From assembly GCA_017465825.1 (NCBI GenBank), contig JAFTVI010000017.1, forward strand, positions 62,001 through 126,000: 64,000 nt of DNA. The letters are read 5' to 3'. The notes beneath the pieces are model-generated. The model was not told where the DNA came from. It was given only the letters and a program-made list of their open reading frames with translations, and made no database searches. This document shows, in pieces, positions 1 through 64,000 of the stretch. Source of the stretch: Clostridia bacterium (GTDB lineage: Bacteria; Bacillota; Clostridia; Oscillospirales; Acutalibacteraceae). Every line of letters begins with the position of its first letter. Position 1 is the first letter of the stretch. The position numbers were made by a program, and so were the translations under genes.

Positions 1-586
1 TGATAATTACAACAGTCATACCTGTTGTGTGGCAGGTTTGTTGTAAAAGTGATAAAATCTGCTTGCCTGTTGTGTAGTCCAACGCACCGGTAGGTTCGTC
101 ACAAAGAAGAAGTTTGGGATTTTTTGCAAGCGCTCTTGCAATTGCAACACGCTGCTGCTCACCACCGGACAGCTGAGAGGGGAAGTTGTTCATTCTGTCA
201 CCGAGACCGACCTTTTCAAGAACCTTTGCCGGATTCAGGGATTTGTTGCTGATCTGTGAAGCAAGCTCAACATTTTCAAGCGCTGTAAGCGTCGGAATAA
301 GGTTGTAAAACTGGAAAACAAAGCCAACGTCATATCTTCTGTAATCTGTAAGCTTTTTTCTGCTGTAGTTGTTTATAAGCTCGCCGGCAATTCTGACCTT
401 GCCGTCATTACAGTCATCCATACCGCCGAGAATATTCAATACAGTAGTTTTGCCTGCGCCGCTCGGACCTACTATCATACACAGCTCGCCCTGTTCAACG
501 GAAAATGATACATTATCAACTGCATTGATAATAATCTCTCCCATAGTATAGCGCTTGTAAACTGATTCCATTTCTATAAAACTCAT
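1..586 (-). CDS. ABC transporter ATP-binding protein, MacB/LolD-like (partial, 3' end cut by window)
   Basis: ATPase subunit of an ABC transporter that would power an FtsX/MacB-type permease in the membrane. The frame starts at ATG 584-586 and runs off the left edge after 195 codons, so the C-terminal part is missing. Visible motifs are Walker A GPSGAGKT (residues 40-47), a Q-loop [13 protein letters not shown], signature LSGGEQQR and Walker [13 protein letters not shown]. The EPTGALD form is usual in MacB/LolD proteins. It begins 20 bases after the penicillin-binding protein stop, so it is probably the fourth gene of that operon. The substrate cannot be told, and the partner permease should lie just outside the window. 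Confidence 0.9.
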
Positions 587-606
587 ACTTTATTCTTCCT
601 CCGATT

Positions 607-1980
607 TTAATTGACTGTCTTGTATAATTTCTGCAAAACGTTTGATGCCGCAGTTCCTGCGTAAGTAAGACCGTTTCCGCTGTTTTCGAGTACAGCGACT
701 ACAGCATACGGAAATTCTTCATCTGCCGAAAAGCCTGCAAACCAGGCGTGAGGTTTTTCGTTATCTCGTTCAGCTGTTCCGGTTTTTCCGCATATTGTCA
801 GATTGCCGAAGCGGTAATCACCGTAATAATTTGAAACGGTTGACCTGAGCATAGCTTTAAGTGTTGATGCCGTCGTAGAACTGATATTTATTCCCGAATC
901 AACGGCTTTTGTTCTGTAAACATATTTTCCGTCAGCATTTGTTACTGATGATATAAAATACGGCTCATTGCATACACCGCCGTTTGCAATTGCACACATA
1001 TAGGTAAGAAATGCATAAGGATTCACAAGTGTAGTTGACTGACCCACACCTGACCAGCCGATATCTGTGACACTGCTTTCTGCATTTGCTCCGAATGAGC
1101 CTGCGTATGACCTTATTCTGTCAGATGTTGTGTGTGATTTATCAAGTCCTGCGGCAGAAAAAGCCGCATTCAGTTTTTCCTCGCCCAATTCGACAGCTAT
1201 CATAGCAAATGCCACGTTACAGGACCTGTTTAATGCCTGCTCAAATGATATCGTTCCGTGAGTGTCGTTGCAGACTATTTTGCCGCCGTCGCTTAAAGTG
1301 TAGCTTCCTTCACACTTGAAAGTTCTGGTGTATATGTCGCTTATATTTTCAACAGCTGACATAGCGGTGACAACCTTCAAAACTGAACCCGGTGTATACA
1401 GACCACCGTAAAATCTGTTGATATAAACGCCGTCGTATTTTTCATTTGTGTCAATATCCGATGGCTTGTTGTACATATCGTATGACGGTGAGGTTGCAAT
1501 ACAGACCAATTCGCCTGTTTTGTAGTTGCAAACAGCAATTGTGCCTTTATACGGCTTTAATTGCTCATACGCATAAGCACACAAATCAGCATCAAGTGTA
1601 AGATTAAGAGTGTTTGAGGATTCGCGGTTAATGCCGTATAAAATGCTGTATCCTGAAAGCTCACTGCTGAATGTGTCCTGAATGCCGCCCGAAATGAAGC
1701 CCTTATCATCACCGATAATATGCAACAGTGAAGTCCTTATTGACGAACTTTCATTGTAGATTCGCTCGCCGTCGGATGTTGTTGCCATCACCTTGCCGTT
1801 TACATCAACGATGTCGCCTGCATTAGTAAGAATATTGCTGTCATATATATGTTTGTTTACAGATTTTAAAGCGTATTCGTTTGCATTTGTAAGCATTGAA
1901 AACATCAGCAACGCAACTACGGCAAGAAAAATACAGGCAACAGCAACAAGCAGAAGTATTCGTTTGGTAATGGTTTTCAT
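607..1980 (-). CDS. pbpA: Penicillin-binding protein, class B transpeptidase
   Basis: Peptidoglycan D,D-transpeptidase that cross-links the wall outside the membrane. An N-terminal membrane anchor (about residues 8-29) is followed by a short linker and the transpeptidase domain. All three active-site motifs are present: SVLK (nucleophile Ser199, Lys202), SCN (Ser253-Asn255) and KTG (399-401). At 457 residues it is shorter than typical class B PBPs (about 550-750), with a reduced N-terminal region, like mycobacterial PbpA. Its ATG overlaps the rodA stop (ATGA), which couples it to a SEDS glycosyltransferase, the usual partner of a class B PBP. An elongation rather than division role is inferred only from the FHA-RodA context. 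Confidence 0.9.
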   Translation of the reverse strand: MKTITKRILLLVAVACIFLAVVALLMFSMLTNANEYALKSVNKHIYDSNILTNAGDIVDVNGKVMATTSDGERIYNESSSIRTSLLHIIGDDKGFISGGIQDTFSSELSGYSILYGINRESSNTLNLTLDADLCAYAYEQLKPYKGTIAVCNYKTGELVCIATSPSYDMYNKPSDIDTNEKYDGVYINRFYGGLYTPGSVLKVVTAMSAVENISDIYTRTFKCEGSYTLSDGGKIVCNDTHGTISFEQALNRSCNVAFAMIAVELGEEKLNAAFSAAGLDKSHTTSDRIRSYAGSFGANAESSVTDIGWSGVGQSTTLVNPYAFLTYMCAIANGGVCNEPYFISSVTNADGKYVYRTKAVDSGINISSTTASTLKAMLRSTVSNYYGDYRFGNLTICGKTGTAERDNEKPHAWFAGFSADEEFPYAVVAVLENSGNGLTYAGTAASNVLQKLYKTVN

Positions 1981-3272
1981 TTCCGATTACCCTCCAATCT
2001 GCTGACAGGCTTTTCGGGATAGGATCGGGAATCTGCCGCCTTTATAAATGCTAATAAGCCCCAGGAACAAATCATACTTGAGCCGCCTCGGCTTACAAAC
2101 GGAAGAGTCACACCTGTAAGCGGCAAAAAATCCGTTACACCGAATACATTAAGCGCTGTCTGAACAATAATCATTCCTGCAGCCGCGCAGGCGGCAATGG
2201 TAAAAAATGTTGACCTTGCAAATTTTGCGTTGTAGGCTGCCGCAAGGCAAACAATCGCGAGACAGATCACAATTAGAAAGCCTGTAAGAATTCCCAGCTC
2301 TTCGCACACAAGACCGAAAATCAGATCTTCTGTAGCGGCAAAAATCTCTCTGAGGTATCCGTTTCCGATTCCTACACCAAACAGACCGCCGCTTGCGGCA
2401 TAAATCAAAGTTCGTGTCTGCTGATAACCGCCGGAATCGTACATATGCTCCCAGATATGTCTGTAGCTGGCAAATCGGTTCAGTATGTACGATTTCATTG
2501 TAAGTATAAGAATAACGCCTATAACTGCGGCCGTGCATACAAGGACGATTGTTCTGATATCACCCGAACGCAGAAATGCTATCAGCAGGAATGTTGCAAA
2601 ATAGATAAGCGCGGTGCCAAAATCTGACATTAAACCGAGAAGTCCCACGCAACCAACCGAAAAAAATACGTAAGCGGTAAGAGAGCGGGAAGATTGTAAT
2701 TTATCAAGCGTTGCCGCACCTACGTATATAAATGCAAGCTTCACAAATTCCGATGGCTGTATGGATAAAGAGCCGATATATATCCAGTTTTTTGCACCGT
2801 TTGTGTAGGATGCAAAAATAAGCGTGAATGCGAGCAATGCGATTGATATTATCGCCATCGGCATTCTGAGTGCGCTTGTTCTTGTTGTACTCCTCATAAA
2901 TAAAACCATAGCTATGTATACCGCAAGACCTGCAAAAATTGCCACAAACTGTGTCTTTGTTTTGGCAGGGGATACACTTGCTGTAACAAACAGGCTTATT
3001 GAAGACAGTGCAAAAGCTATCATTTCAAGGCTGATATGTCGGTTTTGAACAATGGCAAATATAAAGTAATATATCCATTCAGCAATAATAAAAACTGCAA
3101 AATAAATGAGTAATTCGGCAAAATTCTCACTGTCCTGCGATAACACGCAATAGCTCATTATAACCTGATAGACAGTAAGTGACAGCATTATGAGCAGACT
3201 TATAAGACCGTACATACTGCCCGGTCTGCCGAAATATAATTTTGTGTTCTTTGTGGTTTCCAAATTGCTCAC
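1977..3272 (-). CDS. rodA: SEDS-family peptidoglycan glycosyltransferase (RodA/FtsW/SpoVE)
   Basis: Integral membrane glycosyltransferase that polymerises lipid II into glycan strands. The 431-residue protein is almost entirely hydrophobic, with about ten membrane segments. It has family signatures in the C-terminal half: QPSEFVKLAFIYVGA, a DFGTALIYFATF stretch and the terminal TLPFVSRGGSSM motif. It overlaps both neighbours by four bases (FHA gene upstream, PBP downstream). A SEDS protein next to a class B PBP forms the standard synthase pair. RodA, FtsW and SpoVE cannot be separated by eye; the rodA symbol follows the resemblance to actinobacterial fha-rodA-pbpA clusters. Confidence 0.9.
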   Translation of the reverse strand: MSNLETTKNTKLYFGRPGSMYGLISLLIMLSLTVYQVIMSYCVLSQDSENFAELLIYFAVFIIAEWIYYFIFAIVQNRHISLEMIAFALSSISLFVTASVSPAKTKTQFVAIFAGLAVYIAMVLFMRSTTRTSALRMPMAIISIALLAFTLIFASYTNGAKNWIYIGSLSIQPSEFVKLAFIYVGAATLDKLQSSRSLTAYVFFSVGCVGLLGLMSDFGTALIYFATFLLIAFLRSGDIRTIVLVCTAAVIGVILILTMKSYILNRFASYRHIWEHMYDSGGYQQTRTLIYAASGGLFGVGIGNGYLREIFAATEDLIFGLVCEELGILTGFLIVICLAIVCLAAAYNAKFARSTFFTIAACAAAGMIIVQTALNVFGVTDFLPLTGVTLPFVSRGGSSMICSWGLLAFIKAADSRSYPEKPVSRLEGNRK

Positions 3273-3820
3273 TCCGACTTACTGTTTTTCTTACGGGTGG
3301 TAGAAGTGTTCTTTCTGTATTTTACAGAATCATCATTTTTGGTTGCAGTTTTTCTGTATTTAACCTGGTTATCCAGTGACTGTTTTCTTGTTTTCGAAAC
3401 AACCTGCTGTCTGGTCGTAACAGCAGTTGAGTAAAAAATGTATTTCTTTTTACCGAAGTTTATTGTATCTCCGTCATTAAGTAACGCTTTTTTTTCAATT
3501 TTCTGCCCGTTTACCACAACTCCCGAAGTGGAGTTTGTGTCAAAAATTATCCATCCGTTCTTACGTTTTGACAAAACTGCGTGGAATCTTGATACCGAAA
3601 CATCTGCAATTACAAAATCACAAGCCTTAGCTCTGCCGATTGATGTTTCAGCCTGACTTATATCAACTATATGTCCCGTTGATGCTTCTACAAGACTTGC
3701 ACGGATAGTTCTTTTGGCAGTTTTTATAAAAAGTGATGCCGCTGATGCAAGTAAAACAAAAGCAAGCAGTGCAAATAAAACTATCTGTATAAAAAAACTG
3801 TTATAACCGCCTATCTGCAC
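3269..3820 (-). CDS. Membrane-anchored FHA-domain protein
   Basis: Phosphothreonine-binding FHA protein and first gene of the cell-wall operon. Residues 8-33 form one membrane segment. The FHA domain follows at about residues 50-130, with SIGRAKACDFVI, the SRFHA motif (77-81) and the TSGVVVNG strand that form the phosphopeptide-binding loops. The C-terminal 45 residues are rich in Lys, Thr, Ser and Arg and look disordered. FHA domains normally read Thr phosphorylation by PknB-type kinases. No kinase gene is visible here, so the phosphorylated partner is unknown. The GTG/ATG-type four-base overlap with rodA supports co-translation. Confidence 0.88.
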   Translation of the reverse strand: MQIGGYNSFFIQIVLFALLAFVLLASAASLFIKTAKRTIRASLVEASTGHIVDISQAETSIGRAKACDFVIADVSVSRFHAVLSKRKNGWIIFDTNSTSGVVVNGQKIEKKALLNDGDTINFGKKKYIFYSTAVTTRQQVVSKTRKQSLDNQVKYRKTATKNDDSVKYRKNTSTTRKKNSKSE

Positions 3821-3920
3821 CGTAAATCACCTCAGTCTACTACATAATCAAAAATATTATATAATTTTTAGATTCAAATGTCAATCAAATAATATATTAT
3901 TTATTACTTTATAATAGATA

Positions 3921-3950
3921 TTGACTTGTATGGCAAAAAAGTTGTATAAT
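3921..3950 (+). promoter_or_regulatory. Promoter of the aldose 1-epimerase gene
   Basis: TTGACT (3921-3926) and TATAAT (3945-3950) are separated by 18 bases, a good sigma-A match, 28 bases before the start codon at 3979. Confidence 0.7.
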
Positions 3951-3978
3951 TACTAAAAAATGTAAAGGAATGAATAAT

Positions 3979-5025
3979 ATGTCAGTAAAAATTTCCGATT
4001 TCGGTGTTCTGGCAAACGGAACTAAAATACAAAAATATACAATTGAAAATTCTCAGGGTACATCAGTATCGGTTATAACATACGGCGCAACGCTTATTTC
4101 TGCTCTCGTTGCGGACAGAAACGGTGTATTCAAAGATGTTATTGTTGGATTTGATGACCTTGAAGGCTGTGTTGAGCGCACAGATTATCAGGGTGTAGTT
4201 GTAGGACCTTATGCCAACAGAATCGGCAACTCTGAATTCAGCATTGACGGCATTAAATACAAACTGAATTCCAATGAAAATGGCGTTACCTGTCTTCACT
4301 CCTGCGGTGAATTCAATACTGCCGTATGGAATGCTGAATTAGCAGATGATTCATCGGTTGAAATGTCTTATGTAAGTCCCGACGGAGTAAACGGTTTTCC
4401 CGGAAGAATCAATGTTTCGGTTAAATATACTTTAACAGATGATAATGAATTAAAGCTTGAATATTCAGCTGTTTCCGATAAAAAGACCGTTATCAATCTT
4501 ACAAATCACGCTTATTTTAATCTGGGCGGCTTTGATTCGGGGCTTATTCTCGACCATACAATGCAGATCAATGCCGATTGTTATACACCTGTTGATGAAT
4601 TAAGCATTCCTACAGGGGAAATTGCGTCTGTAGAGAATACTCCTTTTGATCTGAGAACCGCAAAGAGAATCGGTGATGAAATTGATGCAGACTGTGAACA
4701 GTTGAAGTTTACGGGCGGATACGATCACAATTTCTGTATAAGCGGTTATGACGGTACATTAAAAACTGCTGCTGTTGCATTTGATTCTGTTACGGGACGT
4801 AAGCTTGAGGTTCTTACTGATTTGCCCGGTATTCAGTTCTATGCAGGTAATTTTCTTAAAGGAACCATAGGTAAAAGCGGCAAACCAATGGAAAAAAGAA
4901 GCGGATTTTGTCTTGAAACACAGTTTTATCCCGATACGCCCAATCACCCGGATTTTCCGCAGTGTACATTTGAGGCGGGTGAAAAGTACCACACAGTAAC
5001 AGTTTTTAAATTTTCTGCTGAATAA
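3979..5025 (+). CDS. galM: Aldose 1-epimerase (mutarotase)
   Basis: Interconverts the alpha and beta anomers of galactose or glucose so that kinases can act on them; cytoplasmic. The 348-residue protein is full length for GalM. It shows the N-terminal ITYGATL and PYANRIG strands, the catalytic-His region NLTNHAYFNLGG (about 174-186), and the catalytic Glu in FCLETQFYPDTPNHPDFP near the C-terminus. I place the start at ATG 3979, because AAAGGA at 3964-3969 is nine bases upstream of it but directly abuts the alternative ATG at 3970. It stands alone behind its own promoter. Confidence 0.92.
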   Translation: MSVKISDFGVLANGTKIQKYTIENSQGTSVSVITYGATLISALVADRNGVFKDVIVGFDDLEGCVERTDYQGVVVGPYANRIGNSEFSIDGIKYKLNSNENGVTCLHSCGEFNTAVWNAELADDSSVEMSYVSPDGVNGFPGRINVSVKYTLTDDNELKLEYSAVSDKKTVINLTNHAYFNLGGFDSGLILDHTMQINADCYTPVDELSIPTGEIASVENTPFDLRTAKRIGDEIDADCEQLKFTGGYDHNFCISGYDGTLKTAAVAFDSVTGRKLEVLTDLPGIQFYAGNFLKGTIGKSGKPMEKRSGFCLETQFYPDTPNHPDFPQCTFEAGEKYHTVTVFKFSAE

Positions 5026-5049
5026 TCTTGGATAGTTTGTAAATTTCTA

Positions 5050-5078
5050 TTGCAAATTTTTAAATGATGTTATATAAT
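5050..5078 (+). promoter_or_regulatory. Promoter of the secreted dockerin protein gene
   Basis: TTGCAA (5050-5055), 17-base spacer and TATAAT (5073-5078), followed by GGAGG at 5097-5101 before the ATG at 5111. Confidence 0.7.
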
Positions 5079-5110
5079 AACCTTGTATAATTAGTAGGAG
5101 GTAACCCCTT

Positions 5111-7771
5111 ATGAAAAAATTTTTAAGGAGGAGTCTTTGCTGTTTGCTCAGTATTCTTCTTGTGTGCGGCACTTTTGTATCGGTTGTTGCAGCTGACACA
5201 GACTCCCAAATTACTCCGGTTGTTGTTATCAACGACATTGATGCCAACCCCATTTATAACACTGATGACGGCACAGTTATTTTCAACCTGAATGACTATC
5301 AGTATGACTTGCTGTTTACTTCCGGATTTTCTGCTGAGTTTATGAATATCATCAGCGAAGAAGTTATGGGCATTATAGAGGGCAATGAGTTGTCAGTAAT
5401 GGATATGGCAAATGTTCTGATGGGAGCATTCGGTTATGATGACGATATCAACAGAATCGTTAATTCCGTTATTGATATTGCACTTCAGCTTCTCGGCAGT
5501 GCAGATCTTTCAAATCTTGATATTGCAACAATTCTTTCTTCAATTGACTTAAAAACCTATTTTGAAGGCTTAATTGATGATATTAAGTATGATATTTCTC
5601 TGCTTGATTATCTTGAAATGAATGAGGACGGTACTCCTGTTTATTCAAATACGGGTGCAATGCTTTTTGAAGAGTCACTTGAGTATTATTATGATGTTGA
5701 CTTTGATTCTGCATATGCACTTGCAGGTGAAATAGGTGAAGGAATTGCTGAGGAAGTCGGCTATGAGAATACTTATGTGTTTACATATGACTGGCGTCTT
5801 GATCCTGCAATAAATGCCGAAAACCTTAATGAGTTTGTTGAGTACGTAAAAACTGCAACGGGTGCAGAAAAGGTTTCCGTTATTTCCGAAGGCTACGGCT
5901 CTGTTATAGCTACAGAGTATCTTGCTGAGTATGCTGACAATGCAGCAGACAGCATAAAGAACTTTGTTACTGTTTCTTCCGAATTCCTCGGAACATCCGT
6001 TATGGGGGACTTTTTCAAAGGTGCTATTGCAGAGAAAAGCATTTTCTCAATCACAAATTATACAAGTGCATATATCCGCTACACAAATGACCTTTCGGAC
6101 AACCCCATAACATCATTCACTATGTGGCTCCTCAACTACATAATGAATACTGAATGGGAAGCTCAGGACTATTGTATGGACATTGCAGAAGGTCTAAATG
6201 AGGTTTACAGTCTGCTTGATGCAATCGGTGTTCTTGAGCAGATGAGTTATATGCCCGGTCTTTGGGCGCTTGTTCCCGTTGAAGACTTTGATGCTGCTCT
6301 TGACAATATGTTTGTTGATGAAATCAATACAGAGCTTTATGCTTCTATCAATAACTACAAGGACAATCAGTATGAATATGCAGATATTCTTCTTGATGCA
6401 AAAGACAGCGGTATCAATATTTCCGTCGTTGCATCCTGGGATATCCAGTTGCTTCCTATCGGTCAGAATGTGAATGTGCAGAGTGACGGCGTTGTTGATA
6501 CGGCTTATGCATCATTTGGTGCAACCTGTGTGTCACTCAATGACGTTGCAGATGCAATGCTCACTCAGCAGGAATATTATGACGGTCACGACCATATATC
6601 TGCTGATTATGATATGCTTACACCTTGGTATTCTTACGGCGGTGCTTGTCATTACATTGATGCATCAACCTGTGTTCTCCCTGAAAACACTTGGTTTATA
6701 AAGAATATGAAACACGGTACTTTTGAGCTTATGAGCAATTCTATGGGATTCCTTGCATGGCTTGTAAGTGCCGACACTGCAAGAACTGTATGGGATGATG
6801 CTGCATATAAGCAGTTTATGTCATACAACAGATATCTGAATCCCGGCATTCTTTCATCAGACGGAGTTGAAGCTCCCGATGAAGAATCAATTACGGGTAA
6901 ATATCTTCTCGGCGATGTAAACCTTGACGGTATCATCACTTCTGTGGATTCAAGACTCGCTGCAAGAGCTGCTGACGGTATTGATGAGCTTGAAGAAGGT
7001 TCTGTTCAGTTTATGAATGCTGATGCGGATGCAGACGGTATTATAACTGAATGCGATGCTCAGTTTATTCTTGATATGTCAACCGGCATTATGGAAGAAT
7101 ATTCTACTGCTATCAAGGTTATTGCTGATACTGATGAAACAGGTATGGATCAATCCGAATGCGAAATTGAGCTTTCACCCGAATATAACTCAGTAACAAA
7201 TCAGCTTGAGCTTACTGTTTCAATTCTTAATGCAGCAGGTTCTTATGCAGGCAACTTTGTGATTGACTACGATGATGATATGCTCACATATGCTTCTGCT
7301 GATTGTTCAGAAATTGACGGCGTTTATGTTTCAGCAGGTGCACCCTGTGACTACGGAAGCGTTTTAACACTTGCTTACTCTACATCCAAAGCTGTTACTG
7401 CATCTCAGTGCGATGCAGACGGTAAGCTTACGCTTGCAACGTTCTATCTTGATGTTTCAAGGCGTGATCTCAAAGCAACTTCAGTTACGGCAGGCTCCAC
7501 ATACTTCTATGAGGACGGTTCAGTTGTTTATGTTACTTCAACAGGCATTGAGCTTGAAAAAGACTTCTTCTTTATGTGCGGAGATGCAGACAATGACGGA
7601 CAGATTACCGCAGCAGATGCACGCTATGTGCTCAGAGTGTCTGCAGAGCTTGAAGAGATTACCGATGAGCTTACATTCAAGAGATGTGATGTTGATAAAA
7701 ATGGTGTAATAACAGCTGCAGATGCAAGGCGTATTCTCAAGGCATCAGCTCAGCTCGAAATTTCATTTTAA
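5111..7771 (+). CDS. Secreted alpha/beta-hydrolase-like protein with dockerin and cohesin-like domains
   Basis: Extracellular protein of 886 residues. A signal peptide (about residues 1-28) is followed by an acidic region and an LCAT/lipase-like alpha/beta-hydrolase domain (about 200-575). The latter has FTYDWRLDP near 223 and an elbow VISEGYGSV at 257-265. The expected G-x-S-x-G reads S-E-G-Y-G (259-263), so the nucleophile serine is missing. A plausible acid loop (SDGVVDTA) and a late His (KHGTF) remain. Dockerin-like calcium loops occur at 601 (GDVNLDGIITSVD) and about 636 (DADADGIITECD), then again at about 822 (GDADNDGQITAADA) and 858 (DVDKNGVITAADA). Between them, at about 683-815, lies a beta-rich segment (NFVIDYDDDMLTY, DGKLTLATFYLD) resembling a cohesin. 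A non-catalytic binding or scaffold role is inferred. Confidence 0.75.
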   Translation: MKKFLRRSLCCLLSILLVCGTFVSVVAADTDSQITPVVVINDIDANPIYNTDDGTVIFNLNDYQYDLLFTSGFSAEFMNIISEEVMGIIEGNELSVMDMANVLMGAFGYDDDINRIVNSVIDIALQLLGSADLSNLDIATILSSIDLKTYFEGLIDDIKYDISLLDYLEMNEDGTPVYSNTGAMLFEESLEYYYDVDFDSAYALAGEIGEGIAEEVGYENTYVFTYDWRLDPAINAENLNEFVEYVKTATGAEKVSVISEGYGSVIATEYLAEYADNAADSIKNFVTVSSEFLGTSVMGDFFKGAIAEKSIFSITNYTSAYIRYTNDLSDNPITSFTMWLLNYIMNTEWEAQDYCMDIAEGLNEVYSLLDAIGVLEQMSYMPGLWALVPVEDFDAALDNMFVDEINTELYASINNYKDNQYEYADILLDAKDSGINISVVASWDIQLLPIGQNVNVQSDGVVDTAYASFGATCVSLNDVADAMLTQQEYYDGHDHISADYDMLTPWYSYGGACHYIDASTCVLPENTWFIKNMKHGTFELMSNSMGFLAWLVSADTARTVWDDAAYKQFMSYNRYLNPGILSSDGVEAPDEESITGKYLLGDVNLDGIITSVDSRLAARAADGIDELEEGSVQFMNADADADGIITECDAQFILDMSTGIMEEYSTAIKVIADTDETGMDQSECEIELSPEYNSVTNQLELTVSILNAAGSYAGNFVIDYDDDMLTYASADCSEIDGVYVSAGAPCDYGSVLTLAYSTSKAVTASQCDADGKLTLATFYLDVSRRDLKATSVTAGSTYFYEDGSVVYVTSTGIELEKDFFFMCGDADNDGQITAADARYVLRVSAELEEITDELTFKRCDVDKNGVITAADARRILKASAQLEISF

Positions 7772-7785
7772 GTTATAATAATAAA

Positions 7786-7826
7786 TTAACACCGTATCTT
7801 AGTTGATGCGGTGTTAATTTTTTTTG
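7786..7826 (+). terminator. Rho-independent terminator after the dockerin gene
   Basis: TTAACACCGTATC pairs with GATGCGGTGTTAA (13 bp, one G-U), followed by a run of T. It lies 15 bases after the stop codon. Confidence 0.9.
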
Positions 7827-7858
7827 TATATTTCTGTACATAATATTTGCAAATAAGG

Positions 7859-7886
7859 TTGATTTTTATATAAAAAGTGCTATAAT
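7859..7886 (+). promoter_or_regulatory. Promoter of the GH4 gene
   Basis: TTGATT (7859-7864), 16-base spacer and TATAAT (7881-7886), 36 bases before the ATG at 7922. Confidence 0.65.
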
Positions 7887-7921
7887 TAATTAAACAAAAA
7901 ATTGATGTGGAGGTTTTGTTT

Positions 7922-9238
7922 ATGAAAATAACATTTATGGGAGCGGGCAGTACAGTATTTGCAAGAAATGTAATCGGTGACTGTATGTGTACCGAAGCAC
8001 TTCGCGATTCTGTTTTTGCTCTGTATGATATAGATGGTGAACGTCTTAAAGAAAGTGAAACTATTCTCAAAGCAATGCAAAAAACAAAGGGCGGCTACGG
8101 TAAAATTGAGTGCTATCTCGGAGTTGAAAACCGCAAGGATGCTCTTCGCGGTGCAAATTTTGTCGTTAATGCTATTCAGGTAGGTCTTTATGACCCTTGC
8201 ACTATCATAGATTTCGAAGTGCCTAAAAAATTTGGTTTGCGGCAGACTATAGGTGACACTCTCGGTATCGGCGGCATTATGCGTGCATTGAGAACTATAC
8301 CCGTAATGGCTGATTTTGCGGCAGATATGGAGGAGGTCTGTCCTGATGCGTACTTCCTTAACTATACCAATCCTATGGCAATGCTTTCAGGTTATATGCA
8401 GAGATATACCGGCGTGAAAACTGTAGGACTTTGCCACAGCGTGCAGACTTGTTCAAGTGATCTTTTTAATCAGCTCGGTATGGAAGATAAGCTTGAGGGC
8501 AGAAAAGAGCTTATTGCAGGTATTAACCACATGGCCTGGCTGCTTGAAATCAAGGATAAAAACGGTGTGGATCTTTACCCTGAAATCAAGAGCAAAATTG
8601 ATGAAAAAATCGCAGATCCCGAATTTACCAATAAAGTCCGTCTTGAGTACATAAAGCATTTTGGTTATTATTGTACAGAATCAAGTGAGCATAATGCTGA
8701 ATACAATATGTTCTATATAAAGAGTAAATATCCCGAGCTTATCGAAAAATACAATATTCCTCTTGATGAATATCCGCGCAGATGTATTCACCAGATTTCT
8801 TCATGGAAAAAGGAGTATGCTCAAATGCTTGAAACAGGTGTTAAAGAACATAACCGTTCAAATGAATATGCATCGCGGATAATGGAGTCACTTGTAACAG
8901 GCGATCCCTATCAGATTGGCGGAAATGTTCTCAATACAGGTCTTATAACAAATCTTCCTGCCGAGGCTTGCGTTGAAGTACCCTGTCTTGTTAACGGTTA
9001 CGGTATTCATCCTTGTTACGTCGGAAATCTTCCTGTTCAGTGTGCGGCGATGAATATGACAAATATTAATGTTCAGCTTCTTACTATTGAAGCTGCAAAA
9101 ACGCTCAAAAAAGAGCATATTTATCAGGCAGCTATGCTTGACCCTCATACAGGCAGTGAGCTTGATATCGATACTATCAAAGCTATGGTTGATGCTCTTA
9201 TTGAGGCTCACGGTGATTATCTTCCTGCATATCACTGA
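7922..9238 (+). CDS. melA: Alpha-galactosidase/alpha-glucosidase, glycoside hydrolase family 4
   Basis: NAD+- and Mn2+-dependent cytoplasmic glycosidase that cleaves alpha-galactosides through an oxidation-elimination mechanism. The N-terminal Rossmann motif ITFMGAGSTVFARN binds NAD. Metal-binding Cys171-His172 lie in GLCHSVQ, and the second conserved His in GINHMAWL (His203). Length (438 residues) is normal. The start is ATG 7922, with GGAGG at 7909-7913; an in-frame GTG at 7907 has no ribosome site. The next gene, an esterase, starts on the last base of its stop, so the two are coupled. Alpha-galactosidase is the best guess, but GH4 members vary in sugar specificity. Confidence 0.9.
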   Translation: MKITFMGAGSTVFARNVIGDCMCTEALRDSVFALYDIDGERLKESETILKAMQKTKGGYGKIECYLGVENRKDALRGANFVVNAIQVGLYDPCTIIDFEVPKKFGLRQTIGDTLGIGGIMRALRTIPVMADFAADMEEVCPDAYFLNYTNPMAMLSGYMQRYTGVKTVGLCHSVQTCSSDLFNQLGMEDKLEGRKELIAGINHMAWLLEIKDKNGVDLYPEIKSKIDEKIADPEFTNKVRLEYIKHFGYYCTESSEHNAEYNMFYIKSKYPELIEKYNIPLDEYPRRCIHQISSWKKEYAQMLETGVKEHNRSNEYASRIMESLVTGDPYQIGGNVLNTGLITNLPAEACVEVPCLVNGYGIHPCYVGNLPVQCAAMNMTNINVQLLTIEAAKTLKKEHIYQAAMLDPHTGSELDIDTIKAMVDALIEAHGDYLPAYH

Positions 9239-10200
9239 TGAATATGAATAGAAAATTATATGCTCGCGGTATGATTGGGCAGTATTGGTATAATTTTACT
9301 GAGTTATTGGCTTATGCTCTTACATTCAAGCCTGTACCGAATGAACTTATTTATACGAAAAAGCTTTACTACGGTCAGGATAAAATGCAATATATAAATA
9401 CCTGCGAGCGTAAAGACGTGACTGATGAAAAAAAGCCATTGCTTATATATATTCACGGCGGAGGTTGGATTTCCGGTATCACTGAGATGCGAAATACCTA
9501 TTTATTTGAGTGGGCTAAGAAAGGCTTCTTTGTTGCCTCTGTCAGTTATACTTATGCACCCCAGAAGGTATATCCGTACCAGCTTAAAGAAGTTTTTTCA
9601 GCAATTGATTTTATTCTTGATAATGCAGAGATTTATAATATCGATACTGAAAATATTGTTTTGGCAGGGGAGAGTGCAGGAGGTTATTTCGTTACCTATG
9701 CGGCATCCTGTGCAACAGATAATTCCGTGCTTGACAAGCTTAATATAGAGTTTCGTCACCGTGATTCTTTTAAGGTAAACGCAATAGTGTCACATTGCGG
9801 GTGTTATAGTATTGACAGACTTACTGATATAAGCAAAAAACAATCGAAATTTCCGGATATAAAAATGATGGTTTCAACGTTTATGGGAATGAATATCGCT
9901 GATGTTCGAAAACAGATTGAAGCTGATTCATACAATCTTATTTCTCCTGTAGTAACTGAATATTTTCCCCCAATATTTGTTACTTGGGGAGATAAGGATC
10001 TGCTACGGTACGAAGCATTTGATTTTGCAGATGAATTAAAGAAAAATAATGTGCCGTATGTGTTATATAAATCAGATGGAGTTATAGGCTTACATGCATG
10101 GTCGATAGTAACACTGTTTAAGAAAAGCAGAATTTGCCTTGATGAAGCATTTAAGTTTGTAAGTCAGTACATATCATATGAGACTATATTGAAGAATTAG
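9238..10200 (+). CDS. Alpha/beta hydrolase, HSL/esterase-like
   Basis: Serine esterase of the hormone-sensitive-lipase type, cytoplasmic (no signal peptide). The oxyanion-hole motif HGGGW starts at His73, and the nucleophile elbow GESAGG places Ser146. A late D-x-D/H region (FVTWGDKDLL, then GLHAW) supplies the likely acid and His. The length of 320 residues is typical. Its ATG overlaps the GH4 stop (TGATG), so it is translated with the alpha-galactosidase and may remove acetyl or other ester groups from imported oligosaccharides. The true substrate is not visible from sequence. Confidence 0.82.
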   Translation: MNMNRKLYARGMIGQYWYNFTELLAYALTFKPVPNELIYTKKLYYGQDKMQYINTCERKDVTDEKKPLLIYIHGGGWISGITEMRNTYLFEWAKKGFFVASVSYTYAPQKVYPYQLKEVFSAIDFILDNAEIYNIDTENIVLAGESAGGYFVTYAASCATDNSVLDKLNIEFRHRDSFKVNAIVSHCGCYSIDRLTDISKKQSKFPDIKMMVSTFMGMNIADVRKQIEADSYNLISPVVTEYFPPIFVTWGDKDLLRYEAFDFADELKKNNVPYVLYKSDGVIGLHAWSIVTLFKKSRICLDEAFKFVSQYISYETILKN

Positions 10201-10209
10201 TAATTTTTA

Positions 10210-10239
10210 CCCCTGTTGTTGCAACAGGGGACTTTTTTT
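10210..10239 (+). terminator. Rho-independent terminator after the esterase gene
   Basis: CCCCTGTTG pairs with CAACAGGGG around a TTG loop, followed by seven T. Confidence 0.9.
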
Positions 10240-10244
10240 GACGC

Positions 10245-10275
10245 AAAAAGGAACGACACTTTTTGCGCCGTTCCT
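10245..10275 (-). terminator. Rho-independent terminator after ispH-rpsA
   Basis: On the minus strand AGGAACG pairs with CGTTCCT and is followed by TTTTTG. The same stretch can form a competing stem (CGCAAAAAG with CTTTTTGCG) on either strand. Confidence 0.75.
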
Positions 10276-10289
10276 AAAATGTAATAATC

Positions 10290-12359
10290 TTATTCTTCAG
10301 CAGCTGCTTCAGCTTCTGCATTAGCAAGGAGCTCGTCAATAGAAACAGGTGTGCCTTCGGGAAGCTCATCAGCTTCTTCAACAACCTCTTCTTCAACAGC
10401 TTCGGGAGCGAGTAATGCTCTGATTGAAAGTGCAACGTGCTTCTTTTCGAAGTCGATGTCTGTAATCATAACATTTACCTTGTCACCGATATTGAGCTCG
10501 TCCTGAGGCTTTTCAACTCTGTGATTTGCAATCTGTGAAATATGGATAAGACCCTGAATGTGGGGCATAACCTGAGCAAATGCACCGAATGTTGTAAGGC
10601 TTACGATCTGAACCTCAATTGTTGAGCCAACGGGATAATCTCTCTTGAGGATTTCCCAGGGATTGTCCTCAAGCTTCTTGTAGCTGAGAGAAATCTTCTT
10701 ATTTTCAGTATCAATATTCTTGATAACAACTTCAACGGTGTCACCAACATTAACAACCTCTGAAGGATGCTTGATTCTGTTCCAGGAAAGCTCTGTTCTG
10801 TGGCAAAGACCGTGTACGCCGGGAGCAAGCTCAACAAAAGCACCGAACTGTGTAAGTGATACAACAGTACCTGTGTACTTCTGACCAACTTCAACAGCTG
10901 ACCAGAAAGCTTCTCTTGATGCCTTGCGCTCTTCCTTAAGAATTACGCTGATTGAACCGACAACTCTTTTTCTTCTCTCGTCAACATCAATGATTTTGAA
11001 ATCAACCTGTTTGCCGAGGAGATCCTCAAGCTTGTCATTTTTGGAAAGAGTAGCCTGTGAAGCAGGAATAAACACTCTGACACTGTTGCTTACAACAATA
11101 ACGCCTCTGTTAAGAATTTCTGCAACTGTACCGCTGAGAACTTCGCCGCTTGTTTTTGCTTCTGCAACTTTAGCCCAGTTAGCCTGTGCATCATAACGTT
11201 TCTTTGAAAGAGTAATAAAACCGTCTACATCATTAGTTTTCATGATGATAAGATTAAGCTCATCGCCAACCTTAACCGCCTTTGCGGGATCGACTGTAGG
11301 ATCGGCACTAAACTCATCGTAAGGAATAATACCTGTCTGCTTTCTGCCTATATCGACCTGAATTTCAGTAGGAGTTACACGAAGAACTGTGCCAACTACC
11401 TTCTGATCGGAATTAAGACTTTTTAAAGATTCTTCGAGAGCCTGCTCGAATGACATTTCTGAATCAGCGACAGCCTGTCCAAGAGCTTCTGCAGATTCAA
11501 CATTGTTTGTGATTGTTTCGGACATTTTAGAAATTACCTCCTTTATTATGCAGACAGGAGTTGAGGCTCCTGCCGTAACGCCAATAGTTGTGAATCCGCT
11601 GAAATCAATATTTTTTAATTCTTCTGCGGATTCAATAAGAACTGTTTTGGTGTTTTCTTCACAAACAGCTTTAAGTTTTTGTGTATTTGAGCTGTTTTTT
11701 CCACCAATTACAATCATTATATCACACTTATGTGATAAATTGCAAGCCTCTTTTTGTCTTTTTGAGGTCGCATCGCATATTGTATCAAATATTTTTACAT
11801 TTGTACAGACTTTTTTGATTAAATCTGTTGATTTTTTATATTCATCTATGCTGAATGTGGTTTGTGCTACATAAACTATTTCTGATTTTTTAAATTCGGG
11901 ATGATTCTGAATCAATATTTCAAGTTCATTGTAATTTCTGAATACATAGGAATAACCTCTGCAATAGCTTCTGAACCCCTTGACTTCAGGATGGTTTTCA
12001 TCACCGGCTATAACAACAATGTTATCAGGTGTTGACTCACTGTCTACAATGTTCTGTATCTTTTTAACGAAAGGACAGGTAGCATCAAAAAATGATATCC
12101 CCGAATTTTTAATATTATTTAATTCCTGTTTGGTAATACCGTGCGCCCTTATAACCAACTCGCTGTTATCGGGTACATCTCTAATTGCATCTGCAATTAT
12201 TGCGCCGCGCTTACACAGAGAATCAATATACTGCGGGTTATGAATGAGCGGACCGAGTGTGGCAACTTTTTTATCAGATGATAAAAGGTCTTCAACCTTG
12301 TTAACAGCTCTGTTTACACCAAAGCAAAAGCCTGCTGTTTCAGCTAAAATTATCTGCAT
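10290..12359 (-). CDS. ispH: Bifunctional HMBPP reductase / ribosomal protein S1-like fusion
   Basis: Fusion of IspH (LytB), the last MEP-pathway enzyme that makes IPP and DMAPP, to an RNA-binding S1 module. Residues 1-280 carry the three [4Fe-4S] cysteines: Cys12 (GFCFGVNRAV), one in ATCPFVKK and one in ICDATSKRQ. Four S1 repeats follow at about 318, 404, 490 and 577, the last two being the best (VSLTQFGAFVEL, VSLTTFGAFAQV). The tail is acidic and Glu/Ala-rich. This fusion is known in Clostridia, where the S1 part may replace free ribosomal S1. It starts two bases after cmk; cmk followed by rpsA is an ancient pair, which IspH has joined. Confidence 0.95.
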   Translation of the reverse strand: MQIILAETAGFCFGVNRAVNKVEDLLSSDKKVATLGPLIHNPQYIDSLCKRGAIIADAIRDVPDNSELVIRAHGITKQELNNIKNSGISFFDATCPFVKKIQNIVDSESTPDNIVVIAGDENHPEVKGFRSYCRGYSYVFRNYNELEILIQNHPEFKKSEIVYVAQTTFSIDEYKKSTDLIKKVCTNVKIFDTICDATSKRQKEACNLSHKCDIMIVIGGKNSSNTQKLKAVCEENTKTVLIESAEELKNIDFSGFTTIGVTAGASTPVCIIKEVISKMSETITNNVESAEALGQAVADSEMSFEQALEESLKSLNSDQKVVGTVLRVTPTEIQVDIGRKQTGIIPYDEFSADPTVDPAKAVKVGDELNLIIMKTNDVDGFITLSKKRYDAQANWAKVAEAKTSGEVLSGTVAEILNRGVIVVSNSVRVFIPASQATLSKNDKLEDLLGKQVDFKIIDVDERRKRVVGSISVILKEERKASREAFWSAVEVGQKYTGTVVSLTQFGAFVELAPGVHGLCHRTELSWNRIKHPSEVVNVGDTVEVVIKNIDTENKKISLSYKKLEDNPWEILKRDYPVGSTIEVQIVSLTTFGAFAQVMPHIQGLIHISQIANHRVEKPQDELNIGDKVNVMITDIDFEKKHVALSIRALLAPEAVEEEVVEEADELPEGTPVSIDELLANAEAEAAAEE

Positions 12360-12361
12360 AT

Positions 12362-13018
12362 TTACACCTTGATTTTATTAGCTATAGCTTCAATTGATTC
12401 TTCAAGAGTCAAATTACTGCTGTCAATCAGAATTGCATCCTCAGCCTGCCTGAGCGGCGCTGTTTCACGATGTGAGTCGTTATAGTCACGCTGTACGATT
12501 TCCTCAAGAAGAGCATTGTAATCAACTTCAATGCCTTTTTCCGTAAGCTCCTTATATCTTCTGTCTGCTCTGACCTCAGCAGATGCTGTAAGGAAGAATT
12601 TATACTGAGCATCAGGCAGAATTACCGTGCCGATATCTCTGCCGTCCATAACAACATTATGGTTTTTTGCCATATCACGCTGTAAATCAAGAAGAAATTC
12701 TCTTACAGCAGGGATTGCAGAAACGTTTGACGCTGCCATAGAAGCCTCGGGAAGTCTTATTTCTTCAGAAACATCTTCACCGTTGAGAAAAACTCTCTGC
12801 GTGCCGTCAATATATTTGAGTTCAACATTGGTTTCGGGCAGCATTGCAATAACTTTTTCTGTGTCTGTGGTTTCAATACAGTGTTTCAATGCGTTTACAC
12901 TGATTGAACGGTAGAGCGCCCCCGTGTCAACATAAATAAATCCGAATTTTTTTGCTACTGCTTTCGCTACTGTACTTTTGCCTGCGCCTGCAGGTCCGTC
13001 AATTGCAATATTAATCAT
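12362..13018 (-). CDS. cmk: Cytidylate kinase
   Basis: Phosphorylates CMP and dCMP with ATP in nucleotide recycling. The P-loop GPAGAGKST is at residues 8-16, followed by YVDTGALYRS, the CMP-binding DGRDIGTVILPDA and the lid region with RADRRYKEL. The length of 218 residues is standard for Cmk. It lies between the flavoprotein gene (14 bases upstream) and ispH-rpsA (two bases downstream), so all three are likely one transcript. Confidence 0.95.
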   Translation of the reverse strand: MINIAIDGPAGAGKSTVAKAVAKKFGFIYVDTGALYRSISVNALKHCIETTDTEKVIAMLPETNVELKYIDGTQRVFLNGEDVSEEIRLPEASMAASNVSAIPAVREFLLDLQRDMAKNHNVVMDGRDIGTVILPDAQYKFFLTASAEVRADRRYKELTEKGIEVDYNALLEEIVQRDYNDSHRETAPLRQAEDAILIDSSNLTLEESIEAIANKIKV

Positions 13019-13032
13019 AATATATACACCTC

Positions 13033-14265
13033 TTATACCGATTTTCCGGCAAGAACGCCGGTGGAGAATGCAATCTGTAAATTAAAACCGCCTGTGTATG
13101 CATCAACATCAATCACTTCGCCTGCAAAATATAAATTATCACACAGAGTAGACTGCATTGTTTTTGGATTTATTTCTTTTACGCTTACACCGCCTGATGT
13201 AACGATAGCCTCTTCAATCGGTCTGAATTCTTTTACGGTTACGGTAAAATGTTTCAGCAGATAAACTAAATCCTGCCGCATATCCTTTGTAATCTGATTT
13301 ACCTTTAAATCGGTAGGAATACCGCTTAATCTGACAATAACGGGAATCAGTTTGTGTGGGAGAAGCTTTGAAAGCGCATTAGTGATTGATTTGTTTGCGT
13401 TTTCTGCAAAGTCACGGAGTATTCTTGCGTCAAGCTTTTCGTCGCTCAGTCCGGGCTTTAAATCAATTTCTATTGAATATTTGCCATCAGTCAAATTTTT
13501 CATATGTGAGCTTGCGCTGAGGATAACAGGTCCGCTTACACCGAAATGAGTGAATAATAATTCACCGAAATCATTGAAAACTTCGTTATAAGTATCGTTA
13601 TCTCTTACGGTTATGGAAATGTTTTTAAGTGAAAGTCCCTGCAACTGACCTGTCCATTCATCACTTGTTACAAGCGGTACAAGTGCAGGTTTTAATGGCG
13701 TTACTGTATGACCGCACTGACGAGCAAGGGAATATCCGTCACCGGTTGAGCCTGTGAGCGGGTATGACTTGCCGCCTGTAGCAATAATGTATTTATCCGC
13801 TTCGTAAATATTTCCGTTTTCATCCTGTGCTGAAATAATATGATCGTTCTCTGTGTTAAGTTTCACAATTCTTGCCTTGATCTTCTTAACACCGTTGTTG
13901 TTTATAAAAGCATTAAGAGCATCAACAATTTCCACAGCTTTGTCAGAAACGGGAAAAACTCTGTTTCCGCGCTCAATTTTAAGCTCAACACCCAATTCTT
14001 CAAAGAAATCCATTGTGTCGTAAGGCATAAATCTTGAAAAAGCACCGTAAAGGAATCTGCCGTTAACGGGAACATTTTCAATAAGCTCATTAAGCAGAGA
14101 ACAGGCATTTGTTACATTGCATCTGCCTTTTCCCGTAATCATAACCTTTCTGCCGATTCTGTCATTTCTCTCAGCAAGAAGGACATTATTTCCGTTTTTT
14201 GCTGCAAATCCGGCAGCCATACATCCGGCAGCGCCTCCGCCGATTACAAGCACATCATACTTCAT
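13033..14265 (-). CDS. FAD-dependent oxidoreductase, HI0933/YhiN (BaiN-like) family
   Basis: Flavoprotein of 410 residues with the N-terminal FAD-binding GGGAAGCMAA motif (residues 8-17) and the family signature GRKVMITGKGRCNVTN. The C-terminal YFAGEVIDVDAYTGGFN stretch closes the FAD site. The family is often annotated as an aminoacetone-oxidase-like or BaiN-type NAD(P)/FAD oxidoreductase; the physiological substrate is uncertain. It is first in the operon with cmk and ispH-rpsA, an arrangement also common in other Clostridia. A GGAGG-like site (ATCCTCC on the plus strand just above the start) supports ATG 14263-14265. Confidence 0.85.
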   Translation of the reverse strand: MKYDVLVIGGGAAGCMAAGFAAKNGNNVLLAERNDRIGRKVMITGKGRCNVTNACSLLNELIENVPVNGRFLYGAFSRFMPYDTMDFFEELGVELKIERGNRVFPVSDKAVEIVDALNAFINNNGVKKIKARIVKLNTENDHIISAQDENGNIYEADKYIIATGGKSYPLTGSTGDGYSLARQCGHTVTPLKPALVPLVTSDEWTGQLQGLSLKNISITVRDNDTYNEVFNDFGELLFTHFGVSGPVILSASSHMKNLTDGKYSIEIDLKPGLSDEKLDARILRDFAENANKSITNALSKLLPHKLIPVIVRLSGIPTDLKVNQITKDMRQDLVYLLKHFTVTVKEFRPIEEAIVTSGGVSVKEINPKTMQSTLCDNLYFAGEVIDVDAYTGGFNLQIAFSTGVLAGKSV

Positions 14266-14339
14266 CTTTAAATCCTCCGTATATGATGTTTATTGTACTA
14301 TTTTTCTTAAATTATTTCAATATAATTTAAAAATATTTA

Positions 14340-14368
14340 TTGAAATTACCTTTATTATGGTTTATTAT
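14340..14368 (+). promoter_or_regulatory. Promoter of the GH95 gene
   Basis: TTGAAA (14340-14345), 17-base spacer and TATTAT (14363-14368), 38 bases before the ATG. Confidence 0.65.
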
Positions 14369-14406
14369 ATATAAATAATAAATTTTAAGCTATAAGGAGA
14401 AAAACA

Positions 14407-16689
14407 ATGGCAAGAGATTCCGAAATTTTATTTTATAAAAAACCTGCAAAAGCCTGGACAGCCGCACTTCCGATCGGTAACGGCAAAATAGGTGCTATGA
14501 TTTACGGCGGCGCACAAAAGGAAGTAGTATCACTCAATCACGATGAACTCTGGACAGGTTATCCAAGGTCATATACTGATATGTGTTCATACGATAGTTT
14601 CGCAAAGGCCCGTGAGCTTGCGCTTGAGGGTAAACTCGTAGAGGCACAGAATATACTTGAAGCAAATTTTGAGGGTTATAATTCACAGGCATATATGCCT
14701 TTCGGTGATATTGAAATCACTTGCATTAAAGGTATCGTCAAGAATTACTCGAGAACACTCGACCTTGCAAATGCGATACATACCGTAAAGTTTGAAAAGA
14801 ACGGTGTTGAATACAAGAGAGAGTCATTCATATCTGCGCCCGACAATGTAATGGTTATGAATTTTACTGCAAGTGTTGCTAAGTCTGTTAATATTGCAGT
14901 CAGAATGAAATCTGAACTTAAAAATGTCATTTACATTGACGGTGACAGTCTTATCCTTGACGGTACTTGTCCGTCAAATTCACCGTGCAATGAGGAATAT
15001 GAATCTGATTCTTATGAACGTTATCCCTCTGATCCTGCCAAAATGGGTATGAGCTTCAGAGGTGTTGTTAAGGTCAATACAGACGGTGAAGTTGAATATT
15101 CTGACAATACAATTACGGTAAAAAATGCAGACTGTGCAACTCTTTATTTTACCTGTGAAACAAGCTTTAACGGATTTGATAAACATCCTCAGCTGGAGGG
15201 TAAGGAATATAAAAACTCCGCATTGGAAACAATAAATAAGGCTTATAATATACCTTATGAAGTTATCAAAGCTACACATATCAATGATTATAAGTCATTC
15301 TATAACAGAGTAAAGCTTGATTTAGGCACAAATAATAAAGAAAATATCCAGACGGATAAGCGTCTTGCTGAGTTTACAGGTTCTCATAATGATATGGGAC
15401 TTTACACCCTGCTTTACAATTTCGGCAGATATCTGACTATTTCCGGTTCAAGAGAAGGCACTCAGGCAATGAATCTGCAGGGTATCTGGAATCATAGGAT
15501 CACTCCTCCCTGGAGCTCAAACTATACTACAAATATCAATACGGAAATGAACTATTTCCCCACACTTATGATTGACTTGCCAGAAATGCATCTTCCGCTT
15601 ATTGATCTGGTTAATGATATGAGTGTTGCCGGAGAAAAAACCGCAAGAGAAATCTATCACGCAAGAGGCTTCACAGGTCATCATAACTGTGATATCTGGA
15701 GATTGACCACACCCGTTCAGGGCAGTTCTCAGTGGTCATTCTGGCCTATGGCATCAGGTTGGTTCTGCCGTCACGTATATGAGCATTATGAGTACACGCT
15801 TGATAAGGACTATTTAAAAGAAACCGCATATCCCATTCTGAAAAAAGCGGCTGAATTCTACCTTGATATGCTTGTTGAAGATAAAGACGGATATCTTATG
15901 ATTGCGCCTTCAACATCACCTGAAAATGAGTTCGTATGGGACGGAGAAGACTGCTCCGTATCTCAGACTTCAACAATGTCTATGTCAATCATCAAAGAAT
16001 TGTTCATCAACTGCAAAAAGGCAGCTGCAATTCTCGGCATAAATGATGAAGTAATTGATGAAATCAACGAAAAGCAGCCAAAACTCTTGCCGTTTAAAAT
16101 CGGTGCGAAAGGTGACCTGCTCGAATGGTACGATGATGTTGAATGGTGCGAGCAGCATCACAGACACGTATCACATCTTTATGCTCTTCATCCTGCAAGA
16201 CTTATCAATCACGATGAAACACCTGAATTGATAGAAGCGGCAAAGAAAACTCTTGAATACAGAGGCGATAACGGCACAGGCTGGAGCCTTGGTTGGAAAA
16301 TCAACTTCTGGGCAAGACTCTGGGACGGCAATCACGCTCTTAAGCTTATTGATATGCAGTTGCGTCCCGTTGATAATAAATATGTCATAAATTACAAAGG
16401 TGGCGGCGGTACATATCCTAATATGTTTGACGCTCATCCGCCTTTCCAGATTGACGGTAACTTCGGCGCAGTAAGCGGTATTACTGAAATGCTTATGCAG
16501 TCAACAGAGGATACAATTTATCTTCTTCCCGCACTTCCCGATAAGTGGAAAAACGGCTCTGTAAAGGGACTTCGTGCAAAAGGAAATATCAAGGTTGATA
16601 TTGAATGGAAAAACGGTAAACTTGCAGATTATAAATTAAACGGCAATACTGACGGTAAAAAGGTCATTTACGCCGGACAGGTGATGTAA
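14407..16689 (+). CDS. Glycoside hydrolase family 95 (alpha-L-fucosidase / alpha-L-galactosidase type)
   Basis: Inverting glycosidase that removes terminal alpha-L-fucose or alpha-L-galactose. The N-terminal PIGNGKIGAMIYGG and NHDELWTG motifs and the catalytic (alpha/alpha)6 barrel are intact. The Asn pair lies in NINTEMN (Asn376 and Asn378), the general acid Glu506 in TSPENEF, and the conserved Asp683 in FQIDGNFG. There is no signal peptide, so it acts on imported oligosaccharides. The 760-residue length fits intracellular family members. It has its own promoter and an AAGGAG site. The serine dehydratase gene begins one base after its stop. Confidence 0.92.
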   Translation: MARDSEILFYKKPAKAWTAALPIGNGKIGAMIYGGAQKEVVSLNHDELWTGYPRSYTDMCSYDSFAKARELALEGKLVEAQNILEANFEGYNSQAYMPFGDIEITCIKGIVKNYSRTLDLANAIHTVKFEKNGVEYKRESFISAPDNVMVMNFTASVAKSVNIAVRMKSELKNVIYIDGDSLILDGTCPSNSPCNEEYESDSYERYPSDPAKMGMSFRGVVKVNTDGEVEYSDNTITVKNADCATLYFTCETSFNGFDKHPQLEGKEYKNSALETINKAYNIPYEVIKATHINDYKSFYNRVKLDLGTNNKENIQTDKRLAEFTGSHNDMGLYTLLYNFGRYLTISGSREGTQAMNLQGIWNHRITPPWSSNYTTNINTEMNYFPTLMIDLPEMHLPLIDLVNDMSVAGEKTAREIYHARGFTGHHNCDIWRLTTPVQGSSQWSFWPMASGWFCRHVYEHYEYTLDKDYLKETAYPILKKAAEFYLDMLVEDKDGYLMIAPSTSPENEFVWDGEDCSVSQTSTMSMSIIKELFINCKKAAAILGINDEVIDEINEKQPKLLPFKIGAKGDLLEWYDDVEWCEQHHRHVSHLYALHPARLINHDETPELIEAAKKTLEYRGDNGTGWSLGWKINFWARLWDGNHALKLIDMQLRPVDNKYVINYKGGGGTYPNMFDAHPPFQIDGNFGAVSGITEMLMQSTEDTIYLLPALPDKWKNGSVKGLRAKGNIKVDIEWKNGKLADYKLNGNTDGKKVIYAGQVM

Positions 16690-16690
16690 T

Positions 16691-17884
16691 TTGAAATCTA
16701 TTACAGACGTATTTAAAATTGGTTTAGGCCCCTCAAGCTCTCACACAATGGGGCCTGAAAAAGCCGCACAGATATTTCTTGAAGAAAATCCCGATATTGA
16801 TGCTGTTAAAATAATTCTTTTCGGTTCTCTTGCAAAAACAGGCAAAGGACATCATACCGATATTGCGGTTCTGAATCCATTCGGAAATATTGACACAGAG
16901 CTTGTATTTGATACCGAAACAGAGGATTTACCGCACGAAAACACACTCGATTTTTATGGCTACAAAAACGGGGAACAGGTTGTATATATGCGTGCAATGA
17001 GCATCGGCGGCGGTGATATTTCTATTCTCGGCAGACCTGACAAAGAAAAACTTGATATCTATCCCGAAAACAGCTTTACCGAAATTGCACAGTTCTGCAA
17101 ACATCATAATATGCGTATAAGCAATTATGTTTTTATGTATGAACCGCAGATCAGAGATTATCTTTATGAAGTATGGTTCGCTATGAAGGATTGCATAGAG
17201 AAAGGCTTATCTGCAACAGGTACGCTCGATGGCGGACTCGGTGTTGAGCGTAAAGCGCAGTATCTGTATAATCAGCGTCATATTGACGAGAGCGAGGTTA
17301 CGAGAGAGAACCGCACGGTTTGCGCATATGCATTTGCCGTAGGCGAGCAGAATGCATCGGGTGGTACTGTTGTAACGGCTCCGACCTGCGGCGCCAGCAG
17401 TGTTTTGCCGTCAGTTCTTAAATATATGCAAGAGAAAAAACGATTCTCAGATGAAAAAATCATTGATGCGCTGGCTGTTGCGGGTATTATCGGTAATATA
17501 GTCAAAACCAATGCGTCCGTAAGCGGTGCTGAGTGTGGATGTCAGGCAGAAATCGGTACAGCTTGCTCGATGACGGCGGCGGCACTTGCCGAGTTGTTTG
17601 AAATGGGTATAGACCAGATTGAATACGCCGCTGAGGTTGCTATGGAGCATCATTTGGGACTTACCTGTGACCCCATTAACGGCCTTGTACAGATTCCCTG
17701 TATCGAAAGAGGTGCAGTTGCCGCAATGCGTGCAATAAATGCACTCAATCTTGCTAATTTCCTTTCAACAACAAGAAAGATTTCATTTGACCTTGTTGTT
17801 GAAACTATGTATGAAACAGGTAAGGACTTAAAACACACCTACAGAGAAACCTCTGAAGGCGGACTTGCAAAATTATATCAATAA
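16691..17884 (+). CDS. sdaA: L-serine ammonia-lyase, iron-sulfur type, single chain
   Basis: Deaminates L-serine to pyruvate and ammonia using a labile [4Fe-4S] cluster. The N-terminal beta domain starts with GLGPSSSHTMGPEKA; the alpha domain begins near residue 215. Cluster cysteines are visible in TAPTCGASS, GAECGCQAEIG, TACSMT and GLTCDPINGLVQIPC. At 397 residues it is shorter than the E. coli single-chain enzyme (about 454), mainly in the beta domain. The start is TTG at 16691, since AGGTGA lies just upstream and no ATG exists in register. It sits one base after the GH95 stop, so the two are probably co-translated; no metabolic link is obvious. Confidence 0.9.
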   Translation: MKSITDVFKIGLGPSSSHTMGPEKAAQIFLEENPDIDAVKIILFGSLAKTGKGHHTDIAVLNPFGNIDTELVFDTETEDLPHENTLDFYGYKNGEQVVYMRAMSIGGGDISILGRPDKEKLDIYPENSFTEIAQFCKHHNMRISNYVFMYEPQIRDYLYEVWFAMKDCIEKGLSATGTLDGGLGVERKAQYLYNQRHIDESEVTRENRTVCAYAFAVGEQNASGGTVVTAPTCGASSVLPSVLKYMQEKKRFSDEKIIDALAVAGIIGNIVKTNASVSGAECGCQAEIGTACSMTAAALAELFEMGIDQIEYAAEVAMEHHLGLTCDPINGLVQIPCIERGAVAAMRAINALNLANFLSTTRKISFDLVVETMYETGKDLKHTYRETSEGGLAKLYQ

Positions 17885-17921
17885 AAAGTAAGAGGACTGA
17901 TGCTTAGTGCAAAAGTCCTCA
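17884..17921. repeat. 38-bp hairpin repeat, copy A (convergent-gene junction)
   Basis: GAGGACT pairs with AGTCCTC, framed by AAAAGTAA and followed on the plus strand by AAATTTTTATT. The same 38 bases occur inverted at 44517-44554 with one mismatch. It fills the gap between sdaA (plus) and dapB (minus), so it probably terminates transcription from one or both sides. Confidence 0.85.
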
Positions 17922-17934
17922 AATTTTTATTTAA

Positions 17935-18690
17935 TTATCCGTTAATTACGTCAGACATATCGTACATTCCGTTCTGTTTATCTTTCATATAAACAGCGGC
18001 ATTTACTGCTCCGACAGCAAAAACATTTTTAGATAACGCTGTATGGCTTAACTTGATAATTTCATCGTTACCTGCAAATATAATCTCGTGTTCACCGACA
18101 ATGGTTCCGCCTCTTATTGAGTGCATACCGATTTCGTGTTTATCTCTTTTCTGTGAACGGTTGTGTCTGTCATATACAAGCTCAGGTTTGTAATCAAGCC
18201 CGTCCTCAACAGCTTTTTCAAGCATAAGAGCTGTACCGCTCGGAGCGTCAAGCTTGAGATTGTGATGCGCCTCAACAATCTCAACATCAAATGAGCCGCC
18301 TAACACCTTTGCCGCTGCTTTTGCAAGCTCAGAAAGGAGATTGATTCCTAACGACATATTGCCTGAACGGAACATTGCAACAGATTCTGATGCATCTTCA
18401 ATCATCTTATTCTGCTCTGCTGTATATCCTGTGGCACAAAGAACTGCAGGAACATTATTTTTTACTGCATAGTCAAGAATTGAGGGTAGAACAGAAGGAT
18501 TTGAAAAATCAATAATTACATCTGCATCACAGGGTAATTCATTGAATGCAGGGAATACGGGATAGGGAAGCCTGTCACATTCAAAAATGTCAACGCCTGC
18601 AACGATTTTTATATCATCTCTGCTACTTATCGCATTAGTAACGGCATTGCCCATTTTTCCGCAACAACCGCTTAAAATTACTTTTACCAT
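17935..18690 (-). CDS. dapB: 4-hydroxy-tetrahydrodipicolinate reductase
   Basis: NAD(P)H-dependent step of the diaminopimelate/lysine pathway. The N-terminal nucleotide-binding motif SGCCGKMG is at about residues 7-14. The family signature EAHHNLKLDAPSGTA (about 150-164) holds the catalytic His-His and the Lys. The length of 251 residues is usual. It is the third gene of an asd-dapA-dapB run on this strand, separated from dapA by 54 bases that contain a hairpin (18711-18736) and its own GGATG-type ribosome site. Its 3' end faces the 38-bp repeat. Confidence 0.95.
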   Translation of the reverse strand: MVKVILSGCCGKMGNAVTNAISSRDDIKIVAGVDIFECDRLPYPVFPAFNELPCDADVIIDFSNPSVLPSILDYAVKNNVPAVLCATGYTAEQNKMIEDASESVAMFRSGNMSLGINLLSELAKAAAKVLGGSFDVEIVEAHHNLKLDAPSGTALMLEKAVEDGLDYKPELVYDRHNRSQKRDKHEIGMHSIRGGTIVGEHEIIFAGNDEIIKLSHTALSKNVFAVGAVNAAVYMKDKQNGMYDMSDVING

Positions 18691-18710
18691 ATTATCACAT
18701 CCTGTTAATA

Positions 18711-18736
18711 AAGTCGGGCAAAATATTACCCGACTT
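18711..18736 (-). terminator. Hairpin between dapA and dapB (possible partial terminator)
   Basis: AAGTCGGG pairs perfectly with CCCGACTT around a ten-base loop. The T tract on the minus strand is short (TTTATT), so read-through to dapB is expected. It may set the dapA:dapB ratio or stabilise mRNA ends. Confidence 0.5.
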
Positions 18737-18744
18737 ATAATTAA

Positions 18745-19641
18745 TTAAACTACAAGGTCGTGAGCCTTAAGTGCATTGTAAAGCACAGCTTTTGATGCAT
18801 CGTTCATAACACCGAGAGGCATTCTGCATCTGCCGACATTCCAGCCGCACATATTCATAGCTTCTTTTACGGGAATTGGATTAACATCGCAGAAAAGTGC
18901 ATTGCAAAGATCAAGATACTCAAGCTGAAGCTTTCTTGATTCTTCAACGTCACCGTCAAGATATTTTCTTGCAATATCGTGAGCAACTCTGGGAGCAACG
19001 TGAGAAAGAACGGAAATAACACCCTTACCGCCCAATGCCATTATAGGAAGAATCTGGTCATCGTTACCTGAATAGATTGTGAGGCTGTCACCGCAGAGCG
19101 CCGCAACTTTCTGAATCATAGAGATATCACCGCAGGCTTCCTTTGTTGCAACGATTCTTTCGTGCTTTGCAAGCTCAACGTATGTTTCGGGTTTGATCGT
19201 CATACCCGTTCTGCCTGGTACATTATAAAGAATAATGGGAGCAGAAACTCTGTCAGCAATATAATTATAATGCTCAATAAGACCGCTCTGTGAGGTTTTG
19301 TTGTAGTATGGGGTTACTATAAGAAGACCGTCAACACCGACACTCTCAGCCTCGTTGGAAAGCTCAACAGCATAGAATGTGTCGTTTGAACCTGTTCCTG
19401 CAATAACGGGAACTCTCTTTGCAGTAACATCTACACAGAATTTCATTGCATTGATATGCTCTTCGTTTGAAAGGGTAGAACCTTCACCTGTTGTTCCGCA
19501 TACAACGATAGCATCTGTACCGTTTTCAATCTGGTAATTGATTATTTTTTCAAATTTATCATAGTCAATCTTTTTTAAGTCCTCTGTAAAAGGGGTAATA
19601 ATTGCTATTGCGGAGCCTTCAAAAATTACTTTCTTTTTCAT
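18745..19641 (-). CDS. dapA: 4-hydroxy-tetrahydrodipicolinate synthase
   Basis: Condenses pyruvate with aspartate semialdehyde, committing to diaminopimelate and lysine. TIM-barrel protein of 298 residues, with TTGEGST, the Tyr loop YNVPGRTG and the Schiff-base lysine in VATKEACGD (Lys167). I start at ATG 19639-19641, because AGGAGA stands nine bases upstream. A longer frame up to 19695 would overlap asd and lacks a ribosome site. It lies 20 bases after asd, in the order that supplies its substrate. Confidence 0.95.
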   Translation of the reverse strand: MKKKVIFEGSAIAIITPFTEDLKKIDYDKFEKIINYQIENGTDAIVVCGTTGEGSTLSNEEHINAMKFCVDVTAKRVPVIAGTGSNDTFYAVELSNEAESVGVDGLLIVTPYYNKTSQSGLIEHYNYIADRVSAPIILYNVPGRTGMTIKPETYVELAKHERIVATKEACGDISMIQKVAALCGDSLTIYSGNDDQILPIMALGGKGVISVLSHVAPRVAHDIARKYLDGDVEESRKLQLEYLDLCNALFCDVNPIPVKEAMNMCGWNVGRCRMPLGVMNDASKAVLYNALKAHDLVV

Positions 19642-19661
19642 GATGAAATCTCTCCTGTAAA

Positions 19662-20753
19662 TCAGTTTTTGGGTTCGATATAACCCTCTGCACAAAGAAG
19701 CTCAGCAAGAAGAACTGCGCCGCCTGCCGCACCTCTTAACGTGTTGTGTGAAATACAAACGAATTTGTAATCGTACTGTGAATCTTCTCTCAGACGGCCT
19801 GTTGAAATTGCCATACCGCCTTCAAGCTCTCTGTTGATCTTTGTCTGAGGCATATTGTCCTCTTCATAATAGTTGAGGAACTGCTTGGGCGCGTGGGGAA
19901 GCTCAAGCTCCTGAGGTCTGCCGCTGAAGTTTTTCCATACTTCGAGGATTTCTTCCTTTGTGGGCTTATTCTCAAAGCGTACAAAGCAAGCCGCCATATG
20001 GCCGTCTGAAACGGGAACTCTTAAGCACTGAGCTGTGAAGTGAGGCTCTGTAGCAGGAACGATTTTGCCGTCGACAATCTTGCCCCATATTTTAAGAGGC
20101 TCTTTTTCGCTTTTTTCTTCTTCACCGCCGATGTAAGGGATAACGTTATCTACCATTTCGGGCCATCTTTCAAATGTTTTGCCTGCACCTGAGATTGCCT
20201 GATATGTACAAACAAGTACATCCTTTACGCCAAACTTTTCATCAAGGGGGTAAAGTGCGGGAACATAGCTCTGAAGTGAGCAGTTTGACTTAACGGCAAT
20301 AAAGCCGCGAGTTGTACCGAGACGCTTTTTCTGTGACTCGATTATATCAAGATGAGCATTGTTGATTTCGGGGATAATCATAGGTACATCATCTGTGAAA
20401 CGGTGAGCGGAGTTGTTTGAAACAACGGGACACTCTGCCTTAGCGTAAGCTTCTTCAAGAGCCTTGATTTCATCCTTTTGCATATCAACAGCACAGAATA
20501 CAAAATCAACAGTATCAGCAATTTTCTGAATATCAGATGTTGCATCAAGAACGATCATATTCTTAACAGCCTCGGGCATCTCTGTTTTCATAACCCATCT
20601 GTTGCCGAGAGCTTCAGCGTATGTTTTTCCTGCTGAACGGGGGCTTGCTGCAAGAACAGTAATATCATACCAGGGATGGTCGGAAAGAAGCGTAATGAAA
20701 CGCTGACCAACCATACCGGTAGCACCGATAATACCAACCTTATATTTCTTCAT
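19662..20753 (-). CDS. asd: Aspartate-semialdehyde dehydrogenase
   Basis: Reduces aspartyl phosphate to aspartate semialdehyde for the lysine, threonine and methionine routes. The N-terminal NADP motif GATGMVGQRF (residues 10-19) is clear. The catalytic cysteine is Cys158 in SNCSLQSY. The SNCS-type active site and 363-residue length fit the archaeal/fungal-like branch of ASADH rather than the E. coli branch. GGAGG precedes the ATG, and a promoter lies about 100 bases upstream. It leads asd-dapA-dapB. No lysine riboswitch is visible in the short leader. Confidence 0.93.
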   Translation of the reverse strand: MKKYKVGIIGATGMVGQRFITLLSDHPWYDITVLAASPRSAGKTYAEALGNRWVMKTEMPEAVKNMIVLDATSDIQKIADTVDFVFCAVDMQKDEIKALEEAYAKAECPVVSNNSAHRFTDDVPMIIPEINNAHLDIIESQKKRLGTTRGFIAVKSNCSLQSYVPALYPLDEKFGVKDVLVCTYQAISGAGKTFERWPEMVDNVIPYIGGEEEKSEKEPLKIWGKIVDGKIVPATEPHFTAQCLRVPVSDGHMAACFVRFENKPTKEEILEVWKNFSGRPQELELPHAPKQFLNYYEEDNMPQTKINRELEGGMAISTGRLREDSQYDYKFVCISHNTLRGAAGGAVLLAELLCAEGYIEPKN

Positions 20754-20849
20754 CTTTCATTCCTCCGAATTTCTAAAAAAATTTAAAAATCTATTGTAAT
20801 TGCAACTCAATTGCAATATAATATACGAGCATCCCATATATTATTATAT

Positions 20850-20878
20850 ATATTATCACTATTGTATTCGGGTGTCAA
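20850..20878 (-). promoter_or_regulatory. Promoter of asd-dapA-dapB
   Basis: On the minus strand TTGACA (20873-20878), 17-base spacer and TAATAT (20850-20855), leaving a leader of about 90 bases. Confidence 0.65.
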
Positions 20879-20916
20879 CTTAAATAAAAGATTTTCAGAA
20901 AATTGGTGCAAAATAT

Positions 20917-21942
20917 ATGAAAAAATCAGATTTTTATTTTGATTTACCTAAAAATTTGATAGCACAGGAGCCTATCGAAAACAGAGATTGTTCAAGATTA
21001 TTACATCTTGACAGGCAAACGGGTAAATTGAATCACCGTCATTTTTATGATATCACAGATTATCTGCAGAAAGGTGACTGCCTTGTTCTTAACAACACAA
21101 GAGTTCTTCCTGCAAGATTATACGGTATAAAACCTACCGGTGCTAAGGTTGAGTTTCTTATGCTCAATAATCTCGGCAATGACAAATGGGAAGTAATAAC
21201 CGGACCGGGCAGAAAAGCAAGAGAAGGTGACACCTTTGTTTTCGGTGACGGATTGCTTTCTGCGGAAGTTCTTGAAGTTCTTGAAAACGGCAACAGAATA
21301 GCAAAGTTCTCATATGATGCTTCAAACATTTATGAAGTGCTTGATAAAATCGGAGAGATGCCGCTGCCTCACTACATAACACATGAGTTGGAAGACAAGG
21401 AGCGTTATCAGACCGTTTATTCAAAAGAATTAGGCTCAGCCGCAGCACCTACTGCAGGTCTGCATTTTACGCCTGAACTTCTTAAGAAAATTGAGGAAAT
21501 GGGAGTTACCGTCGCTTATGTAACACTGCACGTCGGAATAGGCACATTCCGTCCTGTTAAAGCAGATAATATTGAAGAACACGAAATGCATTCAGAGCAT
21601 TATTGGGTCAGTGCTGAAACTGCAGAAAAAATAAATAAAACAAAGAAAAACGGCGGCAGGGTTGTTGCTGTCGGTACTACTTCCTGCAGAACGCTTGAAT
21701 CTGCAAGTGATGAAAACGGAATGCTCACACAATGCAGTAATTCAACAAACATTTTCATTTATCCGGGATATAGATTCAAATGCATTGACGGTCTTATTAC
21801 AAATTTCCATCTTCCGGAAAGCACTCTTATAATGCTTGTTTCAGCGTTTGCAGGCAGAGAAAACGTTTTGAATGCTTACAATACGGCAATAGAAGAAAAA
21901 TACAGATTTTTCAGCTTCGGCGATTCAATGGTAATAATTTAA
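20917..21942 (+). CDS. queA: S-adenosylmethionine:tRNA ribosyltransferase-isomerase
   Basis: Adds the ribosyl group of SAM to preQ1 in tRNA, giving epoxyqueuosine. Full-length (341 residues), with [14 protein letters not shown] at the N-terminus, the [10 protein letters not shown] motif, the SAM-related [12 protein letters not shown] and the C-terminal [10 protein letters not shown]. The ribosome site before ATG 20917 is weak (TTGGTG), but no other start fits. Tgt follows after 12 bases, the usual queuosine pair. No preQ1 riboswitch was recognised upstream. Confidence 0.95.
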
Positions 21943-21954
21943 TGAGGTAAAATT

Positions 21955-23088
21955 ATGTATAAACTTATAAAAAATTCGGGGACTGCCCGTTTGGGTGAAT
22001 TTGAAACAGTACACGGAACAGTAAAAACTCCGGGATTTATGAATGTTGCCACCTGTGCGGCAATCAAGGGCGGTCTTTCAGCGTATGACTTAAAAGATAT
22101 CAACTGTCAGGTTATGCTGTGCAATACTTATCATCTGCACGTCCGTCCGGGTGATGACGTCGTATATGATATGGGCGGATTGCATAAATTCACCGGCTGG
22201 AACGGACCTATCCTTACCGACAGCGGCGGCTTTCAGGTTTTTTCTCTTTCATCCTTAAGAAAAATCAAGGAAGAGGGAGTTTATTTTCAGTCTCACGTGG
22301 ACGGACGCCATATTTTTATGGGACCTGAGGAAAGTATGCAGATTCAATCCCATCTGGCATCCACAATTGCAATGGCTTTTGATGAGTGCGTTGAAAATCC
22401 TGCTGAATATGACTATGCAAAAAAATCCTGTGAAAGAACCACACGCTGGCTTATCCGTTGCAAAAAAGAGATGGACAGGCTTAATTCGTTGCCTGAAACA
22501 ATCAATAAAAACCAGCTACTTTTCGGCATAAATCAAGGATGCACTTATGATGACCTCCGCATAGCGCATATGAAAGAAATTGCAAAACTCGATCTTGACG
22601 GATATGCCATAGGCGGTCTTGCCGTCGGTGAACCGAAGGAGGATATGTACCGTATTATTTCAGCAGTTGAGCCTTATATGCCAAAGGATAAAATACGTTA
22701 TCTTATGGGGGTAGGTACTCCCGGAAATATTATTGAAGCAGTAAAAAGGGGAGTTGACCTGTTTGACTGTGTAATGCCCAGCAGAAATGCAAGACACGGC
22801 CATCTGTTTACCTGGCACGGCATTATAAATCTCAACAATGCAAAATATGACCGTGACGATTCTCCTATTGACAGTGAATGTGACTGTCCTGTCTGTAAAA
22901 ATCATTCAAGAGCATATATCAAGCATCTTTTTAAGGCAAAAGAGGTTCTTGCGCTTCGCCTTGCTGTGACACATAATTTATATTTCTATAATAAACTTAT
23001 GGAAAAAATCAGAGATGCTCTTGAAAATGATACTTTTGATGCATTTTACAGTAAGTATGTTGATTTGCTTGATACAAGAATAAAATAA
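21955..23088 (+). CDS. tgt: tRNA-guanine (queuine/preQ1) transglycosylase
   Basis: Exchanges guanine at the wobble position of GUN-anticodon tRNAs for preQ1. TIM-barrel enzyme of 377 residues, with the general-base loop LTDSGGFQVFSLS, the nucleophile Asp in FDCVMPSRNARHGHLF, and the zinc site CDCPVC plus a following His. GAGG lies just before the ATG. It is co-transcribed with queA; yajC follows 76 bases later with its own promoter, the usual queA-tgt-yajC order. Confidence 0.95.
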   Translation: MYKLIKNSGTARLGEFETVHGTVKTPGFMNVATCAAIKGGLSAYDLKDINCQVMLCNTYHLHVRPGDDVVYDMGGLHKFTGWNGPILTDSGGFQVFSLSSLRKIKEEGVYFQSHVDGRHIFMGPEESMQIQSHLASTIAMAFDECVENPAEYDYAKKSCERTTRWLIRCKKEMDRLNSLPETINKNQLLFGINQGCTYDDLRIAHMKEIAKLDLDGYAIGGLAVGEPKEDMYRIISAVEPYMPKDKIRYLMGVGTPGNIIEAVKRGVDLFDCVMPSRNARHGHLFTWHGIINLNNAKYDRDDSPIDSECDCPVCKNHSRAYIKHLFKAKEVLALRLAVTHNLYFYNKLMEKIRDALENDTFDAFYSKYVDLLDTRIK

Positions 23089-23102
23089 ATTTGAAAAAAC
23101 AC

Positions 23103-23131
23103 TTGAAAAATGTTACAGCCTATATTATAAT
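23103..23131 (+). promoter_or_regulatory. Promoter of yajC
   Basis: TTGAAA (23103-23108), 17-base spacer and TATAAT (23126-23131), followed by CGGAGG before the ATG at 23165. Confidence 0.7.
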
Positions 23132-23164
23132 TACGATATTATTGTAAAATTCGGAGGAATTAAA

Positions 23165-23614
23165 ATGGATTTATTGTTCAAAGTTCTTGAAGAAGAAGCT
23201 GCAACCGGCAAAACATCTTCCTGGGGTACTATTTTAATGATGGTAGCACTTTTTGCTATTATGTATTTTATGATGATAAGACCTCAGAAGAAAAAGCAGA
23301 AAGAAGAACAGGAAATGCGTGATGCTATCCAGATCGGTGATGAAATCACTACAATCGGCGGCATCTGCGGCAGAGTTGTTACTGTTAAGGAAGATTCTCT
23401 TGTTATCGAAACAGGTGCAGACAGAAACAAGATGAAGATTACACGTTGGGCTATTCAGACAAATAATACTGCTGATGACAGAATTCAGGCTGAAAGAGCC
23501 GCTCAGGAGGCTGCTAAGGCTGCAGAAAAAGAAGCAAAAGGCAAAGGCAGACGTAAGAAAAAGTCTGATGTTCACGAAGGTGACGAAACACCCGATGCAT
23601 CAAACAACGAATAA
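23165..23614 (+). CDS. yajC: Preprotein translocase accessory subunit YajC
   Basis: Single-span membrane protein associated with SecDF-YidC. The membrane segment (about residues 19-38, ending MYFMMIRPQKKKQKE) carries the RPQ-K signature. A short cytoplasmic domain with GDEITTIGGICGRVV follows. The C-terminal 40 residues are a charged Ala/Lys/Glu tail longer than in E. coli (149 against about 110 residues). It lies downstream of tgt, as in many bacteria. secD and secF are not next to it. Confidence 0.92.
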   Translation: MDLLFKVLEEEAATGKTSSWGTILMMVALFAIMYFMMIRPQKKKQKEEQEMRDAIQIGDEITTIGGICGRVVTVKEDSLVIETGADRNKMKITRWAIQTNNTADDRIQAERAAQEAAKAAEKEAKGKGRRKKKSDVHEGDETPDASNNE

Positions 23615-23638
23615 TTAAAAAGTAATATTAATAATTTC

Positions 23639-23676
23639 CCCTTCATATCTATTTACAGATACGGAGGGATTTTTAT
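23639..23676 (+). promoter_or_regulatory. Hairpin with T tract that includes the ribosome site of the next gene
   Basis: CCCTTC-A-TATCT pairs with AGATA-C-GGAGGG, followed by ATTTTTAT. The GGAGGG arm is also the Shine-Dalgarno site of the membrane protein gene starting at 23677. The element could act as a terminator, as a translation block, or both. Confidence 0.6.
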
Positions 23677-24081
23677 ATGCCAAAAAGTAAAAAACAAAAA
23701 AGAAACAAGCCTGATTCAAATTCAATATTCAAGTGCTTTTTAATCGGGTTAATATCGGGGTTAGTCAGCTTTGTAGTTTTTCTCGCAGTATTTTCAATTG
23801 TAATTCTGAATACGGACATCCCGACAACTTATTTCTTTATTATGGTGCTTATTGCCTCGGGGATATCCTCGATTGTGTGTGCGGCTGGCGCAAGCATTTC
23901 ATCATCAAAAAACAAACTTATTATCGGTATGCTCTGCTCAATAACAGTGATTATAATTCAATTTGTAATTTTGCTTTGTTTCAACAATGCTGATTTGTCT
24001 TCAAAAATATATTTAATGTTTCCAGCAGACATTGTTGCCGGATTCATTGGTTGTGTTATCGGAGCAAACATAAGAAGATAA
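23677..24081 (+). CDS. Four-helix membrane protein, TIGR04086-like
   Basis: Small integral membrane protein of 134 residues. A basic N-terminus (KSKKQKRNKPDS) precedes four hydrophobic segments at about 20-43, 48-70, 77-97 and 106-130. The protein ends in a Gly-rich helix GFIGCVIGANIRR. Size, topology and position after yajC match the TIGR04086 (YrzE-like) family of Firmicutes, whose function is unknown. In many Clostridia this gene precedes the SCIFF peptide genes; here spoIIM comes next instead. The family call rests on context and topology, without a profile search. Confidence 0.6.
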   Translation: MPKSKKQKRNKPDSNSIFKCFLIGLISGLVSFVVFLAVFSIVILNTDIPTTYFFIMVLIASGISSIVCAAGASISSSKNKLIIGMLCSITVIIIQFVILLCFNNADLSSKIYLMFPADIVAGFIGCVIGANIRR

Positions 24082-24100
24082 AAGGAACGGAGAAATTATA

Positions 24101-24733
24101 ATGAAAATCAAAACAATACGGTTTAATAAGAAAGCAGAATTTACAACCGAACAGGAAAAAATGATAAAAAATATGATAATTACAGTTGCATTGTTTGCAG
24201 CAGGAGTAATTATCGGAGCAGGAATAATGGGGAAGGGGAGCAGTAACGTTTTTTTGTCGGATTTTAAATCAGTTTTTACAATATTCATAAATAAAAGAAC
24301 TGATTTGAAATTTTATGAAATATTTTTTAATTCGTTTATAATTAATTTCGTATTCATTGCGGCAGTATTTTGTGCAGGATTGAGTTGCATAGGTTTACCC
24401 GTTGTAATATCTGCTCCTGTTATAAAAGGAATAGGTTACGGTATGCTGTCAGGCTATCTGTTGACTGAATATTCTATGAACGGCGTGGGATATTATCTTC
24501 TCACTATTTTGCCATCGGGCGTTATGTTTATGGCGATTCTGTTGCTTGCAAGCAGTTCAGCCTGGATTTTGTCAAAAGAGCTGTTGGCAATTATTTTCGA
24601 AAAAAAACAGCCTGACAGCACTGCAGTAATAACATACATAAAGAGATATGCTGTATATTTTGCAGGAACAGTGCTGACATCGGCTGTGGAAACCGTATTT
24701 ATAAAGGCGTTTGCGTATTTATTTACTTTTTAG
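24101..24733 (+). CDS. spoIIM: Stage II sporulation protein M
   Basis: Polytopic membrane protein of the SpoIIDMP complex that drives forespore engulfment by remodelling peptidoglycan. The 210 residues give about five membrane segments, with the family features AGVIIGAG near 32, the GLSCIGLPVVI turn and the central GIGYGMLSGYL segment. It follows the TIGR04086-like gene by 19 bases with AAGGAACGGAG upstream. Its 3' end overlaps the 3' end of convergent xerD by 11 bases. spoIIM next to xerD is a common clostridial arrangement and, with the coat proteins near 36.6 kb, points to a spore former. Confidence 0.85.
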   Translation: MKIKTIRFNKKAEFTTEQEKMIKNMIITVALFAAGVIIGAGIMGKGSSNVFLSDFKSVFTIFINKRTDLKFYEIFFNSFIINFVFIAAVFCAGLSCIGLPVVISAPVIKGIGYGMLSGYLLTEYSMNGVGYYLLTILPSGVMFMAILLLASSSAWILSKELLAIIFEKKQPDSTAVITYIKRYAVYFAGTVLTSAVETVFIKAFAYLFTF

Positions 24734-25697
24734 TCGGTTTTATTGAAGATAAGGGATTGCTTTCAATAGCGTCTTTTTTCTGAGTGTCCGCAAGATGCGT
24801 GTATATTTCGGTTGTGCTTAAATTTTCGTGTCCTAAAACATCTTTTAGCACAAGAACATCAACGTTTCCGTATTGATACATAAGCGTAGCCGCAGTGTGA
24901 CGAAGCTTGTGTGTTGACAATCCCATATTTGCAAGACCCGATTTTTCCAGAAATGTATCAACTATATGCTGAACGGTTCTTGTGCTTATGCGCCGTAATC
25001 TGTTACTCAGAAATAATGCTCTCTTGTCTATAACACCGTCTTTCGGACGCACTCGCATATATGCCTCAATAGCTGATACACAGGCGTCGTTAAGATATAC
25101 AATTCTTTCTTTACTGCCTTTACCTAATACCCGCATTGAATTATCCGAACGAATGTCCGTATAGTTCAGACTTACAAGCTCGGACAATCGCAGACCGCAA
25201 TTGAGAAAAATTGTCAAAATTGCATAATCACGTTCTTTGTTTTTGCCGTCGACCGAACTCAGTAAATTCATACTTTGCTCAAGAGTTAAATACTTGGGCA
25301 AAGTTTTTTCTTTTTTAGGTGTATCAAGAGCTCGCATCGGGTTGTCAGCGAGAATCCGACGGTTGTCGGTCAGATACTTGAAAAATTGTCTTATTGCTAT
25401 AACTTTGCGTGACCTTGTGGCGGCAGAGTTATTTTTTTCGTTTTTACAATATGATAAATATTGATATGCATCACTTAAAGAAACATTATTAAAAAAATTT
25501 TCATCACAGATTCTGATGTCAATATTGTCTGGTTTGCATATTTTTTTTTCAACAACTAAAAAAGAAAGAAATTCTCTGAGATTAATTGAATATTCAAAAA
25601 CAGTTTTTACAGCTCTGTTTTTTACAGTTTCTATGTATAACAGATAATCGCATAACAACGGCGGAAATGCCTCATAATCGGGTTTATAATTAGTCAT
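24723..25697 (-). CDS. xerD: Tyrosine recombinase XerC/XerD
   Basis: Site-specific recombinase that resolves chromosome dimers at dif. The N-terminal SAM-like DNA-binding domain covers residues 1-110 and the catalytic domain 120-324. Catalytic residues are visible: Arg in NCGLRLSELV, Lys in VLGKGSKERIVYL, HKLRHTAA (His-x-x-Arg), His in LGHENLSTT, and nucleophile Tyr299 in EIYTHL. The stand-alone position by spoIIM favours a chromosomal Xer over a phage integrase. The length of 324 is slightly above usual. A perfect palindrome lies 35 bases upstream. Confidence 0.88.
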   Translation of the reverse strand: MTNYKPDYEAFPPLLCDYLLYIETVKNRAVKTVFEYSINLREFLSFLVVEKKICKPDNIDIRICDENFFNNVSLSDAYQYLSYCKNEKNNSAATRSRKVIAIRQFFKYLTDNRRILADNPMRALDTPKKEKTLPKYLTLEQSMNLLSSVDGKNKERDYAILTIFLNCGLRLSELVSLNYTDIRSDNSMRVLGKGSKERIVYLNDACVSAIEAYMRVRPKDGVIDKRALFLSNRLRRISTRTVQHIVDTFLEKSGLANMGLSTHKLRHTAATLMYQYGNVDVLVLKDVLGHENLSTTEIYTHLADTQKKDAIESNPLSSIKPTKK

Positions 25698-25731
25698 ATC
25701 ACCAAAACCTCACTTTTTTTACTACCCTAAA

Positions 25732-25757
25732 TTGCACAAAACATTTATTTTGTGCAA
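25732..25757. promoter_or_regulatory. Perfect 10-bp inverted repeat upstream of xerD
   Basis: TTGCACAAAA and TTTTGTGCAA surround CATTTA. It lies in the xerD leader or promoter region. It could be an operator or an mRNA hairpin; no T tract follows on either strand. Confidence 0.5.
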
Positions 25758-25823
25758 TTATATCATTTTCCTTGGCACTTGTCAACACTCTGCTTGTGTG
25801 AATTCTGATATAATTTATGAATA

Positions 25824-25852
25824 TTGACAAAGTTATCTTTTTGTTATAGAAT
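25824..25852 (+). promoter_or_regulatory. Promoter of the subtilase gene
   Basis: TTGACA (25824-25829), 17-base spacer and TAGAAT (25847-25852), 32 bases before the GTG start. Confidence 0.75.
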
Positions 25853-25883
25853 TTTTGATGTATAAATTTAAAGGATTGATATT

Positions 25884-27413
25884 GTGAAGTATTTAAAAAA
25901 GCATAAATTTATTATTGCTGTTGTTGCGGTTGTTTTGATTTATTTTCTTTCTTGCTCTGTATTATATCTGTTTGAGCCTTTGAGTTATTCCGGACCGGAT
26001 TTAAATAAATACAATGAATATTTCAATATGTATTCATATTACGGTAAGAATGTTGATGAGAATTTTTATATCAAACAAATCAGCGCAAAAGATATAAAAT
26101 TTGCAGATAATGATGTCAGGCTTAAATATGTTGATAATACCGCAATTGCAGTTGCGACTGACAATGTAACATTCAATGATATAACTACCCTTCTTAATGA
26201 TTACGATGCTGAAATCTGCGGCTATATCAAAGATGTAAATTTTTATCAAATTGAATTTTCTGATGAATTGTCTTTTGAAAAACTTGATAATATTTGTAAA
26301 AAATTGTCAGACTCTGATATGTTTAAGATAGTTTTACCCGATTATTTTGAAGAAATGCCCACTGATTCGGAAGAATCAACTGCTTATGCGGACAAAAACC
26401 ACTATTACTATGATATGATAAATGCATATGATGCTTGGAGTATATATAATCAGTATGATAATGATGTAAATGTCGGAATGATTGATGTTTTGGTCGATTA
26501 TAACAATAATTTGTTGAATGTTGCAAACGGTGATGATTATTCACTCGATTCATTGAATTCATCTCTTCTTTACGGCGCTGAGTCACACGGCACGCATGTT
26601 GCAGGAATTATAAATGCCGATTCGGCTGAAAATATATGCGGACTTGCGTATGATGCTGATCTGTGTTCGTATAATGGTGTTAATGTATCCACATCATATT
26701 GGATTGCTTCAATCTGTGATATGATTCTGCGTAAAGATGTAAAAGTAATCAATATCAGTATGGGATATAATTCGTACATCAGTATCTCAGCTCAGCTTGG
26801 TGACACAAATGCTGTTGAATACATCAATAATGAGAATGTTCTTTTTTCTGAAATTTTAGCTAATGCCATTAAGCGTGGCAATGAATTTGTAATATGCGTT
26901 GCAGCCGGAAACAGTACAACTACTTCCCTTTATAAATCTTTTTCTTCTTATTTCGGTTACGGAGATAAGGATATATTATCGAAACTCGATGTATTTAATA
27001 TTTTTGACAGTTGTCCTGATTATGTTGACGCTGAATATTCATTTTTTGTTGCAGATTCCCCTATTGAAGAAGTCGATAACAGAATAATAGTTGTAGGGTC
27101 AGTTGGCGAAAATATGTCATACACGTATTTTGCAAACGCCGGGAGTGTTGACATTGCAGCTCCGGGAGAATATATTTACAGCACTCTTGTTGATAACGAG
27201 TTTGGGTATATGTCAGGCACATCAATGGCTACACCCTTCGTGTCGGGTACTGCCGCTATGATGTTTACCGTAAACCCCGAGCTTTCCGGAGCTCAGGTAA
27301 AAGAAATAATTATGACAAGTGCAACAGAATCTGTTGAAGTTAATAATACTGATTACCCTGTTCTTGATGCAGGTGCTGCCGTATCCGCCGCAACAAAAAA
27401 ACAGATGAATTAA
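25884..27413 (+). CDS. S8 family (subtilisin-like) serine protease, membrane-anchored
   Basis: Extracytoplasmic subtilase of 509 residues. Residues 8-32 form a signal anchor or uncleaved signal peptide. A prodomain-like region runs to about 165. The catalytic triad is complete: Asp201 (GMIDVLVD), His235 (SHGTHVAG) and Ser447 (GTSMATP), with the oxyanion Asn in VAAGNS. Large inserts separate the His and Ser blocks. The start is GTG 25884 with AAAGGA about nine bases before. It is monocistronic, between its own promoter and a terminator at 27428. The substrate is unknown. Confidence 0.9.
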   Translation: MKYLKKHKFIIAVVAVVLIYFLSCSVLYLFEPLSYSGPDLNKYNEYFNMYSYYGKNVDENFYIKQISAKDIKFADNDVRLKYVDNTAIAVATDNVTFNDITTLLNDYDAEICGYIKDVNFYQIEFSDELSFEKLDNICKKLSDSDMFKIVLPDYFEEMPTDSEESTAYADKNHYYYDMINAYDAWSIYNQYDNDVNVGMIDVLVDYNNNLLNVANGDDYSLDSLNSSLLYGAESHGTHVAGIINADSAENICGLAYDADLCSYNGVNVSTSYWIASICDMILRKDVKVINISMGYNSYISISAQLGDTNAVEYINNENVLFSEILANAIKRGNEFVICVAAGNSTTTSLYKSFSSYFGYGDKDILSKLDVFNIFDSCPDYVDAEYSFFVADSPIEEVDNRIIVVGSVGENMSYTYFANAGSVDIAAPGEYIYSTLVDNEFGYMSGTSMATPFVSGTAAMMFTVNPELSGAQVKEIIMTSATESVEVNNTDYPVLDAGAAVSAATKKQMN

Positions 27414-27427
27414 AATATGTAATTTTT

Positions 27428-27449
27428 GCCGACAGATTTTTCTGTCGGC
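27428..27449 (+). terminator. Hairpin terminator after the subtilase gene
   Basis: GCCGACAGA pairs perfectly with TCTGTCGGC around TTTT. The tail TATTGTTATTTT is only moderately T-rich and overlaps the next promoter's -35 box. Confidence 0.75.
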
Positions 27450-27451
27450 TA

Positions 27452-27480
27452 TTGTTATTTTGGTTAACTTATGCTATACT
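27452..27480 (+). promoter_or_regulatory. Promoter of the LacX-like gene
   Basis: TTGTTA (27452-27457), 17-base spacer and TATACT (27475-27480), 31 bases before ATG 27512. Confidence 0.6.
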
Positions 27481-27511
27481 TTCTACATACACAAAGAAAG
27501 GACTAAATTAT

Positions 27512-28366
27512 ATGGTATACTACATTTCAAACGAATATCTCGAAGCCGGTATAAAAACTATGGGCGCAGAGCTTACAAGCGTAAAATCCAAGGCTACAGG
27601 TTTTGAATTCTTGTGGCAAGGCAATCCCGACGTCTGGTACGGTCAGTCCCCTGTTCTCTTCCCTATTATAGGCAGAGTTCTTGATGATAAATACTATCTT
27701 GAAGGCAAAGAATACACAATGCCCAAGCACGGGCTTTTCAGAAAGCGTGAAGCACAGCTCTATTCAAAAGAAGACAGCAAAATCACCTTTGTTCAGACCG
27801 ATGATGAAGAAACACTTAAAATTTTCCCCTATCATTTTGAAGTATATGTGACATTTGAGCTTATTGAAAAGTCAATCAAGGTTACACATACTGTTGTCAA
27901 TAAAAATGATAATGTTATGTATTTCTCTATCGGCGGCCATCCCGGATTCAACTGTAAAATCGGTGACAGACTGATCTTTGATGAAAATGAAACACTCGAT
28001 ACTGTATCCATTGATACGGAATGTCTGAGAACGGGTGTGATGCTTCCTGTTCTTAATAATGAAAAATCATTTACAATTACAAAAAACATTTTTGACGGCG
28101 ATGCATTGATTTTTAGAGATATCAAATCAAAGCATATCACACTTGAAAGTGATGAACACAACAGAAAAGTTATTTTTGATATGGGCGGATGTCCCTATCT
28201 CGGTGTATGGGCAAAGCCGAATGCGCCCTATGTCTGCATTGAACCCTGGTGGGGCGTAAACGATGACCATACACGCAAGGATGATTTTTCTGAAAAGGAT
28301 TGTATTCAGTCTGTTGAAGCAGGTAAAAATTTCAATTGTTATTGGCAGGCAGAATTCACAGAATAA
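27512..28366 (+). CDS. Aldose 1-epimerase family protein (LacX-like)
   Basis: Galactose-mutarotase-fold protein of 284 residues from the LacX/YeaD-like branch. These act on sugars or hexose phosphates, but exact substrates are mostly unknown. Recognisable stretches are FPIIGRVLDDKYYLEGK, MPKHGLFRKRE, the conserved SIGGHPGFNC and the C-terminal PYVCIEPWWG. The start is ATG 27512, since GAAAGGAC lies just upstream; an extension to 27452 would begin inside the promoter. It differs clearly from the GalM near 4 kb. Confidence 0.85.
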   Translation: MVYYISNEYLEAGIKTMGAELTSVKSKATGFEFLWQGNPDVWYGQSPVLFPIIGRVLDDKYYLEGKEYTMPKHGLFRKREAQLYSKEDSKITFVQTDDEETLKIFPYHFEVYVTFELIEKSIKVTHTVVNKNDNVMYFSIGGHPGFNCKIGDRLIFDENETLDTVSIDTECLRTGVMLPVLNNEKSFTITKNIFDGDALIFRDIKSKHITLESDEHNRKVIFDMGGCPYLGVWAKPNAPYVCIEPWWGVNDDHTRKDDFSEKDCIQSVEAGKNFNCYWQAEFTE

Positions 28367-28379
28367 TATCAACAGCGTG

Positions 28380-28408
28380 TTGACATTGATATATTTTTTT
28401 GATAGAAT
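28380..28408 (+). promoter_or_regulatory. Promoter of the DUF1292 gene
   Basis: TTGACA (28380-28385), 17-base spacer and TAGAAT (28403-28408). It may also drive the RNA that follows the gene. Confidence 0.7.
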
Positions 28409-28444
28409 TAATTGATATTTTACATAAGTCAGGAGGAGAAAACT

Positions 28445-28768
28445 GTGAATGACGAAATCATTATGAATGAAAACGGCGAAGACGTATACGAACCGCTGAT
28501 TGTAAGCATCGTTGACGAGGACGGTAACGAGCATATATTTGAAGAGCTTGATACACTTGACCTCGACGATAAGGAATATGTTGCTCTTCTGCCCGTTTAT
28601 GAGGATGAGGAAGTAACCGATGAAGACGGTGAACTCATTATTCTTGAACGTGTTTACGAAGGTGATGAGATTTATCTCGAGCCTATTGAGGATGAAGATC
28701 AGTTTATGCGTGTGGGCAAGATGTTTGAAGAAAGACTTGCCGATATGTTTGAATTTGATGATGAATAA
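28445..28768 (+). CDS. DUF1292 (YrzB-like) acidic protein
   Basis: Small, very acidic cytoplasmic protein of 107 residues, typical of DUF1292: alternating charged strands such as IVDEDGNEHIFEELD, KEYVALLPVYEDEE and the terminal ADMFEFDDE. The function is unknown. In many Firmicutes the gene accompanies ruvX and yrzL, which are absent here. The start is GTG 28445, because GGAGGAG ends seven bases before it. It is followed within eight bases by the structured RNA region. Confidence 0.85.
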   Translation: MNDEIIMNENGEDVYEPLIVSIVDEDGNEHIFEELDTLDLDDKEYVALLPVYEDEEVTDEDGELIILERVYEGDEIYLEPIEDEDQFMRVGKMFEERLADMFEFDDE

Positions 28769-28775
28769 TTAAATT

Positions 28776-28969
28776 AAGCCTGCTGTGTGCGATAAGCAGT
28801 CACCCATTTTAACCCTACAATCATTTAAACGGGGGCTTAGCTCCGTTACCGGGTATGCAGACCTCCCGCTGTAACCGGCGGACGTTGGGAGCACAAAAGT
28901 ATCGGGCGGCAACCCATCCTGCTATATATGCAGGTTATAATCGGTGGCAGTCGGCACGGTGGGTTTTTT
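28776..28969 (+). ncRNA. ssrS: Probable 6S RNA
   Basis: A GC-rich island of about 194 bases without a plausible ORF. Its ends pair: GCCTGC (28778-28783) with GTGGGT (28959-28964, with G-U), GTGC (28787) with GCAC (28954), and GTCACC (28799-28804) with GGTGGC (28943-28948). A wide open region follows. The inner stem pairs GTTACC (28845) with GGCAAC (28908) and CTCCC (28863) with GGGAG (28887). A small hairpin, CCTGC/GCAGG, lies on the 3' side of the open region. Rod shape, central bubble, extra 3'-side hairpin and U-run end match Firmicute 6S RNA, which sequesters sigma-A RNA polymerase. The opening AAGCCTGCTGTGTG also resembles 6S termini from memory. A family search is needed to confirm it. 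Confidence 0.55.
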
Positions 28970-28988
28970 ATGGTATTTCGTATTTAAT

Positions 28989-29022
28989 TGTCCGTGTATT
29001 CTGTTGTACGCGGACAGTTTTT
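28989..29022 (+). terminator. Rho-independent terminator downstream of the structured RNA
   Basis: TGTCCGTGTA pairs with TACGCGGACA (one G-U), then GTTTTT. It ends any transcript reading through 28969. From here to 29130 I see only AT-rich spacer and AAGGGGGA before the next ATG. Confidence 0.85.
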
Positions 29023-29130
29023 CTATGTAAAAGTAACTAAATTTTTATGCCTATATTTGTGATTTGATACAGTTGCACATTATGGCACAAAATGTTAAAA
29101 TAATTTATTATAGTATAAGGGGGAATTATT

Positions 29131-30618
29131 ATGTCCGAAAAAGCTAACAAAAAATATATGAAAAAATCGGAAATTGTTACATTCGGTATAGGTCTTTTCG
29201 GTGTTGCTCTGCTTACAGGCTGGATGCCTGACTATACGGCAACATTTTTTGCAGACTTCGCATTCAAGGGTAAAAGTTTTGATGCCGATACAATGTCAAA
29301 CATCATATCTGCCGTTTTCCTTGTTGCAGGTATTGTAGGTGCTGTTTGCGAGCTTGTTATCGGCTATCTTGTAGATAATACGCGAACAAAATTCGGCAAG
29401 GTAAAGCCTTGGGTTGGATTTGGTGTTATTCCGCTTGCGCTGATATCAATGCTGGTTTTCGTTGCACCGAACACGAATAATCAAACTGTTGCAATCGTAT
29501 GGATGTTTATAGTCTACTCTGTTTATACAATGGCTTGCTGTGCGGTTGAAAGTCCTGCAAACTGCTTCGGTGCGCTTTGTTCACCCAATCCTTCTGAGCG
29601 TTCAAGCGCTATTTCCATTGCATCATTCCTGCGTTCAGTCGGTCAGTCCGGCGGCATGGTTGTTGTGTTGGTTGTGGGGCTTGTTATGAAAGCAGTTATG
29701 GGACAGCAGCAGTACAAAAATGCGGAGGGACAAGGTCTTGACCTTATAATTTCAACTGCCGTGTGCGCACTCGGTCTTATTCTGTTTGTAATGATTTTCT
29801 TCGTCAACAACAAAGAGCGAGTTCCCTTTACGCAGGAAAAAGTAAGCCTTAAAGATGCCGTCAAGGTAGTTTTTACAAATAAGAATCTTCTTATGGTATC
29901 TCTTACAAAGCTCTGCGGCTTCGGCAGAGGTGTTTACGGTACGGTATCACTTTACATAGCAATTTATCTCCTCGGTTCAAAAGACCTTAAACTCGGACTT
30001 TTGCTTCCTATGGGTATCGGCACTGCAGTGGGAACACTTCTTGTTAACTTTGTGCTTAAAAAGTTTTCCACAAAACAGACATTTATACTTTTCAGCATTT
30101 ACGGTGCATCCTCGCTTGCTATCCTTTTCCTTGTTTCAAGAGGTGTCGGATTCAACGACGGTCTTATTATCCCCTTCCTTATTCTGAACTTCTTCTGCGG
30201 ACTTCAGCACGGTAACACGAACGTTACTCCTAACATTATGATTGCTGACTGTGTTGATGAAATTGAATATAAAACAGGCAAAAGACAGGAAGGTCTTGCA
30301 TATGCAGGTTACGGTCTGTTTTCAAAAATAGCATCAGCTTTCACAAAAGCACTCGGTCCCTGGCTTCTTTATACCTGGTCAGGCTATATGGTATCTACCG
30401 ATGCAAATGTAGCTTATGCAGTGCAGACAGACGGCACACTTAACAAATTGCTTATGATTTATACAATCATTCCTGCCGTTTTTGTTGTTCTTCAGGCTGT
30501 GCCCATTCTTTTCTATGATATGGTCGGCGAGAAAAAAGAAATGATTACAAAAACTCTTATCGAGCGTCGCGAAGTTGCAGGCACGGCAATCTCGGCTGAT
30601 GCACAAGTAAATTCATAA
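29131..30618 (+). CDS. GPH-family sugar:cation symporter (MFS)
   Basis: Twelve-segment membrane transporter of the glycoside-pentoside-hexuronide:cation symporter family, importing a sugar with Na+ or H+. The diagnostic loop DNTRTKFGKVKPW follows the second hydrophobic hairpin, and NVTPNIMIADCVDEIEYKTGKR is the matching central-to-late GPH motif. The length of 495 is typical. AAGGGGGA precedes the ATG. The next gene, for a membrane-anchored protein, begins 13 bases after its stop, so they form a two-gene unit. The sugar cannot be deduced. Confidence 0.9.
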   Translation: MSEKANKKYMKKSEIVTFGIGLFGVALLTGWMPDYTATFFADFAFKGKSFDADTMSNIISAVFLVAGIVGAVCELVIGYLVDNTRTKFGKVKPWVGFGVIPLALISMLVFVAPNTNNQTVAIVWMFIVYSVYTMACCAVESPANCFGALCSPNPSERSSAISIASFLRSVGQSGGMVVVLVVGLVMKAVMGQQQYKNAEGQGLDLIISTAVCALGLILFVMIFFVNNKERVPFTQEKVSLKDAVKVVFTNKNLLMVSLTKLCGFGRGVYGTVSLYIAIYLLGSKDLKLGLLLPMGIGTAVGTLLVNFVLKKFSTKQTFILFSIYGASSLAILFLVSRGVGFNDGLIIPFLILNFFCGLQHGNTNVTPNIMIADCVDEIEYKTGKRQEGLAYAGYGLFSKIASAFTKALGPWLLYTWSGYMVSTDANVAYAVQTDGTLNKLLMIYTIIPAVFVVLQAVPILFYDMVGEKKEMITKTLIERREVAGTAISADAQVNS

Positions 30619-30631
30619 GGAGGGCTGCAAG

Positions 30632-31552
30632 ATGTCAAACAAAGAAAAAAGCTTTAATTCAAAACTGTATGCTATATTGACTTTTGTTGTAATAGCAGTT
30701 CTGCTTGTTGTAATTTGTGTTTCAACATTCACTTCAAGATATACTGCCTTTCATCCCGATGAGCTTGCAAAAACATATGTTGATACCATTGTACAGACCG
30801 GTGACGGTTACAATGCATACAAAAATACACTTGCAAGCTACAGCAGTAAATACGGCGATTACATAAGAAAGTATTATATTTATCCTGCTGTTTACAGGGA
30901 TACGGATTATAAAATCGGTGATAATACGGACGATTTTAAGGGATATAACGATGAAGCCTACAAGAGCGATGCAACCGTTAACGATAACGGCACGCTTTCA
31001 GGTCAGGTTACAGATGCTATGTATCCCTATTATGAGGAGCTTGTAAACACCTACGGCTGGGATAATTATGATGCAATCTATACAAATTACATTAATAAGC
31101 TTATAGATGTGCGCAAGGATATTTTCGGTGATGACTACCTGACCGACGAAATATTCTTTACCGCATTTGAGGCAAACGTTTCAACCTACGGTAACAAACT
31201 GACAGGTACAGAAGATGTGTACGATGAAAACACAGGTGTTCAGCTGAGTTATAAATCAACCGGAATATACGAGCAAGCCTACGGCGATAATTACAAGCTG
31301 ACCGTTAATATCGGTGCAACTCAAAAGCAAACAGATATTGATAAATTTAAGTCGTCTGTTGATATTGAAATTTTAAATTCATACGGGGTAAATATAGATG
31401 ATGTATCTGATGCTCATCTGCTTACAGTTAATGTATTAAATGATAATGAAATTGTTACCTCGGTTGATGTTTTTATGGTAAAAATCGGTAGCTCCTGGTA
31501 TGTGGATAACTTGACAACCGATACTGATATTCTTTATAATTTCTATAAATAG
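30632..31552 (+). CDS. Membrane-anchored extracytoplasmic protein of unknown function
   Basis: Not recognised. The 306-residue protein has a short cytoplasmic N-terminus, one membrane helix (about residues 13-33) and a large outside domain rich in Asp, Tyr, Asn and Thr with few cysteines. The first half is Tyr/Asp-rich, with repeated YK/YD patterns; the last 100 residues alternate hydrophobic and polar residues as in a beta-sandwich (DAHLLTVNVLNDNEIV). GGAGG precedes its ATG, and it is co-transcribed with the GPH symporter, so it may bind sugar, assist the transporter, or be a lipid-independent surface protein. That link is inference from position alone. Confidence 0.75.
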   Translation: MSNKEKSFNSKLYAILTFVVIAVLLVVICVSTFTSRYTAFHPDELAKTYVDTIVQTGDGYNAYKNTLASYSSKYGDYIRKYYIYPAVYRDTDYKIGDNTDDFKGYNDEAYKSDATVNDNGTLSGQVTDAMYPYYEELVNTYGWDNYDAIYTNYINKLIDVRKDIFGDDYLTDEIFFTAFEANVSTYGNKLTGTEDVYDENTGVQLSYKSTGIYEQAYGDNYKLTVNIGATQKQTDIDKFKSSVDIEILNSYGVNIDDVSDAHLLTVNVLNDNEIVTSVDVFMVKIGSSWYVDNLTTDTDILYNFYK

Positions 31553-31560
31553 CTTAAAAA

Positions 31561-31599
31561 TATGGGTAACGGTTATTCCGTTGCCCATAAAGTTTTTTA
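31561..31599 (+). terminator. Rho-independent terminator after the GPH unit
   Basis: TATGGGTAACGG pairs with CCGTTGCCCATA (12 bp, one G-U), followed by AAGTTTTTT. Confidence 0.92.
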
Positions 31600-31615
31600 T
31601 ATTAAAAACAAGCAA

Positions 31616-31641
31616 GCTCCAAAAACTTTCGTCTTTGGAGC
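31616..31641 (-). terminator. Hairpin terminator after the small membrane protein gene
   Basis: GCTCCAAA pairs with TTTGGAGC. On the minus strand it is followed by TTGCTTGTTTTT. It lies 15 bases after that gene's stop. Confidence 0.7.
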
Positions 31642-31655
31642 GTTGGTGTGGATCT

Positions 31656-32156
31656 TCATAAGGGAATTATTTTTTTATTTTTTTTAGATTTCTTTTTGCT
31701 TTTAGATGGCATAAAAACATATATCGCAAACACGATACCAGCTAAATGCAAAAGAATTCCCAAAGCAATGCCTACATAGACAGACATTGATTGTAATTTT
31801 TCAATAATCTCATTTGGTAACGCTTTTAATACAAAATAAGCTGCAAGACATATTGCTCCGACTATTGCTGAGGCGGGAAATATAAAACGAATTGCTAGTT
31901 TGTAAACAAAGTCTAAAACTTTCATTCTAAATTCGGACACAGTTTTTGCGGCTGATACACTGCTACGAATTTCCTCTATGCTTTTTTCTCTATGTTCACT
32001 TTCTTTATAGTCGAACTGATCTGTGTTATGAACCATAGTGCTTCTGACTTTTCCATCTGCCGAATAAGTATCTACCCATCCCGTAGTATTAGAATGGCCT
32101 TTTATTTCAGAAGAACCTACCCATACTCCATTTTCATAATGATCCATTTTAGCCAT
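31656..32156 (-). CDS. Small membrane protein of unknown function
   Basis: Not recognised. It has 166 residues: a polar N-terminal part with YENGVWVGSSEIKGHSN and TYSADGKVRS, a charged helix (about 48-75), two membrane segments (about 92-112 and 127-148), and a C-terminal tail of alternating Lys and Ser (PSKSKKKSKKNKK). The start at ATG 32154-32156 is set by GTGGAGG seven bases upstream; a longer frame to 32237 would run through a terminator hairpin. It is preceded by a structured RNA and a strong terminator, so its expression may depend on read-through. Confidence 0.65.
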   Translation of the reverse strand: MAKMDHYENGVWVGSSEIKGHSNTTGWVDTYSADGKVRSTMVHNTDQFDYKESEHREKSIEEIRSSVSAAKTVSEFRMKVLDFVYKLAIRFIFPASAIVGAICLAAYFVLKALPNEIIEKLQSMSVYVGIALGILLHLAGIVFAIYVFMPSKSKKKSKKNKKIIPL

Positions 32157-32174
32157 ATTTAACCTCCACAAAAT

Positions 32175-32205
32175 AAAAAAAGTGCGCCAACCGAAGTTAA
32201 CGCAC
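32175..32205 (-). terminator. UUCG-capped rho-independent terminator / possible attenuator
   Basis: On the minus strand GTGCGTTAAC pairs with GTTGGCGCAC (10 bp, two G-U) around a C(TTCG)G tetraloop, followed by seven T. The RBS of the next gene starts about nine bases after the T run, so this stem either ends an independent small RNA or gates that gene. Confidence 0.92.
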
Positions 32206-32381
32206 CGAAAACGCAAACTCCGATTGTCGCCAAACAAAACCAGACAAATGGGAATGACTAATCATCGCATACTATCCGTGGAATTTGCAGTTTTGCAAAA
32301 TTCAAAAAAGTACACGAAAAGATATAGTATTCCCATAAAAGAAAATACCATTCCCACATCATTTATTCGGTTTTGTTTGGC
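32175..32381 (-). ncRNA. Unassigned structured small RNA, about 207 nt, 6S-like rod
   Basis: A promoter, a rod-shaped body and a terminator line up. The RNA would start at G 32381, the first base of the closing stem: GCCAAACAAAACC (minus) pairs with GGTTTTGTTTGGC over 13 bp (32229-32241 with 32369-32381). Further stems, in plus coordinates, are 32246-32249/32361-32364, 32250-32256/32349-32355, 32269-32275/32324-32330, 32277-32280/32313-32316 and 32281-32289/32294-32303 (one bulge). A large internal loop separates the second and third blocks (32257-32268 against 32331-32348). About 23 bases later the UUCG terminator follows. The shape resembles 6S RNA, but I recognise no family. It may instead be the leader of the downstream membrane protein gene. 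Confidence 0.6.
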
Positions 32382-32387
32382 ACAAAT

Positions 32388-32417
32388 AGTATATCACAAA
32401 AGTTTGCGTAATTTCAA
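32388..32417 (-). promoter_or_regulatory. Promoter of the structured small RNA
   Basis: On the minus strand TTGAAA (32412-32417), 18-base spacer and TATACT (32388-32393). The predicted start falls at 32381, exactly at the base of the RNA's closing stem. Confidence 0.75.
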
Positions 32418-32426
32418 TACTTTAAT

Positions 32427-32477
32427 AAAAAATCCCACTTGACATCTTTCAAGTAAAACTGAAATTGGCATAGTGGG
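32427..32477 (-). terminator. Second hairpin with T tract downstream of tRNA-Leu
   Basis: On the minus strand CCCACT pairs with AGTGGG, followed by ATTTTTT. A nested alternative is ACTTGA with TCAAGT. It is either a back-up terminator for tRNA-Leu or a short independent RNA. Confidence 0.55.
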
Positions 32478-32492
32478 TTATATGCTTTGATA

Positions 32493-32539
32493 TAAAAAAT
32501 TTGAGTATTCACAGGTCAAATCCCTTATGAATACTCAAA
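32493..32539 (-). terminator. Rho-independent terminator of tRNA-Leu
   Basis: TTTGAGTATTCA pairs perfectly with TGAATACTCAAA, then a T run on the minus strand, directly after the tRNA. Confidence 0.92.
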
Positions 32540-32541
32540 AA

Positions 32542-32628
32542 TGGTGCCGGTGACCGGACTTGAACCGGTACGGTGTTGCCACCGAGGGATTTTAAGTCCC
32601 TTGCGTCTGCCTATTCCGCCACACCGGC
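32542..32628 (-). tRNA. tRNA-Leu (anticodon TAA), CCA encoded
   Basis: On the minus strand the acceptor arm GCCGGTG pairs with CACCGGC, followed by discriminator A and an encoded CCA. The D arm has TGGCGGAATAGGCAGACG, the anticodon loop ACTTAAAAT holds TAA, the long variable arm TCGGTGGCAACACCG marks a class II tRNA, and the T arm reads CCGGTTCAAGTCCGG. All arms pair. It is a single gene with its own terminator. Confidence 0.97.
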
Positions 32629-32806
32629 AAATATTTGCAGAAGTTATTATATGCTATTTGGTGCAAAAAGTCAAGAGTAAAAAGAGAAAAATCCCTTATT
32701 AAATATTATATTAATATAAATAAGATATTTTAACCATAATTTTAGATATTTTTGATTATATTTTAAGTTTTTTTTGTGCAAAATCTAACAAACTTCTTTT
32801 TTGGTA

Positions 32807-32834
32807 TTGCAAATTCGTCAAAATAAGGTACAAT
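32807..32834 (+). promoter_or_regulatory. Promoter of the PRPP synthetase gene
   Basis: TTGCAA (32807-32812), 16-base spacer and TACAAT (32829-32834), 31 bases before the ATG; GGAGG follows at about 32852. Confidence 0.7.
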
Positions 32835-32865
32835 ATAAGTAAGATTATTATGGAGGTTTTTATCA

Positions 32866-34056
32866 ATGCCAGTTTTAACCGAAGAACTTACTCGAATCCC
32901 TGTAGGTCAGCTTGGAATTATTGCACTCCCCGGTTGTGATGAGCTTGCAAAAAAAGTTGACGATTACATCGTTTCCTGGAGAAAGGAAAAAATCAGCGAA
33001 CACAAAACATCTATCGCTTTTTACGGCTATCTTAAGGATACATACCTTATGGATGTTACTTTCCCCCGTTTTGGTACAGGTGAAGGTAAAGCAGTTATTC
33101 ACGAATCCGTAAGAGGCGCAGATATATATATCGTTGTTGACGTTTTCAATTACGGAATTACGCATAACGCATACGGTGTGGACATTCCTATGTCTCCCGA
33201 CGAGCATTTTGCAAACCTTAAGAGAGCTATTGCAGCCTGTGCAGGTAAGGCAGAAAGAATTACCGTAATTATGCCTATGCTTTACGAAGGCAGACAGCAT
33301 AAGAGAAGCAACCGTGAATCCCTTGACTGCGCTCTTGCACTTCAGGAGCTTTGCAATCTTATGGGTGTTGATAACATTATCACATTTGACGCTCACGACC
33401 CCAGAGTGCAGAATGCAATTCCCCTTAAAGGCTTTGAGAACGTACAGACAACATATCAGATGATCAAGGCGCTTGTAAGAAATGTTAAAGATTTCAAGAT
33501 TGACAATGACCATCTTATGATTATCTCTCCCGATGAAGGCGGTATTCAGAGATGTATCTACTACTCAACCGTTCTCGGTGTTGACCTCGGTATGTTCTAT
33601 AAGAGAAGAGATTATTCTGTTATAGTCAACGGCAGAAACCCCATAATTGCACACGAATTCCTCGGTGATAATGTTGAAGGCAAGGATGTTATTATCGTTG
33701 ACGATATGATTTCATCCGGCGATTCAATGATTGAAGTTGCTACAAAGCTTAAGGAGCTTAAGGCAAGAAGAATCTTTATGTGCTCTGCGTTCGGTCTTTT
33801 CTGCAACGGTCTTGCTACATTTGATAAGGCTTATGCAGACGGTCTTATTGACGGCGTATTTACCACAAACCTTGTTTATCGCACTCCCGAGCTTCTTTCA
33901 AGAGATTGGTATTATACTGTTGATATGTCAAAGTATATTGCTTTGCTTGTTGACAGCCTTAACGAAGATAAATCAATCAGCCCCCTTCTTAATCCCGGTT
34001 CAAGAATTGAACAGTTTCTTAAGAAAAACGGATATGATGTTCACCCTGCAAAATAA
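32866..34056 (+). CDS. prs: Ribose-phosphate pyrophosphokinase, long divergent form
   Basis: Makes PRPP from ribose 5-phosphate and ATP for nucleotide, His and Trp synthesis. The PRPP-binding loop VIIVDDMISSGDSM lies near residue 275, and the ribose-phosphate/metal motif ITFDAHDPRVQNAIP replaces the usual D-L-H-x-x-Q pattern. At 396 residues it is about 80 longer than standard Prs. The extra length lies in the N-terminal half and in a C-terminal extension ending IEQFLKKNGYDVH. Strong GGAGG site and own promoter. A lipase gene follows 27 bases later, possibly on the same transcript. Confidence 0.88.
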   Translation: MPVLTEELTRIPVGQLGIIALPGCDELAKKVDDYIVSWRKEKISEHKTSIAFYGYLKDTYLMDVTFPRFGTGEGKAVIHESVRGADIYIVVDVFNYGITHNAYGVDIPMSPDEHFANLKRAIAACAGKAERITVIMPMLYEGRQHKRSNRESLDCALALQELCNLMGVDNIITFDAHDPRVQNAIPLKGFENVQTTYQMIKALVRNVKDFKIDNDHLMIISPDEGGIQRCIYYSTVLGVDLGMFYKRRDYSVIVNGRNPIIAHEFLGDNVEGKDVIIVDDMISSGDSMIEVATKLKELKARRIFMCSAFGLFCNGLATFDKAYADGLIDGVFTTNLVYRTPELLSRDWYYTVDMSKYIALLVDSLNEDKSISPLLNPGSRIEQFLKKNGYDVHPAK

Positions 34057-34083
34057 ACCGATATCTGATAACAGGTGATTGAT

Positions 34084-35022
34084 ATGATAGAAACTTGTAA
34101 AACTTATACATACAAATCATCGTCAGGTCTTTGTGATATTTCAGCCTGGGGGTACTTCCCTGCTGAAAACATAAAAATCAAAGGTATTGTTCAGATTGCT
34201 CACGGAATGGCGGAGCATCACGGCAGATATGAGGATTTTATATCATATCTTAACGACAACGGCTATGCTGTGTTTATAAACGACCATTTAGGTCACGGAA
34301 AATCTGTTGCAGATGATTCTCAGCTTGGATTCTTCGGCGCAGAAAACGGATGGATGAATATTGTAAATGATGCAAAATCACTTACGGATATCGCAAAAAG
34401 TGAATTACCCGATCTGCCGGTTATACTTTTCGGGCACAGTATGGGTTCTTTTGTGGCAAGGCTTTATTCATCAATCTGTGGTGATGCAATAAACGGCGCA
34501 GTCTATTGCGGTACTGCCGGTGCGAATCCTGTGGCAGGTGTAGGTATTGCAGTTGTAAAATCCATAATTAAATTAAAGGGTACGCATCACAGGTCAAAGC
34601 TTATTGACAATCTTGCGTTCGGTACATATAACAGCAAAATAAAGCCTGCCAGAACATCATTTGACTGGTTGACAAGTGATAATGATATTGTTGATAAGTA
34701 CATTGACGATAAATACTGCGGATTTCTGTTTACTGCCTGCGGCTACAGAGATTTAATGGAAATGATTATTGAAATCAACCGTCCTGAGTGGTTTTCTGCC
34801 GTCAGAAATGATTTACCGATATATCTTATTGCAGGCGATGCCGACCCTGTAGGAAACTACGGTAAGGGTATAAAAGAGGTTTACCGTAATCTTGCAGATA
34901 CAAGACATTCCGATGTTGCAATAAAGCTTTTTGAAGGCGACAGACACGAAATTCTCAATGAAAAAGATAAGTGTGATGTTTACAGAAGTGTATTGTCCTG
35001 GTTGAATGCAATAATTGAATAA
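34084..35022 (+). CDS. Alpha/beta hydrolase, monoacylglycerol-lipase/lysophospholipase-like
   Basis: Serine hydrolase of 312 residues with the PldB/monoglyceride-lipase pattern: QIAHGMAEHHGRYEDF for the oxyanion region, FINDHLGHGKS, and the nucleophile elbow FGHSMGSFVARL near residue 122. The acid is probably in IAGDADPVG and the His in GDRHEILNE near the C-terminus. No signal peptide. I place the start at ATG 34084, since AGGTG is just upstream and doubles as the in-frame GTG that a longer reading would use. Natural substrate unknown. Confidence 0.85.
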   Translation: MIETCKTYTYKSSSGLCDISAWGYFPAENIKIKGIVQIAHGMAEHHGRYEDFISYLNDNGYAVFINDHLGHGKSVADDSQLGFFGAENGWMNIVNDAKSLTDIAKSELPDLPVILFGHSMGSFVARLYSSICGDAINGAVYCGTAGANPVAGVGIAVVKSIIKLKGTHHRSKLIDNLAFGTYNSKIKPARTSFDWLTSDNDIVDKYIDDKYCGFLFTACGYRDLMEMIIEINRPEWFSAVRNDLPIYLIAGDADPVGNYGKGIKEVYRNLADTRHSDVAIKLFEGDRHEILNEKDKCDVYRSVLSWLNAIIE

Positions 35023-35028
35023 AATTAT

Positions 35029-35062
35029 AAAAAGAGAGGAGTTTGGAACTTCTCTCTTTTTG
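35029..35062. terminator. Bidirectional terminator between lipase and unknown gene
   Basis: AAAAAGAGAG pairs with CTCTCTTTTT, and the pairing extends inward. A and T tracts on both sides allow use from either strand, fitting the convergent genes. Confidence 0.85.
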
Positions 35063-35083
35063 ATCATCTCTATTATATTTTAG

Positions 35084-35644
35084 TTACAAAAACTCAAACT
35101 TTGCTTTGAGAAAATATCTGTAATCCGGTTCATTTTCTGCTTCTGCATATTCATTAATAATTGTCTTTTTAATCCAGGACAACATACTTTCGCTCATATC
35201 TTCGTATTTACGTATTTTTATTAAGCCTTGTTCAGCAGCTTTAATAATTTCAAGGTAAGCATCCTCAATATATTCAAAACCGCCGACAGAAACGGGCACA
35301 GAACTTGTAACCGCACTGTTTATATGTATATTATCGTCTGATATATCAATTGAATCAGCATAGTAAATATATCCCGAAACACCTTTGTATGTATCAAAAA
35401 CAGCATCAGGATAATACTCATCAATTCTTAATGTTCCGTCGGGTTCAAAGCCGTAAGTTGCCCATTTATGCCACTTTCCACTATGTGAAAAATTTGTTTC
35501 TTTGCAATACTTTTCAATAGCATTACTTAAGTAAACTAAAACATTTTCTCTTTTGGTGGAAAAATAAATAAGAGGAACATTGTGGTTTGATATTCTTGGC
35601 TTAAGTACATTGATATTTTCAATCTGTGATGCGTGATAATACAT
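35084..35644 (-). CDS. Protein of unknown function
   Basis: Not recognised. It has 186 residues, no membrane segment and no signal peptide. It opens with YYHASQIENINVLKPRISNH and continues IYFSTKRENVLVYLSNAIEK. A Y-H-A-S start followed by a Y-F-S-T strand is reminiscent of small ADP-ribosyltransferase-fold proteins, but no full catalytic set can be assigned by eye. The centre has Tyr-rich YGFEPDGTLRIDEYYPDA and the end is helical. It lies 19 bases behind the PHP phosphoesterase gene on the same strand, so both are probably one transcript. Confidence 0.7.
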   Translation of the reverse strand: MYYHASQIENINVLKPRISNHNVPLIYFSTKRENVLVYLSNAIEKYCKETNFSHSGKWHKWATYGFEPDGTLRIDEYYPDAVFDTYKGVSGYIYYADSIDISDDNIHINSAVTSSVPVSVGGFEYIEDAYLEIIKAAEQGLIKIRKYEDMSESMLSWIKKTIINEYAEAENEPDYRYFLKAKFEFL

Positions 35645-35663
35645 TTAAACACCCACTTAACAA

Positions 35664-36449
35664 TTAAAAATCAAATTTGTCACTTTCTTTTAAATCAAGA
35701 ATCGTAATAACATTTTCAAAATTATCTTTTGCCTCGTTCAGGGCTTTGACGGAATGAGAATCACTGCCGAGATAGAATTTACATCCGCAGTCTTTTGCAA
35801 TATGATACGGTCTGAAAATTATTTCTTTAAGTTCATCATTCATATTGAGTGATTTTATATTTAACTCTATTCCAAGCCCCTTGTTTGCGCTTTCAGTGAA
35901 TAATTCATACAACGTTTCTTCGGGAATGTTTACAATAACTTCCGGTGTTCTGTCGCCGAAAATATGACCGCAGGTAAGGTGTGCAATACCCATCTTATGC
36001 CAAGGAAAATCCTGCTTTAAAAGTGCACTGAATCTGTTGATCCAGGCGTCTACCCTCCCCTGTACCGTATCCACACCTCGTTCAATTGTATAACCCGACA
36101 AATGTAAATGTGTTGTAGGAACAACAATAAAATCAAGCTCGTCAATGCGCTCTTTGCTGATGCCCACCGTATAATTCATATCCATATCAGTTTCCGCACC
36201 GAAGCAGAATTTTACACTGCCGTCATCGGGTAACGGTAATGCAGATGTAAGACATTCAAAACGCTGTTTTTCGTGCCAGGTGGCTACGCTTTTAACTTTT
36301 TCATCCCACAAGTGATTTGTAAGGCATATTTTTCTGTAATTATTTCTTTTTGCATATTCATAAATCGCGTCCGGTGTCTGCTGTGGGTCGTGACAGCAGG
36401 GTGAAATGGTTGAATGTATGTGAAAATCGTGGTCTGCTATGTATCTCAT
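35664..36449 (-). CDS. PHP-domain metal-dependent phosphoesterase
   Basis: Member of the PHP (polymerase and histidinol phosphatase) family with a distorted TIM barrel and a metal cluster. Metal ligands are visible in DHDFHIHSTISPCCHD near the N-terminus, TNHLWD, GAETDMD, VPTTHLHLS, GIAHLTCGH and YLGSDSHSV near the C-terminus. The 261-residue length fits stand-alone PHP phosphatases such as histidinol phosphatase (HisK); other his genes are absent, so the substrate stays open. The start at 36449 is supported by CGGAG nine bases upstream. Confidence 0.82.
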   Translation of the reverse strand: MRYIADHDFHIHSTISPCCHDPQQTPDAIYEYAKRNNYRKICLTNHLWDEKVKSVATWHEKQRFECLTSALPLPDDGSVKFCFGAETDMDMNYTVGISKERIDELDFIVVPTTHLHLSGYTIERGVDTVQGRVDAWINRFSALLKQDFPWHKMGIAHLTCGHIFGDRTPEVIVNIPEETLYELFTESANKGLGIELNIKSLNMNDELKEIIFRPYHIAKDCGCKFYLGSDSHSVKALNEAKDNFENVITILDLKESDKFDF

Positions 36450-36483
36450 AATAATCATCTCCGTAAATATAATAACATAAATT

Positions 36484-36515
36484 ATCTCCCCGAACAATAG
36501 TCCGGAGAGATTTTT
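36484..36515. terminator. Hairpin between the cotF-like gene and the PHP gene
   Basis: ATCTCCCCG pairs with CGGAGAGAT (one G-U). A T run follows on the plus strand, while the minus side is only AT-rich, so its efficiency for the minus-strand genes is unsure. Confidence 0.45.
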
Positions 36516-36518
36516 GCA

Positions 36519-36791
36519 TCATAATGTCTGCTGAATATTGCTGAATTTGGTGTATGCGTCATTGATTTTCTGCTGTTCCGCAGATGCAGGACAATACCAG
36601 CCTCTTGTTTTCATCTGGTCAAAAACACTCTGCTGAAGATTGTGTTCTTCACGAAGAATGTTGAGAAAGTCTGTTCTTAACTGCTGATTTACACATTCAT
36701 TTGTAAAGGTATTGTATGTGTCTGTAATCATTTTCTGTGATGATAAAACATCATCCATAATTTCTTTATCTGTCATAGGATTCTGATTCAT
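36519..36791 (-). CDS. CotF-like spore coat protein
   Basis: Small helical protein of 90 residues with the CotF-family pattern: an MTDKEIMDDVLSSQKMIT start, helices with TYNTFTNECVNQQLRTDFL, and EEHNLQQSVFDQMKTRGWY leading to the conserved Gly-Trp-Tyr. CotF proteins sit in the spore coat of Bacillus and Clostridia and have a ferritin-like half-bundle. It follows a second small helical gene by 11 bases. Both support a sporulating host. Confidence 0.8.
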   Translation of the reverse strand: MNQNPMTDKEIMDDVLSSQKMITDTYNTFTNECVNQQLRTDFLNILREEHNLQQSVFDQMKTRGWYCPASAEQQKINDAYTKFSNIQQTL

Positions 36792-36803
36792 TTTAATTCT
36801 CCT

Positions 36804-36992
36804 TTAATTGCCTAAATAGGACATAATTGTATCAAAATGAGTTTTGTGCTGTGCCGCAAGATTTTCACAGGTTGTTTTAAGCTGTGCATCCTGACACATT
36901 GATGCATAATTCTTGTACTTTTTGATAAGGAGCTGTTCGTAGTTAAGCTGATCCTCAATTGCGGAAAGCTCTTTTGCTGTAATATTCTGCAT
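36804..36992 (-). CDS. Small coat-associated helical protein (CotF half-domain)
   Basis: A 62-residue protein of two helices (AKELSAIEDQLNYEQLLIKK and MCQDAQLKTTCENLAAQHKT). It repeats the spacing of the CotF partner, including a C/N-x-x-Q-L-x-T motif shared with CVNQQLRTDF in the next gene. A GAGGTG site lies before the ATG. It was probably derived from the same family and is co-transcribed with the CotF-like gene. The exact role is unknown. Confidence 0.7.
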   Translation of the reverse strand: MQNITAKELSAIEDQLNYEQLLIKKYKNYASMCQDAQLKTTCENLAAQHKTHFDTIMSYLGN

Positions 36993-37054
36993 TTATAACA
37001 CCTCTTTGTTTTATTGTCGGTATTATTATTTTACAACAGGATGAAAATATACAT

Positions 37055-37083
37055 AAAAACAGCACCGAAATTAATCGGTGCTG
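37055..37083 (-). terminator. Rho-independent terminator after pckG
   Basis: CAGCACCGA pairs perfectly with TCGGTGCTG, followed by TTTTTAT on the minus strand. Confidence 0.92.
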
Positions 37084-37102
37084 AAATTTTTTAAATTTGA
37101 AA

Positions 37103-38881
37103 TTATTTAAGGTTTGCTTTGAGTGTTTCAAGCTCTGCTTTAAGAGTTTCGGGCATCTTATCGCCGAACTTAGCATAGAACTCCTCAATACCTTTTGTTT
37201 CCTCAAGCCAGAGTGACTTGTCAACTTCAAGAATTGATTTAAGGCTGTCAAGAGTTACTTCATCCTCGATGCCGTTGATATTGATATCTTCAGCATAAGG
37301 AACGTAACCGATAGCTGTTTCTTTTGCGTCAACCTTGCCGTCGCATCTGTTGAGAATCCACTCAAGAACACGAAGGTTGTCACCGAAACCGGGCCACATA
37401 AAGTTGCCATCGTCATCCTTACGGAACCAGTTAACATTGAAGAACTTAGGAGCCTTATCTTCATCGAGAGTAGTACCGATGTCGATCCAATGCTGCCAGT
37501 AATCAGCCATATTGTAGCCGCAGAAAGGAAGCATAGCCATAGGATCGCGACGAACAACGCCGACTGCACCTGCAGCTGCTGCTGTTGTTTCGGAAGCCAT
37601 AATTGAACCTACGAATACACCGTTGTTCCAGCTCTTTGCCTGATATACGAGGGGTGCAAGCTTTGCACGTCTGCCGCCGAATACGAAAGCAGAAATGGGT
37701 ACACCTTCGGGATTTTCAAATTCGCTGCTCAGGCAGGGGCAGTTAACTGTGGGAGCTGTGAATCTTGAGTTGGGATGTGCGCCCTTCTCTGTTGACTCTG
37801 TGCCGTTCCACTCGTTGCCGAGCCAGTCAATTGCATTTGCAGGAGGATTCTTATCAAGACCTTCCCACCAAACTGTGTTGTTTTCAAGATTGTGAACAAC
37901 GTTTGTGAAGATTGTGCCTTTCTTTGTTGAGAGAAGAGCATTGGGGTTTGACTTCATATTTGTGCCGGGAGCAACGCCGAAGAAACCGTTTTCGGGGTTG
38001 ATAGCATAGAGTCTGCCGTCCTTGCCCTTGCGAATCCAGGAAATATCGTCACCAACACACCATACCTTGTAGCCTGCCTTCTGATATCCCTCGGGAGGAA
38101 TAAGCATAGCAAGGTTTGTTTTACCGCAAGCTGAGGGGAATGCAGCACAGATGTACTTAACTTCGCCCTGAGGATTCTCAACGCCGAGGATAAGCATATG
38201 CTCAGCCTGCCAGCCTTCTTTCCAGCCCTGATAAGAAGCAATACGGAGTGCAAAGCACTTTTTGCCGAGAAGAACATTTCCGCCGTAACCGGAGTTTACG
38301 GAGATGATTGTGTTGTCCTGAGGGAACTGACAGATCCAACGCTTTTCAGCATCGATATCACACTTGCAGTGAAGACCTCTTACCCAGTCTTCGCTGTCGC
38401 CGAGTACGTCAAGAACTTTCTTGCCTACTCTTGTCATAATAGCCATATTGAGAACAACATAGATAGAGTCGGTAAGCTCGATACCTGCCTTTGAGAAAGG
38501 TGAACCGACAGGACCCATTGAGTAAGGGATAACATACATTGTTCTGCCTTTATAGCTGTCTTTTGCTATATCATAAAGCATTTCGTAGCACTTTGAGGGC
38601 TCCATCCAATGGTTTGTAGGGCCTGCCTCTTCTTCTGTGGGTGTGCAGATAAGAGTTCTGTCCTCAACACGGGCAACGTCGTTGGGCTTTGTTCTGTGAA
38701 GATAGCATTCGGGAAGAAGCTCGTCGTTGAGCTTGATCATTTCGCCTGTAGAAACAGCCTCAGCACGGAGTGCATTGATCTGCTCTTCAGAACCGTCAAT
38801 CCAAACGATTTTGTCAGGTTTTACAAGGTCAGCTTTTTCGCTGATCCAAGAAAGTATGGACTTGTTTGTTGTAAGTTCCAT
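37103..38881 (-). CDS. pckG: Phosphoenolpyruvate carboxykinase (GTP)
   Basis: Interconverts oxaloacetate and PEP with GTP/GDP. In fermenting anaerobes it often runs toward oxaloacetate to fix CO2 on the way to succinate or propionate. The 592-residue length fits the GTP-dependent class. The kinase loop FPSACGKTNLAM (near 285) is the GTP-type P-loop. SMGPVGSPFSK and the C-terminal GFGDNLRVLEWILNR are further family blocks. Base composition is somewhat GC-richer than its neighbours, with strong codon preference, as expected for a highly expressed enzyme. It has its own terminator; GGAGA precedes the ATG. Confidence 0.95.
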   Translation of the reverse strand: MELTTNKSILSWISEKADLVKPDKIVWIDGSEEQINALRAEAVSTGEMIKLNDELLPECYLHRTKPNDVARVEDRTLICTPTEEEAGPTNHWMEPSKCYEMLYDIAKDSYKGRTMYVIPYSMGPVGSPFSKAGIELTDSIYVVLNMAIMTRVGKKVLDVLGDSEDWVRGLHCKCDIDAEKRWICQFPQDNTIISVNSGYGGNVLLGKKCFALRIASYQGWKEGWQAEHMLILGVENPQGEVKYICAAFPSACGKTNLAMLIPPEGYQKAGYKVWCVGDDISWIRKGKDGRLYAINPENGFFGVAPGTNMKSNPNALLSTKKGTIFTNVVHNLENNTVWWEGLDKNPPANAIDWLGNEWNGTESTEKGAHPNSRFTAPTVNCPCLSSEFENPEGVPISAFVFGGRRAKLAPLVYQAKSWNNGVFVGSIMASETTAAAAGAVGVVRRDPMAMLPFCGYNMADYWQHWIDIGTTLDEDKAPKFFNVNWFRKDDDGNFMWPGFGDNLRVLEWILNRCDGKVDAKETAIGYVPYAEDININGIEDEVTLDSLKSILEVDKSLWLEETKGIEEFYAKFGDKMPETLKAELETLKANLK

Positions 38882-38971
38882 TTATCATTCTCTCCTTTTA
38901 GATAAAATTTACAAAATTAAATGGATATTTTTTACAATGAAAAAAACATCAAAATCAAATTAATAATAGCA

Positions 38972-39988
38972 TTAAATGTAAATTTTGTCAATAGATAATG
39001 ACGCTATTGCATTAAGATTTTCTTTAGCAATATGCCCTGCATTATATTCATAATACGCCTGAGCACCTACCATAGCCGCATTATCACCGCACAGAGAAAG
39101 CTGAGGCATATACAATTCAAGTTTCCTTGCTTTGCTGAGCGTTTCAAGCTCTCTTCTTAATACTGAATTTGCGCTTACGCCGCCTGCAACAACTATCTTG
39201 TTTTGTCCTGTGATTTCGGCGGCTTTCATTGTATTATCGGTAAGACATTTTACAACCTGCCTGATGTAAGACGCGCCTAAATCCTCAATATTTATAGTTT
39301 CACCCTTTTGCTGTGAATTATGTATAATATTTATAACCGATGTTTTAAGTCCTGAAAAACTGAAATCAAGCGGAGCACCTTCAACCTTAGGATAAGGGAA
39401 TTTGTATGCAGTATCATTACCGTTTTTTGCAATTTTATCAAGATTTGCACCGCCGGGATATGGTATTCCCATTGAACGTGCCGCTTTGTCAAGGCACTCT
39501 CCTGCCGCGTCATCACGGGTTCTGCCGATTATCTCAAAATCGGTATAGCTTTTTACATTGATAATATGGCTGTGACCGCCCGATACTACCAGAGCAAGAA
39601 AAGGCGGCTTAAGTGACGTGTCAGTTATATAGTTTGCCGCAATATGTGAACGCAGATGATGCACGGGAATAAGCGGCTTTCCTGTTGCAAACGCCAAACC
39701 TTTTGCGAAATTTACCCCAACAAGCAACGCGCCGATAAGACCGGGGGCATAGGTGACAGCTATTGCATCAATATCATCATATGTGCAAGCAGCGTCGGAA
39801 AGAGCTTTTTCAACAACACCAGAAATGTTTTCTGCGTGGCGTCTTGACGCTATTTCAGGCACCACACCGCCATATATTTTGTGTTCTTCTACCTGTGATG
39901 ATATAACGTTTGACAGCACTACTCTACCATTTTCAACAACAGCTGCGGCTGTTTCATCACAGGAGGATTCTATTGCAAGTATTTTCAT
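38972..39988 (-). CDS. tsaD: tRNA N6-adenosine threonylcarbamoyltransferase
   Basis: Transfers the threonylcarbamoyl group to A37 of ANN-decoding tRNAs (t6A), acting with TsaB and TsaE. It has 338 residues of the ASKHA fold: AIESSCDETAAAVV at the N-terminus, the metal-binding HHLRSHIAANY, VSGGHSH, and CVVAGGVSANSVLR-like VVAGGVSANSVLR near the C-terminus. Its start overlaps the upstream LMW-PTP/RimI gene by four bases. rimI followed by tsaD is a widespread pair. A second, divergent TsaD relative is encoded near 63 kb. Confidence 0.95.
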   Translation of the reverse strand: MKILAIESSCDETAAAVVENGRVVLSNVISSQVEEHKIYGGVVPEIASRRHAENISGVVEKALSDAACTYDDIDAIAVTYAPGLIGALLVGVNFAKGLAFATGKPLIPVHHLRSHIAANYITDTSLKPPFLALVVSGGHSHIINVKSYTDFEIIGRTRDDAAGECLDKAARSMGIPYPGGANLDKIAKNGNDTAYKFPYPKVEGAPLDFSFSGLKTSVINIIHNSQQKGETINIEDLGASYIRQVVKCLTDNTMKAAEITGQNKIVVAGGVSANSVLRRELETLSKARKLELYMPQLSLCGDNAAMVGAQAYYEYNAGHIAKENLNAIASLSIDKIYI

Positions 39989-40848
39989 TTATTATCACCG
40001 TTAAAATATTTTGTCATTATTAATGCATCTTCAATTGGTTTTGAATAGAAATTTTTTCGTTTTCCCAAAATCTCAAAACCGAACTTGGAATACAGATTTA
40101 TCGCCGGAATATTGGATTCGCGGACTTCAAGTGTCAATGAATCGGAATTATTGTTTTTACACCATTCAACAGTTTTGTTGATAAGTATTGAACCGATTCC
40201 GCGTCTTCTGAATGTTTTATCAACTGCAACGGTATTGACATTGACTTCACCAATAATATCATCACAGCAGATATATCCTATAGGTTTGCCCAGATATCGC
40301 ACTGTAAAATTGATTGCATAATTTTTATTCAATTGACTTACAAACGAATCATAGCTCCAGGGCTCGGAGAAATTATCTTTTTCAATCTGTGCGACTGTAT
40401 CGATATCATCTTTTGTCATTTCTGATATTTCCAAAAAAATATCAGAGGCAAGCAGCTTGTCAATTTCTGTTTCAATCATATCTGCACATTGTGAATATAC
40501 ATCCTCATTTCCCATATATGGGTCCGGAATTCCCGCACCAAGCATAATTAATTTATCTTTAGCATAAGGCAATAATGCATTGTAATGGGAAGGAGAAATG
40601 CAGATGATAAAATCAGCATCATCAATAATATACTGATTAACAGGTCTTGAACGATGATCGGAGATATCAATTCCCCGTGCAGTCATTACGCTTATTGCAT
40701 TTAAGCTGGCTGTGTCACCAACCATTGCTCCTGTGCCACAGCTGGATACATTAAGATATTGACTGAATTTTTCAGTTTTTTTGCTGAATATTCCCGCCGC
40801 CATAGGACTTCGGCAAGTGTTGCCTGTGCAGATGAATACAATGTTCAT
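39985..40848 (-). CDS. Low-molecular-weight phosphatase / RimI N-acetyltransferase fusion
   Basis: Two-domain protein of 287 residues. Residues 1-135 are an LMW protein-tyrosine phosphatase: the P-loop Cys7-x5-Arg13 (CTGNTCRS) and the general acid Asp109 in IPDPY are intact. Residues 138-285 are a GNAT domain of the RimI type (ribosomal protein S18 alanine acetyltransferase), with the acetyl-CoA loop RRRGIGSILI and the Asn/Tyr-rich end NIPAINLYSKFGFE. I start at ATG 40848, since AAAGGGG lies seven bases upstream. It sits between polA (four bases) and tsaD (overlap). The frame is continuous, so this is a true fusion in this sequence. Confidence 0.85.
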   Translation of the reverse strand: MNIVFICTGNTCRSPMAAGIFSKKTEKFSQYLNVSSCGTGAMVGDTASLNAISVMTARGIDISDHRSRPVNQYIIDDADFIICISPSHYNALLPYAKDKLIMLGAGIPDPYMGNEDVYSQCADMIETEIDKLLASDIFLEISEMTKDDIDTVAQIEKDNFSEPWSYDSFVSQLNKNYAINFTVRYLGKPIGYICCDDIIGEVNVNTVAVDKTFRRRGIGSILINKTVEWCKNNNSDSLTLEVRESNIPAINLYSKFGFEILGKRKNFYSKPIEDALIMTKYFNGDNK

Positions 40849-40852
40849 ATCT

Positions 40853-43399
40853 TTACCCCTTTGCATCGTACCAGGTTTTACCGATGTGTGCATCAACATC
40901 CATTTTTACACTCATTTTGACTGCATTTTCCATTTCTTCCTTGAGTATCTGCAATGCCTTTTCTGCCTCATTCTCGGGAGCTTCAATAATCAATTCATCG
41001 TGTACCTGCATAATAAGCTTTGATTGCATATTTTCCTGTCTGAGACGGTTGAAAACCTTTATCATAGCTATTTTAATTATGTCTGCCGCTGTTCCCTGTA
41101 TAGGCATATTTCTTGCTACTCTTTCGCCAAAAGAACGCTGAATTGCATTGGATGCATTGATTTCGGGAAGATAGCGTCTGCGATTGAATAATGTTTTTAC
41201 GTAACCGTTATCTTTTGCCTGCGCAACTATATTTTCCATATATTTTGCGACGCCTGAATAGTGAGAAAGATAATTTTCGATGTATTTTTTAGCCTCATAA
41301 ACAGCAACACCGATATCTTTACTGAGTGAAAATGCACCGATTCCGTAAACAATACCGAAGTTGACAGCCTTTGCTCTGCTACGCATAATCGGCGCAACCA
41401 TATCAATCGGCATATTGAAAACCTGCGATGCCGTTATAGTATGAATATCGTCACCGTTGTTGAATGCGGCAGTCATATTTACATCTTCTGATATTGCCGC
41501 AAGCACGCGCAGTTCAATCTGTGAATAGTCTGCATCTATGAGTACATTGCCATCATCACTTGTGAAAAATCTTCTCAATTCCCTGCCCAATTCACTTCTG
41601 ACAGGAATATTCTGCAGATTCGGTTCAGTAGAAGAAAGTCTGCCTGTTCTCGTTTCCGTCTGTTGGAATGTAGAGTGGATTCTGCTGTCAGCTGATACAA
41701 CTTTCAGCAAGCCGTCACAATAAGTAGATTTCAGCTTCTGTATAGTTCTGTATTCAAGAATTGCAGGAATGATCGGGTGTTCGTCGTAAAGGCTTTCAAG
41801 TACATCAGCATTTGTGGAATAGCCTGTCTTTGTCTTTTTCTTGACAGGGAGTTGTAATTTTTCAAACAGAACAACACCGAGCTGTTTGGGAGAATTAATG
41901 TTGAATTCGCCGTCAGCATAACTGTAAATTTTATCTACAAGCTCATTAATTCTGCCGTCAAGCATTACACCGTAGCTGTGAATACCCTGAAAATCCACCT
42001 TAAAGCCGTAATGCTCCATAGAAGCGAGCACCAGTGAAAGCGGAATTTCGATTTCATACAGTAGCTGTTCTTCCCCGTTTTCTGTTATTACGACTCGGAG
42101 CTTTTTTGTCAGCTCCCTGAGCGCGGCGCAGGAGCGGACAGTGTCACTTTCCGTATCAATTTTAACTGCAATACGGTAGCTGTCTGCAAGTGAGCTGATT
42201 GAATAATCCGAAGAATTGGGATTAAGTAAATAGCCTGCCAGCAATGTGTCAAATGCGATGTTGTTTACATTATAGCCGCATTTTATTGCATTTGTGTAAA
42301 GTGATTTTGCATCAGATGTGTATTTTTTAATATTGTTGTCTGCAAGAATGTCAACAATAAGTGAAAAGTCAATTTCGCTAACGTAACCGTCAAGATTTAC
42401 ATATGCAGTAATGTAATCGTCGGTAATAAAATAAAGCTCGCCATCATTGCGTACAGATTCAATTATTTCATCAGCTGTTATATTCTTGACACAGTATTTT
42501 ATAGATGTATTTTCACTGTTTGTGACAACGATATCTTTAAGGTCGAGCTTTTCAATAAACTTAACCATTTCAAGCTCGGTTAATATAGCTTTTGCAGACT
42601 GTTTGTCGATATCAGAAGGAATATAGGATGAATAATCTGTGTCAACAGGAGCATCGGTTTTGATTGTACCGAGTGTTCGGCTTAAAAATGCCATATCTTT
42701 GCCGTTTATAAGCTTATTTCTTACACCTGCCGTAACTTCAATAGTGTCAATATTTTCATAAATGTAATCAATAGAGCCAAATTTTTTTATAAGATCAGTT
42801 GCTGTTTTTTCTCCGATACCGGCAACTCCGGGGATATTGTCCGATGAATCACCCATAAGCGCTTTGACTTCAATCAGTTTCAGCGGTTCAACACCTTTAT
42901 CCTCTATGATTTTGTCGGAATTGTAAACGATCGTTTCGGTTTTTCCTGCCTTCGGTGCGGCAAGAAGAACGTTAACATTATCATCAACGAGCTGTAATGA
43001 ATCCCTGTCACCCGTTGCGATATAGCATTTGTCTGTGTCTTTGCAGTTCTTTGCAAGTGTGCCTATAACATCGTCAGCCTCCCAGCCTTCACATTCTATA
43101 AGCTTATAGCCGAGCGAAACAAGAAGTCTTTTCAGTACAGGCATCTGCTGTGCCAGCTCTTCGGGCATTCCCTTACGGTTGCCTTTATATTCACTGTATA
43201 ATTTATGTCTGAATGTGGGAGCCTTTACATCAAACGCAATAGCAACGGCATCGGGAGAATAGCTGTCTCTCAATGAAAAAAGTATATTCATAAAACCGTA
43301 AATACCGTTTGTAAATTGACCGTCTTTTGTTGAAAGCAGTTTTATTCCGTAAAATGCTCTGTTTACAATACTGTTGCCGTCAAGTACAAGCAATTTCAT
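40853..43399 (-). CDS. polA: DNA polymerase I
   Basis: Repair and Okazaki-fragment polymerase of 848 residues. The 5'-3' exonuclease domain spans about 1-290 (LVLDGNSIVNRAFYG, GDRDSLQL, MGDSSDNIPGVAGIGEKTA). The middle domain (about 290-460) lacks the D-x-E pair of the proofreading exonuclease, so 3'-5' activity is probably absent, as in Bacillus and Thermus enzymes. The polymerase domain has motif A DADYSQIELRVLA, motif B RAKAVNFGIVYGIGAF and motif C MQVHDELIIEAP. It leads the polA-(ptp-rimI)-tsaD run. Confidence 0.96.
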   Translation of the reverse strand: MKLLVLDGNSIVNRAFYGIKLLSTKDGQFTNGIYGFMNILFSLRDSYSPDAVAIAFDVKAPTFRHKLYSEYKGNRKGMPEELAQQMPVLKRLLVSLGYKLIECEGWEADDVIGTLAKNCKDTDKCYIATGDRDSLQLVDDNVNVLLAAPKAGKTETIVYNSDKIIEDKGVEPLKLIEVKALMGDSSDNIPGVAGIGEKTATDLIKKFGSIDYIYENIDTIEVTAGVRNKLINGKDMAFLSRTLGTIKTDAPVDTDYSSYIPSDIDKQSAKAILTELEMVKFIEKLDLKDIVVTNSENTSIKYCVKNITADEIIESVRNDGELYFITDDYITAYVNLDGYVSEIDFSLIVDILADNNIKKYTSDAKSLYTNAIKCGYNVNNIAFDTLLAGYLLNPNSSDYSISSLADSYRIAVKIDTESDTVRSCAALRELTKKLRVVITENGEEQLLYEIEIPLSLVLASMEHYGFKVDFQGIHSYGVMLDGRINELVDKIYSYADGEFNINSPKQLGVVLFEKLQLPVKKKTKTGYSTNADVLESLYDEHPIIPAILEYRTIQKLKSTYCDGLLKVVSADSRIHSTFQQTETRTGRLSSTEPNLQNIPVRSELGRELRRFFTSDDGNVLIDADYSQIELRVLAAISEDVNMTAAFNNGDDIHTITASQVFNMPIDMVAPIMRSRAKAVNFGIVYGIGAFSLSKDIGVAVYEAKKYIENYLSHYSGVAKYMENIVAQAKDNGYVKTLFNRRRYLPEINASNAIQRSFGERVARNMPIQGTAADIIKIAMIKVFNRLRQENMQSKLIMQVHDELIIEAPENEAEKALQILKEEMENAVKMSVKMDVDAHIGKTWYDAKG

Positions 43400-43531
43400 A
43401 AATAATCTACCTCGCTGTTACGCCATATTCAGGCATTTTAAAATAGTATAGCATATTTTTGAAAAAAAGTAATGCAATTTGCAAAAAAATATGATAAAAT
43501 GTTTGTAAAATTTAAGATTGGATTCAATATA

Positions 43532-44497
43532 ATGAAAATTGGAAATGTTGAAATAGAAAAAACTGCCGCACTTGCACCTATGGCTGGTGTTGCTGATAAA
43601 ACATTCAGAGAATTGTGCAAGGGGTTCGGTGCGGCATACACAGTAAGCGAAATGGTCAGTTCAAAAGGTGTTACAATGGGTGACAGAAAATCAAGCGAGC
43701 TTATGGCTGTTTCCGAAATTGAACACCCTGCCGCAGTACAGATATTCGGTACTGAGCCTGAAACTATGGCTCAGGCAGCTATTTCTGCTCTTAAAATGAA
43801 TCCCGATATCATTGATATCAATATGGGATGTCCTGCCCCTAAAATTGTAAAGGGCGGAGCAGGAAGTGCACTGATGCGTACACCTGAACTTGCAGGCAGA
43901 ATAATAAAAGCTGTTACGTCAGCTGTTGATATTCCCGTTACGGTTAAAATACGAAGTGGATGGGATGCGGAGCATATCAATGCTGTTGAAATGGCAAAAA
44001 TTGCTGAAGATAACGGAGCGGCGGCAATAACCGTTCACGGCAGAACCAAAGAACAGATGTATGCGCCGAGTGTGAATATTGATATTATCCGACGGGTAAA
44101 GGAATCAGTTTCTGTTCCCGTAATCGGTAACGGAGATATTGTTGATGTATTTTCTGCCGCAAAAATGTATGAAGAAACAAACTGCGACCTTATTATGGTT
44201 GGCAGAGGTGCGTTGGGTTGTCCCTGGATATTTCAGCAGATATCAGCATACTTAAAAACAGGTAATATTATCCCCGACCCGCCTGTTTCACAGCGTATGC
44301 TTGTAATGCTGAAACATATAGAAAACCTTTGCAGTGAGCGCGGTAACAGAATCGGTATGCGCGAAGCAAGAAAACACGCCCTTTGGTACACAAAAGGACT
44401 TCGCGGCAGTGCTGAATACAGAAGGCAACTATCAACTATCGAAACTATTGATGATGTAAAGAGAATTGCATTTCAGATAGTGAAAGATAATGAATAA
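43532..44497 (+). CDS. dusB: tRNA-dihydrouridine synthase (DusB-like)
   Basis: FMN enzyme that reduces uridines in the tRNA D-loop. TIM barrel of 321 residues, with LAPMAGVADKTFRELC, the active-site cysteine in NMGCPAPKIVKGGAGSALM, the FMN-binding VKIRSGWD, TVHGRTKEQMY and IGNGDI. I start at ATG 43532, where the family N-terminus IGNVEIEKTAALAPM begins. The ribosome site is weak, and longer frames to 43472 lie in promoter-like sequence. Its 3' end faces copy B of the 38-bp repeat. Confidence 0.93.
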   Translation: MKIGNVEIEKTAALAPMAGVADKTFRELCKGFGAAYTVSEMVSSKGVTMGDRKSSELMAVSEIEHPAAVQIFGTEPETMAQAAISALKMNPDIIDINMGCPAPKIVKGGAGSALMRTPELAGRIIKAVTSAVDIPVTVKIRSGWDAEHINAVEMAKIAEDNGAAAITVHGRTKEQMYAPSVNIDIIRRVKESVSVPVIGNGDIVDVFSAAKMYEETNCDLIMVGRGALGCPWIFQQISAYLKTGNIIPDPPVSQRMLVMLKHIENLCSERGNRIGMREARKHALWYTKGLRGSAEYRRQLSTIETIDDVKRIAFQIVKDNE

Positions 44498-44516
44498 TTA
44501 ATTTTTTTATAAAAAA

Positions 44517-44554
44517 TGAGGACTTTTGCACTAAGCATAAGTCCTCTTACTTTT
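44517..44554. repeat. 38-bp hairpin repeat, copy B (convergent-gene junction)
   Basis: Reverse complement of 17884-17921 with a single mismatch. It lies between convergent dusB and a GPH symporter gene, four bases from the latter's stop. The stem AGGACTT/AAGTCCT is flanked by TTTTTTTATAAAAAA and TTACTTTTATTTT. Confidence 0.85.
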
Positions 44555-44557
44555 ATT

Positions 44558-46072
44558 TTAGATGTTTGATGTTGAGTTTACTTTTTTTCTTTCCTCAATT
44601 TCAGCAACCATCTGCTTTTGCTTTTTTTCTGTGATTGTATAGAAGAGCATCGGGATGCAGGTGGCAACCATACTTATTGCGCCTGACAGAACAAGCATAT
44701 TCCAGAGAAGATCTTTACCGTCAGCTGTAATATATACGCCGTTTGCGGCATCGGGATTGATACCTGCCATATAGTACGCAAGAACGCCTACAAAAGCACC
44801 GACAGCCATACCGATCTTATTGATGAATGTCTGCATTGCAAAGCAGATACCCTCACCTCTTTCGCCTGTCTTCCACTCAAGATAATCAACAGTATCACCG
44901 ATCATAGCGTATGTGATGATATTATTAACACCCTGAGGAATGCCGAGAAGAACAAGACCTATAGCACATACAACGAGCTTCCAGGGAGCATCATAACCGA
45001 TAAAGTACATAGCAAACATTACAACGCCACCCAGCACGTGAACTGCAATGTATGCCCATTTCTTTGTGAATTTCTTACTCATCCAGGGAACGAGAATTGA
45101 TGCAACAAGACCGCCGGGAACAACAAGAAGTGTAATAAGACTGTAAATACCTTCATTGTTGAGAACATACTTTGCAAAGTAAAGACCGCCTGTGTATGTA
45201 TAAACCATTCTTGCACCGCCGAGAATACCGGAAACAACAACGAGAAGAAGCTGTTTGTTCCTGAAAAGGAGACCAAGATTGTGAATAAGTGAGGGAGCTT
45301 CTGTTGTTGCGGTAAAACGCTCTTTTGTATGTTTAAAACCTACAAAGAACATAGGCATAGCAACAAGAACAAGTACGAGAGCACAGATAAAGTATGTCAA
45401 CTTAAGTGTCTCAGCATTTTCAGTTATATATGCAGGGTCAACAATACCGGCATCTGTTTTGTATTTAGCTGTAACAGCAGATGTGATAATCGGAACAAAA
45501 ACAGTAACAATACCCGCACCGAGAGTGCAAAGAAGTCGCGTTATTGTAAGAATATTTGCTCTTGTTTCTGTATTGTTTGTAAGACAGGTTGAAAGTCCCC
45601 AATAAGGAACGTCAACAATTGTGTAAACAACAGAGAAAACAAGATATACACAAGCTATTGCGATGAATGATTCAACTGATTTTGCTTTATATACAGGTAC
45701 AAAACAAAGAATTGTAATCAAGCCGATAGGTATAGCCATCCATTTGAGATAAGGGCGGCATTTACCCCATTTTGTTCTCGTTCTGTCAACAATCGAACCC
45801 ATAATAGGGTCGTTCAATGCGTCAAATACTCGAACACCAAGCATAAGAAATGCAACAGCCATTGTACCTGATACAGTACCGAGCATAAAATCACTTGAAC
45901 CGAAAAGAAGTGCATCAGTCATAAATACGGTAAGATATGAGCCGATGATTGTACAGATAAAGTTCTGACCGAAGCCGGCAACGCCGTATGCCAATGCTTC
46001 TTTTGGCTGAACACCCTGTCCCGGTGTTGTTCCGTAAAGCTTATGAAGCAACGGAATGTCATTGAGTTTCAT
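44558..46072 (-). CDS. GPH-family sugar:cation symporter (MFS)
   Basis: Second transporter of the glycoside-pentoside-hexuronide family in the window, 504 residues with twelve membrane segments. The hallmark loop DRTRTKWGKCRPYLKW follows ALNDPIMGSIV, and MIGDTVDYLEWKTGERGEG is the late MelB-like motif. It is closer to the MelB/XynB type than the copy near 29 kb. It is monocistronic with GGTG before the ATG. The GH95, GH4 and FGGY kinase genes elsewhere in the window could use its cargo, but the sugar is unknown. Confidence 0.9.
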   Translation of the reverse strand: MKLNDIPLLHKLYGTTPGQGVQPKEALAYGVAGFGQNFICTIIGSYLTVFMTDALLFGSSDFMLGTVSGTMAVAFLMLGVRVFDALNDPIMGSIVDRTRTKWGKCRPYLKWMAIPIGLITILCFVPVYKAKSVESFIAIACVYLVFSVVYTIVDVPYWGLSTCLTNNTETRANILTITRLLCTLGAGIVTVFVPIITSAVTAKYKTDAGIVDPAYITENAETLKLTYFICALVLVLVAMPMFFVGFKHTKERFTATTEAPSLIHNLGLLFRNKQLLLVVVSGILGGARMVYTYTGGLYFAKYVLNNEGIYSLITLLVVPGGLVASILVPWMSKKFTKKWAYIAVHVLGGVVMFAMYFIGYDAPWKLVVCAIGLVLLGIPQGVNNIITYAMIGDTVDYLEWKTGERGEGICFAMQTFINKIGMAVGAFVGVLAYYMAGINPDAANGVYITADGKDLLWNMLVLSGAISMVATCIPMLFYTITEKKQKQMVAEIEERKKVNSTSNI

Positions 46073-46226
46073 AATATCACCTTTTCCTTGGAATAATTAT
46101 ATTATTGTAATTCTAACACAATGTTGAAAAAATTACAACATCAAAATAAAAAATTGTTAATTTTTGTTTAAAAAAGTTTTTTGTGACAATACTGATTTTA
46201 CCATATTAAAAATGAGGTGTATTACA

Positions 46227-46355
46227 ATGGCAAAAAACAAGGATAATGCAAAAAAGAAAACAGGAAAAGATAAGAAGAACATCAATAATCAGGCAGAAAA
46301 CAAAATTCAAGAGAAAGTCAGCGACGAAAACAAAAACAATCAGGCAAAAAACTGA
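46227..46355 (+). CDS. Short Lys/Asn-rich protein of unknown function
   Basis: A 42-residue ORF starting MAKNKDNAKKKTGKDKKN and continuing with NNQAENKIQ and NNQAKN. It has a good GAGGTG site eight bases before the ATG, which is the main reason to believe it. About a third of residues are Lys and nearly as many Asn or Gln; no hydrophobic segment. It could be a nucleic-acid-binding or spore-related basic peptide, or a chance frame in A-rich sequence. A weak hairpin (CCTCTT/AAGAGG) follows the stop. Confidence 0.45.
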   Translation: MAKNKDNAKKKTGKDKKNINNQAENKIQEKVSDENKNNQAKN

Positions 46356-46395
46356 GCAAAAGCCTCTTTTTAAGAGGTTACATAAAAATATTGCA

Positions 46396-46411
46396 GTAAT
46401 TTTAAAATTAC
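46396..46411. promoter_or_regulatory. Perfect 16-bp AT palindrome upstream of the SRP RNA promoter
   Basis: GTAATTTTAAAATTAC is its own reverse complement and lies directly before the -35 box, where it may act as an UP-element-like or protein-binding site. Confidence 0.35.
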
Positions 46412-46413
46412 TA

Positions 46414-46442
46414 TTGCAATTATTTTAAAAATATATTATAAT
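46414..46442 (+). promoter_or_regulatory. Promoter of the SRP RNA gene
   Basis: TTGCAA (46414-46419), 17-base spacer and TATAAT (46437-46442), placing the start near 46449. Confidence 0.8.
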
Positions 46443-46449
46443 ACCTTTT

Positions 46450-46602
46450 GGAATTGAAAGTCCGATTTCAGTCATGCGGCGTGTTGGTCCTGTGCGACGG
46501 AGCGCTGTGAACCATGTCAGGCGGGGAACCGAGCAGCATTAAGCGGTAAGCCCGTGCGATACAGTTCGCCTGCTCGCCGTATGACCGAGGTCGGACTTCT
46601 TT
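46450..46602 (+). ncRNA. ffs: Signal recognition particle RNA, small bacterial type
   Basis: RNA of the SRP that binds Ffh and targets membrane proteins. The apical domain is recognisable from GTCAGGCGGGGAACCGAG and AGCAGCATTAAGCGG, the conserved GGAA tetraloop and internal-loop motif. GTCATGCGGCG pairs with CGCCGTATGAC, and AAGTCCGA (46458-46465) pairs with TCGGACTT (46591-46598), which ends in a T run and so doubles as terminator. It lies just upstream of dnaX, its usual place in Firmicutes. No Alu domain was seen. Confidence 0.93.
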
Positions 46603-46629
46603 TTTTTACTAATTTTAGGAGTTTTTAAA

Positions 46630-48354
46630 TTGTATAGAGTTTTATACAGAAAGTGGCGTCCTCAGACATTCAAGGATGTTTCAGGTCAACCTCATATAAC
46701 CGAAACGTTGATGAATGAAGTCAGGGAGTCACGCTTGGCTCACGCGTATCTTTTTACAGGCTCAAGAGGTACAGGTAAAACTTCCTGTGCAAAGATTCTT
46801 TCCAAAGCCATTAACTGTTTGCATCCCGTGGACGGAAATCCCTGTAATGAATGCGATATCTGCAGAGGTATTGATTCAGGTACGGTTCTTGATGTCGTTG
46901 AAATTGACGCCGCAAGCAACAGAGGTATTGATGATATAAGAGCTTTGCGTGAAGAATCAGCTTTTACACCTGCACAGGCAAAATACAGAGTTTACATAAT
47001 TGACGAGGTACATATGCTCACGATTGAAGCATTCAATGCTCTTCTGAAAACTCTTGAAGAGCCGCCTGAGCATATTGTGTTTATTCTTGCTACGACGGAA
47101 GTACAAAAATTGCCATCTACAATTCTTTCAAGATGCCAGCGTTTTGATTTCAGAAGAATTTCTGTTGATGCACTTGTAGACAGATTAAAATACGTAGCAC
47201 AGCAGGAACAAGTTCTGCTCAGTGATGATGCGGCTGTTTTAATTGCAAGAATTGCAGACGGCGGTATGCGTGACGCACTTTCTATTTTTGACAGATGCCT
47301 GAGCATATCCGAAAATGTAAATGTAGATGTTGTTTCTGATGCCGCAGGTATTATGAGTAAGACACATCTTTTTGATTTATCAGATGCATTTATAAATAAA
47401 GATACGGCAAAAGCACTTGCCATTGTTGACGAACTGCATAATTCATCCTGCGATACAGAGCGGCTTTGCACGGAACTTACAAATCATTTCAGAAGCTTAT
47501 TGATAATCAAATCAGTAAAAAAGCCTGAGGAGATACTTGTATGTACAAATGAGGAGCTTACGGAATTAAAGGAACTTTCCGATAAATTCAGCATTGAAGA
47601 AATATTGTCAATTATGAATATCCTTTCAGCGGCAATAGCTTCGATAAAAGTGACACAGAACAGGCGTATCGAAACTGAAATGGCAATGATTAAAATTTGT
47701 TCGCCTGAAGTATCCGATGATATTTCATCATTATATGCAAGAATTGCTCAGCTTGAAAAGAAGATAGATGAACTGTCAAGCGGTTCAGCAGTAAGTTTAA
47801 AAATTCATAATGAATCCCCTATTATTCCTGTTGCTGAACAAAAAAAAGAAATGAGCAAGGAAGATATTCTGAATTCGCTTGTTTTTGATGACGATTCTGC
47901 CGAATACGATGATGAACCGCCTTTCGACATCAGTACACCGCAGGAAGAACAGCCAATTTTTGATGAGGCTCCCGTCTTTGATGAAATACCGTTACCGCAG
48001 GACGCGCCTGTGTTTGATGAGCCACCATTTGATAACGGTCCAGTCTTTGACCCGGAACCGACAGCAGACTTCACTGTTTTTGATCCCGAACCTGTTGAAA
48101 ACAATACATCGACGACATCAAATAATACTCAGTTCAGTGTCAAGATGTGGACAAACTGCATAATAGAGGCAGAAAAGCTTTGTCCGCCGATTACGGGACA
48201 TTTACTCGGTACAAAGGCGGAAATTATCGGTGAATCGATAACAATTACAAATTATAAATCCGTACTTCCTATGATTTTCCCGATGTGTCAGGCAAAAGTG
48301 GAAGAAGCGGTAAAAAATATTACAGGCAGAAATCTGTCTGTCAGATTAGGATAA
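46630..48354 (+). CDS. dnaX: DNA polymerase III subunits gamma/tau
   Basis: Clamp-loader ATPase subunit. Walker A GSRGTGKTS is at about residues 44-52. The zinc module has four cysteines in INCLHPVDGNPCNECDIC, the DEVH Walker B lies in YIIDEVHML, and the sensor SRC in LSRCQRFDF. The C-terminal third is a Pro/Phe/Asp repeat linker followed by a small folded tail. An A8 run at 47840-47847 allows slippage that would end the protein near residue 405-420. The start is TTG 46630 with AGGAG eight bases upstream. It heads dnaX-ybaB-recR. Confidence 0.94.
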   Translation: MYRVLYRKWRPQTFKDVSGQPHITETLMNEVRESRLAHAYLFTGSRGTGKTSCAKILSKAINCLHPVDGNPCNECDICRGIDSGTVLDVVEIDAASNRGIDDIRALREESAFTPAQAKYRVYIIDEVHMLTIEAFNALLKTLEEPPEHIVFILATTEVQKLPSTILSRCQRFDFRRISVDALVDRLKYVAQQEQVLLSDDAAVLIARIADGGMRDALSIFDRCLSISENVNVDVVSDAAGIMSKTHLFDLSDAFINKDTAKALAIVDELHNSSCDTERLCTELTNHFRSLLIIKSVKKPEEILVCTNEELTELKELSDKFSIEEILSIMNILSAAIASIKVTQNRRIETEMAMIKICSPEVSDDISSLYARIAQLEKKIDELSSGSAVSLKIHNESPIIPVAEQKKEMSKEDILNSLVFDDDSAEYDDEPPFDISTPQEEQPIFDEAPVFDEIPLPQDAPVFDEPPFDNGPVFDPEPTADFTVFDPEPVENNTSTTSNNTQFSVKMWTNCIIEAEKLCPPITGHLLGTKAEIIGESITITNYKSVLPMIFPMCQAKVEEAVKNITGRNLSVRLG

Positions 48355-48375
48355 TATTTTCAGGAGGAACATACA

Positions 48376-48717
48376 ATGAAAGCAAGAATCCCTAACGCCA
48401 ATCAAGGCGGCAATATGATGCAGAAGCTGCAGAAAATGCAGGAAGAAATGGCAAAAACACAGGCTGCTGTTGAAGAGTCTGAATTTACATCTTCAGTCGG
48501 CGGCGGCGCTGTTGAGGTTACCGTTAACGGCAAACACGAGGTTAAATCAATAAAAATGCAGCCGGATGTTGTAGATCCCGATGATATAGATATGCTTGAA
48601 GATCTGCTTCTTGCCGCCATTAATGAAGCTATGAGAAAAGCAGATGCAACTATGGAATCCGAAATGGGCAAGCTTACAGGCGGACTTAACATTCCCGGAA
48701 TGGGCGGTCTTTTCTGA
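48376..48717 (+). CDS. YbaB/EbfC-family nucleoid-associated protein
   Basis: DNA-binding dimer of 113 residues, with a Met/Gln/Lys-rich helix (NMMQKLQKMQEEMAK), the conserved sheet VEVTVNGKHEVKSIKM and a helical C-terminus ending GLNIPGMGGLF. Between dnaX and recR, as in most bacteria. GGAGG precedes the ATG. Its TGA shares a base with the recR start. Probably involved in nucleoid structure or in fork and repair support. Confidence 0.93.
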   Translation: MKARIPNANQGGNMMQKLQKMQEEMAKTQAAVEESEFTSSVGGGAVEVTVNGKHEVKSIKMQPDVVDPDDIDMLEDLLLAAINEAMRKADATMESEMGKLTGGLNIPGMGGLF

Positions 48718-49316
48718 TGCAGTATAATGCAGTACCGCTTCAGAAGCTGATTGAACAGTTTGAGCGTATGCCCGGCATAGGCAGAAAAACTGCACAGAGA
48801 ATAGCATTTTATATTCTCGGTCTGCCGGAAAATGAATCAAAAGCTATTGCAGATGCAATTAATGATGCCTGTAAAAAGATTCATAAATGCTCAGTCTGTT
48901 GCAATCTCACAGAAGATGAGCTTTGTCCCATATGCAAAAATGATAAACGTGATCACTCCGTTGTTTGCGTGGTTGAGGATTCGCAAAGCCTTATAGCCAT
49001 TGAGAAAACGAAGGAGTTTTCGGGTGTTTATCACGTTTTGCACGGTGCTATCTCCCCTCTTGACGGCATCGGTCCCGAGCAGTTGACTATAAAGGAACTG
49101 ATTGCACGACTCGGCAGTGACGAAATAAAAGAAGTAATCATAGCTACGGATTCAGACATTGAGGGCGAAGCCACTGCTATGTATTTATCAAAGCTTATCA
49201 AACCCTTTAACATAAAAATTACAAGAATAGCATTTGGATTACCCGTGGGTACAGATATTCAGTATGCTGATGAAGTTACTCTGTCACGGGCGATAGAAGG
49301 CAGACGAAATATGTAA
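48717..49316 (+). CDS. recR: Recombination protein RecR
   Basis: Recombination mediator that works with RecF/RecO to load RecA at gaps. The 199-residue protein has the N-terminal helix-hairpin-helix MPGIGRKTAQRIAF, the zinc finger CSVCCNLTEDELCPIC, the Toprim core VVCVVEDSQSLIAIE, and GEATAMYLSKL. Its ATG overlaps the ybaB stop by one base, so the two are coupled. It ends the SRP RNA-dnaX-ybaB-recR block. Confidence 0.96.
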   Translation: MQYNAVPLQKLIEQFERMPGIGRKTAQRIAFYILGLPENESKAIADAINDACKKIHKCSVCCNLTEDELCPICKNDKRDHSVVCVVEDSQSLIAIEKTKEFSGVYHVLHGAISPLDGIGPEQLTIKELIARLGSDEIKEVIIATDSDIEGEATAMYLSKLIKPFNIKITRIAFGLPVGTDIQYADEVTLSRAIEGRRNM

Positions 49317-49330
49317 ACGGAGGAATTTTT

Positions 49331-50929
49331 ATGGATAAAAAATTCGCAATTACCTATGACATCGGTACAACCGGTGTAAAAACCTGTGTTTTTGAAATTT
49401 CAGATTCAGTAAAGCTTCTCGGTGCGGCCTCACAAGGATATCAGCTTTACGTATTTTCCGACGGCGGTGCCGAACAGGATCCCGACGAATGGTGGAGTGC
49501 AATGTGCAGTACCACAGAAAAAGCATTGGAAAAAGCTGATATTTCAGCAGATTGCATTGACGGTATTTCCTTCTGTTCACAGATGCAGGGTGTTGTTCTT
49601 GTGGATAAATACGGCAATCATGTACGCAGAGCTATGAGCTATATGGACCAGAGAGCAAGAGAAGAGCTTAAAAAGGGACTTGCATACGGTTTTCAGATTG
49701 CAGGTGCCAATGTGCCTAAGCTTCTAAAATCTTTGCAGATTACAGGTGCTGTTGCGGCTTCCGTAAAGGACCCCGTATGGAAATATAAATGGGTTGAAGC
49801 ACACGAGCCCGAAAACTTCAGAAAAGTACATAAATGGCTTGATGTCAAGGAATACCTGATTTGCCGTATGACTGGTGAATTCTGTATGACACCCGATTCG
49901 GCTTTTGCAACAATGCTTTATGATATAAGAAAAGGTAGAGAAGGCTGGAGCAAGGAAATGACAGATATGCTCGGTGTTAAGTTTGAGCATATGCCCGAAA
50001 TCAAGCCTTGTGACTCAAAAATCGGTGAACTTACCGAAAAAGCTGCAAGTGAACTTCATCTTGTGCCCGGTATTTCTGTTTTCGGTGGTGGCGGTGACGC
50101 TTCCCTTATCGGTGTTGGTGCCGGTTCTGTTGAAATGGGTGATACCCACGTATATTCAGGTACATCAGGTTGGGTATCAACTGTTGTTGACAGGAGTATT
50201 GTTGATACAAATGCTATGATAGCCGCAATAGTAGGTGCAGACCTTGGCAAATACAACTACTTTGCTGAGCTTGAAACTGCGGGAAAATGTCTTGAGTGGG
50301 CAAAAGACCATCTTTGTCTTGATGAGGTTGGTATTTACCTTAAAAAGGAGCATATTGCCGAATCATACGAGGCAAAATACACAAGCCTTTACGACTATAT
50401 GTCTGAGGTTATTGATAAAGTTCCTGCCGGCTCAAACGGAGTAATTTTTACCCCCTGGCTTCACGGTAACCGCTGTCCCTTTGAAGATCCCAATGCAAGA
50501 GGCTCATTCTTTAATCTCAGCCTCGATACCGGTAAATCGGAGCTTTTAAGAGCTGTTATTGAAGGTGTTTGTTTCCATCTTAAATGGTTTATTGATGTAC
50601 AGGAAAAGAAAATTAAAACATCGCAGAAAATCCGTTTTGTAGGCGGAGGAGCTCTCTCTCAGGTTACCTGTCAGATTCTTGCTGACATCACAGGTAAAAC
50701 TGTTGAAACTGTTGACAGTCCGCAGAATGTGGGTGCTGTCGGTGCGGCTGTTATTGTTGCCTGCGGTCTTGGTATGATCAATGGTGTAAGTGAGGCTAAG
50801 AAGCTTATTCCTGTTATCAAAACATATACTCCCAATGCAGATAACAAAGCTGTTTATGCTAAACAGTATGAGGTATTCAAGAATCTTTACAAATCAAACA
50901 AAGCAAATTTTGCGGCTCTCAACGGCTGA
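49331..50929 (+). CDS. FGGY-family carbohydrate kinase, xylulokinase-like
   Basis: Sugar kinase of 532 residues with two ASKHA domains. ATP- and sugar-binding signatures are TYDIGTTGVKTCVFE at the N-terminus, FCSQMQGVVLVD, YMDQRARE, the second phosphate loop GGGGDASLIGVGAG, and GAVGAAVIVACG near the end. Best match is to xylulokinase-type FGGY kinases phosphorylating D-xylulose or a related ketopentose. It follows recR by 14 bases with CGGAGG but has no functional link to it. No isomerase is adjacent, so substrate identity is open. Confidence 0.85.
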   Translation: MDKKFAITYDIGTTGVKTCVFEISDSVKLLGAASQGYQLYVFSDGGAEQDPDEWWSAMCSTTEKALEKADISADCIDGISFCSQMQGVVLVDKYGNHVRRAMSYMDQRAREELKKGLAYGFQIAGANVPKLLKSLQITGAVAASVKDPVWKYKWVEAHEPENFRKVHKWLDVKEYLICRMTGEFCMTPDSAFATMLYDIRKGREGWSKEMTDMLGVKFEHMPEIKPCDSKIGELTEKAASELHLVPGISVFGGGGDASLIGVGAGSVEMGDTHVYSGTSGWVSTVVDRSIVDTNAMIAAIVGADLGKYNYFAELETAGKCLEWAKDHLCLDEVGIYLKKEHIAESYEAKYTSLYDYMSEVIDKVPAGSNGVIFTPWLHGNRCPFEDPNARGSFFNLSLDTGKSELLRAVIEGVCFHLKWFIDVQEKKIKTSQKIRFVGGGALSQVTCQILADITGKTVETVDSPQNVGAVGAAVIVACGLGMINGVSEAKKLIPVIKTYTPNADNKAVYAKQYEVFKNLYKSNKANFAALNG

Positions 50930-50953
50930 TAATCTCGAAAGGACAATATTATA

Positions 50954-51841
50954 ATGATAGAATTAAGTTTAGTATTTTCAACTCTTGCAACCGAGCTTGA
51001 TACAACAATGAAGGAGCTTGGTTTTGCACCTGATATTCCCGACGGAATTCAAAAAGGTGATACTCCCGTATTTATAAGGGATAAGGCTACCTATCTTTCA
51101 TATAGCGGCGATAAGGGTAAAATAAGGGTCTTATTCAACGATAATAAAATCCGTCTTCTTACAGGTGATAAAGAAGCAAAAAGTATAGACGACAGTGATT
51201 ATACACTGCTCGGCAGTTTTCTTCTTGTCCTTGATGAATATGAGATCCGTGATGTTAAATCGGTTGCAAATGAAATCAAGGAAAATCTCACAGAGGCATT
51301 TTCACCCAAGCAGATTGCGAAAAGACAGCAGGCAATCAAAGCGCAGGCAACCGTTTCCCGTGCAGCTGTTAAAAACGGCTCGTTGCTGTATGACCCCGCA
51401 ACACTCGCAATAAGACTTGCTACGCTTTATCCTCAGCTTAAAGACGAATACAAAGATCATCTTGCTGTTTACGACGAATTCCTTTGTGAAGATTTCTTTG
51501 TGAACAATGTTAATCCGCTCGTTTTTGCAACAATTAAAGAGTCTAATCCTCAGAAAATGAAGAAGCTCTTTAATATTCTTAATGAAATTTTTGATGACGG
51601 CACAAATGAAGTTCAGGATGTAATTATTGTAACAATGCTCGCTTCCTATAATTATGATGATGTTATGTATCAGTCTGTGCTCGGATACATCAATGATTCA
51701 ATTATGGAGCCGTTTATAAAAGTTTATAAAAAAATGAACAGAGGCAAATCAACAAAAATGCGTCTTGAAAATCCGCCTAAATACAAAATCAAAAAGCAGA
51801 AGAAAAAGAAGTCTGCATTTCAAAGTGTATTAAATCAGTAA
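50954..51841 (+). CDS. Cytoplasmic protein of unknown function
   Basis: Not recognised. The 295-residue soluble protein begins with a 120-residue alpha/beta part (MIELSLVFSTLATELDTTMK, then KIRVLFNDNKIRLLTGD). A helical part with TIKESNPQKMKKLFNILNE follows, and a strongly basic tail (KYKIKKQKKKKSAF). The basic end suggests nucleic-acid or membrane contact. AAAGGAC precedes the ATG. It lies 24 bases after the FGGY kinase and ends at a hairpin (51849-51871), so it is probably the last gene of that transcript. Confidence 0.75.
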   Translation: MIELSLVFSTLATELDTTMKELGFAPDIPDGIQKGDTPVFIRDKATYLSYSGDKGKIRVLFNDNKIRLLTGDKEAKSIDDSDYTLLGSFLLVLDEYEIRDVKSVANEIKENLTEAFSPKQIAKRQQAIKAQATVSRAAVKNGSLLYDPATLAIRLATLYPQLKDEYKDHLAVYDEFLCEDFFVNNVNPLVFATIKESNPQKMKKLFNILNEIFDDGTNEVQDVIIVTMLASYNYDDVMYQSVLGYINDSIMEPFIKVYKKMNRGKSTKMRLENPPKYKIKKQKKKKSAFQSVLNQ

Positions 51842-51848
51842 TATTTCC

Positions 51849-51871
51849 GGCATCCGCTTAACACGGATGCC
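51849..51871 (+). terminator. Hairpin after the unknown gene
   Basis: GGCATCCG pairs perfectly with CGGATGCC; the tail AATTATTTT is only moderately T-rich. Confidence 0.7.
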
Positions 51872-51890
51872 AATTATTTTATGCAAACTA

Positions 51891-51919
51891 TTGAAAAACA
51901 ATAAATGTTTTGTTATAAT
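51891..51919 (+). promoter_or_regulatory. Promoter of the cytidylate-kinase-like gene
   Basis: TTGAAA (51891-51896), 17-base spacer and TATAAT (51914-51919). Confidence 0.75.
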
Positions 51920-51949
51920 ATTTGTAGAAAGTACTGAGGGGGTCTTTAT

Positions 51950-52573
51950 ATGAGTAATTATGTTATAACAATTTCAAGAACCTGCGGAAGCGGCGGCAGT
52001 TATGTAGGCGAAGAACTCTCAAAAATGATTGACATCAAGCTTTATGAGCAGGACATTTTACAGCTCGCATCCGAAGAAAGCGGTATAAGTCTTGATTTGT
52101 TTGTAAGAACTGATGAGGAGTTAAAGGTCAATCCCCTGTTCCGTTTTTCAAAGTATATATACAGAGGTGATCTGATACCGCCATCAAGCAGTGAATTTAC
52201 ATCGGAAGAAAACCTGTTTAACTATCAGGCTAAGGTGCTCAAAGAACTGGCGGCAAAGGAATCATACATAGTTATCGGCAGATGTGCTGATTTTGTGCTT
52301 AAAAATGACGTTAAGCTTATCAGAGTGTTTATATATGCTGACAAAGATGACAGAATTAAAACAGAAAGTGACAGACTTTCGATTTCGCCCAAAGAAGCAG
52401 AAAGCAGAATTGATAAGGTTGATAAAAAACGAAATGAGCATTATAAATATTTTACAGGCAATGACAGAATGGATATGACAAACTATGATATTTGTCTGAA
52501 TTCATCAAATCTGTCTTATAAAAATTGCGCTGAACTGATAACGGAGTATCTTAAAAAGAATAAAATTATTTAA
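51950..52573 (+). CDS. Cytidylate-kinase-like family protein
   Basis: P-loop protein of 207 residues from the cytidylate-kinase-like family (Pfam PF13189 type). The N-terminus ITISRTCGSGGSYVGEELS is the degenerate P-loop of the group, followed by YIVIGRCADFVLK in place of the usual D-G-R-D motif and a lid region DRIKTESDRLSIS. Members often carry extra domains and have unclear substrates. This one is distinct from the true cmk near 12.7 kb. AGGGGG precedes the ATG, with its own promoter; it is followed by a bidirectional terminator. Confidence 0.85.
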   Translation: MSNYVITISRTCGSGGSYVGEELSKMIDIKLYEQDILQLASEESGISLDLFVRTDEELKVNPLFRFSKYIYRGDLIPPSSSEFTSEENLFNYQAKVLKELAAKESYIVIGRCADFVLKNDVKLIRVFIYADKDDRIKTESDRLSISPKEAESRIDKVDKKRNEHYKYFTGNDRMDMTNYDICLNSSNLSYKNCAELITEYLKKNKII

Positions 52574-52606
52574 AAAAACAGCTGTACAGAAATAACTGTA
52601 CAGCTT
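52574..52606. terminator. Terminator shared by the kinase-like gene and tyrS
   Basis: AGCTGTACAG pairs perfectly with CTGTACAGCT. The seven-base T tract falls on the minus side, so it mainly serves tyrS; the plus side has a weaker TTGATTCTTTTT tail. Confidence 0.88.
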
Positions 52607-52614
52607 GATTCTTT

Positions 52615-53841
52615 TTATTTAATTACTACTTTGATAAAGATCTTTTTACCTTTCTTTACAACAACATAACCTTTATCAAATTCGGATTTTGAGATTGTTG
52701 CAACAGGTGAAGTGGGTTTTACATCATCAACCGAAACACCGCCCTGTTCAATAAGGCGTCTGCCCTCTCCCTTTGATTTTGCAATGCCGGCTTTTACAAG
52801 AACTTCATTTACGGCAATTGCATCATCAACAAAGTCATCAGCAGAAAGCTCAAATGTAGGCATTGTATCAACATTTGTGTTCGCACCGAAAAGGGATCTT
52901 GCAGTTTCTTGAGCTTTTGTTGCCTCTTCTTCACCGTGAACAAGCTTTGTAAGCTCAAATGCGAGAATTTCCTTTGCCTTATTCAACTCACTACCCTCCC
53001 AGGAATCCATTTTGTCGATTTCTTCAAGAGGAAGGAATGTGAGCATTCTGATGCATTTAAGTACATCACCGTCATCAACGTTTCTCCAATACTGATAGAA
53101 TTCGTAGGGAGATGTTTTGTTGGGATCAAGCCATACTGCGCCTTTTGCCGTTTTACCCATTTTCTTGCCCTCGGAATTGAGAAGAAGAGTAATTGTCATT
53201 GCATAAGCGTCTTTGCCCAGTTTCTTTCTTATAAGCTCTGTACCGCCGAGCATATTTGACCACTGATCGTCACCGCCGAACTGCATATTGCAACCGTAGT
53301 TTTTGTACAGATGATAGAAGTCATAGCTCTGCATAATCATATAGTTGAATTCAAGGAATGAAAGACCTTTTTCCATTCTCTGCTTGTAGCACTCAGCTCT
53401 GAGCATATTATTAACGGAGAAGCAAGCACCGACCTCACGCAATACATCAATATAATTAAGGTCAAGAAGCCAATCAGCATTGTTAACCATCTGTGCTTTG
53501 CCTTCACCGAATTCAATGAATCTTTCCATCTGAGCTTTGAAGCAATCGCAGTTATGCTGAATTGTTTCCTTGGTCATAACCTGACGCATATCGGTTCTGC
53601 CGGAAGGGTCACCGATCATACCTGTGCCACCACCGATAAGAGCAATAGGTCTGTTACCTGCCATCTGCAATCTTTTCATAAGGCAGAGAGCCATAAAATG
53701 GCCTACGTGAAGGCTGTCTGCAGTAGGGTCAAAACCTATATAGAAAACAGCTTTTCCCGTATTGATAAGCTCTTTGATTTCATCCTCGTCTGTTACCTGT
53801 GCAATAAGTCCTCTTGCAACAAGTTCTTCATAAACTGTCAT
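52615..53841 (-). CDS. tyrS: Tyrosyl-tRNA synthetase
   Basis: Charges tRNA-Tyr. Class I enzyme of 408 residues. The HIGH motif appears as HVGH in DSLHVGHFMAL, the tyrosine site in YIGFDPTADS and GGDDQWSNM, and the KMSKS equivalent as KMGKTAKG. The C-terminal S4 RNA-binding domain (about 345-405) includes IAKSKGEGRRLIEQGGV. No T-box leader exists: a TIM-barrel protein gene ends only 17 bases upstream, so the two are co-transcribed. Confidence 0.96.
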   Translation of the reverse strand: MTVYEELVARGLIAQVTDEDEIKELINTGKAVFYIGFDPTADSLHVGHFMALCLMKRLQMAGNRPIALIGGGTGMIGDPSGRTDMRQVMTKETIQHNCDCFKAQMERFIEFGEGKAQMVNNADWLLDLNYIDVLREVGACFSVNNMLRAECYKQRMEKGLSFLEFNYMIMQSYDFYHLYKNYGCNMQFGGDDQWSNMLGGTELIRKKLGKDAYAMTITLLLNSEGKKMGKTAKGAVWLDPNKTSPYEFYQYWRNVDDGDVLKCIRMLTFLPLEEIDKMDSWEGSELNKAKEILAFELTKLVHGEEEATKAQETARSLFGANTNVDTMPTFELSADDFVDDAIAVNEVLVKAGIAKSKGEGRRLIEQGGVSVDDVKPTSPVATISKSEFDKGYVVVKKGKKIFIKVVIK

Positions 53842-53858
53842 TTTTATATCCTCCGAAA

Positions 53859-54641
53859 TTATTTGTACGTTTTTAATAATTTAAATGCTGCTGTTGCATC
53901 CTCTTTAAAATTATCAGTTGAAGCCTCTATTGAAACTCTTTCACAGCCTGCATATTCAAGTGCATCTAAAAATCCCTTATAATCATATTCAGAATAGTTT
54001 TTCATATATATTCTCTTATATTCAGGATTATCAGACACGGGATTTGAAATATGTGCGTGACGCAGAATGCCTTTCAGCTCTCTTACATCATCATAAGTGT
54101 CGCCTTCGACGTGCATATGATAAATGTCACCCAAAGTTCCCACATTCGGCATATCAATAGCGGATGCAAGCATCGCTCCCTCTTTGATTGTGTTTATAAT
54201 ATTTGACTCAGCCTTGCAAAGCGGCTCAAATACAAAATCAATGCCGTATTTTGCGGCCTGAGGAGCAACGTAATTTTTAACTAAACAGATTATATCTTTT
54301 ACACCGTCTTTATATGAATATCCGTCAGGCAGGTTTCTTGCACCGCCCGAGCCCATAACAACGGTTTTGATGCCGACTACGTTTGCTCGCTCAAATCCTT
54401 TTTTTAGGTATGCTTCTATTTTTTCATAGTCAATATTCTCGCCGGTGATTTTATATTCACCTGGTAAAAAGCAGTTAGCAGCTTCACACTTAATGTTTTT
54501 TTCACGGATAAGTGAAAGAAAAGAATTATATGTATCTTCATCAGCTCGGGTAAGGGAACTGAAATTGAGTTCAACATAATCAAAACCGATTTCAGCTGCG
54601 ATTGCTGCTCTGTCCATACCGCAACAAACACCGAATTTCAT
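53859..54641 (-). CDS. Sugar phosphate isomerase/epimerase, xylose-isomerase-like TIM barrel
   Basis: AP-endonuclease-2/xylose-isomerase-like TIM barrel of 260 residues. It opens with KFGVCCGMDRAAIAAEIGFD and shows the barrel motifs YVELNFSSL, VVMGSGGARN, FVFEPLCKAESN (metal Glu), LGDIYHMHVEG (metal Asp/His) and AHISNP, ending VSIEASTDNF. Such proteins interconvert ketoses or act on inositol-type compounds; the substrate is not clear. It is inserted between recN (two bases upstream) and tyrS in the housekeeping run. ATG 54641 has GGAGG close by, at the recN stop. Confidence 0.82.
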   Translation of the reverse strand: MKFGVCCGMDRAAIAAEIGFDYVELNFSSLTRADEDTYNSFLSLIREKNIKCEAANCFLPGEYKITGENIDYEKIEAYLKKGFERANVVGIKTVVMGSGGARNLPDGYSYKDGVKDIICLVKNYVAPQAAKYGIDFVFEPLCKAESNIINTIKEGAMLASAIDMPNVGTLGDIYHMHVEGDTYDDVRELKGILRHAHISNPVSDNPEYKRIYMKNYSEYDYKGFLDALEYAGCERVSIEASTDNFKEDATAAFKLLKTYK

Positions 54642-54643
54642 AA

Positions 54644-56329
54644 CTATATAACCTCCTTGTGAGCTTGAGCATCGGAAAGCAGTAATTCGGCAGATTCCAG
54701 ATGGATTCTGTCATTTTCATTGCCGCCGATTATTCTTGCAATCTCAGAAACTCTGCCGTTTTTATCAAGAGGTGTGACAGATGTATATGTCTTTTCACCT
54801 TTGACAGCTTTTGATATAAGTAGATGATTGTCTGCAAACGCGGCTATCGACGGAAGGTGGGTTATGCAAATAACCTGCCTGTTATTTGATACGTCATACA
54901 GTTTTAGAGCAATCTTACCTGCCGCCCTACCGCTTACACCTGAGTCTATTTCATCAAAAATAAGGGTATCAGTTCCGTCTTTGTCTGCGAGAACACTTTT
55001 TATTGCAAGCATTATTCTTGATAATTCGCCGCCTGACGCTATTTTCGCAAGCGGTTTAGGAGCTTCACCCCTGTTTGCAGATATGAGAAATTCAATGCTG
55101 TCTGTTCCTGTTTCAGTGAAAGGAGTTTTCTCAAACTTTACGGAAAATTTTGTTTCAGGCATATCAAGGAAAGACAATTCCTTTTGAATCTGTTCTGCAA
55201 AAAAATCTGCCGCAAGCTTTCTTTTATCAGAAAGCTGTTGAGCAATTATTGATGTCTGTTTTTCACATTCAATCAGCTGATTGTTAAGATTTGCAAGTAA
55301 TTCATCCGAATATGTTATATTATGCAATTCTTCTCTTGCTTTGTCAAGAAAAATCAGCATTTCTTCTTCATTTTCGCCGTATTTTTTTGAAAGTCTGTAT
55401 ATGACATCAAGTCTTTCTTCAATATCGGCAAGTTCCCGTTCATCAAAAGCAGTGTTTTCAAGCATATTGCTTATATCGGACATATAAGAATCAACTGTAT
55501 ATGCAATATCGTTGATGCTTTCTGTGATATCTTTGGCATCGTCCAAAAACTCAGCAGCTGTTGACAAGGCTTTTGCCGCATCAAAGAGCAAAGAAGATGC
55601 TCCGTAGTAATCTTCTCCGTCGGCAATTGCCGAGTACGCCGTATTTAATGAATCAGCAAGTTTCTGTGAATTATTAATAATCTTTCGGCGGGACATAAGC
55701 TCATCGCGCTCACCGATTCGCAAATCCGCTTTTTCAAGCTCATCAATCTGGTATGAAAGCAAGTCTATCTGCCTTGCTTTCATTGCATCATCAACTGTTA
55801 AACGATTAATTTCTGATTTTATATTAAGCAATTGATAGTAGCTTTGCTTGTACTGCGCAAACAAATCATCCACATCACCCACAGCGTCAATAAAAGTATA
55901 GTGGAAGTCAGGATTCATCAAGTCCTGATTATCTGATTGACCGTGAATATTTATAAGACTGAATCCTATTTTTTTCAGCATTGATACGGTAACATTACTA
56001 CCGTTAACCTTACATACATTTCTGCCGTCCTTTGTCATTGAGCGGTTAATCAATAAGGTGTTATCGTCCTCACAAGGGATATCCATTTCACTTAAAATAT
56101 CCTGTGTTTTCTTTGAAATATCCGTAAAGAATGCACTTACCGTTGCCTTGGATTCTCCGCTTCTGATAAGCTCACGGGATGTTTTTTCACCGAGTATGGC
56201 ATTGATAGAATCAATGACTATTGATTTACCTGCGCCCGTTTCACCTGTCATACAGTTAAAGCCCGTGCAAAAATCAATGGATGCCTGTTCAATTATTGCT
56301 ATATTTTCTATTTTTAAATTTGAAAGCAA
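54644..56329 (-). CDS. recN: DNA repair protein RecN
   Basis: SMC-like ATPase for double-strand-break repair. It has 561 residues: the N-terminal Walker A GETGAGKSIVIDSI (about 30-43), a long coiled-coil middle, the ABC-type signature ASGGELSRIMLAIK and Walker B TLIFDEIDSGVSGRAA in the C-terminal part, and CITHLPSIAAFAD. In the classical argR-recN order of Firmicutes, 12 bases after argR. Confidence 0.96.
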   Translation of the reverse strand: MLSNLKIENIAIIEQASIDFCTGFNCMTGETGAGKSIVIDSINAILGEKTSRELIRSGESKATVSAFFTDISKKTQDILSEMDIPCEDDNTLLINRSMTKDGRNVCKVNGSNVTVSMLKKIGFSLINIHGQSDNQDLMNPDFHYTFIDAVGDVDDLFAQYKQSYYQLLNIKSEINRLTVDDAMKARQIDLLSYQIDELEKADLRIGERDELMSRRKIINNSQKLADSLNTAYSAIADGEDYYGASSLLFDAAKALSTAAEFLDDAKDITESINDIAYTVDSYMSDISNMLENTAFDERELADIEERLDVIYRLSKKYGENEEEMLIFLDKAREELHNITYSDELLANLNNQLIECEKQTSIIAQQLSDKRKLAADFFAEQIQKELSFLDMPETKFSVKFEKTPFTETGTDSIEFLISANRGEAPKPLAKIASGGELSRIMLAIKSVLADKDGTDTLIFDEIDSGVSGRAAGKIALKLYDVSNNRQVICITHLPSIAAFADNHLLISKAVKGEKTYTSVTPLDKNGRVSEIARIIGGNENDRIHLESAELLLSDAQAHKEVI

Positions 56330-56341
56330 TTAAACCAATCC

Positions 56342-56788
56342 TTATTTAAACAAAGTTTCAAGCTTGTGCTTGGTGTTTTGCGCTATGCGTTCCGTTCTGC
56401 AAAGAATAAAAATCGTATCGTCCCCTGCAAGCGTACCCAGAACTTCGGGCAAATCAAGTGCATCAATTGCCGCACAAGCCGCAGGAGCTGTACCCGGATG
56501 ACACTTGATCATACAGATATTCTGTGCATAGTCAACGGTAGTTACCGATTCAGCAAAAATTGCATAATATTTCATATATTTTTCATCAGTCGCAGTCGCC
56601 TGAGAATATTTATATTCTCCGTTTGCGGCAGGCTGTTTAACTAACCGAAGCTCTTTTATATCTCTTGAAACCGTAGCCTGAGTTACTTCAACACCTTTTT
56701 CGAGAAGCTTGGCAAGCAATTCCTCCTGCGTACTGATTGAATATTTTTCAATTAATTCAAGAATAAACAAATGACGTTCTTTTTTCAT
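56342..56788 (-). CDS. argR: Arginine repressor ArgR
   Basis: Hexameric arginine-responsive regulator of 148 residues. The winged-helix N-terminus has TQEELLAKLLEKGVEVTQATVSRDIKELRLVK, given here by its parts TQEELLAKL and TQATVSRDIKEL. The C-terminal core has the arginine-binding GTAPAACAAID and GTLAGDDTIFI. It lies between nadK and recN, as usual. No arginine genes are present, so its targets lie elsewhere. Confidence 0.95.
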   Translation of the reverse strand: MKKERHLFILELIEKYSISTQEELLAKLLEKGVEVTQATVSRDIKELRLVKQPAANGEYKYSQATATDEKYMKYYAIFAESVTTVDYAQNICMIKCHPGTAPAACAAIDALDLPEVLGTLAGDDTIFILCRTERIAQNTKHKLETLFK

Positions 56789-56804
56789 ATATTTTTCTCC
56801 GTAA

Positions 56805-57644
56805 TCAGGTTTTCATTTTGCTGTTTAAAATATCCATAAAAGTATCGTCTTTTAATCGGATAAGTTTTATTTTATTGGTTGATTTTTTTATTTCGGCAAA
56901 ATATCCGTTGCAGAATGTTATGCTGTCGTTGCCGTCACAGGACATACCCACAGTGTTTTTATTATCATCGGGATTTTCAATTTTTAACACTGAATTTGCA
57001 TTGAAAATAATTGTTCTCTGCTCCAGTGAATGAGGACAAATAGGAGTCAGCAGTATACTTTCAAGCTTAGGGTCAACAATAGGACCGCCAGCTGATAAAT
57101 TATAAGCAGTTGAACCTGTAGGTGTAGCAAGAATGATACCGTCTGATTTATATCTGCTTACAAATTTTCCGTCACAGAAAAGGTCAAACGATGCAATTTT
57201 GATTTGAGCTCCCCTTGCAAAAACTGCATCATTAATGCAACTGTCGGAATAGACAAGTTCATTATTTTTATTGAAAATACTGATGTCAAGCACCATACGT
57301 TCTTCTATGGTATAGTCACCTGTAATTAGCTTTTTGAGTAATGTCACTTCATCATTCTCAAGACCAACTAAAAATGCCAGTGTTCCTGCATTAATGCCCA
57401 ACACAGGAATATTGTGCGGTAACGCGGCTTTTGCGGCTCTTATCATAGTTCCGTCTCCGCCGATAGCAATAATAACATCTGTATCGCTTGAGATTACTGA
57501 TGAACTTTTAAATGATACGTCATATTTGGAAAAATCACCGTAAAAATCATACATAATACCAAATGAATCAAGCGCCGAGCAAAGATTCAGCGTTGAAGCA
57601 TATGCATTTTCTTTTGTAAGATTCGGGATCAAAGTAACTTTCAT
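56805..57644 (-). CDS. nadK: NAD kinase
   Basis: Phosphorylates NAD to NADP. It has 279 residues, with the conserved AIGGDGTMIRAAK (about 60-72), GINAGTLAFLVGL, the NE/D-substrate motif NDAVFARGAQ and the Gly-rich SDGIILATPTGSTAYNLSAGG. It lies 16 bases before argR and 12 after tlyA, within the dxs-tlyA-nadK-argR-recN operon found widely in Firmicutes. Confidence 0.95.
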   Translation of the reverse strand: MKVTLIPNLTKENAYASTLNLCSALDSFGIMYDFYGDFSKYDVSFKSSSVISSDTDVIIAIGGDGTMIRAAKAALPHNIPVLGINAGTLAFLVGLENDEVTLLKKLITGDYTIEERMVLDISIFNKNNELVYSDSCINDAVFARGAQIKIASFDLFCDGKFVSRYKSDGIILATPTGSTAYNLSAGGPIVDPKLESILLTPICPHSLEQRTIIFNANSVLKIENPDDNKNTVGMSCDGNDSITFCNGYFAEIKKSTNKIKLIRLKDDTFMDILNSKMKT

Positions 57645-57656
57645 TATATACCTCTG

Positions 57657-58457
57657 TTATTTATCAAGTTCGGAATGAGAAGAATTTACAACGGATTCAA
57701 TATCAACATCTATGCTCTCATTATTGCATTTCTTTAAGTGGATAAGGTATTCAATATTACCTTCGGGACCTTTTATGGGGGAATAATCAAGACCTAAAAC
57801 GCTGTAGCCGTTATCTTTTGCAAAATCGTAAATCTTTTTTATCACTTCGATATGAACGGATTTATCGCGCACAACACCTTTTTTACCGACCTTTTCTCTG
57901 CCTGCCTCAAATTGCGGTTTTATAAGACAAACACATTCTCCGCCATTACGAAGGAGATTGTATGCCGCAGGAAGCACAAGACAAAGTGAAATAAACGAAA
58001 CGTCAACCGAGAAAAAGTCTATTTCATCTGCTACCTGTTCTTTTGTAACGTAACGGATGTTTGTTCTTTCAAGATTGACAACTCTTGAATCACTGCGTAA
58101 CTTCCAGGCAAGCTGACCGTAGCCGACATCGACACTGTATACCTTTTTTGCACCGTTCTGAAGCATACAGTCAGTAAATCCGCCTGTAGAAGCACCGATG
58201 TCCATACAGATTTTATCGTTAAGGTCAATCGGAAAAACAGACATAGCCTTTTTTAATTTGTGACCGCCTCTGCTGACAAATTCACTTGTGCCTCTTACTT
58301 CAATAGTATCTTTTTCTGTAACCGTAGTGCCAGCCTTTGTGGCTTTCATACCGTTTACATACACCTGACCTGCCATAATAAAAGCTTTTGCCTTTTCACG
58401 GCTTTCGGTCAGTCCCAAATCAAATATCCTTGCATCAAGACGGATTTTATCGCTCAT
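57657..58457 (-). CDS. tlyA: TlyA-family rRNA methyltransferase / hemolysin-like protein
   Basis: S4 domain plus SAM methyltransferase, probably for 2'-O-methylation of rRNA. The S4 part (about 1-60) has RLDARIFDLGLTESREKAK and VYVNG. FVSRGGHKLKKAM then leads into the SAM motif DIGASTGGFTDCML, with the catalytic K-D-K-E-type residues later (DVSFISL, LIKPQFEAGR). I start at ATG 58457, where GGAGGT lies upstream; an extended reading to 58502 runs inside dxs. It overlaps the dxs stop by 11 bases. 266 residues is the usual size. Confidence 0.93.
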   Translation of the reverse strand: MSDKIRLDARIFDLGLTESREKAKAFIMAGQVYVNGMKATKAGTTVTEKDTIEVRGTSEFVSRGGHKLKKAMSVFPIDLNDKICMDIGASTGGFTDCMLQNGAKKVYSVDVGYGQLAWKLRSDSRVVNLERTNIRYVTKEQVADEIDFFSVDVSFISLCLVLPAAYNLLRNGGECVCLIKPQFEAGREKVGKKGVVRDKSVHIEVIKKIYDFAKDNGYSVLGLDYSPIKGPEGNIEYLIHLKKCNNESIDVDIESVVNSSHSELDK

Positions 58458-60321
58458 TTGTTGTAACCTCCGTAATAAATTCCGCCATTGATTTTTCATC
58501 AAAGCCGTATTCCTTTAAAAGAATTTTATCTGTTGCGTGATGAACGAACTCATTCTCAACAGCTTTTATAAGATATCTGCCTTTATAACTTAAATCAGTA
58601 AGCATCATATTGAAAATCTGTGCAACGCCACCATTAAGCTCCCCTTCTTCATAAAACACAACCGTTTTACAATTGAGGACATTATTCACAGCCTGCTTAT
58701 TGACAGGCTTGATTTTATTCAGTTTGATAACTTTGATATTGATATTATTTGCGGCAAGAATTCCTTTTGCCTTTGCGGCGGCATCGAAAAGTCTGCCGTA
58801 TGTTACTATTGCAACATCTGCATTATTATCTCCGTAAACGTCATAATCATTACCCGAAGGAGTGAAGTCAGAGGGAATTTCAGGCTCTGCGCCTTTGAAC
58901 ATCCTTACAGCAACAACAGCAGGGTCGTGATAAAGCGCTTTTACAAAGGCGTTGTTCATTTCGGCATAGTATGTGGGAGAATATACGGTAATGCCCGGAA
59001 TTGTGTTTAAAAACGGCACATCAAGCAGTCCGTGATGTGTTTCGCCGTCACCTGTAACAAAGCCTGCTCGGTCAATTGCAATTATCATTTTTAGCTTCTG
59101 CAAAGCCGCATCGTGCACAAGCTGGTCGTAGCTTCGCTGCAAAAATGCAGAATATACTGCAAATACAGGCAACATACCGCCCTTTGCAAGGCCGCCGCAA
59201 AAGGTAACTGCGTGCTCCTCTGCAATACCTACATCGAAAAATCTGTCAGGAAACTGATGTTCAAAATCGTGCAGACCCGTTCCCAGGGACATTGCCGCAG
59301 TGACAGCGCAAACTCTTTTATCGTTGCCGGCAAAATGGCACATAAGCTTACCGAATTCATTGGAAAACGATGTGCCCGTTGCGTGAAACTCACCTGTATC
59401 TATGTCAAATTTTGAAATACCGTGAAATACACTCGGTTCAAGCTCAGCAAAGTTATAGCCTTTGCCCTTGGTTGTCTTTATATGGAGCAGAATCGGATAA
59501 TTTGCTCCTTTTGCGGCTTCAAGAGCATCGGTGAGAATTTCGATATTATGACCGTCAATGGGCCCCATATATCGGAATCCCAGATCCTCAAACATTGTAC
59601 TTGATTTATACAATGCTCTTTTTACGCTTGTTTTAAGCTTGAATATTGAATTTGACAGCTTTACGCCCACAAGAGGAATTCTGTTGATAATGCGTTCAGT
59701 TCTGTCCTTCATTCTGAAATATGACGGACGCGCCTTGATTACAGCGAGATGTGTAGCAAGAGAGCCTACATTTTTTGAAATAGACATATCGTTATCATTA
59801 AGAATAACAATAAGCCTTGAACGCTCTCTGCCTGCGTTATTGAGTGCCTCATAAACCATACCGCCTGTAAATGCGCCATCACCGATAACGGCAATAGCGG
59901 AATTTTTGTTGCCTTTTAATTTATTTGCACTTGCAATGCCGTAAGCTGCAGAAATAGATGTACTGCTGTGTCCTGAAAAGAATGTATCGTGATTGCTTTC
60001 ATCGGGAGATGAAAAACCTGAAAGACCGCCGTACTGACGAAGAGTTGAAAATTTATCGTATCTGCCGGTAAGAAGCTTATGAACATATACCTGATGTCCT
60101 ACATCCCATACAATTTTGTCGTGAGGTGAATTAAACACCTTATGGAGAGCAATGGTAAGCTCAACAACACCTAAATTTGATGCAAGATGTCCGCCTGTCT
60201 CAGAAACGGTATTTATAAGTGTCTGTCTTATTTCATCAGCAAGTTCATTAAGCTGGTCATCCGACAATTTTTTTATGTCTGTCGGTTTTTTTATATTAGA
60301 TAATAATTTTAAATCATCCAT
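58447..60321 (-). CDS. dxs: 1-deoxy-D-xylulose-5-phosphate synthase
   Basis: Thiamine-diphosphate enzyme that starts the MEP isoprenoid pathway from pyruvate and glyceraldehyde 3-phosphate. 624 residues: HLASNLGVVELTIALH, the ThDP-binding GDGAFTGGMVYEALN through NDNDMSIS, the second domain with GIAEEHAVTFCGG, and AIDRAGFVTGDGETHHG. It lies 13 bases after ispA. IspH is encoded near 11 kb, so three steps of isoprenoid synthesis are in the window. Confidence 0.96.
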   Translation of the reverse strand: MDDLKLLSNIKKPTDIKKLSDDQLNELADEIRQTLINTVSETGGHLASNLGVVELTIALHKVFNSPHDKIVWDVGHQVYVHKLLTGRYDKFSTLRQYGGLSGFSSPDESNHDTFFSGHSSTSISAAYGIASANKLKGNKNSAIAVIGDGAFTGGMVYEALNNAGRERSRLIVILNDNDMSISKNVGSLATHLAVIKARPSYFRMKDRTERIINRIPLVGVKLSNSIFKLKTSVKRALYKSSTMFEDLGFRYMGPIDGHNIEILTDALEAAKGANYPILLHIKTTKGKGYNFAELEPSVFHGISKFDIDTGEFHATGTSFSNEFGKLMCHFAGNDKRVCAVTAAMSLGTGLHDFEHQFPDRFFDVGIAEEHAVTFCGGLAKGGMLPVFAVYSAFLQRSYDQLVHDAALQKLKMIIAIDRAGFVTGDGETHHGLLDVPFLNTIPGITVYSPTYYAEMNNAFVKALYHDPAVVAVRMFKGAEPEIPSDFTPSGNDYDVYGDNNADVAIVTYGRLFDAAAKAKGILAANNINIKVIKLNKIKPVNKQAVNNVLNCKTVVFYEEGELNGGVAQIFNMMLTDLSYKGRYLIKAVENEFVHHATDKILLKEYGFDEKSMAEFITEVTTNER

Positions 60322-60334
60322 TTTATCACCGGAA

Positions 60335-61186
60335 TTATGACTGTCTGTTCAGAAGGCTGACAGTAAAATCGCGTAGATTTGCGGTGTCGCCGTCAAGTTT
60401 GCTGAGAGAATTCAGAGCGTCATTTGTATATTTGTCTGCCATTTTCTTTGCATTCTCAATACCGAGAAGTGAAACATAAGTGGATTTACCTGAAACAACA
60501 TCGCTGTTACTTTCACCTTCAAGATAATCGAGAATGTCATCAATAATCTGGAATGCCAGACCAAGATTTTCTGCAAATTCTACGGCAACGGGGATGTTAT
60601 CGTATCTGTCAGCGGCAATACAACCGAGTACGCAAGCAGATTTGATAAGTGCGGCAGTTTTGAGCTTATCCATAATGAACAGTTCATCAATGCCTAATTC
60701 TTTATCTTCACCTGCAAGGTCTACTACCTGACCGCCGATCATTCCGTTAACACCTGCATAATCGGCAAGCTCTTTTACTGCATAGGCAATCTGTTTTGCA
60801 TCAAACTGCGAATTTGCAATACAGGAAAATGCGTGTGTGAGAAGAGCATCGCCGGCAAGCAGAGCATTCGCTTCGCCGAATTTAATATGTGACGAGGGTT
60901 TACCTCTGCGCATATCATCGTTGTCCATACAGGGCAAATCATCGTGAATAAGTGAGTATGTGTGAATGAACTCAACTGCGGCGGCAAAAGGAATAGCAGA
61001 AATACTGACACCTCCGCAAACTCTTGCAAACTCCATTGTAAGTACGGGGCGCACACGCTTTCCGCCTGCTTCAAGGGAGTATTTCATTGCATCTTCAATC
61101 AGTTTATATGTTTCACCGGCTTTCGGTACAAAGCTCATAACAGCTTCTTCAAAAGCCAATCTGTGTTGTTCCATAATATTTTTCAT
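60335..61186 (-). CDS. ispA: Farnesyl/geranyl diphosphate synthase
   Basis: Short-chain trans-prenyl transferase condensing IPP with DMAPP/GPP. All-helical, 283 residues. The first Asp-rich motif is in HDDLPCMDNDDMRRGKPS, the second in FQIIDDILDYLEG, and GGKRVRPVL binds IPP. The start is placed at 61186 (MKNIMEQHRLAF); a longer frame to 61240 would run through the end of xseB. AAGG upstream is a modest ribosome site. Between xseB and dxs, as in many bacteria. Confidence 0.93.
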   Translation of the reverse strand: MKNIMEQHRLAFEEAVMSFVPKAGETYKLIEDAMKYSLEAGGKRVRPVLTMEFARVCGGVSISAIPFAAAVEFIHTYSLIHDDLPCMDNDDMRRGKPSSHIKFGEANALLAGDALLTHAFSCIANSQFDAKQIAYAVKELADYAGVNGMIGGQVVDLAGEDKELGIDELFIMDKLKTAALIKSACVLGCIAADRYDNIPVAVEFAENLGLAFQIIDDILDYLEGESNSDVVSGKSTYVSLLGIENAKKMADKYTNDALNSLSKLDGDTANLRDFTVSLLNRQS

Positions 61187-61196
61187 ATCATTAACC

Positions 61197-61382
61197 TTAC
61201 TTCGCAGATATTTCAGATATTTTTGTTTTAGCATTGTCAAGCATTGCAGTACAGTAGCCTGACAGCTTTGTAGCTTCGTTATAAAGTTCTACTGTTTCTT
61301 CAAGAGACAGACCGCCTTTTTCAAGCTTTACAATTGTTTTTTCAAGCTTTTTTACTGCCTGCTCATATGTCATATTTTCCAT
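61197..61382 (-). CDS. xseB: Exodeoxyribonuclease VII small subunit
   Basis: Small helical subunit that coats XseA in ExoVII, a processive single-strand nuclease. It has 61 residues with the family pattern MTYEQAVKKLEKTIVKLE, then GGLSLEETVELYNEA and a lysine-rich end. It follows xseA by two bases and overlaps nothing. Confidence 0.95.
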   Translation of the reverse strand: MENMTYEQAVKKLEKTIVKLEKGGLSLEETVELYNEATKLSGYCTAMLDNAKTKISEISAK

Positions 61383-61384
61383 AC

Positions 61385-62596
61385 TTATTCCTCCGTAATG
61401 ATCTGAGTTACATTACAATGTGCTTTACCGTCTGCAAAGGTGAGAGATAATTCATCCCCTACAGCAACAGCGGTAACAGAAGCTACCCTTTTACCGTTTG
61501 AATATACGGGAATATAGCCTTTTTTCAGCAACTCATAAGGGTTCAAGAGCTTGAGTTTTTCACTTGCCACCTTAAGTTGTGAACTCTTTTCATCAATTAT
61601 AAACTTTATAACTGAATTGAGTCTTAAATTAAGAGTATTCAATTCATCAATTTGCTTTTCCAGCTTTTTCTTCGGGTCTAAAACTGCAAGTCTGAGATTG
61701 AGATTTAAAAGATGCGACTCTCGTTCATCAAGATATTTCTCTATTGCATTGTCGGTTCTGTAAATCAAACCGTCATTAATCTGATATAGCTCTTCAATGT
61801 CGGGAACAGCCAATTCTGCCGCCGCAGAAGGAGTTGGTGCTCTTAAATCAGCCGCAAAGTCGCAAAGTGTGAAATCTGTTTCGTGACCGATACCTGTAAT
61901 TATCGGAATTGATGAAGATGCAACCGTTCTGACAAGCTGTTCATCATTATAGCTCCATAAATCTTCAATGGAACCGCCGCCTCTGCAAAGAATGATAATA
62001 TCTGCCGATTTTTTTGCGTTGATATGATTAAGCATTGCCATATTTTCCGATGCACAGTTGACACCTTGTGCCGCAACAGGACAGAGAATAAGTTCCGCAA
62101 GCGGATATCGTCTTGACAGGACATTGATTACATCCTGCACGGCTGCACCGACAGGCGATGTTACAACTGCAATTTTTTGCGGAAACTGCGGAATTGGCTT
62201 TTTTATTTCATCATCAAATATACCTTCGGCTGTCAGCTTGTTTTTCAGCTGCTCAAATGCAAGCATTAATGCGCCTGCTCCTTCGGGCTCCATAGTATCA
62301 ACATAAAGCTGATATACACCGTCACGCTCAAAAACAGAAACCCGTCCTGTTGCATAAACGCGCATACCGTTCTCGGGGGTGAATTTAAGCTGTTGAGCAT
62401 TTCTTGAGAACATTACAGCTTTTACGGCAGATTCGGAATCTTTTAATGAAAAATAACAGTGCCCTGTTTTATAATGATTGACGAAATTTGAGATCTCACC
62501 TATCAGCAAAACTTTGTTAAGTCTTTCGTCGGATTCAAATTTCATTTTTACATACATATTAAGCTGTGAAACTGTCAGAGCTCTTGATGTATTCAT
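61385..62596 (-). CDS. xseA: Exodeoxyribonuclease VII large subunit
   Basis: Catalytic subunit of ExoVII, 403 residues. The N-terminal OB-fold (about 1-105) has LTVSQLNMYVK and LLIGEISNFVNHYKTGHCYF. The nuclease core has AVVTSPVGAAVQDVINVLSRR, ILCRGGGSIEDLW with the conserved Asp, GIGHETDFTLCDFAADLRAPTPSAAAEL (parts GIGHETDFTLCDF and APTPSAAAEL), then a coiled coil. Its start overlaps the TsaD-like gene by four bases. Confidence 0.95.
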   Translation of the reverse strand: MNTSRALTVSQLNMYVKMKFESDERLNKVLLIGEISNFVNHYKTGHCYFSLKDSESAVKAVMFSRNAQQLKFTPENGMRVYATGRVSVFERDGVYQLYVDTMEPEGAGALMLAFEQLKNKLTAEGIFDDEIKKPIPQFPQKIAVVTSPVGAAVQDVINVLSRRYPLAELILCPVAAQGVNCASENMAMLNHINAKKSADIIILCRGGGSIEDLWSYNDEQLVRTVASSSIPIITGIGHETDFTLCDFAADLRAPTPSAAAELAVPDIEELYQINDGLIYRTDNAIEKYLDERESHLLNLNLRLAVLDPKKKLEKQIDELNTLNLRLNSVIKFIIDEKSSQLKVASEKLKLLNPYELLKKGYIPVYSNGKRVASVTAVAVGDELSLTFADGKAHCNVTQIITEE

Positions 62597-63534
62597 TTTC
62601 TTTTCTCCTTGAGATAAGTAAGATATGCTGTTCCTGCCGCATTGTCTGAGGAATAGTATGGCTCTGCAAAGAAGCCGCCGAATTCATTTGAAAGTGTTTT
62701 ATTGATTATTGTGTTAGACATAACACCGCCTGCATACAACACGGGAATATCACCTGCACGTTTTAATGCAGATTCAGTCATTTTTTTAACTGCGGTACAT
62801 ATATAGCTTATGCAGTATTTTGCGATATCTTCTTTGCTTTCGCCTGCATCAAGCATCTGCCTGCATTTGTTTTCCACACCTGAAAAACTGCAGGAGCCGT
62901 CGCGCATAAAAGGTTGAATTTTATACTCTTTTTCACTTCTGAGTGACAGCTTATCAAGCTCAACACCGGCAGGAAACGGCAGACCAAGCATAACGCCTAC
63001 GCGGTCAACAGCCTGTCCTGCTTTAAGGTCAAGTGATGACGCGAGCATTTCTATGCGGAAAATATCTGCATCGTCAGGTTCAACCAACAGCACATCCGTA
63101 GTACCGCCTGACACGTGAAAGGCAATAAATCTTTCGTTTACAAGCTGATGCTGCCCCGATGACCAGAGAGCGGCGGCAATATGACCCGCCTGGTGTGAAA
63201 ATGCATATCTGTTTACATTGAGAGTTGCGGATATAACATTTGCATAGCCTTCACCAACCGAAAAGCATGGCATATATGAACCGCTGACATCTCTCGGTGC
63301 ATATGATGCACCGACTGCAGTTATGTTGTCGGCGAATTGTGAACAAAGCTCTGCCAACAGCGGCGGAAGGTTTTTTGTATGATGAAAAACTGCATCCGAC
63401 TGTCGAAGTCCCAATTGACCGTCAGCTACGGGTAAAAGCTGTTTTTTTGAATAAAATATATCATTCTCTTCATCATAAACAGCACAGGAAGATGTGTAAT
63501 TACTCGTATCAATACCAAGATACATTTTATGCAT
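62593..63534 (-). CDS. TsaD/Kae1-like ASKHA protein, divergent paralogue
   Basis: Relative of TsaD, formerly called O-sialoglycoprotein endopeptidase or peptidase M22. 313 residues with GIDTSNYTSSCAVYD, the metal-site His pair in SHQAGHIAAAL, VSGGTTDVLLV, and VLYAGGVMSNTIINKT. The phosphate and metal motifs are kept, but SSCDET and HHLRSH of true TsaD are changed. Genes of this kind occur between nusB and xseA in Clostridia; function unknown. The start at 63534 overlaps nusB by eight bases; ATG 63525 is an alternative. True TsaD is encoded near 39.5 kb. Confidence 0.85.
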   Translation of the reverse strand: MHKMYLGIDTSNYTSSCAVYDEENDIFYSKKQLLPVADGQLGLRQSDAVFHHTKNLPPLLAELCSQFADNITAVGASYAPRDVSGSYMPCFSVGEGYANVISATLNVNRYAFSHQAGHIAAALWSSGQHQLVNERFIAFHVSGGTTDVLLVEPDDADIFRIEMLASSLDLKAGQAVDRVGVMLGLPFPAGVELDKLSLRSEKEYKIQPFMRDGSCSFSGVENKCRQMLDAGESKEDIAKYCISYICTAVKKMTESALKRAGDIPVLYAGGVMSNTIINKTLSNEFGGFFAEPYYSSDNAAGTAYLTYLKEKRK

Positions 63535-63949
63535 TTTCCTCTGCCTGAGCTTTTAATTTCTTTGCAACGCTTGACAAAAGTCCGTTTACAAAACGTGCAT
63601 CAGTTTCAGGTGCATATTTTTTAGCCAATTCAACAGCCTCATTAATTGATACGGATACGGGAACATCATCAAACTGCGTCATTTCACATATTGCCATACG
63701 AAGAATAGCCAATGCAACCTTTGATATCCTGCTGATACGCCAGCCAGCTCTGAGATTTTCAACTATAATTTTATCAAGAGCCTCAATATCTGCAAAAACA
63801 GCCTCACTGAGTCTTTTTGCAAACTTGTCTGTTTCAAACAGTTCAGCCTCTTTTGCTGCAGCCGCAATTTCATCAACAGTTGATTCCGAATTAAACTCTT
63901 TTTCAAAGACAATTACAAAAGCCTGTTCTCTTGCTTCACTTCTTTTCAT
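63527..63949 (-). CDS. nusB: Transcription antitermination factor NusB
   Basis: Helical RNA-binding factor that works with NusE/S10 in rRNA antitermination. 140 residues, with the N-terminal SEAREQAFVIVFEKEF, the ISRISKVALAILRMAICEM core and NEAVELAKKYAPETDARFVNGLL at the end (VELAKKYAPETDARFVNG is the signature). GGAGGT lies just before the ATG. It opens the long housekeeping run visible in this window; upstream is a hairpin at 63977. Confidence 0.95.
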   Translation of the reverse strand: MKRSEAREQAFVIVFEKEFNSESTVDEIAAAAKEAELFETDKFAKRLSEAVFADIEALDKIIVENLRAGWRISRISKVALAILRMAICEMTQFDDVPVSVSINEAVELAKKYAPETDARFVNGLLSSVAKKLKAQAEENA

Positions 63950-63976
63950 AAATCTGACCTCCGGATAACGCCAATC

Positions 63977-63998
63977 AGCCTTCGGTTTTCCGAAGGCT
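63977..63998. terminator. Hairpin upstream of nusB
   Basis: AGCCTTCGG pairs perfectly with CCGAAGGCT around TTTT. There is no T tract within the window, so it may be a terminator continuing outside or an RNA structure in the nusB leader. Confidence 0.45.
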
Positions 63999-64000
63999 TA

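Follow-up and report, generated by a model that had tools for sequence, protein, structure and literature searches.

A widespread family of leader RNAs in Clostridia, without a match in Rfam 15, and its probable role in transcription attenuation

Architecture of the leader in the window

The window examined here, a 64,000-nucleotide stretch of a Clostridia genome, raises the question of what kind of RNA is encoded on its minus strand between 32417 and 32175. From the letters alone, a preliminary description had placed there a rod-shaped small RNA with its own promoter and terminator, leaving three options: a second 6S-like RNA, another regulatory RNA, or an attenuating leader for the membrane protein encoded from 32156. 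The last of these is the option supported by our analysis, based on the position of 106 of 133 related copies ahead of a ribosome-binding site (RBS) and open reading frame (ORF) and on a covarying antiterminator. Judged from sequence comparison, the RNA is probably a 5′ leader that acts in cis as a transcription attenuator of the gene behind it.

The promoter first described, TTGAAA and TATACT with an 18-base spacer, was confirmed as a sigma-A-type promoter at 32388–32417 (−), matching the consensus at 10 of 12 positions and carrying a TG before the −10 element. The −10 ends 6 nt ahead of the predicted start, 32381, which is the first base of the closing stem (P1). From this start to the end of the U tract, the predicted leader RNA spans 212 nt (32170–32381, −). 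Its minimum free energy is −75.6 kcal/mol, compared with −44.0 (sd 4.3) in 200 dinucleotide shuffles (z = −7.4), so that the proposed rod fold stands, as does the 13-bp P1 stem, formed by 32369–32381 and 32229–32241 (−) and indicated by both folding and covariation. A covariance model also matched the leader (G000:C9:94171-94381; 165.5 bits, E 6.2e-30), the window sequence being itself part of the model.

Within the rod, folding predicts a side hairpin at 32327–32348 (−), present in a long class of copies and missing in a short class, and an apical hairpin, P4, at 32281–32303 (−). P4 is predicted to mask the 5′ strand of a pseudoknot (strand b, 32280–32294, −), which in the window copy is an imperfect complement of the 3′ strand (strand c, 32208–32221, −); both strands were assigned by pairing and covariation. 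Overlapping strand c is the 5′ strand of a putative antiterminator (32216–32226, −), whose 3′ strand (32188–32198, −) corresponds to the terminator loop together with the 3′ arm, again by pairing and covariation. The UUCG-capped intrinsic terminator reported past the stem was found at 32181–32206 (−), recognizable by sequence and covariation and followed by the U tract. It begins 22 nt after P1, and the switching strand is located in this gap.

Immediately 3′ of the U tract are an RBS (GGAGG) and the ATG at 32156, so that an intrinsic terminator precedes the gene and the leader lies between promoter and RBS, as it does in most copies. The ORF behind it (31656–32156, −) encodes a 166-aa orphan protein with, by eye, hydrophobic stretches in its C-terminal half and a Lys-rich tail. 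No Pfam match was obtained for this protein at the curated cut-off, and among 40 genomes a match at E ≤0.001 was present in its own genome and in none of the other 39. A terminator-like hairpin (31616–31641, −) is recognizable by sequence directly behind the gene. The same strand carries, upstream of the leader, a tRNA-Leu (TAA) at 32542–32628 (−), with an inverted repeat and a run of T after it. At 31511–31589 (+), a 12/12 promoter match within the end of a coding region is followed 20 nt on by a terminator-like hairpin, possibly by chance.

Searches of Rfam and the literature

For assignment to known families, the window leader was searched against Rfam 15, where it matched no family at the gathering score. 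This agrees with the preliminary description, which had recognized no family. It had also proposed the covariance search against Rfam; the 6S-like identity that it had entertained found no place there, since even at E ≤10 the region 32100–32540 gave eight sub-threshold matches without RF00013 among them, and 106 of 133 copies precede an RBS and ORF. At eight further leader loci, searched at E ≤0.1, no match fell on any leader; the three matches obtained there (a tRNA, a group II intron and a sub-threshold sau-6072) all lie off the leaders. Neither known riboswitch families in Rfam 15 nor the T-box model matched in the window or at the eight further loci. The group II intron match (RF00029; L180, 2433–2498, −) precedes a leader copy by about 230 bases.

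The other 6S candidate of the window, noted earlier at 28.8 kb, is real: RF00013 matches 28774–28969 (+), just 3′ of a DUF1292 gene, with a score of 55.6 bits. The bacterial small SRP RNA (RF00169) was matched at 46481–46578 (+) with 52 bits. Searches of the open literature, including PMC8040213, PMC11109978, PMC8632094 and PMC2864571, returned no description of such a leader in the open-access abstracts and passages covered.

Family size and distribution

BLASTN with 251 bases of the locus hit 14 places in its own genome; 15 of the 60 genomes searched, its own among them, gave matches, and near-full-length hits show 65.5–72.7% identity. Thirty-two copies were extracted, of which 31 were aligned (alignment A1, found by blastn with no pattern imposed). 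The copy left out, L040_4283, was matched whole by the covariance model R1. On its own genome, R1 gave 19 matches, 15 of which were counted as copies and 4 of which were antisense or weak; one of the 15 (G000:C28:196815-196974) has a 5′ half that looks degenerate. The element first taken for a lone small RNA is thus one of about 15 copies of an uncatalogued family in this genome.

At E ≤0.001, and counting its own genome, matches were found in 7 of 11 genomes of the genus sample, a patchy distribution, in 42 of 120 of the family sample, in 85 of 245 (35%) of the order sample and in 77 of 291 (26%) of the class sample; these samples and that of the phylum overlap. In the phylum sample the own genome was the only one of 398 to match, with about 15 class members in the part listed and 5 candidates scored per genome. 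Copy counts in the samples from family to phylum are lower bounds, 5–19 candidates having been scored per genome. We conclude that the leader RNA family is real and widespread, and that it was not found in Rfam 15 or the searched literature.

A pattern scan of named genomes (genome_contigs) matched at least 118 stretches; with the pattern in 2 stretches of viral_contigs, an origin in phage was rejected. Among the matches listed, titles are mostly those of Clostridia metagenome-assembled genomes (MAGs), many from animal gut or rumen, and include Oscillospiraceae, Ruminococcaceae, one Monoglobus and one Christensenella. The Monoglobus MAG holds the per-genome maximum of 18 matches, and the one named strain listed, the cultured Pumilibacter intestinalis CLA-AA-M10, has a single match (L221/L239). 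One match titled Bacteroides (L151) lies on a contig also present as G031:C27 of the window's own family.

For the comparisons below, 5 antisense matches and 5 cut by the end of their stretch were left out of a set of 89 matches. For loci L107–L226, 100 of 120 were searched, and the Pumilibacter locus (L221) is outside the resulting 133 copies. The duplicate L151, equal to L057, was removed from the unique sets and is still within the 134-row folding and swap tests. Across the 133 copies the RNA measures 162–255 nt, with a variable rod sequence.

Covariation of the predicted helices

Covariation was assessed in A1 and in A3, an alignment of 103 copies gathered by a pattern in the P1 3′/pseudoknot region, which limits variation in that region. 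Two controls were used: shuffles, which do not correct for relatedness, and slid pairings, which keep it. In A1, 96.3% of cells in P1, the pseudoknot and the terminator were jointly paired, against at most 48.3% in slid controls, with 112 double changes against 27.6 in shuffles. Double changes occurred in 11 of the 14 pairs of the closing stem. The alignment of homologues had been proposed as a check on the stems, and it bears out covariation of closing stem and terminator in both A1 and A3.

For the A1 antiterminator (32226–32216 with 32198–32188), 91.2% of cells were paired (slid controls at most 59.1%) and 18 double changes were counted (3.3 in shuffles). The number of pairs with double changes was matched by 4 of 500 shuffles; the count of pair types, as high in 243 of 500, was not above them. 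In A3 the antiterminator was 94.0% paired with 61 double changes, slid controls reaching at most 62.4% and 7. In A3, neither the number of pairs changed on both sides nor that of pair types exceeded the shuffles, of which 284 and 461 of 500, respectively, were as high, so that two of five measures on A3 and one on A1 fell within the shuffles, and the A3 antiterminator pair 287–309 was unpaired in 46 of 102 rows.

In A3, column 278, which has no partner in P1, pseudoknot or terminator as modelled, varies in step with column 325 in 99 of 102 rows (AU 57, UA 29, UG 13, other 3). Within the terminator, column 325 covaries with 309 as well. Since 278–325 and 325–309 both covary, we take it that antiterminator and terminator are both kept by selection. 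The terminator is thus opposed by a mutually exclusive and covarying antiterminator, despite the measures that did not exceed shuffles.

For the A1 pseudoknot, 96.3% of cells between strand b (32294–32280) and strand c (32221–32208) were paired, and 5 of 15 pairs carried double changes. The terminator likewise covaries. In A3 the pseudoknot had 32 double changes against 6.9 in shuffles, one slid control having 25, and double changes fell in 4 of 15 pairs, a value reached by 75 of 500 shuffles. Compared across copies, covariation therefore supports the closing stem, the terminator and the antiterminator, and more modestly the pseudoknot, which has a strand in common with the antiterminator.

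Conservation is concentrated in the switching strands, which most own-genome copies have in common. Near P1, a single unpaired base, an A beside the stem, is invariant in A1. Apart from this A, the tetraloop, the U tract and a short UU.G immediately 5′ of strand b, few unpaired positions are conserved.

Folding energies and swap tests

When the 3′ module was folded by itself, the antiterminator was its minimum free energy structure in 111 of 134 rows and not in 23. With the 5′ part shuffled (20 rounds) this number fell to a mean of 3.7 and at most 8, and with 5′ parts swapped between copies to a mean of 57.7. Median energies were −17.7 kcal/mol for the module, −14.0 for the terminator alone and −16.0 for the pseudoknot duplex. 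Pseudoknot strands paired more strongly with their own partner than with swapped ones (−17.6 versus −15.2 kcal/mol overall), and among the 12 own-genome copies none of 200 swaps reached the cognate strength.

P4 is predicted to mask strand b strongly in the 28 short copies, with a mean of 11.3 bases against 10.1 (maximum 10.9) after swapping, and partly in the 106 long copies, with 7.1 bases against 6.3 (maximum 6.7). Over 30 swaps this preference was small and consistent.

Position relative to promoters and genes

Comparison of the copies establishes a common promoter register. Among 109 unique copies, 106 have 60 upstream bases, and in 75 of these the −10 ends exactly 6 nt ahead of the stem. 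A promoter of at least 9/12 with its −10 ending 4–10 nt ahead of the stem was present in 76 of the 106, compared with 15 of 954 random places. The usual place before a gene emerges equally from this comparison: a Shine-Dalgarno (SD)-led ORF starts within 80 nt past the U tract in 86 of 108 copies and at 406 of 3687 random places. In the enlarged unique set, 106 of 133 copies have an RBS and ORF within 80 nt downstream; the 27 without include 5 of the 12 own-genome copies in the set.

For three own-genome copies with no gene behind (L031, L034 and L035), a common 32-base hairpin-forming repeat was found downstream, at 4277, 4501 and 4972, respectively, its only three sites in the own-genome stretches examined. 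This repeat speaks against the leader reading. In L117, L164 and L196 a further leader copy follows in place of a gene. Tandem copies, about 200–900 nt apart from start to start, occur at these three loci and at L227 (G001:C25), L234, L235, L236 and L237.

A peptide-leader attenuator was also considered. SD-led upstream ORFs of at least 8 codons were found in 22 of 133 copies, whereas 10 shuffles gave 33.2 on average; being rarer than in shuffles, they make such an attenuator unlikely.

Diverged and interrupted copies

The tandem array at L227, from a genome of the same genus, comprises three copies with a different closing stem and a terminator without UUCG. Each copy has its own terminator, and the array precedes a gene that is BspA-like by eye. 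All three retain terminator and pseudoknot, and in one of the three the antiterminator is the predicted fold of the module. A similarly altered terminator without UUCG is present at L233 in the own genome, where terminator, antiterminator and pseudoknot could all be formed when short pieces were folded.

Four loci (L058, L229, L230 and L231, all G031) have the same 42-base sequence interrupting the leader in or beside the terminator loop. Of its six occurrences in G031, the five checked are no more than 55 bases from a contig end. It resembles the terminus of a repeated mobile element with this terminator as its target. At L033 the flanks are duplicated.

Downstream proteins

Proteins encoded behind the leaders (at least 80 aa) were compared with neighbours from a simple ORF caller, signal and membrane calls being made by a simple hydrophobicity rule. 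By this rule, 76 of 89 downstream proteins look exported or membrane-bound (N-terminal signal, lipobox or membrane segment), as do 205 of 612 neighbours (Fisher p = 5e-21); the bias is a comparative result that holds for lipoproteins too, with 19 of 89 against 32 of the 612 other genes at the same loci.

At E ≤0.001, Pfam matches among 106 downstream proteins were led by BspA-type LRR (13), zinc ribbon (6), Listeria-Bacteroides repeat (6), dockerin (4) and DUF6809 (3), followed by many one-member families (best 25 of 71 families listed). With NCBIfam at E ≤0.0001, surface-protein models again ranked first; these thresholds are not curated cut-offs. No metabolic theme was seen among the 25 commonest Pfam families. 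An anti-phage defence regulon was rejected, seven PADLOC models being matched by one member each of the 106 proteins (E ≤1e-4).

Lookalike proteins of about 90 aa, recognized by eye, recur behind the leader at L032, L033, L037, L232, L233, L038 (own genome) and L040; among the 106 proteins scanned, DUF6809 matches 3. Closely related genes of a single genome are preceded by leaders of the long class at L032 and L033 and of the short class at L233.

Proposed mechanism and alternatives

Transcription would start at the first base of P1, and the rod and P4 would fold. Four helices, P4, pseudoknot, antiterminator and terminator, would then form a chain of mutually exclusive alternatives. P4 would hold strand b, which could alternatively pair with strand c to form a pseudoknot between P1 and the terminator. 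The alternative partner of strand c and the bases preceding it is the terminator, whose loop and 3′ arm would be taken up in the antiterminator. Strand c would emerge from the polymerase just ahead of the terminator. Were b free, the b/c pseudoknot would occupy c, the terminator would fold, the gene would be off and an RNA of about 200 nt would be released. Were P4 to retain b, c would be available for the antiterminator, RNA polymerase would read through and the gene would be on. Some signal acting on P4 or the rod would presumably tip the switch. That these alternatives form in the cell we infer, and the direction proposed for the switch follows from which helices have strands in common.

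As to the nature of the signal, a trans-acting RNA-binding protein or small RNA could contact strand b, P4 or the rod in all copies and so set the antiterminator. We consider this plausible, if short of probable. It would accord with conservation centred on the switching strands, common to most own-genome copies, and with copies preceding unrelated genes; the preference for cognate strands, however, shows only that the helices themselves are intramolecular.

Alternatively, rod and pseudoknot might constitute an aptamer for a metabolite or second messenger, the ligand stabilizing the pseudoknot (off) or P4 (on). Such a small-molecule riboswitch appears rather doubtful. In its favour, the attenuator layout is that of many Gram-positive riboswitches, an unpaired A beside P1 is invariant and a UU.G just before the pseudoknot strand conserved, and a dispersed set of surface-protein genes would suit a second messenger. 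Very few unpaired bases are conserved outside helices and tetraloop, however, and no aptamer pocket is evident; this scarcity argues against a classical small-molecule aptamer and makes a protein or RNA trigger at least as likely. RNA length (162–255 nt), the variable rod sequence and the lack of a metabolic theme among the commonest downstream families also count against it.

A stand-alone small RNA, 6S-like or base-pairing, with the gene behind it incidental, is improbable. Its own promoter and strong terminator, the tandem copies with several terminators and the 27 of 133 copies, 5 of the 12 own-genome ones among them, that lack an SD-led ORF within 80 nt could be accommodated by it, and the small RNA with its own terminator of the preliminary description survives to the extent that termination would release an RNA of about 200 nt. 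That terminator, however, has a covarying antiterminator, an SD-led ORF follows within 80 nt in most copies, the genes behind are biased in class and RF00013 does not match.

That the family is a mobile or repeated DNA element, such as a promoter cassette, whose RNA structure serves spread and not regulation, is highly improbable: up to 18 matches per genome, the patchy distribution in the genus, the orphan gene behind the window copy, the duplicated flanks at L033, related genes behind differing leaders (L032, L033, L233) and the downstream repeat common to three own-genome copies would suit it, but copies are mostly oriented toward a gene, identity between them is low and the switch helices covary.

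Returning to cis-acting attenuation, we tentatively suggest a new class of pseudoknot-gated RNA switch by which many Clostridia, mainly known from gut metagenomes, may co-set a changing, partly lineage-specific group of surface and secreted proteins in response to a single signal, perhaps a new second messenger or RNA-binding regulator. If this is right, a switch outside Rfam 15 would be present in about a quarter of sampled class genomes (26%) and a third of the order (35%), mostly before genes for membrane proteins, lipoproteins and secreted proteins. The base pairs that switch would already be named, and the trigger would show what these largely uncultured bacteria sense when altering their surface.

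Comparison with known systems

Many Gram-positive riboswitches and attenuators are leaders built from a terminator, an antiterminator and an anti-antiterminator. The family described here has the same position between promoter and RBS and the same exclusion between antiterminator and intrinsic terminator. It differs in its putative anti-antiterminator, a long pseudoknot for which the hairpin at the tip of a variable rod would hold one strand, in its very few conserved unpaired bases, and in its many copies per genome before unrelated, mostly envelope genes. In Clostridia, c-di-GMP riboswitches also occur in several copies before surface and envelope genes; their architecture differs, and no Rfam match to them was obtained here.

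In T-box leaders, too, an antiterminator competes with a terminator, but the present family gave no match to the T-box model of Rfam. Leaders targeted by ANTAR proteins carry a two-hairpin site. In the ANTAR-target leader RNA of PMC3369931, an antiterminator is reported to compete with a terminator, a likeness to the present family. Like 6S RNA (RF00013), the leader has its own promoter and a rod closed by a long stem; the match to RF00013 is lacking. In 6S RNA a central bubble mimics an open promoter and serves pRNA synthesis; no conserved bubble sequence stands out in A1. As an attenuator, then, the leader would be of a known kind, and its architecture together with the set of genes behind it is new to us.
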